NCBI GenBank assembly: GCA_026708545.1
Contig: JAPOUT010000086.1
Coordinates: forward strand, 1 to 41,977
Source: Hyphomicrobiales bacterium
Lineage (GTDB): Bacteria > Pseudomonadota > Alphaproteobacteria > JAPOUT01
DNA length: 41,977 nt
Direction: 5' to 3'
The notes beneath the pieces were generated by a model. The model was given only the letters and a program-made list of their open reading frames with translations. It was not told the DNA's origin and did not search any database. The position numbers and the translations under genes are program-made. Positions 1 to 41,977 of the stretch are shown in pieces. Position 1 is the stretch's first letter, and every line of letters starts with the position of its first letter.

Positions 1-2
1 GC

Positions 3-2759
3 TTGTCCTCCAACCTGTGGAAACTCGTCGAGCGGGAGAAACGGATACTCTATGAGGAGCGTCTGGGAATCCCCCGGGTCAATCTGACCGCAATGACCGC
101 GCGCGTTGTCGAGCCGGCGGCGACGGGCGGGAGCGAGACGGTCACAATCATGGCGGACCTGGGCAAGCCGCTGGAAGAGGATGTCACGCTGAACATTATG
201 GTCGCGGAGACGTCAACGGCGGAGTTCGGGGCGGACAAGGACTTCACTTACGGATACAAGGTCTACGAACTTGATGCGGCCACGGGCGAACAGTCGGCGC
301 CTGCGGGGGATGCGACGGAATGCATGGAGGAGACGTGCGCGGTTCCGATTCCCGCGGGCGTGACGCGCTTCGATATCGAGGCGGAGATTCTCATGACCGC
401 CGAGCGGGAGATTCCCGAGTTCATCGACTTCCAGATTGAGGTTCCCGAAGAGCACGCGGACCTGCTGCGGGGCGGCAGCGTGGCGCGGGTGGCCATCGAG
501 GCGCACGGCAACGAGATCGGATTTGCTGCGGACGCGACAACAACGCTTGCGGAGGACAACGAGAGAACGGGAGTCGGGGTGTCCGTCGGCATTGACAGGC
601 CTTCACCTGTGCCGATTACGTTGAATGTCGCGACGGGCGGAACGGCGACAGTGAATGAAGACTACAGGATTGACACCACAACCCTGATAATACCGGCGAA
701 CGCCTCGAGTGCGTCCCTGACGCTGCGGGGCATCAACAACGAAAGGGGCGAAGGGAGCAAGAGCATCGTTCTGACGATCTCGGGCAGCCTGCCGGAGGGC
801 TGGACAATCACCGACGACGAACATACGGTAACCCTCCAAGATGACGACCTGAGCATCTTCTTTACGTCCGCTACGTCGCGCAGAGTGGACGAGCCCGGGA
901 CCGGTAGCAATGCAGATGTCACGGTCGCGGTCGGCATCACCCAGGCGCCGACGGCAGACATCACCGTGAGGGTTGCGGCCGGAGGAACGGGGGAAACCGC
1001 CACTCCGGGCAGCAGCATGGATTACACCTTTACAGGAATGGATTTTACCTTCCCCGCGGACAGTACCGCCCCGCAAACCGCTACCTTTTCCGTCCACCCT
1101 GACAATGTGGCCGAGGAGGACGAGTTCATCGTCCTGACGATTGCCGATGACACCACGACGAACTCGTCGCGCGAGAGGGAGGGCAGCGGCTTCTCGCTTG
1201 GCGGTCCGCACACCGTCACCATTCCGGCGAACGACAACACAGTCGCTTTTGCATCGGATGCGGTAGTGCTTGCTGAAGGCGACGGAACGACGGCAGGAGT
1301 CACGGTGAACGTCAACCGGCCTGCGCCTGTGGATATCACGCTGAATGTTTCGGCGGAGAGTACAAGCACGGCGACAGAAGGAACGGATTACACGATTTCC
1401 ACTCCAAGCCTGAGGATACCGGCGGGTCGGTCGAGCGGCATGATTAGACTGACGGGCCGTGACGATAACATGGGCGAGGGTAACGAATTCATCGACCTTA
1501 GAATCAGTGTGGACGGAACCCTGCCGCCTGGCTGGATGCTCGGTACGGCGACACATCGCGTGACCCTTCAGGACGATGATTTGAGCATCTTTATTTCATC
1601 TGACACGCCGAGCAGTGTGGCAGAGCCGGATTCCGGCACCGAAACGGTCACGGTCACGCTCGGCATCACCCAGTTGCCGAGCGCTGAAATCACCGTGCTG
1701 GTTAGCGCCGCAGGGGAAGGGAACAACGGGCAAACCGCTACCGAGGACGAGGATTACACTTTCCCGGGAGCTAATGTTGTCTTTCGCACGAGCGGTTCCC
1801 TCACGCGGACCGCCACCTTTACCGTTGATGCAGACGATGAAGCCGAATTGGATCAGACCATCGTCCTGACGCTTGCCGACGATTCGACGAATTCCCGGGC
1901 GAGCGAGGGAAGCAACTTTTCGCTCGGCGGCAGCTACACCATCACCATTCCCGCGAACGATAACACAGTCGGTTTCGCATCGGATGCCCCAAAAACGCTT
2001 AATGAGGAGGATGTAACGCCGGGAATTGACGTGGTAATTAATGTCAATCAACCCGCGCTCGAGGACATCACGTTGAATATCGATACCGCGAGCGGAACGG
2101 CGGATGCAGGTGTGCATTTCGACATATCTCCTACAAGTCTGACGATACCGGCGGGGGAGTCGAGCGGTACGATTACGCTGACGGGCATTGATAATGAAAC
2201 CACAGGCGCGCCTCAAATCATACTTACGATCCCGCAGAGCCAGTCTCTGCCGGAGGGTTGGGCGCTCGGCACGGCAACGCACACTGTGAACCTTGTGGAT
2301 GACGAGATTCGCACCGTGACATTGGACTATGGCGGTATAGGCGCGAATATTACGCATCGCCACACTATACGAATGAGTGTCGAGTTGAGCGCGCCACTTG
2401 AAGAAGATATCACGTTAAACCTTGTTGTCGGTGGTACCGAAGGCCGGTATATAAACGAGTGGTCTTTGGATTATAATGTTCTTCCGGAGGATGAGGAGCC
2501 TGGTGTTTCTTTTGGTTCCGGGAATCGTTGTGGTAGTGCTGATAGCCTCATGTGCCAAGTTGCCATCACAGCGGGGCAGAGTTATGTTGATCTCAACCTC
2601 CTCGTCTTCAGTGCTACAATCGGAACGGAAGCGAGCGTCACGGTTGAACTTCCGTCAGGGCATCCTAGCAACGTGCAACTCGGTGACACGTCGAGCGTAA
2701 CTTTCGAGGTTACCGAAAGATGTCCAACTTTCGCTTGCGTGTCGGAGCGGAGAATCTAG
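3..2759 (+). CDS. Calx-beta-like tandem repeat surface/secreted protein, 5' end cut by the window edge
   Basis: 918-aa ORF open at the window start. Repeated motifs include 'xxITLNVxxGTA..DY', 'LxIPAGxSSGxIxLTGxxDN', 'LPxGWxLGTATHxVxLxDD' and '(S/V)VTIPANDNTVxFASDA', typical of Calx-beta repeats. Confidence 0.8.
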   Translation: MSSNLWKLVEREKRILYEERLGIPRVNLTAMTARVVEPAATGGSETVTIMADLGKPLEEDVTLNIMVAETSTAEFGADKDFTYGYKVYELDAATGEQSAPAGDATECMEETCAVPIPAGVTRFDIEAEILMTAEREIPEFIDFQIEVPEEHADLLRGGSVARVAIEAHGNEIGFAADATTTLAEDNERTGVGVSVGIDRPSPVPITLNVATGGTATVNEDYRIDTTTLIIPANASSASLTLRGINNERGEGSKSIVLTISGSLPEGWTITDDEHTVTLQDDDLSIFFTSATSRRVDEPGTGSNADVTVAVGITQAPTADITVRVAAGGTGETATPGSSMDYTFTGMDFTFPADSTAPQTATFSVHPDNVAEEDEFIVLTIADDTTTNSSREREGSGFSLGGPHTVTIPANDNTVAFASDAVVLAEGDGTTAGVTVNVNRPAPVDITLNVSAESTSTATEGTDYTISTPSLRIPAGRSSGMIRLTGRDDNMGEGNEFIDLRISVDGTLPPGWMLGTATHRVTLQDDDLSIFISSDTPSSVAEPDSGTETVTVTLGITQLPSAEITVLVSAAGEGNNGQTATEDEDYTFPGANVVFRTSGSLTRTATFTVDADDEAELDQTIVLTLADDSTNSRASEGSNFSLGGSYTITIPANDNTVGFASDAPKTLNEEDVTPGIDVVINVNQPALEDITLNIDTASGTADAGVHFDISPTSLTIPAGESSGTITLTGIDNETTGAPQIILTIPQSQSLPEGWALGTATHTVNLVDDEIRTVTLDYGGIGANITHRHTIRMSVELSAPLEEDITLNLVVGGTEGRYINEWSLDYNVLPEDEEPGVSFGSGNRCGSADSLMCQVAITAGQSYVDLNLLVFSATIGTEASVTVELPSGHPSNVQLGDTSSVTFEVTERCPTFACVSERRI

Positions 2760-3600
2760 GGAATAATCGGTTTTGCCGCGGGCGACCCGACGGTTGATAT
2801 GCGCTGGCCCGTTACCATAAACGGCGAGGCGCAACACGTTGCGAATCAACCGCGATTCGTCCATGTCCTTTTGAACGAGCCGGTTCATCATCCAGTAACA
2901 GCGTTTCGATTCCCATTTCCGTCGGCAATCCTGCCGCGCTTGCGGAGGCATTGACGCAGTCCGTGACTTTAGGAGTGACGGGAGCACTTTCTCCCAATCC
3001 CGGGACGCATCCCGGTTTCGTTCGTAATTCGCACTGTCTCGCTGAACTACAGCGGGGAGACGAGTTCTCTGGTCGGCATTCTGCACGAATGAGTGTCGAG
3101 TTGAGTGCGGCACTCGAAGAAGATCTCATGCGGCAGCCCATTTAGAGTGTGGTGGTTTCTAAACTATATTGTTCTTGGGGCGGGGGTGACGCCTAGTGAA
3201 ACTTTTGGTTCTGTTGGTAGTACGGTGGATTGCATGTCCTCCCCGTGCCAAGTTGAGATTAAAGCGGGGGAGACCTATGTTGATGTCAATCTCTTCTTCT
3301 TTGGCCCGGCGCCAAGCGGAACGGTAGGGACTCTTACGGTTATGTTGCCATCGGGGCATCCGAGCGGCGTAGAACTTGGTAGTTCGAACAGCGTAACTGT
3401 GACCGTCCAATGATTGCGATTTCGCGGGGGCGGGTGTCTCCTTTGGTACGACTGGCAGCGCCATGCAGACCGAGCAGCAACAGACGTTCCAATCTCGTTT
3501 TTTCCCTCTGGGCGTCCGGGTGGCGTGGGACTCGGGATATCGTCAGGCATTAACTTTTACCATCACCCAAAAGAGACCATGACCAAGGTTGCTCGTTGTA
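2760..3600 (+). pseudogene. Frame-broken remnants of additional Calx-beta-type modules
   Basis: 'IIGFAAGDPTVD' follows the 918-aa stop in another frame. 'ACGAATGAGTGTCGAGTTGAG(C/T)GCG..CACT(T/C)GAAGAAGAT' recurs at about 2370 and 3088. 'CMSSPCQVEIKAGETYVDVNL...LPSGHPSGVELGSSNSVTV' (ORF 3105-3413) matches 'CGSADSLMCQVAITAGQSYVDLNL...LPSGHPSNVQLGDTSSVTF'. A third trace, 'PSGRPGGVGLGISSGINF', lies at about 3507-3560. Confidence 0.7.
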
Positions 3601-4072
3601 ATGGCGTAACTCCGGCGAGGACCGTCTATATTGCTATGGTGGAATTTGCTCGGACCGTTGAGCGGATTAATCTCTATAAGCACAAATTTTGGCGGCGTTT
3701 TGCAAGATCCGGGTTACTTTTTTAGCGATTTCACCGATTCTTTACCAGACCGTTAACTCTCTTGCAAATACAACCGTGCGGACCTTGCCCGGTCCTGTAA
3801 TGCGGGGATTTGTCCCGGTGCTATGGGTGAAACCCTTGTTATGAAATCTGTCAATTCCTTTGAACACTGACAGCTAAAGACATTACAATCAATCCGATGG
3901 CAAGATACCTAAAGATTTGAAGGTTTTCGTAAGAAGCCGTTTGGGCTTTTGTGTGGAGAGCACGCCTTGCGTGATGATTCTCAACACATCGGAGCGCTAG
4001 GCTTGTTCCTCCCCCAATCCTCGTCAAAAATGATACAATCCATAAAAACAGCCAACACGACAAGGTTAAACC

Positions 4073-5278
4073 ATGAGCGTCACCTTAGAGCAAATCCAAA
4101 ACGCCGCGAGCATCCTCAAAGGCAAAATTGCCCGTACGCCCCTCCTCCACTCCTCGGCATTGTCCCAAACACTCAACGCCAACATCCACATCAAACACGA
4201 AAACCTTCAGCCGACACATTCCTTCAAAGTCCGCGGCGCTCGCGTCAAAATGGAAACCTTGTCGCCGCAACAACGCTACAACGGCGTTGTCACAATGTCT
4301 GCTGGAAATCACGCTCAAGCCGTTGCTTTCCATGGACGTGAAATGGGTGTCACTGTCAATCTTGTCATGCCTGAAAGCACCCCTTCCGTAAAACTCCTCA
4401 GTTGCCAGGAAATGGGAGCCGAGGTTACCCTCTCCGGTGAAACCATTGCTGATGCGCAAATCATCGCCGAGAACATTGCACACAAACAAAATAAAACGCT
4501 CGTCCATCCCTATGATGATGACAGCATCATTGCCGGACAAGGAACCGTTGCCCTCGAAATGCTTGAAGATTGCCCCGATCTCGACACCATCATTGTTCCC
4601 ATCGGTGGCGGCGGACTCATTGGCGGTGTTGCAACCGCGGTAAAAAGCCTGCATCCCGATATCCAAATCATCGGCGTCGAAGCCGAATCTTTTCCCTCCA
4701 TGCATGCGGCAATCAATAACACTAACGCGATATGCGGAGGCAGAACCATCGGTGAAGGCATTGCCGTTAAAAACGTAACAACGCGCACCATCGAAATCAC
4801 CCGCAAACACGTTGACGACATCATCCTCGTGAGCGAGACCAATCTCGAAGACGCAATAGTTGCTTTCCTTGACCAGCACAAAAGCATTGCAGAAGGCGCG
4901 GGCGCGGCAGGCCTTGCCGCCGTGCTCGCCCATCCTCAACGCTTCTCCGGACGCAACATTGGTGTCATCCTGTGCGGCGGTAATATTGACCCGCGTGTCC
5001 TCAACTCTGTCGTTTCGCGCAAACTCGCGCGCTTGCAGCGAATCATCCGGCTTCACGTCGAAATCATGGACCAGCCCGGCGCGCTCGCGTCCGTGGCAAC
5101 CATTATTTCGCAAACACGCGGAAACATCCTCGAAGTGCTCCATCATAGGCTTCTTCTCGATCTTCCCGCGAAACAGGCTTCTCTTGACCTCATGATTGAA
5201 ACGCAAGGACCTCGTCACGCCGCAACCATTATAGGCTCCCTGAACGAAGCCGGATTTCCGACAACACATATCGACTAA
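4073..5278 (+). CDS. Threonine dehydratase / threonine ammonia-lyase, PLP-dependent, with C-terminal ACT-like domain
   Basis: 401 aa. 'HSFKVRGA' PLP-lysine region, 'SAGNHAQAVA', 'PIGGGGLIGG', and C-terminal 'HVEIMDQPGALASVATIISQTRGNI' (ACT-like). Confidence 0.9.
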   Translation: MSVTLEQIQNAASILKGKIARTPLLHSSALSQTLNANIHIKHENLQPTHSFKVRGARVKMETLSPQQRYNGVVTMSAGNHAQAVAFHGREMGVTVNLVMPESTPSVKLLSCQEMGAEVTLSGETIADAQIIAENIAHKQNKTLVHPYDDDSIIAGQGTVALEMLEDCPDLDTIIVPIGGGGLIGGVATAVKSLHPDIQIIGVEAESFPSMHAAINNTNAICGGRTIGEGIAVKNVTTRTIEITRKHVDDIILVSETNLEDAIVAFLDQHKSIAEGAGAAGLAAVLAHPQRFSGRNIGVILCGGNIDPRVLNSVVSRKLARLQRIIRLHVEIMDQPGALASVATIISQTRGNILEVLHHRLLLDLPAKQASLDLMIETQGPRHAATIIGSLNEAGFPTTHID

Positions 5279-5296
5279 AAACACTCACACGAATAA

Positions 5297-7126
5297 ATGC
5301 AAGCTATCGCAGATATACACTGGCAGGTTTGGCCTGTTTACGCACTCATCGCCGCCGTAATGGTCTCTTATGCTTGGGAGCGCGTCTCCCTTGAGATCAC
5401 CTCCATTGCCGTCGTTATCGCGCTTTTGTTGTTTTTCTATTTCTTTCCGTTGCAACACGTGGGCACCGCTCACCTCACGCCCGCGGCATTGCTCTCGGGA
5501 TTTGCAAACCCTGCCCTCATATCCGTCATGGCACTCCTCATAATCGGATACGGAGTCTTCCTAACTGACGCTCTTGAGCCTTTTTTGCGGGTGCTGCGAA
5601 AAGCCGGAAGCAAATTCCCCATCTTGACACTCTTGTTGCTCTTCTTGTTCATCGCTTTGACAAGTGCGTTTCTCAACAACACACCCGTCGTCGTTATGTT
5701 AATTCCGCTCGTCGGTGCACTAGCGATGAATGCGGGCATTGCGCGTTCAAAAGTCATGATGCCGGTTAGCTTCCTCGCAATCCTCGGTGGTATGACGACC
5801 CTCATAGGGTCGTCCACAAACATACTTGTTGCTGAAAGCGTAAACATCATGCGTGGTTATCAAATATCCTTCTTCGATTTTTTCATTCCCGGGCTCTTTC
5901 TAACGGTGCTTGGCATGATTTATTTGCTTATCTTCGCACCGCGACTCCTTCCCGACCGCAACGATAAGAGTGAAACCGAATCTAGGGTTCCCGAACTGTA
6001 TACCGCGCAAATTATCATTGATAATTCACATCCGTTGAACGGCAAACAAGTTTCCACTGACGGCATCGAAGGCATCAAGGGTGTGAAAGTTTATTCTCTT
6101 TGTCGAGGTGGAAGCACCCTATCGTATTTCGCCGGTGTCACGCTTCAAGAAGGCGACTTGCTCGTTGCCGCGGCGCCACGCGAACGCTTTGCGGCATTGT
6201 TGCGCGAAAACCCGAATATTCTGCTTGATGCAAGCAGGCGCGATAAAACCGAAAATGTCGACGCAAACGAATCCTTTCTTCTTGCTGAAGCTGTCGTCGC
6301 CCCTGGGGCTTCTGTCCTTCGCTATGGTGTCAGTTCGCCCGACTTCGCTTCTGAGACCGGATGCCGCGTTCTCGGTGTGCGTCGTCCGCGAACCGCTCTC
6401 ACACAGAGATTTAGAAACATGCAACTTGCCGCCGGCGATGTCCTTTTGTTGTTGGGGCGGCAAGCTGCAATCCAAAATTTGCGATTTCACCATGACATTC
6501 TCCCGCTTGAAGGTTCAAGCGAGGCCTTGCCCGAAAGCTGGCGCGGGCGTCACGCCGCATGGATTTTGCTCGCGACCGTAATATTTATCGCAACCGGACT
6601 GCTTCCCATCGTCGTTGCCGCAATGCTTGGCGTAATCCTCATGCTCTTGCTCGGAGTTCTTTCCCTCGATGAAGCCGCGCGAGCCATCGATAGGCGCATC
6701 TACCTTCTCATCGGCTCGGCTCTGGCAATGTCCGCCGCGCTTCAACATACGGGTGGCGCCTACATGCTCGCAACCGCACTTGTTTGGATTACCTCCGCGC
6801 TGCCCGCATGGGTTGCCCTGTCGCTGTTCTTCCTTCTTGTTGCGTTGATCACCAACGTGTTGTCCAATAACGCAACCGCCGTGCTTTTTACACCTGTTGC
6901 TATCGGACTCGCCGAACAACTCAATATGAATCCGGTTATCTTCATCCATGCAATCATCTTTGCTGCGAACGCATCTTTCCTCACACCCATCGCTTACCAA
7001 ACCAACCTCCTCGTCATGGCTCCGGGAAATTACCGCTTTAGGGATTACGCAAAACTCGGCGCACCGCTTCTTATCGTTATCTGGATAGGATATTCTTTCT
7101 TCGCTCCATACTATTACGCGACATAA
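5297..7126 (+). CDS. SLC13/DASS-type permease with internal TrkA-C domains
   Basis: 609 aa. Hydrophobic halves with 'NNTPVVVMLIPLV', 'GSSTNILV' and 'NVLSNNATAVLFTPVAI', flanking a soluble TrkA-C-like region ('GVKVYSLCRGG..LQEGDLLVAAAPRERF', 'LQLAAGDVLLLLG'-type). Confidence 0.85.
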   Translation: MQAIADIHWQVWPVYALIAAVMVSYAWERVSLEITSIAVVIALLLFFYFFPLQHVGTAHLTPAALLSGFANPALISVMALLIIGYGVFLTDALEPFLRVLRKAGSKFPILTLLLLFLFIALTSAFLNNTPVVVMLIPLVGALAMNAGIARSKVMMPVSFLAILGGMTTLIGSSTNILVAESVNIMRGYQISFFDFFIPGLFLTVLGMIYLLIFAPRLLPDRNDKSETESRVPELYTAQIIIDNSHPLNGKQVSTDGIEGIKGVKVYSLCRGGSTLSYFAGVTLQEGDLLVAAAPRERFAALLRENPNILLDASRRDKTENVDANESFLLAEAVVAPGASVLRYGVSSPDFASETGCRVLGVRRPRTALTQRFRNMQLAAGDVLLLLGRQAAIQNLRFHHDILPLEGSSEALPESWRGRHAAWILLATVIFIATGLLPIVVAAMLGVILMLLLGVLSLDEAARAIDRRIYLLIGSALAMSAALQHTGGAYMLATALVWITSALPAWVALSLFFLLVALITNVLSNNATAVLFTPVAIGLAEQLNMNPVIFIHAIIFAANASFLTPIAYQTNLLVMAPGNYRFRDYAKLGAPLLIVIWIGYSFFAPYYYAT

Positions 7127-7128
7127 TC

Positions 7129-7842
7129 ATGGAAAACATTATCTCCGATGCAAATATCTGGTACATGACAGAGCCGCAACTCTGCCCTTACCTGCCGCAA
7201 AAACAAGAACGTCGAATCTTTACCCGCATACCCGACAGTCGTGCTCGCCATCTCGACAGCGAATTCGCCCACGCCGGATTTCGTCGTTCGCGCGATGTAT
7301 TTTATCGCCCGTTCTGCGTTGGTTGCGATGCCTGTGTCAGTGTGCGCATTTGCGCAAGTGATTTCGAGACGAGCCAAAGCGTACGGCGAATTCTCAAACG
7401 AAATGAAGATATTCACGTGGTAATCCTTCCGCCGAAAGCAACTCTTGAACAATTCAATCTGCTCCAATCCTATCTCTTCAACCGACACGCCGAATCCAAA
7501 ATGGCGGCCATGTCCTTCGAAAATTACACAGAAATGGTTGAAGACACGCATGTCCAAACACAAATTATGGAGTTTCGTCTCAACGATGCACTCCTCGCCG
7601 TTTCGCTGGGCGATGTGCTTCAAGACGGACTCTCCATGACGTATAGCTTCTTCGAGCCCGCCGCCGCGAAACGGTCTCTGGGCAACTTTATGATTCTCAA
7701 ACATATCGAACATGCTCGGGCGCTTTCGCTTGAGTATGTCTACCTCGGATATTGGGTTGAGGGTTCAAACAAAATGTCTTACAAAACGCGGTTTCGCCCG
7801 TTGGAGCGACTTTATCCGGATGGCTGGAAGCCAATGAAGTAA
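7129..7842 (+). CDS. bpt: Aspartate/glutamate leucyltransferase (arginyl-tRNA--protein transferase family)
   Basis: 237 aa. 'CPYLPQKQERRIFTRI', 'FCVGCDACVSVRI' and 'YVYLGYWVEGSNKMSYKTRFRPLERL' are characteristic of the ATE/Bpt family. Confidence 0.92.
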   Translation: MENIISDANIWYMTEPQLCPYLPQKQERRIFTRIPDSRARHLDSEFAHAGFRRSRDVFYRPFCVGCDACVSVRICASDFETSQSVRRILKRNEDIHVVILPPKATLEQFNLLQSYLFNRHAESKMAAMSFENYTEMVEDTHVQTQIMEFRLNDALLAVSLGDVLQDGLSMTYSFFEPAAAKRSLGNFMILKHIEHARALSLEYVYLGYWVEGSNKMSYKTRFRPLERLYPDGWKPMK

Positions 7843-7864
7843 AAAGCAAAGGGAAGTGTGATTT

Positions 7865-8509
7865 ATGAATCCTGATATTGGCGTTCTAATTCTTCCGTTG
7901 TTTGTATATTTTTTGGCGATGGCGAGTCCGGGGCAAAATTTCGTTATTGTTGTCTATACAACAATGAACCATGGCTTTAATCTCGGGGTTGTGAGTGCTC
8001 TAGGTGTTGCAACCGGTTCTTTTTTATATGTGACTTTTTCAATTTTTGGATACAGCGTGCTTGTAAATTTTTATCCCAATATTCTATTGTATTTACAAAT
8101 CCTGGGTTCTGCATACATCATGTACATCGGCTATAGAATAGCCGCATCAAAACCTCATAATTTAAACGAAAACAGGTCGGAATTAAAATTTGAAATTAAT
8201 ACTTATTTCAAGGCTTATGCTAGAGGTTTGATGACAAATTTATCAAATCCTAAAAGCGTTGTGTTTTTTACGAGTATTTTTGGGGCGTATATCCCAAAAA
8301 ATTCCGATCTGGTTATATTTTCTTTATTAATCGCTCTCGTATTGTTTATGTCAGTGGTTTGGCACGGTGCGTTGGCGTTGTTTTTCTCTTTTAATTCCAT
8401 TCTGAAAATATATCATAGGAGGATTAATCTAATAAATTTACTCATTGGATATCTGTTAATTTTAATAGGTCTTTCAGTTGTAATTAATGTTGCGGTAAAA
8501 TATGTTTGA
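7865..8509 (+). CDS. LysE family translocator
   Basis: 214 aa. 'MASPGQNFVIVV', 'GVATGSFLYV', 'GLMTNLSNPKSVVFFTSIF'. AT-rich relative to neighbours. Confidence 0.8.
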   Translation: MNPDIGVLILPLFVYFLAMASPGQNFVIVVYTTMNHGFNLGVVSALGVATGSFLYVTFSIFGYSVLVNFYPNILLYLQILGSAYIMYIGYRIAASKPHNLNENRSELKFEINTYFKAYARGLMTNLSNPKSVVFFTSIFGAYIPKNSDLVIFSLLIALVLFMSVVWHGALALFFSFNSILKIYHRRINLINLLIGYLLILIGLSVVINVAVKYV

Positions 8510-8561
8510 ATTATCATGGACGTGTTCATGGTAATCAATTTTTAGCGAGAGACGAGCAAAC

Positions 8562-9209
8562 GTGTACTTTTTTCCGGAATTCAGCGTGTTGATTGCCTAT
8601 CTCGGAGCCTGCACGCTGCTCCAAATAAGCCCCGGGCCGGATCAGATGCTAGTGATTAGTAATAGCATTGGGCGTGGGATGATTGCGGGCATTCTCACTG
8701 TGTTCGGCATTTTCCTGGGTATATTGTTTCAGGCGCCCTTGTTGTCACTCGGCACCGCTTCGCTGGTAGCGACATACGAAAATGCTTTTGACATTTTATG
8801 TGCCGCAGGGGCGACTTATCTGGCTTATCTCGCTTATAAGAATCTCCGATCCTTCTTTGCCAGATATAGCAGTAACGAATTTCAATCGAGCCGAGAGGTA
8901 AACTCCAACGTTATTTTTCAAGGTTTTTTGACGAACGTTACCAATCCCAAAGTCATACTATTTCTTTTCGCCTTCATCCCGCAATTCACCGTACCCGATA
9001 AAGGTCATATTGGATTGCAGGTTTTGATTCTTCTAGCAATCCTCAAGATTAATGGTCTTTTCATAAACGGATCAGTCGCAATTCTGGCCGGCTATGCCAA
9101 CTACCGGTTTTCCAGTCGCAAGTCACACGTGAAGTGGAGCTCTTTATTCTCTGCTATTGTGTTTCTCGTCATCGCGGCCATATTTTGGATTCAAATCATA
9201 ACCCGGTAA
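8562..9209 (+). CDS. LysE family translocator, GTG start
   Basis: 215 aa. 'ISPGPDQMLVISNSIGRG', 'GFLTNVTNPKVILFLFAFIPQF'. Confidence 0.85.
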   Translation: MYFFPEFSVLIAYLGACTLLQISPGPDQMLVISNSIGRGMIAGILTVFGIFLGILFQAPLLSLGTASLVATYENAFDILCAAGATYLAYLAYKNLRSFFARYSSNEFQSSREVNSNVIFQGFLTNVTNPKVILFLFAFIPQFTVPDKGHIGLQVLILLAILKINGLFINGSVAILAGYANYRFSSRKSHVKWSSLFSAIVFLVIAAIFWIQIITR

Positions 9210-9229
9210 ACCCCAATGCAAGGAGAATT

Positions 9230-9685
9230 ATGATGATTATCACCGAACAGATGAAATCCATCGCCGAAAATCACCCCGTAGGAATCGTCGGCACAGTCAA
9301 CGCGGACGGCACTCCGAATGTTTCGCCTAAAGGCACAATGGTGGTTCTTGATGACGGTACCATCATCTTCGGTGAAATTGCATCACCCGGAACGCTTGCC
9401 AACATCTTGGAGCGCCCGGCAATGGAGATTAATTTCGTTGACGTTCTCGCAAGGCGTTGTTTCCGTGCAAAAGGAGAGGCGGAGGCACTGCCTTCGGGCA
9501 GTGATTCGTTCAACGCTTTGCGTCCGCATTTCGACCGCTGGGGCGTTTTGGCAGAACGTATTCGTCACATCATTCAACTGCGGGTTCTTAAGGCATCGGT
9601 CGTCGTTACGCCAGCCTATGCAATAGGACAGAGCGAAGCCGAACTTAAGGCACATTGGAAGGCCCATTTTGCAAATCTGGATTGA
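9230..9685 (+). CDS. Pyridoxamine 5'-phosphate oxidase-like FMN-binding family protein
   Basis: Start placed at ATG 9230 after 'AAGGAGAAT'; the longer ORF from 9134 overlaps the upstream gene. 'HPVGIVGTVNADGTPNVSPKGTMVVLDDGTIIFGE'. Confidence 0.75.
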   Translation: MMIITEQMKSIAENHPVGIVGTVNADGTPNVSPKGTMVVLDDGTIIFGEIASPGTLANILERPAMEINFVDVLARRCFRAKGEAEALPSGSDSFNALRPHFDRWGVLAERIRHIIQLRVLKASVVVTPAYAIGQSEAELKAHWKAHFANLD

Positions 9686-9939
9686 ACAACCCGTGCTTTA
9701 TCATCGTCGGTAGTTGCTCTTGGCACTCTGCATCAAACTGGGGGCGACTGCTTCCACGCCCTTCTCTCTCAAGGATTTGCCTCCAAATTCCGCCGTTTCC
9801 ACTGTTGCGAATCAGATTTCCAGCCAAAGGTCGACCGTGGAGGAACTCGTTCCCCTGCTTGCGGGAGAGAATTTGTAGATTTTCCTGGGAAAACGGCGGT
9901 TTTTTGGAGGTCTTGCAAATTTATCGGTGTTGATTCGCT

Positions 9940-9969
9940 AAAGAAAGGATATGGCGTTATCCTTTATTT
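9940..9969. promoter_or_regulatory. Candidate operator 1 upstream of the Fic gene: AAAGAAAGGATA-tggcgt-TATCCTTTATTT
   Basis: 12-bp inverted arms around a 6-bp spacer with one mismatch; the inner 8 bp of each arm are perfect. Confidence 0.6.
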
Positions 9970-10010
9970 GTTGAGAGAGCAAAGAAAGTTTTTTTCTTTT
10001 CGGGAGTAAC

Positions 10011-10040
10011 AAATAAACGATATCATGGTATCCTTTATTT
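10011..10040. promoter_or_regulatory. Candidate operator 2 upstream of the Fic gene: AAATAAACGATA-tcatgg-TATCCTTTATTT
   Basis: Same 12-6-12 architecture and identical right arm, one mismatch, 71 bp from operator 1. Confidence 0.6.
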
Positions 10041-10073
10041 GTTGAGAGGGCAAAGAAAGGTTTTTTCCGAATT

Positions 10074-11246
10074 ATGGCCACAGAACAAATATCTTCCCGG
10101 CTCGGGCAGAAAATAATCATTTCGACGGTCGAGGAAAAGGTGAAAGCGTTCATCCCTCCGTGCTTGCCCCCGAATCCTGCCGTGGAGATGGGAAAACTCT
10201 ATCAGAAACTCGAAGACGCAAACCGCGCACTAGGGCGGCTTGATGGGGTTGCTTCAATTTTGCCCGATACTCCGTTGTTCCTCTATATGTATTCGTGGAA
10301 AGAGGCTTTGCTCTCGTCGCAGATTGAGGGTACGCAGTCATCGTTTTCCGATCTTCTGCTATTCGAAAGGGAGGAGAATTCCAGGGTGTCACGGGACGAC
10401 ACTCAAGAAGTGCTGAACTATATTGCCGCTATGGACCACGGCCTCGCCCGAATTCGAGGAAACTTCCCAATCTCTCTCCGTCTCATCCGAGAAATCCACG
10501 AACTTCTCCTGTCGAAAGGCCGGGGAAGCACCCAACAGCCCGGTGAGTTCCGGCGATCGCAGAATTGGATCGGCGGCACTCGTCCCGGTAACGCCTCCTT
10601 TGTGCCGCCGCCTCCGGATCGTGTTTTGGACCTAATGTCTGATCTCGAATTGTTTATTCACGCCGACACCCCCGAGATTCCATCATTGATTAAAGCTGGA
10701 ATGATCCACGTTCAGTTTGAAACCATTCACCCGTTTCTCGACGGTAACGGGCGGCTAGGACGACTCTTAATCACTTTTCTTCTCTGTGCGCAGGGCATCC
10801 TGAAGCAACCGATACTCTACCTCAGCCTTTATCTCAAGACGCATCGCCAGCAGTACTATGATTTGCTTCAGCGTGTACGAGAGCAAGGCAGTTGGGAGGA
10901 TTGGCTTGAGTTTTTTCTGGATGGGATTATCGAAACTTCATCGCAGGCGAGTGAAGCTGCGCAAGAAATCCTAAATCTGTTCGAAGTTGATAAAAATCGC
11001 ATTGATAGATTAGGGCGTCCGGCGACATCCGCATTTCGTGTCCACCAACTCTTTCAACAAAAACCGCTTATCGGAATTCCCGACGTAGCACGGGAGTTGG
11101 GCATCTCGATTCCAACAGTTGCTAAGTCGGTACAGCATTTGGAAGACCTCGGAATCGTCCGGGAGTTTACAGGAAGGCAGTACAACCGACGGTTCATATA
11201 CAGTGAATATATGAACATTCTCAGTCGTGGAACAGAACCCTTGTAG
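10074..11246 (+). CDS. Fic family protein (predicted AMP transferase) with N-terminal inhibitory motif and C-terminal HTH-like region
   Basis: 390 aa. Fic motif 'HPFLDGNGRLGRL'; N-terminal 'SSQIEGTQSS' matches (S/T)xxxE(G/N); C-terminal 'GIPDVARELGISIPTVAKSVQHLEDLGIVREFTGRQYNRRF' resembles a winged HTH. Confidence 0.92.
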   Translation: MATEQISSRLGQKIIISTVEEKVKAFIPPCLPPNPAVEMGKLYQKLEDANRALGRLDGVASILPDTPLFLYMYSWKEALLSSQIEGTQSSFSDLLLFEREENSRVSRDDTQEVLNYIAAMDHGLARIRGNFPISLRLIREIHELLLSKGRGSTQQPGEFRRSQNWIGGTRPGNASFVPPPPDRVLDLMSDLELFIHADTPEIPSLIKAGMIHVQFETIHPFLDGNGRLGRLLITFLLCAQGILKQPILYLSLYLKTHRQQYYDLLQRVREQGSWEDWLEFFLDGIIETSSQASEAAQEILNLFEVDKNRIDRLGRPATSAFRVHQLFQQKPLIGIPDVARELGISIPTVAKSVQHLEDLGIVREFTGRQYNRRFIYSEYMNILSRGTEPL

Positions 11247-11305
11247 GTTGGAATATCTTCCTCGGTATGGATTGATTCGGGAATTACACAGGGAACTTGC
11301 GAACC

Positions 11306-12061
11306 TTATTCTTTAACACCGATAACCGCGCCCAACCGAACCAATCCACCCAAAACTTCTCCGACGACAGAAACATCCACATCCCTTGCAGCAGCCATAA
11401 CACTCTTCCCGTCGTGCAACCTCTCAAAAAAATCAAAAATATTACCGCCAAACGGGCCAACCCTTACATTCCCGTCCATTCCGCGAACCGCGACAATAAA
11501 ATTCTCTTGCGTTTCAACCTTCATCCCTGCAACTCCTTCCCCGCCTTGAGCTTCCCAAACTTCAAACACGCCCCAACTCAATCGTTCGATGCACAACGAC
11601 GGATGAAAGACCAGACGCAAACCTGAAATCCTCTCTGCATCTCCACTCGACAATGCTTCGAGATTCATCACGTCGCTTTCCGCGTCCGCACCGTGGTACG
11701 CTTGCAGCCAGGCACGCTCAATGCGTCCGACATCACCCAGCCACGGCAAGCTTTTTTCCGCCGGTGCAAAATCCGCAATAAACTCGGGAAAACCCTTGCC
11801 GAAATCATGCAAGGGTGCATGAACGGGAAAGCCTCCGCCGTCCAAATACACCCGTGCCATTGCAAAGAAAAAATCATCCCCAACCAAGCGTTTCACAGCC
11901 GGATACGCGTCCGACAGCGCGACCGTCAGCGAGTGATACACATTGTTGCGGTAAACCGAAAAACGCTGCGAAAACTTCGAGTCGTCTCCGACCATCTTCC
12001 CAAGCGCATTCCCGTCACCATTTCGCAATGCCTCCGCGAAATGTTTCTGTAAAACATCCAA
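11306..12061 (-). CDS. bufC: DUF2063 family protein (HvfC/BufC-like; MNIO partner)
   Basis: 251 aa. 'LQKHFAEALRNGD...FSQRFSVYRNNVYHSLTVALSDAYPAVKRLVGDDFFFAMARVYL' is the typical DUF2063 N-terminus; directly downstream of a DUF692 gene. Confidence 0.85.
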   Translation of the reverse strand: MDVLQKHFAEALRNGDGNALGKMVGDDSKFSQRFSVYRNNVYHSLTVALSDAYPAVKRLVGDDFFFAMARVYLDGGGFPVHAPLHDFGKGFPEFIADFAPAEKSLPWLGDVGRIERAWLQAYHGADAESDVMNLEALSSGDAERISGLRLVFHPSLCIERLSWGVFEVWEAQGGEGVAGMKVETQENFIVAVRGMDGNVRVGPFGGNIFDFFERLHDGKSVMAAARDVDVSVVGEVLGGLVRLGAVIGVKE

Positions 12062-12065
12062 CCTG

Positions 12066-12914
12066 CTAATGAGAAGACACCCGTTCCAAAATCATGTCCG
12101 CCTTTGCGGCTTCCTCAAGCATCACGGAGAGGGACGGAACGTTCGTATCCCACTCCACCAATACCGGAACACCGGTGCAGCGCCCGGTAAATTTTTCGAA
12201 TAATTTCCAAACCGCATCGCAAACGCGAGAACCATGATCATCAATGCGCAGGGATTCTCCGTCCTCAAGATGTTCGACGGCATGGCCAGCTAGATGAATT
12301 TCGCCGACTTGCTCCGCTTGTATTGTGTCGAGATAGGATCCCGCTTCAAAGCCGTTGTTACATGCGGAAACATAAACATTGTTAATATCCAGAAGCAGTC
12401 CGCATCCGCTTCGTTTGCACAACTCCGAGAGAAATTCCGGTTCCTCCGAGGTTGAAGTTTCGAAAGCGAAATAACTCGAAGGATTCTCCACGAGAATGCG
12501 TCGTCCCAGAGTTTCTTGCGTCTGCTCCACATGGCGAACGACAATATCAAGGCTTTCTTCGTTCAAAGGCAACGGCAAAAGGTCGTTAAAAAACAACCCG
12601 TCTCGACGGCACCACGCCAAATGCTCGGAGATTAACCCGGGCTCGTAGCGATCTATCAGCGTGCGTAAATTAGCGAGATGCTCTCGGTCCAACGCCTCTG
12701 CGCCGCCAAGCGACAGTCCAACGCCGTGTAATGAAAAAGGGAAACTCGAGCGTAGCCGCTCCAACCAGACATGCGGCGCTCCGCCCGCGCCCATGTAATT
12801 CTCCGCATGAATTTCAAACCATGCGATTGTCCCAACGTTATCGAGGGCGTCACGATAGTGGGAGGGCTTGAGCCCGATCCCGGCACGTGCCGGAATCGGG
12901 TAAGCCTGTTTCAT
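12066..12914 (-). CDS. bufB: DUF692 / MNIO family multinuclear iron oxidase (HvfB/BufB-like)
   Basis: Start at ATG 12914 (MKQAYPIPARAGIGLKPSHYRD). 'WFEIHAENYMGAGG', 'LHGVGLSLGG', 'LLLDINNVYVSACNN' and 'EIHLAGHAVE' are typical MNIO segments. The 472-aa ORF extension is not required. Confidence 0.9.
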   Translation of the reverse strand: MKQAYPIPARAGIGLKPSHYRDALDNVGTIAWFEIHAENYMGAGGAPHVWLERLRSSFPFSLHGVGLSLGGAEALDREHLANLRTLIDRYEPGLISEHLAWCRRDGLFFNDLLPLPLNEESLDIVVRHVEQTQETLGRRILVENPSSYFAFETSTSEEPEFLSELCKRSGCGLLLDINNVYVSACNNGFEAGSYLDTIQAEQVGEIHLAGHAVEHLEDGESLRIDDHGSRVCDAVWKLFEKFTGRCTGVPVLVEWDTNVPSLSVMLEEAAKADMILERVSSH

Positions 12915-12918
12915 GCCC

Positions 12919-13227
12919 TTAGGAGGGAATGTTGGAATCGTCAGGCTCCAAAGTGCCTTTGCCGTTGGGGGTTTCCATGTCGACGCAGGTTCCCGTGGGC
13001 ACGAGAACCCACGCATTGGTCTGGTAGTCAATGGTCGAGGTTCCCGCGCAGCTGGTTCCCGGACCTGCGGCACATTGATTCTCTCCGGCTTTGGCAACGC
13101 CGTAGCACTTCTCCATGGATTGTGCGTTGGCGGTTGTAGCGGGCGCAAGCGCGAAGGCCGCGCCGAGGGCTCCGGCAATGGCAATCGCCGAGGCGCCGTA
13201 TTTGATAGAGGTGTTCTTGTTGGACAT
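12919..13227 (-). CDS. bufA: DUF2282 bufferin-type RiPP precursor with signal peptide and four core cysteines
   Basis: 102 aa. Signal peptide ending 'ANAQS', then '[58 protein letters not shown]'. Stop lies 4 nt before the bufB start. RBS 'AAGGAG' upstream. Confidence 0.9.
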
Positions 13228-13264
13228 AATCTGTCTCCTTGTTGGTTTATAGTAAATGAAAACG

Positions 13265-13278
13265 CGCTCTCGAGAGCG
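13265..13278. promoter_or_regulatory. Perfect 14-bp palindrome CGCTCTCGAGAGCG upstream of bufA
   Basis: Exact inverted repeat about 38 bp upstream of the bufA start codon. Confidence 0.35.
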
Positions 13279-13514
13279 ACGATTGGCGCCAGTCTAGCAC
13301 AAGTAAAGGGTGATTTGGTGCGATATTTTCGCAAAAAGCACAAAATCACGAGTTTTTGACCGCTTTGGAGTTCGTGATTCTTGATTCTTGCTTTAAGGGC
13401 ATATTTTCTGGCATTATCAGGGAGCTTGGGAGGGCTCTCTGGGGGGCGCAGGAGTGCGCGCGTTGACGAATACGACGCGGACAACTCACCATCTTCATCA
13501 GGAGAGGCTTTGAC

Positions 13515-16500
13515 ATGCTCGATCGCGATAACACACAGGCACGCCCCGACTTATACGACCCTGCTTTCGAGCACGACGCCTGCGGTCTTGGCTTCATCGC
13601 CGATATTCAAAACCGCAAGAGCCACGAGATTGTTGAACAAGGTTTGGAGATTCTCTCCAACCTCGTCCATCGAGGCGCGGTGGGTGCGGACCCGAAAGCC
13701 AGCGACGGCGTCGGCATTCTCGTCCAAATTCCCGACGCCTTCCTGCGCCGGGAGATGGATGCGCAAGGCGTCAAGCTCCCGGCACAAGGGGAGTACGGCG
13801 TTGGCGTCTTGTTTCTGCCGCCCGATGATGTGTCCTGCAAAACCATTGAGAACGATCTTGCAGACATCGCCAAAGAGGAGGGGCTTGCGCTTCTCGGCTG
13901 GCGTGATGTTCCTACTGACAATCGAAATCTCGGCGAGAGTGTGCGCAGCAATGAACCCGTCCATCGACAATGTTTTCTTTCCGCGCCTGACGGTATCGAC
14001 CAAGACGCGCTCGAACGCAAACTTTTTGTTCTGAGAAAACGTCTACGCAATCTCGTTGCCGGGCGTAACGACCCGCAGGTCAACGAATTCTTCTATGTCG
14101 TATCGATGTCTTCGCGCACCATGGTTTACAAGGGAATGCTCATGGCGGACAAAATCGCCGAGTATTATCCCGACATCGCTGATAAAAACTTTTCCTCCGG
14201 AATTGCGCTTGTCCACCAGCGTTTCTCCACCAATACTTTTCCGGCATGGTCCTTGGCGCATCCTTATCGAATGATCTGCCACAACGGCGAGATTAACACC
14301 CTTCGCGGAAACGTCAATTGGATGGCTGCACGTGGTGCATCCATGCACTCGCAAGCCTTCGGCGACGATCTTAAAAAAATCTTTCCCATCATTCCTGAAG
14401 GGCGTTCCGATTCCGCATGCTTCGACAACGCTTTGGAATTGATGGTGCGCGCCGGTTACTCGCTTCCGCATGCGATGATGTTGCTAATCCCGGAAGCGTG
14501 GCGGTCGAACCCGTTGATGGATGCGGAGCGCCGCGCCTTCTACCAATACCATGCGGCCGTGATGGAACCATGGGATGGTCCTGCCGCCGTTGCTTTCACC
14601 GACGGGCGCGTTATCGGTGCGACTCTCGACCGCAACGGCCTGCGGCCGGCGCGCTATGTCGTCACCGAAGACGGGCAAGTGGTGCTGTCATCGGAGGCGG
14701 GCGTGTTGCCGCTCGACGAGTCGCGCATCACGCATAGATGGCGGTTGCAACCGGGCAAAATGCTCCTGATAGATTTGGAAGCCAAGCGCATCATCGGTGA
14801 CGAGGAGGCCAAGCGTGCGCTAACTTCGGCGCACCCGTGGCAAGAGCGTTTGGGCGATGTTCAGATTGCGTTGGAAGACGTTACCGCCGCAACCATTGAA
14901 GAAAATCCGCGCTCAAACGCATCGCTTTTGGATTTGCAGCAAGCGTTTGGTTATACAAAGGAGGACTTAAAGTTCCTGCTCTCCCCTATGGCGGAGACCG
15001 GACAGGAGGGCGTTGGCTCGATGGGAAATGATACGCCACTGTCGAGTCTCTCCAACCATTCGAAGCTTCTCTATACGTATTTCAAGCAGAATTTTGCCCA
15101 AGTCACCAATCCGCCGATTGATCCCATCCGCGAGGAGTTGGTGATGTCGCTGACCTCGTTTTTGGGCGCGCGTCCCAATCTGCTTGATCCCTGCGGCGAG
15201 AGTCAGGAGCGTCGTTTGATGCTGAAGCAGCCAATTTTGAGTTCTTCCGAGATGCAGAAGGTTCGGGCGATTGGGAGATTTTCCGATAGCGGTCTGCGCG
15301 TCATGACCCTTGATATCAGCTACGCCATTGAACGCGGCGTTGAAGCAATGTCCGACATGCTCACGCGTTTATGCGACCGCGCCGAGAAGTCCGTGCTTCA
15401 GGGCAGCAATATCATCATCCTCTCGGACAGGCTCACGAGTGCCTCGCGCATTGCGATGCCGGCTCTGTTGGCGACTTCGGCGGTGCACCACCATCTCATT
15501 CGAAAAGGTTTGCGCACTTCGGTCGGGATTGTGGTTGAGACCGGCGAAGCCCGGGAAGTCCATCATTTCTGTTGTTTGGCGGGCTATGGCGCCGAGGCGG
15601 TTCATCCATATCTGGCGTTCGAGACCGTTGAGGCTTTATGCGCCGAGTCGCCGACAGGACTGCTTCCGGAAAAAGCAAAAAAGCGTTTGGTCAAGGCGCT
15701 CAACAAGGGAATTTTGAAGGTGATGTCGAAGATGGGAATCTCGACCTACCAGTCCTATTGCGGCGCGCAGATATTTGATGCGGTTGGCTTGAGCACGGAG
15801 TTTATTAAGGATTATTTCACCGGAACCCACTCCGCCGTTGAGGGTTTGGGGCTCGAAACAATTTCCCGCGAGGCTTTCATCCGCCACCGGCAGGCGTTCG
15901 GGAATGTGCAAATCCTGCGGCAGGACTTGGACGTCGGTGGCGAGTATGCCTTCCGTATGCGTGGTGAAGCGCATGTGTGGAGTCCGGATGCTGTGCGCGA
16001 CCTCCAGCATGCCACCCGGGGAGGAAGCGACGACGACTACCAGCGTTTCGCCGAGCGCATCAACCAACAAAGCGAGTCCCTGATGACGCTGCGCGGATTA
16101 TTTCGCATCAAAGACGCCGCCGAGATGGGCGTTAATGCCGTCCCGCTCGATGAAGTCGAGCCGGCGAGCGAAATCGTCAAACGTTTTGCCACCGGCGCGA
16201 TGTCGTTTGGGTCAATCAGCCGCGAGGCGCATACGACACTTGCGGTTGCTATGAACCGCATCGGCGGGAAATCCAACACCGGCGAGGGCGGCGAAGAGGC
16301 AGACCGGTTCCGACCTCTCGATAACGGCGATTCCATGCGTTCTGCCATCAAGCAGGTCGCTTCAGGACGCTTCGGCGTGACGGCGGAATATCTCGTCAAT
16401 GCCGACATGATCCAGATTAAAATGGCGCAGGGCGCCAAGCCCGGTGAAGGCGGACAGCTCCCCGGCCATAAAGTCGATGCGACAATTGCGCGCGTGCGTT

Positions 16501-18173
16501 TCTCGACTCCGGGCGTCGGGCTCATCTCGCCGCCGCCGCACCATGACATTTACTCCATCGAAGACTTGGCGCAATTGATTTTTGATTTGAAGAACGTCGC
16601 GCCCCATGCGGCTATCTCGGTGAAACTTGTCTCCGAGCTCGGTGTTGGCACGGTTGCAGCCGGCGTATGCAAAGCGCGCGCCGACCACGTGACCATCTCC
16701 GGTTTTGAAGGCGGTACCGGTGCGAGCCCTCTGACATCGATTAAGCATGCAGGCTCGCCGTGGGAGATTGGTCTTGCCGAAACCCATCAAACGCTTGTGC
16801 GCAATCGCTTGCGCGGACGCATTGCCGTGCAAGTCGACGGAGGGCTTCGAACCGGACGCGATGTCGTTGTCGGCGCGCTTCTCGGAGCCGATGAGTTCGG
16901 CTTCTCCACCGCGCCCTTGATATCCGCGGGGTGCATCATGATGCGCAAATGCCATCTCAACACCTGTCCTGTGGGCATTGCAACGCAGGATCCGCAACTG
17001 CGCAAGAAGTTCACTGGCAAGCCCGAACATGTCATTCGCTATTTCTTCTATGTCGCTGAAGAGATTCGAGCGCTGATGGCGTCCATGGGCGTCCGGCGCT
17101 TTGATGACATGGTCGGATGCTCCGAGTATCTTGATCAGGCACGCGCTATTGACCATTGGAAGGCCCGGGGTCTCGACTTCTCGCGTCTACTTGCCCGGGC
17201 CGAAGCCATCGACATTGACGGCCAGCCCACGCCTATCTTTCACAGCCAAACACAAAAACATCCCATCAACGACATTCTTGATCGCACTCTAATCAAAGAT
17301 TCGAGTGCGGCGTTGGAGAAAGGCGAGAACGTTATCATCGAAGCGATTGCGCGCAACACCGATCGTTCCATTGGCGCTATGCTCTCGGGAGAAATCGCCA
17401 AGCGTTACGGCCATGCGGGTTTGCCGGACGGTACCATCACCGTCAAGTTCAAGGGAACGGCGGGACAAAGTTTCGGAGCTTTCGCCGCCCGGGGACTTAC
17501 ACTCAAACTCGAAGGTGCCGCCAATGATTATGTCGGCAAGGGATTGTCCGGCGGCAAGGTGGTTGTTGCGCCGTCTCCTCAGGCGCGCCTTAACGATGCC
17601 GAAGCCATCGCCGTGGGCAACACTTCCCTTTACGGAGCCATTCAGGGCGAATGTTATATTCGAGGGGTTGCGGGCGAGCGTTTTGGCGTTCGCAACTCCG
17701 GAGCCATCGCCGTGATTGAGGGTGCCGGCGATCATTGCTGCGAGTACATGACCGGCGGAGTTGTGGTCGTGCTGGGGGCAACGGGGCGCAATTTTGCCGC
17801 GGGAATGTCCGGCGGCATTGCCTACGTCCTCGACGAGCAAGGCGACTTTGACAGCCGTTGCAACCTCGCGATGGTCGAGCTTGAGCCCATCACGGAAGAG
17901 GATGTTTCCTTGGAGGAAACCCAGCACCAGGGAGGCGATCTTGAAGGGCACGGGCTTGTGGACGTGTTTGCGGATTTGTCTCGGGGCGATGCCGAGCGGC
18001 TGCACTTTCTCGTGCGGCAGCATTTCGAGGCAACCTCCTCTCCCAAGGCGAAAGAGATTCTTGATGCATGGGAATCCTACCTGCCCCGTTTTCGCAAGAT
18101 TATGCCGGTGGAGTATCGCCGCGCGCTGCAAGAGCGCTCAAGAGGCGCGCAACATAACGTGATGGGAGCGTAA
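13515..18173 (+). CDS. gltB: Glutamate synthase large subunit
   Basis: 1552 aa. N-terminal '[11 protein letters not shown]', '[31 protein letters not shown]', FMN/Fe-S region '[22 protein letters not shown]', and C-terminal glutamate synthase beta-helix. Confidence 0.97.
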
Positions 18174-18175
18174 AC

Positions 18176-19585
18176 ATGGGCAAGATTACAGGCTTTATGG
18201 AAATCGACAGGCAGGAGCGCAAATATCTGCCCGCTTCCGACCGCATTCGGAATTTTCTCGAATTCACCATTCCGCTGGGCGAGGAGGCGTTGCGGATGCA
18301 GGCGGCTCGTTGCATGGATTGCGGCATACCTTATTGCCATAGCGGCTGTCCGGTGAACAACCAGATTCCCGACTGGAACGATTTGGTCTACAAGGAGGAT
18401 TGGCGTGCGGCGGCGAGGGACCTGCATTCGACCAATAACTTCCCCGAATTCACCGGACGCATTTGTCCGGCCCCGTGCGAAGCGGCTTGTACGCTCAACA
18501 TTGAAGACCAGCCCGTGACCATAAAAACCATCGAGTGTGCGATCGCGGACAGGGCTTGGAAGGAAGGTTGGATTGTTCCCGAACCCGCCGAGACGAGCAG
18601 TGGAAAGAGCGTTGCAATTGTTGGCTCCGGTCCCGCGGGACTGGCCTGTGCGCAACAATTGGCGCGCGTGGGACACAAGGTTCATGTGTTTGAGAAAAAC
18701 GCCGCGCCGGGAGGGTTGCTCCGTTACGGCATTCCGGATTTCAAAATGGAGAAGAGTCACATTGACCGCCGCATTGAGCAGATGCGCGCCGAGGGCGTCG
18801 AATTTCACTGCAACGCGCATGTTGGCAAGAGCGTTGATGTCGAAGAATTGAGGCGCAAGCACGATGCGTTGGTGTTGGCGGGAGGCTGCGAGCATCCGCG
18901 TGATTTGGATGTTTCCGGACGGGATGCCAAAGGCGTTTATTTTGCGATGGAGTTTTTAACACAGCAGAATCACCGTCTTGCCGGCGAGGCGGCGGCGGGC
19001 AAGGAGATTTCGGCGGCGGGCAAGGATGTTGTCGTAATTGGAGGGGGGGATACAGGTTCGGATTGCATCGGCACTTCGTTCCGCCAAGGTGCGTTGTCGG
19101 TTCACCAGTTGGAGATATTGCCGATACCTCCCGAGCGTGAGAACAAGATGCTGACGTGGCCGGATTGGCCGATGAAGCTGCGCACGTCATCAAGCCAGGC
19201 GGAGGGGGCCGAGCGCAGTTTTGCGGTTGCGACTCGCGCGTTTGATGTTGCCGACGGAAAAGTGAGAGGATTGAAATGTATCCGGCTGGATGAGAACTTG
19301 AAGGAGATTGCGAAATCGGATTTTTGGATACGGGGAGATTTGGTTTTACTGGCAATGGGGTTTGTGCATCCTGTATTCGCGGGGATGCTGGAGGGTTTGG
19401 GCGTTAAGTTGGACGGTCGCGGTAATGTTGCAGCGGATGGTTATGCGACTTCGTTGGACGGAGTGTTTGCGGCGGGAGATATGCGACGGGGCCAATCACT
19501 GGTCGTTTGGGCGATTCACGAAGGTCGTGGCGTTGCACATGCCGTGGACGTTTGGCTGCGCGGGGAAAGCGACCTGCCGAAATAG
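18176..19585 (+). CDS. gltD: Glutamate synthase small subunit
   Basis: 469 aa. '[28 protein letters not shown]', '[29 protein letters not shown]'. Starts 2 nt after the gltB stop. Confidence 0.97.
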
Positions 19586-19610
19586 TTTGCGGAAGGGCGT
19601 CAGGGAGTTT

Positions 19611-22160
19611 TCATTCCTCCCGCAGCACCGTGCCCGCGCGTTTCCCCAGCAGTCTCCACGCCCCGACCAGGGCCAAAAACATCGCCACGGTCACCGCTGC
19701 CGGAACAACCCAGAACACCCCTCCCGTAAATATCCAATCCAAACCGACCACCTGTTTCGTAATCACCCAGCTCGCAATACTCCCGCACACTCCTCCGAAC
19801 ACTCCCGCGCCAATCGCTAAGACCAAATACTCCAACGCATACATCCACACGACTTTTCCACGTGTTGCTCCCAGTACTTTCCATAATACCGATTCCCTTC
19901 GACGTCTTCGATGATCCGCTGCCATCACTCCGCCCAATACCAGCATCCCTGCAAAAACCGCTAACACACTGCTCGAACGTATAGCCAGCCCGATATTATC
20001 CGCCAACCGATTGACTTGTTCGGCAACCTCGCGAACCCAAACCGCCGTCACTCCCGGATATTCCCGCCCCACCAAACGTTGCAAATCCGCTTCGGCTTGA
20101 ACATCCTTTTCCATCGACACCGTGAACAAAAAGGAATGCGGAGCTCCTCGCAAAGCATTCGGCGTGAATATCAAAGCGAAATGAATCCCGATGTCGCGCC
20201 ACTCGAAATTTCTTGTATTTGCGATGGTCGCGGTTACCTCGCGCCCCAGCACATTGACTGTCATAGTATCGCCGATACCGACGCCAAGTCCTTGCGCGAT
20301 GTCATCGGCAAGCGACAGCAGAGGTGCGCCGTCATAATCGCGCGGCCACCATTCTCCCGAGGCCACGGTCGAATCCCCGGGAAGATCCCGCTCGTAAGAA
20401 AGCCCCCTGTCCCCCCGCAGCACCCATTCGGTGTCGGGCGTGGGGTCTACCTCCGATGCTGGAACACCGTTCACACGCACGATGGCTCCGCGCAATATCG
20501 GCGCACTTGAGACTTCGAGCACGCCGTTGGCTTGTGTGAGATTCTCGGCGAAATTGTCCGCTTCGTCTGATCGAACGTTGAGAAAGAAAAACGCTACGGC
20601 TTCATCAATGAGATGTCTTTGTATGCGCGAAGACAGGGCTGCGTCGGTCATGGCGACGGTGATGAGCAGTGTAAGCCCCATGCCGAGCGCGAGGATGATG
20701 TTTGGCGCGAAGGACCCGGGACGTGCGATGTTTCGCAAGGCGATGCGCCATGATTCGCTTCCCCAAGAACTCGAGCGTTGCGCCAGCCACATCACGCTTT
20801 TCGAGAGCATCAAGAATACGAGCATTGATCCTATGATGACTGCAAGAAACCAATTTGCGAACTCTTCATCATCGGTGACGGCGAACAGCAACAATGCGAG
20901 TGCGACAAACACGAGCGCGGTTAACACGATGTATCGTGTCCGCGGACGTTTACGTACGGGCGCAACCTCTTTGCGGAAGAGTGCAACGGCGCGGATTTCC
21001 CTTGCGGTCGCGAGCGGATAGATGGCAAAGCCGATGGCGACGAGGAATCCGTAAGCGGCGGCGATGGCAAGAGGTTCGATCTGGATTTGAAAATCGAGAG
21101 GGATGTCGAGGACCGCGGCGAGAGGCGTTTGCAGCGGCAACGGCGCAAGCGCACCGAGCGTGATGCCGATGACGACGCCCAGCGTTGCAAGTGCGAGTAT
21201 CTGCAGCATGTAGGTTTGGAACAGTAGCGTGCCGGACGCGCCGAGACATTTGAGCGTTGCCAGTGTTGCTCTTTTTGCATCAAGGTATCCGCGCACCGCG
21301 TTTGCAACTCCGATGCCTCCGACGATGAGCGCCATGAGGCCAACGAGCACGAGGAATTGCGTGAGGATGCGCACGAAGCGTTTGAGTTCGGGGGCACTGT
21401 TTGAACAGTCTTGGATTCGCCAACCGCTTTGCGGAAGGTCGTTGCGGATGTTTTCGATGAGGGTTTGCACTCGTGTTGGATCACAAAAGCTTTCAGGGAG
21501 CCTGATTTTGTAGTGATGCGCAAAGACGCTTCCGGGTTGCATGAGCCGCGTTTGTTCCATTGCGTCCGTGGAGAGGAATACGCGCGGACCGAGAGCGAAG
21601 CCGTCGGAGAGCTTGTCAGGCTCAAAGAGCACGGTTGCGCGGATTTCGGCTTTCATTTCGCCGATGAAAATAACATCGCCTATTTGTGCGCCGAGTTGTT
21701 CGAGCAGTATGGGTTCAACAATGGCGCCGTGGAGCTTGCTGGCCGAATCCTGTTCGAGAGCTTTTTGTAGCGCGATCGGAGGTTGGAGTATGAGGCTTCC
21801 GTAGAGTGGGTATTTGTCGTCGACAGCTTTGAGCCGAGAGAGGAATTTGTCGGTTTGGTTTCCCGTCATGGCCTGCATGGAGATGGATGCCGATGTTTGC
21901 GCGTTTGTGTTTGCCGCGAGTTGCTCCAGATATGCGGATTCGGTCGAATTGGTCGGGCGATGCCTCAGGCGGAGGGTGATGTCCGCGCCGAGGATGTTCC
22001 TGCCCTGTGCCGTCAGGGCGTTTTGGATGTTTTGTGCAGTTGATGTTATTGCGGCGATGGTTGCGGTTCCGAGAACGATGGCAATGAGGAAGATTTTGAA
22101 TCCTCTTATTCCGGTTCGAAGTTCCCGTTTTGCGATGCGGATGGGCAGGGGGATGGTCAT
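19611..22160 (-). CDS. FtsX-like ABC transporter permease (YbbP-type)
   Basis: 849 aa. 'RELRTGIRGFKIFLIAIVLGTATIAAI', two FtsX-like repeats, 'VLAVFAGMLVLGGVMAADHRRRRRESVLWKVLGATRGKV'. Confidence 0.88.
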   Translation of the reverse strand: MTIPLPIRIAKRELRTGIRGFKIFLIAIVLGTATIAAITSTAQNIQNALTAQGRNILGADITLRLRHRPTNSTESAYLEQLAANTNAQTSASISMQAMTGNQTDKFLSRLKAVDDKYPLYGSLILQPPIALQKALEQDSASKLHGAIVEPILLEQLGAQIGDVIFIGEMKAEIRATVLFEPDKLSDGFALGPRVFLSTDAMEQTRLMQPGSVFAHHYKIRLPESFCDPTRVQTLIENIRNDLPQSGWRIQDCSNSAPELKRFVRILTQFLVLVGLMALIVGGIGVANAVRGYLDAKRATLATLKCLGASGTLLFQTYMLQILALATLGVVIGITLGALAPLPLQTPLAAVLDIPLDFQIQIEPLAIAAAYGFLVAIGFAIYPLATAREIRAVALFRKEVAPVRKRPRTRYIVLTALVFVALALLLFAVTDDEEFANWFLAVIIGSMLVFLMLSKSVMWLAQRSSSWGSESWRIALRNIARPGSFAPNIILALGMGLTLLITVAMTDAALSSRIQRHLIDEAVAFFFLNVRSDEADNFAENLTQANGVLEVSSAPILRGAIVRVNGVPASEVDPTPDTEWVLRGDRGLSYERDLPGDSTVASGEWWPRDYDGAPLLSLADDIAQGLGVGIGDTMTVNVLGREVTATIANTRNFEWRDIGIHFALIFTPNALRGAPHSFLFTVSMEKDVQAEADLQRLVGREYPGVTAVWVREVAEQVNRLADNIGLAIRSSSVLAVFAGMLVLGGVMAADHRRRRRESVLWKVLGATRGKVVWMYALEYLVLAIGAGVFGGVCGSIASWVITKQVVGLDWIFTGGVFWVVPAAVTVAMFLALVGAWRLLGKRAGTVLREE

Positions 22161-22228
22161 GCCGGAGTTATATCACAAACCGTCGGCATTCCGCTGATTT
22201 TGGAGTCCGGCCCGTGCTATAAACACCC

Positions 22229-23494
22229 ATGGCCCCGACCTACCCGCCTTCCTATTACGCCGATACAGCGGGGATTCTCGCTCCCCAAGCCTCTCTGAAG
22301 GGAGAAATCCGCGCAGATGTGGCTATTGTCGGGGCGGGATATACGGGGCTCTCCGCCGCGCTCCATCTCCTTAAGAGCGGTTATAGCGTTGTCATTCTCG
22401 AGGCACATCGCATTGCCTGGGGGGCTTCCGGGCGCAATGGCGGACAGCTGGGAAGCACGCAGCGAAAGGGTCAAGAGGACCTTGAGGCCCTTCTCGGCAA
22501 GAGTCACGCGCGTCAAATGTGGGGTCTGGCCCGCGAGGCGAATCGCCTGGTTCGAGAACTCATTGACTTGCACAATATCGAGTGCGACTTGCGAAACGGC
22601 GCCGCGCATCTGGCGTGGAAGGAAAGCCATGCAAAAAGCATGCGCAACGAAGTCGATTTTATGGAACGGAACTATCCCGATGCCGGGTTGCGCTATCTCG
22701 AACTCGAAGAGGTTCGCGAACTGATTGCAAGCGAGCGTTACCATGGAGGCGTATTCGATCCGTTTGGTGCACATTTGCATCCTCTTGCTTATGCTCTCGG
22801 GCTGGCTCGCGCGGTTTTGAACAACGGTGGCCGCATTTATGAAGGCACAAGAGTTTTGTCACGCGAGGGAACGAAGATTCGAACACAAGACGGGGAAGTA
22901 AAGGCCTCTACCGTACTGCTCGCGTGCAACGGATATCTCGACAAGCTCGAGTCGCGAATCGCCGCGAAAATCATGCCTCTCCACAATTTCATTGCCGCGA
23001 CCGAGCCTCTTGGCGAACTCGCGCGGCAATTGATTCGAAAAGATTATGCCATCTCGGATTCGAAATTCGTTATTGATTACTACCGCCGCACTCAGGATGA
23101 CCGCCTGTTGTTCGGCGGCGGAGAAACTTACTCGCCGAACTTCCCGGAGGACATTGCCGGTTTTGTTCGAAAGCCGATGTTGAGAGTTTTTCCGCAGCTT
23201 GCAGGCGCTCGAATTGATTACGCCTGGGGCGGGACGCTTGCCATCACAAGGCCGCGCATCCCCCATTTCGGGCGCGTTGATAAAGATGTTTTCTTTGCAC
23301 AGGGGTATTCCGGCTCGGGGATTCACATGGCAACCCTCGCCGGAAAACTTCTCGCCGAGGCCGTCGCCGGACAATTCGAGCGTTTTGACGTGCTTGCCTC
23401 GATTCGCATCCCCGACTTTCCCGGTGGAACGCTCCTTCGCCATCCCGCGCTTGTGCTCGGGATGCTTTACTATTCACTACGCGATAAGATATAA
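22229..23494 (+). CDS. FAD-dependent oxidoreductase (DAO family; gamma-glutamylputrescine oxidase-like)
   Basis: 421 aa. 'VAIVGAGYTGLSAALHLLKSGYSVVILEAHRIAWGASGRNGGQ', 'QGYSGSGIHMATLAGKLLAEAVAG'. Confidence 0.88.
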   Translation: MAPTYPPSYYADTAGILAPQASLKGEIRADVAIVGAGYTGLSAALHLLKSGYSVVILEAHRIAWGASGRNGGQLGSTQRKGQEDLEALLGKSHARQMWGLAREANRLVRELIDLHNIECDLRNGAAHLAWKESHAKSMRNEVDFMERNYPDAGLRYLELEEVRELIASERYHGGVFDPFGAHLHPLAYALGLARAVLNNGGRIYEGTRVLSREGTKIRTQDGEVKASTVLLACNGYLDKLESRIAAKIMPLHNFIAATEPLGELARQLIRKDYAISDSKFVIDYYRRTQDDRLLFGGGETYSPNFPEDIAGFVRKPMLRVFPQLAGARIDYAWGGTLAITRPRIPHFGRVDKDVFFAQGYSGSGIHMATLAGKLLAEAVAGQFERFDVLASIRIPDFPGGTLLRHPALVLGMLYYSLRDKI

Positions 23495-23532
23495 TTGGAT
23501 TTCTGATGTTTTTTATCAAGGAGGCTGTTGTC

Positions 23533-23859
23533 ATGAAGTCTTTCTACTCTGTCCTGTCCGGTATAGTGATTCGCAAAAGCGCCGTGCTCGTGTCGGCGGC
23601 GGCGTTGTCCCTGGTAGTGCTGGTGCCGTCGTCTGTGTCGGCGCAGACCTCCGAGGCGCCTGTGTTGCAATACCGTCTTCCCCATGATCCTCACGATCAG
23701 CCGTTGCTGCGCCGCTCTCTCATCATTGAAGACAAGGAGCTGCGCAGCATCGAACTGAAAGTCGACGATTACGAACAACAAAAGATTCGAAAAAAACGAC
23801 GCAGAGGAATCTTTTTCGAAGATATCGAAAGTTTGGACGAAAGTCCCTTCTTCAAATAA
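23533..23859 (+). CDS. Small exported protein of unknown function
   Basis: Start at ATG 23533 after 'AAGGAGG'. Signal-like N-terminus '...VLVSAAALSLVVLVPSSVSAQT', then a charged tail 'KIRKKRRRGIFFEDIESLDESPFFK'. Confidence 0.6.
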   Translation: MKSFYSVLSGIVIRKSAVLVSAAALSLVVLVPSSVSAQTSEAPVLQYRLPHDPHDQPLLRRSLIIEDKELRSIELKVDDYEQQKIRKKRRRGIFFEDIESLDESPFFK

Positions 23860-23865
23860 TCTTCG

Positions 23866-24573
23866 TTAGAATTCCTCTTCCACGGAGCCGTCGTCTCTCT
23901 CGACGAGTTTAATCTCGCTTGCCGAGAGTCCTTTTGGTCCGCGCCAAAAACGCACCAAGACTTCGTCACCACTCTCGAGGCCTTGTATGTTGTGTCGCTG
24001 CAGCGTTTCCGTGTGAACGAAAATATCGAGCATGTCTTCACCCATGCTCACAAAGCCGTAGCCACGCTGCGGGTCAAACCACTTTACAACCGCACGTTCA
24101 AACGCGTTGCCTTGTTGCAACTGCTCTGGAGAGGCAAACGGGAAGTCGCCGTTCTCGTCGATACTCAAAAGATGCGTGACCTGCACCCCTTTGGGACGTC
24201 TCGCCACACGGCAGGTGATGCGTGCACCTCGAGCAATGTTCTCGCGTCCGACCTGCTTCAAGCATAGTGCATGCAAGAGTGCGTCTTCATCCGAGTCCTC
24301 GAGAGTGACAAAACCGTAGCCGCGAGTCGGGTTGAACCATTTCAATGTTCCCTTCGCGACATATTTGCCATCATCTAACCGTTCGGCATCGGTGCCGTTA
24401 CTGTTCAACGAACCGTTACGCGCATCTCCCTCGTTATCCTCCCGTTCACCACCGGCATCCCTCAGCATCAGCGAAAGATTCGCACGATGCTCGGAAGCCG
24501 TTTCATCAACATCTATACTGTCGCTCTTAATATCATTTTCGAGCGCAAGCGCAGACTCTCTGGATATAACCAT
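23866..24573 (-). CDS. Protein with two cold-shock domains
   Basis: 235 aa. 'GTLKWFNPTRGYGFVTLED' and 'AVVKWFDPQRGYGFVSMGEDMLDIFVHTETL'. Confidence 0.9.
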   Translation of the reverse strand: MVISRESALALENDIKSDSIDVDETASEHRANLSLMLRDAGGEREDNEGDARNGSLNSNGTDAERLDDGKYVAKGTLKWFNPTRGYGFVTLEDSDEDALLHALCLKQVGRENIARGARITCRVARRPKGVQVTHLLSIDENGDFPFASPEQLQQGNAFERAVVKWFDPQRGYGFVSMGEDMLDIFVHTETLQRHNIQGLESGDEVLVRFWRGPKGLSASEIKLVERDDGSVEEEF

Positions 24574-24860
24574 AGATTTTCTCCCCGATAGTCAGGACAA
24601 ATTGAAAGAATCCACGCACTCGAACGCGCAACTTGTACAACTGACAACAACATTCCTCCGCCTGCCGCATAACGAACAAACAAAGAAAAAACTCACCAAC
24701 GATATTTTCCCGTTCACGCCTATAATTCCTCCTCCTGTGAAAGTTCAATCCAACTGAGATCGACAACCTCAACGGGAGACTCCTCTTCATAAAACAATCA
24801 TAGGCATCAAGCAAGAGGTTTTTTCAATCTAAGCGGGAACGCAGGACAATTTTTACCCGA

Positions 24861-25433
24861 TTGCTTCTTAAAATCCAATTCATTATGCTCAATCCCATGA
24901 AATTCCCCGCTATCCGAGCAGCATCCCGTATCATCGCCCTCGCAGCCGCGCTGTTTGGGCTGTGGCTGGTGCTCTCCGGCAAGGCTGATAATACCCTTCT
25001 TCTGGCCCTGGGAGCCGCTTCCTCGGCGGGAATCGCCGCTCTCGCCTGGCGAATGGAGGTGCTTGATCGCGAATCCCTGCCGCTCCATTTACTGCGCCCG
25101 ACCGGCATTTGGCGCTATTGGGGATGGCTCGTCCTTGAGACCTGTAGAGCCAACATCGCCGTTGCGCGAATCATCCTCTCGCGCGATTGTAAAACGAGGC
25201 AGCGGCTTTTTTGGATACCCTCGGGACAGGCCTCCGACCTCGCACGTGCGATTTATGCAAATTCCATCACCCTCACGCCCGGAACCGTCAGCGTCGATAT
25301 GGACGATGACAAGATTCTCATCCACGCCCTCAGTTTTGAGATGTGCGATTCCCTCGAGGAAATGGCGCAAAAAATCCGCAAATTCGACGCTCCTCCATCA
25401 GAAGTAAAGCGAGAACCAGAGACATTATGCTGA
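24861..25433 (+). CDS. mnhE: Na+/H+ antiporter subunit E (MrpE/MnhE); exact start uncertain (24861, 24885 or 24897)
   Basis: 'LALGAASSAGIAAL', 'SITLTPGTVSVDMDDDKILIHALS' is typical of MnhE. Confidence 0.88.
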   Translation: MLLKIQFIMLNPMKFPAIRAASRIIALAAALFGLWLVLSGKADNTLLLALGAASSAGIAALAWRMEVLDRESLPLHLLRPTGIWRYWGWLVLETCRANIAVARIILSRDCKTRQRLFWIPSGQASDLARAIYANSITLTPGTVSVDMDDDKILIHALSFEMCDSLEEMAQKIRKFDAPPSEVKREPETLC

Positions 25434-25714
25434 CGATCGCATCCCTCTTGCTGCTGCTTGCCGCCGTCCCGACGCTCGTGCGATTGCTGCGCGGTCCGAC
25501 GCTTTACGACAGAACCCTTGCAACGAACGTTTTCGGCACCATGACAACGCTTCTCATCGCCCTTGCGGCCTTCATCTTCGAGCGTGCGGACCTCCTCGAC
25601 ATTGCGCTTCTTTATGCGTTGGTGAATTTCGTCGGCACCATCGCCATTTTGAAATTCTTTCGCTATCGAACGCTTGGAAAAACGCCGCCTCTGCCGCCGG
25701 GAGAAGAATCATGA
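25427..25714 (+). CDS. mnhF: Antiporter subunit F (MrpF/MnhF)
   Basis: 'MLTIASLLLLLAAVPTLVRLLRGPTLYDRTLATNVFGTMTTLLIALAAF'; overlaps the subunit E 3' end. Confidence 0.88.
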   Translation: MLTIASLLLLLAAVPTLVRLLRGPTLYDRTLATNVFGTMTTLLIALAAFIFERADLLDIALLYALVNFVGTIAILKFFRYRTLGKTPPLPPGEES

Positions 25715-26100
25715 GCGTGCCGGGTGCCATTGGCGGCGTGTTCTTGTTGCTTGGTTGCGGCTTTCTGCTCGTTGGTTCCCTTGGGCTGTTGCGCCTGCAC
25801 GGCTTCTTTGCGCGGCTCCATGCCGCAAGCATCGTTGATACCCTCGGTGCGGGCCTCTTTCTCGTCGGTTTGATGTGTTACGGCGGATTCTCGCTTGCAA
25901 CCGTAAAACTCGCTCTCATCCTTATTTTTCTTCTGTTTACAACCCCGACTGCAGCTCACGCCCTTGCCGGAGCAGCCCATGTCATGGGTATCCGCCCGCA
26001 CGGTGTAACGGAGGAATCCGGTAACGAAAAATTGAACGATTCACAAGGTGTCGAATCGAAGCATGGCTCTTCGAATCACCCGCAAAAACCGGAGGCATAA
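25711..26100 (+). CDS. mnhG: Antiporter subunit G (MrpG/MnhG)
   Basis: 'GCGFLLVGSLGLLRLHGFFARLHAASIVDTLGAGLFLVGL'; ATGA overlap with the upstream gene. Confidence 0.9.
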   Translation: MSVPGAIGGVFLLLGCGFLLVGSLGLLRLHGFFARLHAASIVDTLGAGLFLVGLMCYGGFSLATVKLALILIFLLFTTPTAAHALAGAAHVMGIRPHGVTEESGNEKLNDSQGVESKHGSSNHPQKPEA

Positions 26101-26126
26101 AAAAAATTAACCCGCTCGTTGACATC

Positions 26127-26654
26127 ATGCTCTTTGCCTTTCTCATTGCGACCGCGCTGGGGATTGCGTATTTGCGCCACCTCTTCGCCGTGGTGATGCT
26201 GGCGGGGATGTTTTCGCTGCTCTCGGCGCTGCTGTTGCTTTCCATGGATGCCGCGGACGTCGCTTTCACCGAAGCGGCCGTGGGCGCCGGTATTGCAACC
26301 ATCCTCATGCTCGGCGCAATGGCGCTCACCGAACGGCAGGAAAAACCTCTTAAAAGCTCAATGCTGAAACGACTGCCTGCGCTGGCCGTTGCGGGCTCAT
26401 TCGGTGCACTTCTCATTTATGCAATGTTTGATGCGCCGCCCTTCGGAGATCCCTTTGCTCCCGCGCAGGTCCATGTCGCTCCCTACTATATCGAGCAAAC
26501 CGCCCGCGAAATTGATGTTCCGAATCTCGTAACCGCAATCCTCGCAAGTTATAGAGGTTTCGATACCCTCGGCGAAGTCGTCGTCATTTTTACCGCCGGA
26601 ATCGGAGTTGCACTGCTGCTCGGCGGATTCGTCTTTCGTGAACGGAGTAAATGA
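26127..26654 (+). CDS. DUF4040/MbhD-MbhE-like subunit (equivalent to the C-terminal part of MrpA)
   Basis: 175 aa. 'DVAFTEAAVGAGIATILMLGAMALTE' (DUF4040), then 'YRGFDTLGEVVVIFTAGIGVALLLG' (MbhE-like). Confidence 0.85.
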   Translation: MLFAFLIATALGIAYLRHLFAVVMLAGMFSLLSALLLLSMDAADVAFTEAAVGAGIATILMLGAMALTERQEKPLKSSMLKRLPALAVAGSFGALLIYAMFDAPPFGDPFAPAQVHVAPYYIEQTAREIDVPNLVTAILASYRGFDTLGEVVVIFTAGIGVALLLGGFVFRERSK

Positions 26655-27091
26655 TGCAACACCATCTTGTCCTGCGCGTCATTGCGAAACTGCTTTTCGC
26701 CCCGATTCTTCTGTTTGCGTTTTACGTGCAATTTCACGGAGACTTCGGACCCGGAGGGGGTTTCCAGGCCGGACTCATCTTCGCTTCCGCTTTTGTGTTG
26801 CACGGGCTGCTCTTCGATGTTTCCTCCGCTCGGCAATTTTTGCCCGACAGACTGCTGCAGGTCGGTGCCGCGGTGGGTGTGTTGCTTTACGCCGGCACCG
26901 GTCTCGCCTCCGTTTTGTTAGGCGGGAATTTCCTCGACTACGACCATCTTGCCGAGGCGCCGACTTCGGGACAGCATCTCGGCATCATCCTTGTCGAAGC
27001 CGGCGTCGGTATCACGGTTGCCTGCGTGGTGGTCATGGTCTTCCGCGCCTTCGCCGACCATCTTCCGTGTCTCCGCGAACAAGATTGGTAA
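26651..27091 (+). CDS. mnhB: MnhB domain-containing antiporter subunit
   Basis: 'HHLVLRVIAKLLFAPILLFAFYVQFHGDFGPGGGFQAGLI'. Confidence 0.9.
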   Translation: MMQHHLVLRVIAKLLFAPILLFAFYVQFHGDFGPGGGFQAGLIFASAFVLHGLLFDVSSARQFLPDRLLQVGAAVGVLLYAGTGLASVLLGGNFLDYDHLAEAPTSGQHLGIILVEAGVGITVACVVVMVFRAFADHLPCLREQDW

Positions 27092-27098
27092 TGCCGCC

Positions 27099-27530
27099 AT
27101 GAACGTCACCGAACTCGTCATGGGCGGTGATGCCGCGCTCTTCATGTCCGGCATGAACGCGCATTTACTCGACTTTCTTGCCAGCGGATACAACTATTGG
27201 ATGGCGGTCGTGTTGATGATGATCGGGTTCTACATCACGCTTACGCGCTCGAACCTCGTGAAAAAAATCATCGGACTCAATCTGTTCCAGACAGCGATGT
27301 TCCTGCTCTACATCTCCATTGGCAACGTTGCCAACGGCACCGTTCCCATCCTTACCGACAAGCCGGGGGCACTTTATTCAAATCCGCTGCCGCACGTGCT
27401 GATTCTCACCGCGATTGTTGTCGGCATTGCAACAACGGCTTTGGGACTGGCTCTCGCCGTTCGCATCCACGAAGCTTACGGCACCATCGAAGAAGACGAA
27501 ATCCTCGACGCCGAAGCCGGCGATTCCTAG
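27099..27530 (+). CDS. mnhC: Antiporter subunit C (MrpC/NuoK-like)
   Basis: 'YNYWMAVVLMMIGFYITLTRSNLVKKIIGLNLFQTAMFLLYI'. Confidence 0.88.
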   Translation: MNVTELVMGGDAALFMSGMNAHLLDFLASGYNYWMAVVLMMIGFYITLTRSNLVKKIIGLNLFQTAMFLLYISIGNVANGTVPILTDKPGALYSNPLPHVLILTAIVVGIATTALGLALAVRIHEAYGTIEEDEILDAEAGDS

Positions 27531-27542
27531 CAACGCCCGCCC

Positions 27543-29039
27543 ATGTTTGTCGCAATCCTTCCTGCCGCACTGCTCACGCAGCTCCCCATTCTGCAAGTTG
27601 CCATACCGCTGCTTGCCGCCCCCGTGTGTGTGTTGTTCCGGCGCGGCAGGTGGGCGCACGATTTTTCTTTGTTGGTCACCGCAATCGCCTCGATAATATC
27701 TGTCGCGCTGCTGCAATTTGTTTTCAACGGGGGGGTTATCTCCTATGCGCTCGGCGGTTTCGCGCCGCCCTGGGGAATCGAATATCGAATCGATTCGGCC
27801 AACGCCGTCATCCTCCTGCTCGTCAGCGTGAGCGGCTTCCTGGCGTTGCTCCAGTCCCGCGCAAGCATTGAGACGGAAATACCGGAACAAAAACATCCGC
27901 TCTTCTACACCGCCTTCCTGCTTTGTCTCACCGGGCTTCTCGGAGTTGCCGCAACCGGCGACGCATTCAATGCCTTCGTGTTCCTGGAGATCTCGTCGCT
28001 GGCAACTTACGCGCTCGTTGCAATGGGAAAATCACCCCGCGCCCTCACCGCGGCCTTCCGCTACCTCATCCTCGGAACCATTGGCGCGAGCACTTTTGTC
28101 ATAGGAGTCGGACTCCTGTACATGGCAACCGGAACGCTCAACATGTCCGACCTTGCCACGCGCATCCCGGCATCGCCGCACCACGCTGTCATACAAGCGG
28201 CCTTTGCGCTCATCATCGTAGGACTTGGACTGAAAGCCGCCATCTTCCCGCTGCACCTCTGGCTTCCAAATGTCTACACTTTCGCGCCGGCGGTTGTGAC
28301 AACGTTTCTTGCGGCCACCGCAACAAAAGTCGCGCTCTATTTGCTGGCTCGGTTTGTCTTCGTTATCTTCGAGGATGCAAGCTTCGCCGGCACACTGCTC
28401 ATGCCGCTCGCACTGCTGGCAATGTTTCTCGCATCGCTTGCCGCATTGCAACAAGGCAACGTAAAGCGAATTCTCGCGTACTCTTCCATCGCGCAGATAG
28501 GCTACATGCTCTTTGCCCTTGCGCTCGCATCCACACAAGCCGTTGCCGCCGCCTGGCTCCTGATACTGACGCACGCACTCGCAAAAGGAGGGTTGTTCAT
28601 GGCGGTTGCGGGCATTGCCCTTCAAACGGGAAGCAGCAACTTGGACGACTGGAAGGGCATTGCAAAACAAATGCCGTGGAGTGCCGCGGTGATGGTCGTG
28701 TGTTTTTTGTCACTTGTCGGCGTGCCCCTCACCGCGGGGTTCGTTGCAAAATGGTCGTTGCTGAGTGCGATTTTCTCCACATCAGAATCGATCATACTCG
28801 CGGCCGTTGTTGCGGGTGTGTCACTGCTTACGCTTCTTTATGCCGGAAAAGTCCTCGAGACCGTTTATCTCGGAACGCCCGATGAACAAAATGCAACGGC
28901 CAATCTGCGTGAGGCGCCTCTTGCAATGCTTCTAGTTGCATTGCTCGTCGCCGCGATGAATATCTATTTCGGATTTAACGGAACCATGTTGTCCGACCTG
29001 TCGAAACGCGCCGCTCTCGCTCTGCTGTCGGGTTTTTAG
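27543..29039 (+). CDS. Proton-conducting antiporter subunit D family protein (MrpD/NuoM/N-like), copy 1
   Basis: 498 aa. 'VFLEISSLATYALVAMGK', 'KRILAYSSIAQIGYMLFALAL', 'LILTHALAKGGLFMAVAGIAL'. Confidence 0.9.
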   Translation: MFVAILPAALLTQLPILQVAIPLLAAPVCVLFRRGRWAHDFSLLVTAIASIISVALLQFVFNGGVISYALGGFAPPWGIEYRIDSANAVILLLVSVSGFLALLQSRASIETEIPEQKHPLFYTAFLLCLTGLLGVAATGDAFNAFVFLEISSLATYALVAMGKSPRALTAAFRYLILGTIGASTFVIGVGLLYMATGTLNMSDLATRIPASPHHAVIQAAFALIIVGLGLKAAIFPLHLWLPNVYTFAPAVVTTFLAATATKVALYLLARFVFVIFEDASFAGTLLMPLALLAMFLASLAALQQGNVKRILAYSSIAQIGYMLFALALASTQAVAAAWLLILTHALAKGGLFMAVAGIALQTGSSNLDDWKGIAKQMPWSAAVMVVCFLSLVGVPLTAGFVAKWSLLSAIFSTSESIILAAVVAGVSLLTLLYAGKVLETVYLGTPDEQNATANLREAPLAMLLVALLVAAMNIYFGFNGTMLSDLSKRAALALLSGF

Positions 29040-29040
29040 C

Positions 29041-30525
29041 ATGAACGATACAAGTGCACTCTACCTCGCCATTTTGTTGCCGTTGCTCGGTGCGGTGTTA
29101 ATCGCGGCATTGCGCAATCATCCCAATCTGCGCGAGGCCGCGACGCTCGTCACGAGCGTCGTGTTGTTCGCCAATGTTTGCTGGTTGGTCGCAAGCGTTG
29201 CCAATGGTGCAACGCCCCGGGCCGAAAACATTCTACCCATGCCCGTGTCCGGGCTTTTTCTTTCCCTTGAGCTTGAACCGCTCGGTGCAATGTTCGCGGC
29301 CATTGCCTCGGGGCTTTGGATTATCAATTCGCTTTATTCCATTGGTTATATGCGTGCCAACAAGGAAAAACACCAAACACGCTTCTACATCTGCTTCGCC
29401 ATCGCCATTGCCGCCGCAATGGGCATCGCGCTTTCCGGCGATTTGATTACGCTGTTTGTTTTTTACGAAGTTCTCACGTTGGCGACTTATCCGCTTGTCG
29501 CGCACAAACAAACCGCGGAAGCAAAAGCGGGCGCCCGCACCTATTTGTTGATATTGCTTTCAACCAGCGTGTTTTTGCTACTTTTCGCGATCGCATGGAC
29601 CTATGACATCGCCGGAACCGTTGCTTTCGCACAAGGCGGCATACTCAGCGGCCGCATCGAAAGCTGGCTTGCACCCGTGCTGCTTGCCTGTTTCGCCTTC
29701 GGCATCGGTAAAGCCGCATTGCTGCCCGTCCATCTCTGGCTACCCGCCGCGATGGTCGCGCCTACGCCTGTAAGCGCACTGCTCCATGCCGTCGCCGTTG
29801 TCAAAGCCGGAGTTTTCACCATGCTCAAGGTCGGTGTTTATATCTTCGGCATCGATTTTCTTGAACAAACGGGAGCGTCCCAATGGCTTGCATGGCTTGC
29901 CGGGGCATCCATCCTCTACGCGTCGGTGCGTGCGCTCGCGCAAGACAACCTCAAGGCGCGACTGGCTTATTCGACCGTCTCGCAACTCTCTTATGTGACT
30001 CTCGCAATGGCGCTTGCAACGCCGCTGGGCGCCCTCGCCGGCGCTTTGCAGATTGCCATGCATGCGTTTGGAAAAATCACGCTCTTCATGTGTGCCGGCG
30101 CCATCTATGTCGCAAGCCATCGAACACAAGTTAGCGGCCTCAACGGTCTTGCACGCGCCATGCCCGTAACCTTTACGGCATTTGCCGTGGGTGCGCTCTC
30201 CATCATCGGCGCTCCCCTGCTCGGAGGATTTTGGGTCAAGTGGGAAATCATTTTTGCCGCAAACGCGCTCGAGCAACTTGTTTTCATTATCGTGATGATC
30301 GCAAGTTCTATGCTCTCGCTTGCATACTTCGCTCCCGTCATCGGGCGCGGATTCTTCCTGCCGCCGGCACAAGCAAGCGGCGACGCGGATGCAAGCGCAC
30401 CGAAGGAAGCGCCTCTGCTGTGCGTGCTGCCGCCAAGCATCAGCGCTATCATTTGCATCATTCTGTTTTTTCAAGTAGATGCGCTGTGGCGGTTTCTTGA
30501 ACTTATCTTTGAATCAACACCATGA
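29041..30525 (+). CDS. Proton-conducting antiporter subunit D family protein, copy 2
   Basis: 494 aa. 'LFVFYEVLTLATYPLVAHKQT', 'LPVHLWLPAAMVAPTPVSALLHAVAVVKAGVFTMLKV', 'KARLAYSTVSQLSYVTLAM'. Confidence 0.9.
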   Translation: MNDTSALYLAILLPLLGAVLIAALRNHPNLREAATLVTSVVLFANVCWLVASVANGATPRAENILPMPVSGLFLSLELEPLGAMFAAIASGLWIINSLYSIGYMRANKEKHQTRFYICFAIAIAAAMGIALSGDLITLFVFYEVLTLATYPLVAHKQTAEAKAGARTYLLILLSTSVFLLLFAIAWTYDIAGTVAFAQGGILSGRIESWLAPVLLACFAFGIGKAALLPVHLWLPAAMVAPTPVSALLHAVAVVKAGVFTMLKVGVYIFGIDFLEQTGASQWLAWLAGASILYASVRALAQDNLKARLAYSTVSQLSYVTLAMALATPLGALAGALQIAMHAFGKITLFMCAGAIYVASHRTQVSGLNGLARAMPVTFTAFAVGALSIIGAPLLGGFWVKWEIIFAANALEQLVFIIVMIASSMLSLAYFAPVIGRGFFLPPAQASGDADASAPKEAPLLCVLPPSISAIICIILFFQVDALWRFLELIFESTP

Positions 30526-30851
30526 ACGAACAACCGCGTTTTCTTCTCTCCCGCTTGCTGCAACGCATTGACTCCCCTCTCGGGGTCAAACGCATCTGTT
30601 ATATTCTGCTCGTGGCGTGCGGATTGCTTGTGGCAATCGGCCTGTTCATTCCACATCATGACGCATACGGCATGGGCGCGATAGTCGCACGCATCCCCGG
30701 CTTCTACGGGATCTACGGATTCGTTATGAGCGCCCTGCTCGTTATTATTGCAAAAGCGTTGCGACGCATATTAATGCGTTCTGAGGATTATTACGCCCCC
30801 CGCACCATCGATAACGAAGAAACGCAAAAAGAAAGGAATTCCTCAACATGA
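30522..30851 (+). CDS. Small membrane protein within the antiporter cluster, unknown family
   Basis: 109 aa with about two hydrophobic segments; overlaps the genes on both sides by 4 nt. Confidence 0.7.
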   Translation: MNEQPRFLLSRLLQRIDSPLGVKRICYILLVACGLLVAIGLFIPHHDAYGMGAIVARIPGFYGIYGFVMSALLVIIAKALRRILMRSEDYYAPRTIDNEETQKERNSST

Positions 30852-32524
30852 GCATTCCACCGTTTCTTTTCTATCTCGCCGGCGCGCTTGTGCTGCCGCT
30901 CGTTCCCAAAGGCGCAATGCGTTCGCTGTTTCTGTCGCTTGTTCCCGTTCTCGCTCTGACACAATTCGTCGTTCTTCCCTTCGGCGAATACGCCAGCGCG
31001 GAACTCTTCGGATACACGCTCATACTCCTGCGGCTTGATGCGCTCGCATACGCCTTTTCTCTTATCTTTTCCATTGCGGCTTTCCTCGCGGCGCTTTTTG
31101 CATGGCATATAAGGGACACCACCCAGCAAATCGCGACGCTTATTTACAGCGGTGTTGCAATCGGAGCCGTCCAGGCCGGCGACCTGATAACATTGTTCTG
31201 TTTTTGGGAAGCAACGGCTTTCGCATCCGTTTTTCTCGTCTGGGCGCGAAGAACGGACGGTGCGTATTTCACGGGCATGCGGTACCTCATCTTCCAAATG
31301 CTCTCGGGACTCTTGCTGCTCGCCGGAATCATTCTGCATATCAACGCAACCGGTTCGAATTTGTTCGTGCAATTTCCCGACATAAATTTTGCGGCCGTTC
31401 TGATATTGCTCGCCTTCGGAATCAAATGCGCCTTCCCGCTGCTGCACGATTGGCTCCAGGACGCTTATCCTGCAAGCACGCCGACGGGCACCGTCGTACT
31501 CTCGGTATTCACAACCAAACTCGCCGTCTATGCGCTCGCAAGAGGATTTCCCGGGCTCGAAGCTCTCGTCTACATCGGCGCGTTGATGGCGCTGTTTCCC
31601 ATATTCTATGCGGTTATCGAAAACGATCTGCGACGCGTGCTTGCGTTTTCGCTTAACAATCAACTCGGATTTATGGTTGTGGGCGTCGGCATCGGAACGC
31701 CTCTTGCGCTCAACGGAACCGTTACCCACGCTTTTTGCCACGTACTCTACAAGGCGTTGCTGTTTATGAGCATGGGGGCCGTGCTTCTACGTGCGGGAAC
31801 AACGAAAGGATCCGAACTCGGCGGATTGTATAAATCCATGCCTTACACCACGGTCTTTTGCGTTATCGGAGCCGCGTCCATCTCGGCGTTTCCGCTGTTT
31901 TCGGGGTTCATATCGAAGAGTTTGATACTTTCGGCTGCCGACAAGCAGGGTTACACACTTGTTTGGTTCGCGCTGCTGTTTGCATCGGCGGGGGTCTTCC
32001 ATTACTGCGGAATTAAAATTCCCTATTTCGCGTTTTTCGCCCGCGATTCCGGAATCCGCTGCCGCGAAGCTCCGTGGAACATGCTGCTCGCTATGGGGCT
32101 AACGGCGTTGCTGTGCGTGGGAATCGGAGTCTTTCCGCAACCGCTCTACAACATCCTTCCCTACGGCGTTTCCTACGTTCCCTACACCGCAGATCATGTC
32201 GTTTTCCAACTGCAATTACTGTTGTTCTCGGCATTGGCGTTTATGGTATTGATGAGCAAGGGGATTTATCCTGCCGGACTGCGCAGCGTTAACCTCAGCA
32301 GCGACATCGTCTATAGAAAATGGTTGCCGAGGGTTTTGTTATGGACATGGGGAAGCATCGAGCAATTCGTTGTTTCAATCACGGCACCGTTGCGCCGGGA
32401 AAGCCGGCAAATCTTCCGCAACATCGGCGTCGTAATTGGCAACGAGCACGGTAGCGGCGTTATGCTCCTATGGGTCGGCGTGTTACTCGTTTTTTTGCTC
32501 GCATTAACTTATCTAGCGAGATAG
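30848..32524 (+). CDS. Proton-conducting antiporter subunit D family protein, copy 3
   Basis: 558 aa. 'LFCFWEATAFASVFLVWARRTDGAYFTGMRYLIFQMLSGLLLLAG', 'FPLLHDWLQDAYPASTPTGTVVLSVFTTKLAVYALARGF', 'LRRVLAFSLNNQLGFMVVGVGIG'. Confidence 0.9.
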   Translation: MSIPPFLFYLAGALVLPLVPKGAMRSLFLSLVPVLALTQFVVLPFGEYASAELFGYTLILLRLDALAYAFSLIFSIAAFLAALFAWHIRDTTQQIATLIYSGVAIGAVQAGDLITLFCFWEATAFASVFLVWARRTDGAYFTGMRYLIFQMLSGLLLLAGIILHINATGSNLFVQFPDINFAAVLILLAFGIKCAFPLLHDWLQDAYPASTPTGTVVLSVFTTKLAVYALARGFPGLEALVYIGALMALFPIFYAVIENDLRRVLAFSLNNQLGFMVVGVGIGTPLALNGTVTHAFCHVLYKALLFMSMGAVLLRAGTTKGSELGGLYKSMPYTTVFCVIGAASISAFPLFSGFISKSLILSAADKQGYTLVWFALLFASAGVFHYCGIKIPYFAFFARDSGIRCREAPWNMLLAMGLTALLCVGIGVFPQPLYNILPYGVSYVPYTADHVVFQLQLLLFSALAFMVLMSKGIYPAGLRSVNLSSDIVYRKWLPRVLLWTWGSIEQFVVSITAPLRRESRQIFRNIGVVIGNEHGSGVMLLWVGVLLVFLLALTYLAR

Positions 32525-32540
32525 GGATATACTTCGCCTC

Positions 32541-33608
32541 ATGGAAGCAAACTGGAAACAACTTCTTGCGCTTATTTGGTTCGCCGCGCTTATCCTCGGC
32601 GGAACGCTTCTCATCTTCGGCAGGGATGTGCTTCTTCCATTTTTCGTTGCCGTGTTGCTTTGGTATTTCATTGATGCAACCGCAACTGCCATCGGGAATT
32701 TGCATCTCGCCGAACGCACCCTTCCGCGATGGCTCTGCCGCACGCTTTCGCTCGTCGGCATTGCCTCGGCGCTCTATGCCGTCGGTGCGCTGGCAGGAGC
32801 GAGCATCGCGGACGTCTACGATGCCGCGCCGCTCTACAAAAACAACATCGAGAAATTCTCCACGCGCTTGAGCGAGAGCCTCGGCATCGAAAACAAACTC
32901 GATATAACCTCCCTCCTTCGCGACATTGACTTTGTACCTTATCTCCAAGATCTCGCACTCGGGCTTGCAAATATCGCCGGCGTTGCGATGCTGGTTGCGC
33001 TCTATGTCATCTTCCTTCTTATCGAGCAGTATAGTTTCTCCGCGAAAATCAAAGCCATCTTTCCAAACCAGCCCGCACGGAAAAAAGTCGAAATGCTGCT
33101 CTCGCAAATGCAAAACCGTCTCGGAACCTATATTTGGATTAAAACGCTCATGAGTCTGCTCACCGCCGTTGCTAGTTATGTCGTGTTGTTGCTCGTGGGT
33201 GTCGACTACGCAGAATTCTGGGCGTTGTTGATTTTCCTGCTCAACTACATCCCGACCATCGGCTCGTTGCTCGCAACCACATTTCCCACGCTGCTTGCAC
33301 TCGTGCAGTTCGATAGTTTCACGCCCGGCGCTTTCGTGTTGGCGGGATGCGGCGTGATACAATTTTTTGTCGGCAACATCCTTGAGCCGCGCATTGCCGG
33401 AGACCGACTCAATATCTCTCCGCTGGTGGTGTTACTCTCGCTCGCCGTGTGGGGAAGCATTTGGGGAATAGCGGGAATGTTTCTCGCGGTGCCGATAACG
33501 GTGATGCTGGTGATTGTGCTGGCGCACTTCCCCGCGACGCGGCCGATTGCGATATTGTTATCGAGCGAGGGACAGGTCGATATTCCCGAACCCAAGCAAG
33601 AATCCTGA
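32541..33608 (+). CDS. AI-2E family transporter (PerM-like)
   Basis: 355 aa. 'GRDVLLPFFVAVLLWYFI', 'FWALLIFLLNYIPTIGSLLATTFPTLLALVQF', 'GNILEPRIAGDRLNISPLVVLLSLAVWGSIWGIAGMFLAVPITVML'. Confidence 0.9.
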   Translation: MEANWKQLLALIWFAALILGGTLLIFGRDVLLPFFVAVLLWYFIDATATAIGNLHLAERTLPRWLCRTLSLVGIASALYAVGALAGASIADVYDAAPLYKNNIEKFSTRLSESLGIENKLDITSLLRDIDFVPYLQDLALGLANIAGVAMLVALYVIFLLIEQYSFSAKIKAIFPNQPARKKVEMLLSQMQNRLGTYIWIKTLMSLLTAVASYVVLLLVGVDYAEFWALLIFLLNYIPTIGSLLATTFPTLLALVQFDSFTPGAFVLAGCGVIQFFVGNILEPRIAGDRLNISPLVVLLSLAVWGSIWGIAGMFLAVPITVMLVIVLAHFPATRPIAILLSSEGQVDIPEPKQES

Positions 33609-33630
33609 TGCCAAACGGAATCGGCTAAAA

Positions 33631-34572
33631 TTAACCGGTCCAGCGGTATCCGCGGTCGGACAATCTACGCTGGACCTTGCCGGGGTAGTCCGTCACGATT
33701 GCATCCACATGCAAATCGATCATCGCGTCGATGTCATCAAATTCATTCACCGTCCACACGGCAACGCAAAGACCGATATCGCGGGCACGGGCTATATCTT
33801 CGTTCGTGATATCCTTGTAATAAGGGCACCAGAGCGATCCTCCGGCCTCTTTCACCCGATCCGGAATACAACCGGCCGTATCATCGAGATCGGGGGTCAC
33901 CAATGTGGAAGAATCTTCACCAACCTCGTCGGCATTGCTTTTCATCCGCGTCAGGAATGATATCGGTATGTCGGGCGCCTGCCGTTTGCACTTGGCCAAC
34001 AGCCCCCAGTCAAAACTATGCAGGAGTGTGCGCGTCGAAAGGCCTGCCTTGCGCACAAGGTCTATCACAACGGCGACAATCCTTTCGCGCGCGGCGTCAT
34101 CAGAGACAAGGTCCGGGTCGGACTTGAGTTCAAGCATCAAGTTGACGCTTTGGTATTTCGGCTGTGATATTAGTTGGAACAGATCAGAGAGTTTCGGAAT
34201 GCGGACACCGTCCATCTGAATCTGATACGGAAACCTTTGTCCGTAAGCCGTGTCACCGTTCAACTTGCCGATGTCGAACTGTTCGATCTCTTCCATTCGC
34301 AACGATGCGACCTTCGGTTCTTTTCCGTCTAGGAAACGCTGGTCCGGTCCCCGGACTCTGCAGCCGTGCAATCTGTGGTTATGGGTGATAATGGGCACTT
34401 CATCCTTGGTCAGCACGACATCGAACTCAATCAGATCAATGCCTATCGACAGGACAAATTCAAAGCCTTCGATGCTGTTTTCCGGCAACACGCCTCTTGC
34501 ACCCCGATGGCCGACAATGCGGATGGTGCTGGCGTCTCCCGAAAACGCGGCGACTTGCGGGTGTGTCATCAA
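33631..34572 (-). CDS. ugpQ: Glycerophosphodiester phosphodiesterase
   Basis: 313 aa. '[47 protein letters not shown]'. Confidence 0.9.
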
Positions 34573-35624
34573 CCACCCAGCCTTTTCCCGCTTGCGCGGT
34601 CAAAAAGGTGGATATGTTCCGGATGGGCGGAGAACCGCATGCCCCGGTCGACACGGCCAACTCGAAGCACGCCCGGCAGGCTAACGGTAATGCTATCGCC
34701 AAGGTTGGCAAGACGTCCGTGAAGCAACGTGTTGCCTCCCAGCGGTTCAACCGTTTGTAAGTTCAATTCCAGCGGTCCTTCATCGTTCTGCACCAGATGT
34801 TCAGGGCGAATGCCAAACTTTACATCGCCCTGCGGTCCCGCCGCCTCGGCCAGGATGTTATCCCGAATCATCACTGAGCCATCTTCGATTCTCGCATCAA
34901 ATATGTTCATTGGCGGATTACCGATAAACTGCGCGGCAAAAAGCGTGAGTGGTGTTTCATACACCTCGAGCGGCGCACCTACCTGCTCTACCACGCCTTC
35001 GTTCATCACGACCATTCTGTCCGCCATGGTCATCGCTTCGACCTGGTCGTGTGTTACGTAAAGCGATGTAACTCCCAATTTGCCTTGGAGTTGCTTGATT
35101 TCCAGCCGCATCTGGGCGCGCAATTTTGCATCAAGGTTGGAAAGCGGCTCGTCAAAAAGGAAGACCGCCGGCTCGCGGACGATAGCACGCCCCATCGCAA
35201 CCCGCTGGCGCTGTCCACCCGACAATTGCCGAGGCTTGCGGTCCAGCAGCGGCTCCAGTTCCAACAGGCAGGCCGCTTCGGTGACCTTGGCGGCGATTTC
35301 GTTCTTGGGAAGGCCGGCAATCTTCAGCCCGTACCCCATATTCTGTCGCACCGACATGTGCGGATAGAGCGCGTAGTTCTGAAAGACCATGGCAATATCA
35401 CGGTCCATCGGCTCCTTGTCATTGGCCCGTTCTCCGTTAATCAGCACTTCGCCGGATGTTATCGTCTCAAGGCCGGCCACCATCCGCAGAAGCGTGGATT
35501 TTCCGCAACCCGAGGGGCCGACGATCACGATAAACTCGCCGTCGGCAATCTCAACGTCAACTCCATGGATGACTTCCGTCGATCCAAAACTCTTCTTGAC
35601 GTTGTGCAGTGCCACAGTTGCCAT
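34569..35624 (-). CDS. ugpC: sn-glycerol-3-phosphate-type ABC transporter ATP-binding protein
   Basis: Start [15 protein letters not shown] at 35624. Walker A '[11 protein letters not shown]', signature '[14 protein letters not shown]', '[11 protein letters not shown]'. Confidence 0.92.
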
Positions 35625-35626
35625 GT

Positions 35627-36484
35627 TTATTTCTCGCTGTCGACAAGTCCGCGGACAAACAATTTCTGCATCGAAATGACCACGATAATGGGCGGAATCA
35701 TTGCCAGGATTGATGTTGCCATAATCACCGGCCACTCGGTTATATCATCGCCCGTGGGCAGCATCTGCTTGATGCCCATCACGATGGTGTTCATTTCGGG
35801 ATCCGTCGTAATCAGGAGCGGCCAGAGATATTGGTTCCACCCGTAGATGAAAAGAATGACAAACAAGGCGGCCATGTTGGTTCGACTCATCGGCACGACG
35901 ATGTCGATGAAAAACTGCATCGGCTTTGCGCCGTCCACCCTTGCCGCTTCGGCGAGTTCATCAGGGATGGTCAAAAAGAACTGGCGGAAGAGGAACGTTG
36001 CCGTGGCCGAGGCGATAAGTGGGAATATCAATCCGTAATAGGTGTTGAGCATGCCGAAACCCGCGACAACTTCGAAAGTGGGAACGATTCTGACTTCGAC
36101 CGGCAGCATGAGCGTCAGGAATATCATCCAGAAAAACATCGACCGGCATGGAAACCGGAAATAGACGATCGCAAAGGCGGATAGAAGGGAGATGATGATT
36201 TTTCCGGTTGCAATTCCGACCGCCATGATCAAACTGTTCCACAGCATCTTGGCGACAGGGACATTGGCACCGGAAAAGAGGGCTTCCTTGTAGTTTTCCC
36301 AGAGCCTGTCACCGGGCCAGACCGGCATCGGCGGCGAGACGATTTCGGAATGGGTTACCGTGGACGCCACGAAAGCGAGCCAAATCGGGAAAGAAACAAT
36401 CAAGACGCCTGTAATCATGAACACATGTGCCAGCCACAGACCTGCACCGCGCTTTTCGACCATGCCCTGTTCTTGCCTTGCCAT
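35627..36484 (-). CDS. ugpE: sn-glycerol-3-phosphate-type ABC transporter permease
   Basis: 285 aa binding-protein-dependent permease. '[48 protein letters not shown]'. Confidence 0.9.
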
Positions 36485-37365
36485 CAGTAATGCACCCGCT
36501 TTTCAATATATTTGAACTGAATCACCGTCAACAGGCCAACGATTACCAGCAGAATCACCGACTGCGCGGACGATGATCCCAAATCCTGTCCGACGAAGCC
36601 GTCCGAGAAGACTTTGTAGACGAGAATGGTTGTTGATTGCTGCGGTCCGCCGGCGGTGATTGTGTGAATGACTCCGAAGGTTTCAAAGAAGGAATAGACG
36701 ATATTGACCACCAGCAGAAAGAAAGTGATGGGCGACAGAAGCGGTAGGACGATGGTGAAGAAACGACGCCAGAATCTCGCGCCGTCAATGGCGGCGGCCT
36801 CAATGACCGAGCGCGGCACGGCTTGGAGAGCGGCAAAGAAAAACAGAAAATTGTAACTGATTCGCCCCCAGGCGGATGCAACGACGACCAGCCCCATCGC
36901 CTCGCCTCCGTTGAGAACATGGTTCCAATCATAACCGATTTGCCCAAGATACCAGGATACCAAGCCAACGCGGGTGTTGAACATGAAAAGCCACAGAACG
37001 CCCGCGACGGCGGGCGCGACTGCATAAGGCCAGATTAAGAGGGTGCGATAGGTGCCAGATCCCTTAATCAAACGATCGGCCACGACCGCCAGAAAAAGAG
37101 CCGGCACCATGGTGCAGACCGTGACCAGGGTTGAGAAAACGGCGGTCGTGAGGAAGGACGCCGCGTAGAATTCATCATTCAGCAGGAATATGAAATTGCC
37201 GAGTCCCACGAATTGGGACGACAGCCCGAAGGGATCGGGTATGAAGAGAGACTGCCAAAGCGCCTGTATGGCCGGATAGAAAAAGAAAACGACCGTGACG
37301 ATAATTTGCGGTGCAATCAGGAAGAATGGCAATCCCCATCCGCGAAATGTGACACGTTTTTCCAA
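36484..37365 (-). CDS. ugpA: sn-glycerol-3-phosphate-type ABC transporter permease
   Basis: 293 aa. '[57 protein letters not shown]'; 1-nt TGATG overlap with ugpE. Confidence 0.9.
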
Positions 37366-37384
37366 ATCCCGACCTCGGTGTTTG

Positions 37385-37413
37385 TAGGAGCGGGCACAAA
37401 AGGCCCGCTCCTA
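37385..37413 (-). repeat. REP-like perfect hairpin between ugpB and ugpA: TAGGAGCGGGC-N7-GCCCGCTCCTA
   Basis: 11-bp perfect inverted repeat with 7-nt loop in the ugpB-ugpA gap; preceded on the + strand by 'TTTG', giving 'TGTAGGAGCGGGC'. Confidence 0.7.
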
Positions 37414-37423
37414 ATTTTATAGT

Positions 37424-38752
37424 CTAGCGATTGGCGGTTTCAAAACGGCGCAATAACGCGTCGCCGCGCGTCTTTGCACTGTCCATTGCCTCCTTAGCCG
37501 ACTTGTCACCGGCCCATATGGCTTCCAGCTCTTCGTCAATGACACCGCGAATCTGGTCGAAAAAGCCGAGGCGCAACCCTTTGGAATTCGCCGTTGGCTT
37601 TTTGGACGTCATCTGAATCAAGGCAATGTCCGTACCCGGGTTTTCGTCGTAGAAGCCCGAAGCACGCGTTGCTTCACCGGCTTCAGCAGTAATCGGCAGG
37701 TAGCCCGTGTTTTGGTGCCAAGCGGCTTGAACGTCGGACGTGGACAAGAAGCTCAGGAATTCCGCGACGCCTTTGTATTCATCGTCTTCATGACCGGACA
37801 TGACCCAAAGCGACGCTCCACCGATGATGGTGTTCTGCGGCGAATCGACAAGGGCTTTCCAGTACGGCAACGGACGCACTTCGAAATCAAACTCGGCCTC
37901 GTCGCTGATGCCCGCATAACCAGCCGAGCTCTCGGTAAAGAGCACGCATTCACCGGAACGGAAGTTGGCACCGCCTTCGTTACGACGACCGGTGTAGATG
38001 AATTTGCCGTCTCTGGCCCATTCGCCCATTTTTGACAGATGTGCAAGTTGCGCCTCGCCGTTAATCATCAGTTCCGTATCAAGCCCGGCGAAACCGTTGC
38101 TTTTCGATGCGAACGGCACATCGTGGTAAGCCGACAGATTCTCCAAGTGGATCCAACTTTGCCATGCTGTTACAAGCGGGCAACTCGCACCACCGGCCTT
38201 GAGTTGCTCAAGAACGACATCAACCTGTTCCCATGTTGACAAGTCGGTGTCAGGGTCGACACCCGCGGCACTCATCGCGTCCCTGTTCACCCAGAGAACG
38301 GGCGTGGACGAGTTGAATGGAAGCGAAAGCATCTCGCCCTCGGTCGTTGTGTAATAGCCTTTAACCGCGCCGATGTATGCGTCGGGATCAAACGAGGCAC
38401 CGCTTTCGGCCATTACCTCGTAGACCGGCTTGACGGCACCGCCTGCGGTCATCATGGTCGCCGTGCCGACCTCGAAAACCATGAGGATGTGCGGCTGTTC
38501 GTCGGCACGGAATGCGGCAATGCCCGCATTCAGGGTTTCGGTGTAGTTGCCCTTGTGACTCGCGACGACGACATAATCGTTTTGGCTCGCGTTAAAGTCC
38601 GCAACTTGCTCGGCGACGAGTTCGCCGAGACGTCCGGTGAATGCGTGCCAAAATTGGACTTCGGTTTGGGCTTGCGCCATTGCAACGCTTGGCGCCAGAA
38701 GGGCGCCGGTTAGGGAAAGCACGCCGAGCGTACCAAGCAAGTTCTTTTTCAT
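37424..38752 (-). CDS. ugpB: sn-glycerol-3-phosphate-type ABC transporter substrate-binding protein
   Basis: 442 aa. Signal peptide '...LLAPSVAMAQA', then 'TEVQFWHAFTGRLGELVAEQVADFNASQNDYVVVASHKGNYTETLNAGIAAFRADEQPHILMVFEVGTATMM'. Confidence 0.93.
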   Translation of the reverse strand: MKKNLLGTLGVLSLTGALLAPSVAMAQAQTEVQFWHAFTGRLGELVAEQVADFNASQNDYVVVASHKGNYTETLNAGIAAFRADEQPHILMVFEVGTATMMTAGGAVKPVYEVMAESGASFDPDAYIGAVKGYYTTTEGEMLSLPFNSSTPVLWVNRDAMSAAGVDPDTDLSTWEQVDVVLEQLKAGGASCPLVTAWQSWIHLENLSAYHDVPFASKSNGFAGLDTELMINGEAQLAHLSKMGEWARDGKFIYTGRRNEGGANFRSGECVLFTESSAGYAGISDEAEFDFEVRPLPYWKALVDSPQNTIIGGASLWVMSGHEDDEYKGVAEFLSFLSTSDVQAAWHQNTGYLPITAEAGEATRASGFYDENPGTDIALIQMTSKKPTANSKGLRLGFFDQIRGVIDEELEAIWAGDKSAKEAMDSAKTRGDALLRRFETANR

Positions 38753-38884
38753 GTTTCCTCCAAAGCACCTCTGTGGTGCGTCTTGATGTTACTGGCCGGC
38801 GGTCCCACCGTGACCGGATAGTTGTTCTCCACCGGTAACTCGTTGCACGGCCCTCCACCGTGCCGCTCGGGACGATGTCGTCCC
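38753..38884 (-). promoter_or_regulatory. Hairpin-rich candidate leader of the ugp operon
   Basis: Stems: GGGACGA/TCGTCCC (38869-38884), GCACGG/CCGTGC (38845-38863), ACCGG/CCGGT (38813-38836), CGGT/ACCG (38800-38810), GCACC/GGTGC (38765-38779). Confidence 0.4.
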
Positions 38885-39242
38885 TCACAACCCATTTTCA
38901 ATCCGTATCGTCACGATGGCAAGCAGAAAATTATGATTTACCATCTAACAAACAGAAGGTGAGACCGGCTCTACAAACCGAGTAGTTGCAGGACAAGAAC
39001 AAAAAGACAGGAAATAAAGCGTTTTGGCCGTTTGTTTGTCACCGCAGATTTAGAAAATTATTGGAGGCACCCAAAATCTGGTTTTTCACAAAGTGGAAAA
39101 AAGAGAATTTTGAAGGTTGTGCACGAAAGTGGAACGCGCCGGCAGTGAGATTCAAAATTCCGATATTTTTGGCACGGGGGCCAATAGACTCCCGCACGTC
39201 CATCATCCTGTTATGCCACTGTCCCGCTTTCGCATGTAATCT

Positions 39243-39292
39243 CCCAAAAAACGCCCTAGCAAATCATTTAGAGATGCTAGGGCGTTCTTGGG
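39243..39292 (-). terminator. Intrinsic terminator on the minus strand downstream of nfeD
   Basis: Minus strand reads AACGCCCTAGCA-TCTCTAAATGATT-TGCTAGGGCGTTTTTTGGG: 11-bp perfect stem, 13-nt loop, T-run. Confidence 0.65.
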
Positions 39293-39497
39293 TTGGTCTG
39301 CAAACGATAGTCATCGGGCCCCGGTTCCAACCGGAAAGCAAGCTTTTTCCGGGAAATCCGGGAACTTATATGGTTTTGAGAGGATTTTCGGCGATATTTG
39401 GGCGGTTTTGAGAAACCTGAAAACCGCCGCAATAAGGCGGAATTTTGCGAATCAGGTCGAATTTTGGCCGCAGTGCGGTACGGCCCTAGCGAATCAC

Positions 39498-39956
39498 TTA
39501 ACTGATTTCTTCTATCTGCAATACGGAGCCCTCGGCTCCGGTGACACGTACGCGAGCACCCGCAGGCAAGTCGCGTGCGCTTGAAACCAGCCAAAAACCG
39601 TCGTCGATTCGAATTTTTCCGCGTCCGCCTTCAATAGCGTTCTGTAACACAAACTCGCGTCCAATGTAGGAAAGGTTGCGCTGATTGAGAAAACGACTCT
39701 CGTCCGTTCGAAAGGCTTTGCCTCTGCCGGAGCCGTAAGGCATTTTTCGTGCCACCAAGACAACGATGATTGCCAGGCCCGCAAAAGCTGCCGCCTGCCA
39801 CTCCCATCCCCACTCGATCACCAAGTCCAGCGCTCCTACCACCGCCGCGGCAAGTGCAAGCCAAATCAGATACACCCCCGGCGTGAGCATCTCCGCCAAC
39901 GCCAAGGCCGCCGCCAAAATCCACCAAAACCATTCACCGAATTCTTGCAGGACCAA
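39498..39956 (-). CDS. NfeD family protein
   Basis: 152 aa. 'WFWWILAAALALAEMLTPGVYLIWLALAAAVVGAL', C-terminal OB-fold-like 'GRGKIRIDDGFWLVSSARDLPAGARVRVTGAEGSVLQIEEI'. Confidence 0.88.
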   Translation of the reverse strand: MVLQEFGEWFWWILAAALALAEMLTPGVYLIWLALAAAVVGALDLVIEWGWEWQAAAFAGLAIIVVLVARKMPYGSGRGKAFRTDESRFLNQRNLSYIGREFVLQNAIEGGRGKIRIDDGFWLVSSARDLPAGARVRVTGAEGSVLQIEEIS

Positions 39957-39971
39957 AGTGCGCCTCGGCGT

Positions 39972-41033
39972 TTAGGACTGTCCCCAAGGCATCGGGGGCG
40001 AGGTCGGCGAATCGCCGCCGCCGGAGGATTTCCCTTCCGTCTTGTTTGTTGCAGTCGATTCACTCTTTTTGTTTTTACCGGATATAGCGCCGCCTTTGCC
40101 GTCGCCGCCATCACCGCTAAATGTCTCGCGCACCAACTCGCCGATGCCGGCAATCGATCCGACAATGCCGGAAGCTTCCAGCGGCACCATAATCAGTTTG
40201 CTATTGGGTGCGGAGGCAACTTCCTTGAGTGCCTCGACATACTTACCGGCAACGAAATAATTCACCGCTTGCAAGTTGCCTTCGGAGATGGCCCGGCTGA
40301 CGGATGCGGTCGCGTTGGCTTCGGCTTCGGCTTCACGCTCGCGCGCCTCGGCATCGCGGAAAGCCGCTTCGCGGCGGCCTTCGGCGTCCAGTACCAACGC
40401 CTGTTTGCGGCCATCGGCTTGAAGTATCTGCGCTTGGCGTTCTCCTTCGGCCTCGAGAATCACGGCACGTTTCTCGCGTTCGGCTTTCATCTGCCGCGCC
40501 ATGGAATCGACCAAGTCCGTCGGCGGCTGGATGTCCTTGATCTCTATGCGTGTGACTTTGACGCCCCAGGGACGCGTTGCGTCATCAACGACATTGAGCA
40601 ATTGCGCGTTGATCTTGTCGCGCCGGGAGAGCAACTCGTCCAAATCCATCCCGCCCATCACCGTTCTCGTGTTAGTCATGGCAAGATTGAGAATGGCATA
40701 CTCGAGATTATTGACCTCATACGTCGCGCGCGAAGCATCGAGAACTTGGTAGAAGACGACGCCGTCGACTTTCACTTGAGCATTATCCTTGGTGATGACT
40801 TCCTGGGAGGGGATGTCGAGGACGCTCTCCATCATGTTGCGTTTGGCGCCGATACGGTCAATGAAGGGGATAATCAGCGAGAAACCCGGCGAAAGCGTCG
40901 CCGTATAACGTCCCAACCGCTCAACAGTGTAGTTATACCCCTGCGGCACGATCACCGTTCCCATATAGACAAAGGCGACCGCCACCGCGACCAGAATCAG
41001 TACGAATATTGCAACACCAGACATCGAAATCAT
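39972..41033 (-). CDS. SPFH/Band 7 (stomatin-like) protein
   Basis: 353 aa. '[74 protein letters not shown]'. Confidence 0.93.
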
Positions 41034-41227
41034 ATTCTACTCCTTATGGTTTTGTAGCGCAATCGAGTGTAACGATTCAAGCATATTAAAACCCGGCCGG
41101 GGTGTTTGATTCGTTGTTTTGGCTGTGCTGCATGGGGTCGGTTTGCCCTAGGTTTATAGCGATTATATCCTTGTTGAATCAGGCAAAACCGCTCCCTAAT
41201 GGGACAAATATGGAAACAAAAAAATTG

Positions 41228-41255
41228 ATGACAAGCAGGGAAGAAGCGGTATAAT
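41228..41255 (+). promoter_or_regulatory. Candidate sigma70-type promoter of the poly-C gene (ATGACA-N16-TATAAT)
   Basis: Consensus TATAAT at 41250-41255 with ATGACA 16 nt upstream; RBS 'AAAGGAG' precedes ATG 41291. Confidence 0.5.
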
Positions 41256-41290
41256 ACCCACGAATAACTTAACCAAAGGAGAAAAACCCG

Positions 41291-41704
41291 ATGAAACTAT
41301 TTCACTCTGCGACCGTTGCAGTCTCCATGACCTTGATGATTTCGCTCGGCTTTGCGTCGGCAGCGACGACCTCAACACCCCCCCCCCCCCCAACACTAAC
41401 TAATTCCCATCCCTGTTTTTCAGTAACCGAAGACCACACTTTAAATCTTCGAGAGACCGGCTCCCAAATCGTTATACAGACCATAGGAGACGCACTTCGA
41501 CAGGGTGGGCTTGCGTTGTTGGGCGAAGGTTTCCAACTCGACTCGTCATTGAGTTACCACTCAGGAGATAATGAAGGAATCGAAGGCGATCTGGATGTCG
41601 TGATTCCCCTATGGAACGGCGGTAGACATGTAATCTTTACGCAACCCGCCTTTGTGTTCTGGAAGGGATTAGAAGGGGAGGAACGTTTTATTAAATTCTG
41701 GTGA
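41291..41704 (+). CDS. Short secreted protein resembling the N-terminal part of an inverse-autotransporter-like beta domain; probably truncated
   Basis: 137 aa. Signal peptide '...LMISLGFASAA', PPPPP tract, then 'LSYHSGDNEGIEGDLDVVIPLWNGGRHVIFTQPAFVFWKGLEGEERF', ending abruptly. Family assignment is by recollection of motif style only. Confidence 0.5.
   Translation: MKLFHSATVAVSMTLMISLGFASAATTSTPPPPPTLTNSHPCFSVTEDHTLNLRETGSQIVIQTIGDALRQGGLALLGEGFQLDSSLSYHSGDNEGIEGDLDVVIPLWNGGRHVIFTQPAFVFWKGLEGEERFIKFW
41378..41391 (+). repeat. Homopolymeric tract of 14 C in the coding sequence
   Basis: Directly counted: AACA-C14-AACACTAACTAA, encoding PPPPP. Confidence 0.9.
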
Positions 41705-41842
41705 TTTAATGATTATGGACAACACACGTGTATTCCATGGGAGGACTGCATTTCATTCCGATGGAGCACGTCGCCTTCAGGGATGTTACGCTGATATTGA
41801 CGGAATGTGGAGCAAGTTGGCTGTTCTCAAGAAGTTTTAATT

Positions 41843-41977
41843 ATGCATTATGATTCCTCCGATATACCCTCGAAAAACCGAAAAATGTTCTCTCTCATCC
41901 AGACAACCTTGAAGACATTTCTAAGCATGAAGAATGACAATACACGCTCTTTAAAAGCCGAAACGAAAAAACCAGGG
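41843..41977 (+). CDS. Possible 3'-partial CDS running off the window (MHYDSSDIPSKNRKMFSLIQTTLKTFLSMKNDNTRSLKAETKKPG...)
   Basis: 45 open codons to the window edge; no family recognised. Confidence 0.3.
   Translation, partial: MHYDSSDIPSKNRKMFSLIQTTLKTFLSMKNDNTRSLKAETKKPG

Follow-up and report, generated by a model that had tools for sequence, protein, structure and literature searches.

Introduction

Slippage switches in large numbers are known mainly from bacteria that live in vertebrates as pathogens or commensals, and in Bordetella fim and Neisseria porA a C or G tract lies between the -35 and -10 boxes. Homopolymeric phase variation is a known kind of switch (PMC6321876, PMC2831843, PMC11868660), with the phasome of C. 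jejuni comprising a median of 20 loci per genome (PMC6321876). A further report describes tracts within the coding sequences of the Neisseria autotransporters NalP and MspA (PMC3723659). Among alphaproteobacteria, passages of a study of the sponge symbiont 'Ca. Luteria ianthellae' describe an inverse autotransporter that is both encoded and expressed (PMC10947273).

Here we analyse a 14-C tract in a window of 41,977 nucleotides (the whole stretch of DNA under study), located on contig C73 of the 2.26 Mb genome, in 139 contigs, of an uncultured alphaproteobacterium. The tract and its relatives in the same genome resemble the poly-C and poly-G loci of Neisseria and C. jejuni in affecting surface-protein genes, in having frame-dependent ON and OFF states and in numbering about 20 loci per genome, but the tracts considered here are longer, at 13-21 bases. 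Two promoter-spacer tracts of the genome resemble those of Bordetella fim and Neisseria porA, although the genes concerned encode surface proteins with a glycine-rich N terminus. Like intimin and invasin (type Ve), the proteins of the main family have an IAT_beta barrel after the signal peptide and a C-terminal passenger; unlike them, they have Calx-beta rather than Ig-like passengers, more than 20 paralogues and a putative homopolymer switch. 'Ca. Luteria ianthellae' is likewise an alphaproteobacterium with an inverse autotransporter, whereas the passages concerned describe neither phase variation nor an expanded family (PMC10947273). A literature search of open-access papers found no slippage-switched inverse autotransporter, and no comparable tract set in sponge-associated alphaproteobacteria. 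A sponge host for the present genomes is conjecture, prompted by the sample code CLI, which may refer to Cliona, one of the hosts in PMC8163846.

Results

A sequence-only reading of the window had described a 14-C tract about 29 codons into the gene of a secreted or surface protein, just past its signal peptide. Direct reading of the sequence agrees exactly on the tract, the interval 41378-41402 that had been assigned to it also taking in bases 3' of the run, and on its placement: the ORF (41291-41704) starts with ATG, encodes 137 aa and has 29 codons ahead of the tract. The frames likewise proved right in every detail. With C14 the frame stays open, as PPPPP-TLTNS; with C13 the product ends after 35 aa at CAA CAC TAA, and with C15 after 37 aa at AAC ACT AAC TAA, both within four codons of the tract. 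The frame is open with C11, C14 or C17, and a change by a single unit puts the gene out of frame, as in an SSR contingency locus; taking known switching lengths as at least 8 C/G, the C14 tract lies above that. The TATAAT and good ribosome-binding site claimed for this gene were both located, the former within a promoter-like match and the latter as AAAGGAG (Table 1).

Table 1. Positions of features in the window, in order of coordinate
Feature	Position	Strand	Basis or remark
Calx-beta passenger of another inverse autotransporter, start lost at contig start, begins SSNLWKLVEREKRILYEER	3..2759	+	Family alignment
Sigma-70-like promoter ATGACA-16-TATAAT	41228..41255	+	11/12 consensus positions; consensus match only
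Shine-Dalgarno AAAGGAG	41275..41281	+	Sequence reading
Leader / signal peptide MKLFHSATVAVSMTLMISLGFASA	41291..41362	+	Same leader on paralogues; presumed cleavage site
C14 homopolymer, putative slippage switch	41378..41391	+	Sequence, frame analysis, run statistics
5' part of inverse autotransporter body	41392..41689	+	Residues 1-99 of 283 aa query; 84% identical to paralogue on contig C106
TAACTAA, two stops 4 bases apart, closing both other frames	41397..41403	+	Sequence
Last ~50 codons of TauD-family dioxygenase, abutting autotransporter fragment	41690..41840	+	PF02668
48-base repeat	41863..41910	+	98% identical to a contig end of the congener

Run statistics covered 413,724 of the 2,261,898 bases, together with a whole-genome pattern search for runs of at least 11; one run of 8 and one of 9 were counted in the bases read, none of 10-12, and 18 of 13-20, these last including the window tract. 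The other 17 lie mostly in adhesin and DNA-modification genes. Because 18 runs of at least 13 stand against a whole-genome expectation of 0.016 (third-order model) or 0.06 (first-order model), with almost none of 8-12, the tract is not a product of chance. Among 41 genomes searched for C/G runs of at least 12, none were found in 26, two other members of the order had few, and a congener gave more matches than this genome. The longest tract of the genome, a C20 run (contig C79, 1548-1567), lies within or after an ORF of about 110 codons, and several long A/T runs adjoin a similar repeated stretch.

The window ORF has more than 20 paralogues in this genome, or 28 matches when fragments are counted. 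A family profile run against all PDB chains matched only invasin (4E1T) and intimin (4E1S), and paralogues match Pfam IAT_beta above its cut-off, at 65 bits (paralogue on contig C106) and 51.5 bits. Because of these matches we classify the family as predicted inverse autotransporters (type Ve, intimin/invasin-like) with Calx-beta passengers. Another member is represented at the opposite end of the window, and the motif with which it begins, SSNLWKLVEREKRILYEER, is the close of the barrel in the family alignment. No relatives were found among viral contigs, and a plasmid search returned only distant inverse autotransporters, with less than 30% identity among the matches listed.

Poly-C tracts after other signal peptides of the genome had been suggested as a check on the reading, and were found in the paralogues. 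In at least eight other family members a tract follows the signal peptide, with ON and OFF lengths mixed, a comparison among paralogues and not among alleles of one gene. The ON copies lie on contigs C24 (tract C14), C106 (C14) and C116 (C15). The OFF copies are those of contigs C113 (C15; 746 aa if C14), C88 (C14; 714 aa if C15), C26 (G14; 1430 aa if G15), C32 (G13; 1524 aa if G12) and C64 (C18), whose gene is cut by the contig end; with that exception their bodies are intact, at 714-1524 codons. Where one copy of a pair is OFF, dN/dS is low, at 0.10-0.16, the value for the copies of contigs C26 and C32 coming from few changes. Signal peptide and body are shared by tract-less homologues, in which the run is absent; one reads STYG-SLPAGG, and it is between STYG and SLPAGG that the poly-G tracts of contigs C26 and C32 are placed.

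Frame closure was also compared across the tract-bearing genes. In most poly-C genes stops in both other frames follow within 5-43 bases of the tract, and most poly-C paralogues and lipoprotein genes have related stop pairs 3' of it. For most of the tested surface genes with poly-C, a stop-to-tract spacing that short is found at 0-7% of codon positions, and early stops in both frames are thus commoner there than chance; as the paralogues are not independent, no combined probability is given across the family. Neither the restriction-modification genes nor the poly-G members showed early double stops in the same test.

The copy in the window stands apart from its family. As assembled it is reduced to its signal peptide plus the first ~100 residues, ending before most of the barrel, and both barrel and passenger, the marks of type Ve, are missing from it; the 137 aa product has no Pfam match because the barrel is cut off. 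Homology to the paralogues ends at 41689, where a TauD tail takes over (PF02668 above cut-off, 30.6 bits, profile positions 235-267), and the junction is 288 bases from the contig end (41977), so that we consider truncation or misassembly of this copy probable. Although C14 leaves the frame open, only a fragment of 137 aa would result, and with the gene cut short the function of this copy is in doubt. Contig C46 starts inside an inverse autotransporter and does not overlap the window gene.

The window copy may therefore be a dead 5' remnant, left when a deletion brought a phase-variable adhesin up against the last part of a TauD gene, with a switch that now controls nothing. We give this even odds. 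The end of homology at 41689 and the TauD tail that follows speak for it, as does the failure to find a further TauD copy in this genome (the last 41 residues were not found in the congener either). On the other side, the junction is close to the contig end and beside a repeat, so that a chimera is equally possible, and the remaining 83 codons have a dN/dS of 0.08-0.14; the loss, if real, would therefore be recent. A remnant in the window can be reconciled with phase variation as the explanation for the family. The 48-base repeat beyond the junction is 98% identical across two species whose adhesins are ~64% alike. Its copy in the congener (stretch L183, 8099-8146) comes after the stop codon of an inverse autotransporter, so that both times the repeat lies at a contig end past a stop codon, and it is perhaps the end of a mobile element.

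Tracts are also found inside or just upstream of four restriction-modification genes. A type III mod gene (contig C38, 4364-4381) has a G18 tract and is apparently OFF at 751 aa, with 974 aa at G19, and a Type ISP gene (contig C119, 16874-16891) has a C18 tract and is in frame, ON, at 1123 aa. The other two tracts each lie six bases upstream of an ATG, namely a G15 run before an N6/N4 methyltransferase-HNH gene (contig C43, 365-379) and a G16 run before an HSDR_N/N6_Mtase gene that is followed by a specificity subunit (contig C132, 431-446), and both come after a similar short leader ORF. A methyltransferase gene with an SSR setting its frame or expression, the arrangement of a phasevarion, is thus present, and the type III and Type ISP genes are possible phasevarions. 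Furthermore, two tracts fall between -35 and -10 boxes, where a one-unit change would alter the promoter spacing, as TTGAC[G13]TATCTCTATAAT on contig C16 (7815-7827) and TTGAC[G14]TATCTCTACCAT on contig C62 (9791-9804), in each case upstream of a secreted protein whose start is rich in glycine, and a promoter-spacer tract of the same kind precedes a classical autotransporter in the congener (stretch L176, 6367-6378).

These promoter tracts bear on a further alternative. Long homopolymers can be slippery for polymerases, and ribosomal or polymerase slippage during expression could give every cell a fixed fraction of full-length product with no switching at all; we consider this very unlikely, since it leaves the promoter-spacer tracts unexplained. 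Slighter still is the chance that the tract is a mere proline-rich linker between signal peptide and barrel, in CCC codons by accident: an in-frame tract does encode PPPPP, at a site where a flexible linker would be tolerable, but the tracts are uninterrupted C in lengths of 13-21 that do not follow multiples of three, intact bodies are found in several out-of-frame copies, two members have poly-G at the equivalent place, tracts also occur in promoters and 5' leaders, and tract-less homologues have no proline linker there. Equally improbable is a sequencing or assembly artefact, for although homopolymers are error-prone and the tracts of contigs C88 (1-14) and C64 are located no more than 40 bases from contig ends, runs of at least 12 are abundant in two genomes of the genus that were assembled independently and absent from most other alphaproteobacterial genomes searched, the tracts occupy biologically specific sites, and shorter C/G runs show a normal fall-off. 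Assembled tract lengths carry some uncertainty, several tracts being near contig ends, and the exact lengths given here may be off by a base.

The congener carries at least 15 tracts, most of them in surface-protein genes, chiefly TbpB-like lipoproteins and classical autotransporters or autotransporter-like genes. It also gives 28 inverse autotransporter matches; that these carry the same tracts was considered and rejected, as only two or three do. One congener tract, a C17 run on contig C80 (stretch L182, 6965-6981), lies at the N-terminal end of a gene for a cysteine desulfurase-like class V aminotransferase, which might be part of a DNA modification system. An FHIPEP export gene (type III secretion or flagellum) is present on contig C52 of the congener (135199-137199), and none was found in this genome.

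An autotransporter-like gene on the same congener contig has the leader MNLFHSATVVVS before its poly-C tract, and this gives a short match (89% over 35 bases, E 3.5e-6 for that genome) to the first 35 bases of the coding leader in the window. The window leader recurs more weakly on contig C57 of the present genome, which holds an intact, tract-less version of the autotransporter-like gene with a different start, MDKTTNKETFIRGGRLRKTSKG. In the lipoprotein genes, judged by eye, a tract and an LTxSxxxDLR-like stretch with stop pairs come before the gene's own lipoprotein signal. The recurrence of the leader on these two contigs and the different start of the tract-less gene suggest that leader and tract moved together between unrelated genes, although we infer the direction of movement. 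The leader-tract segment may accordingly be a portable switch, grafted by recombination onto unrelated surface genes, a proposal for which we see the balance as level. Transfer of SSRs has been proposed for Campylobacter and hardly observed (PMC6321876). At 46171-46771 of contig C57 (stretch L105, ~10172-10772) a decayed-looking leader ORF, MNSFHSATVVTSAA..., of 85 aa precedes the intact start of the tract-less autotransporter-like gene, an arrangement that would fit the decay of a switched copy next to one without a switch.

Discussion

The analysis points to slippage phase variation as the best explanation for this family, with the C14 tract one of about 18 homopolymeric contingency loci in the genome, a reading to which we give a probability of roughly 0.85. 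It is favoured because rare tracts recur after signal peptides, because ON and OFF lengths are mixed, because the OFF bodies are intact and because the congener has a similar set; the tracts in promoters and restriction-modification genes add to this. The idea of a contingency locus, first put forward for the window gene by itself, is thus supported for the family but not for the copy that gave rise to it, which is cut before most of the barrel and continues into an unrelated TauD tail. In general, the tracts are very likely a set of slippage switches at the level of the genus, functional in the family.

As we envisage it from the reading frames, the tract would slip by one base at high frequency during replication. 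Lengths of 3n+2 would join the signal peptide in frame to the inverse autotransporter body, while at the other two lengths a stop within four codons would leave only a signal-peptide stub of ~35 aa. With paralogous adhesins switching in this manner, each cell would display a different combination of surface proteins. In this scheme we infer three things, namely slipping in living cells, expression that follows the frame, and an adhesin role on an animal host. Loss of mismatch repair was considered as a source of instability and rejected, MutS being present in the genome.

Taken together, these observations show a well-known mechanism in an organism and a gene family where it was not expected. 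Judging by the 17 further runs and the kinds of gene that hold most of them, a slippage switch known from human pathogens seems to be in use in an uncultured alphaproteobacterium, and this suggests that bet-hedging through surface proteins and DNA methylation occurs outside the pathogens and commensals of vertebrates. Tract length is a readable signal, and metagenome reads already at hand would allow it to be scored with no need for cultures; with the adhesin family one could ask whether switching follows the individual host, the pressure from phages or the tissue.
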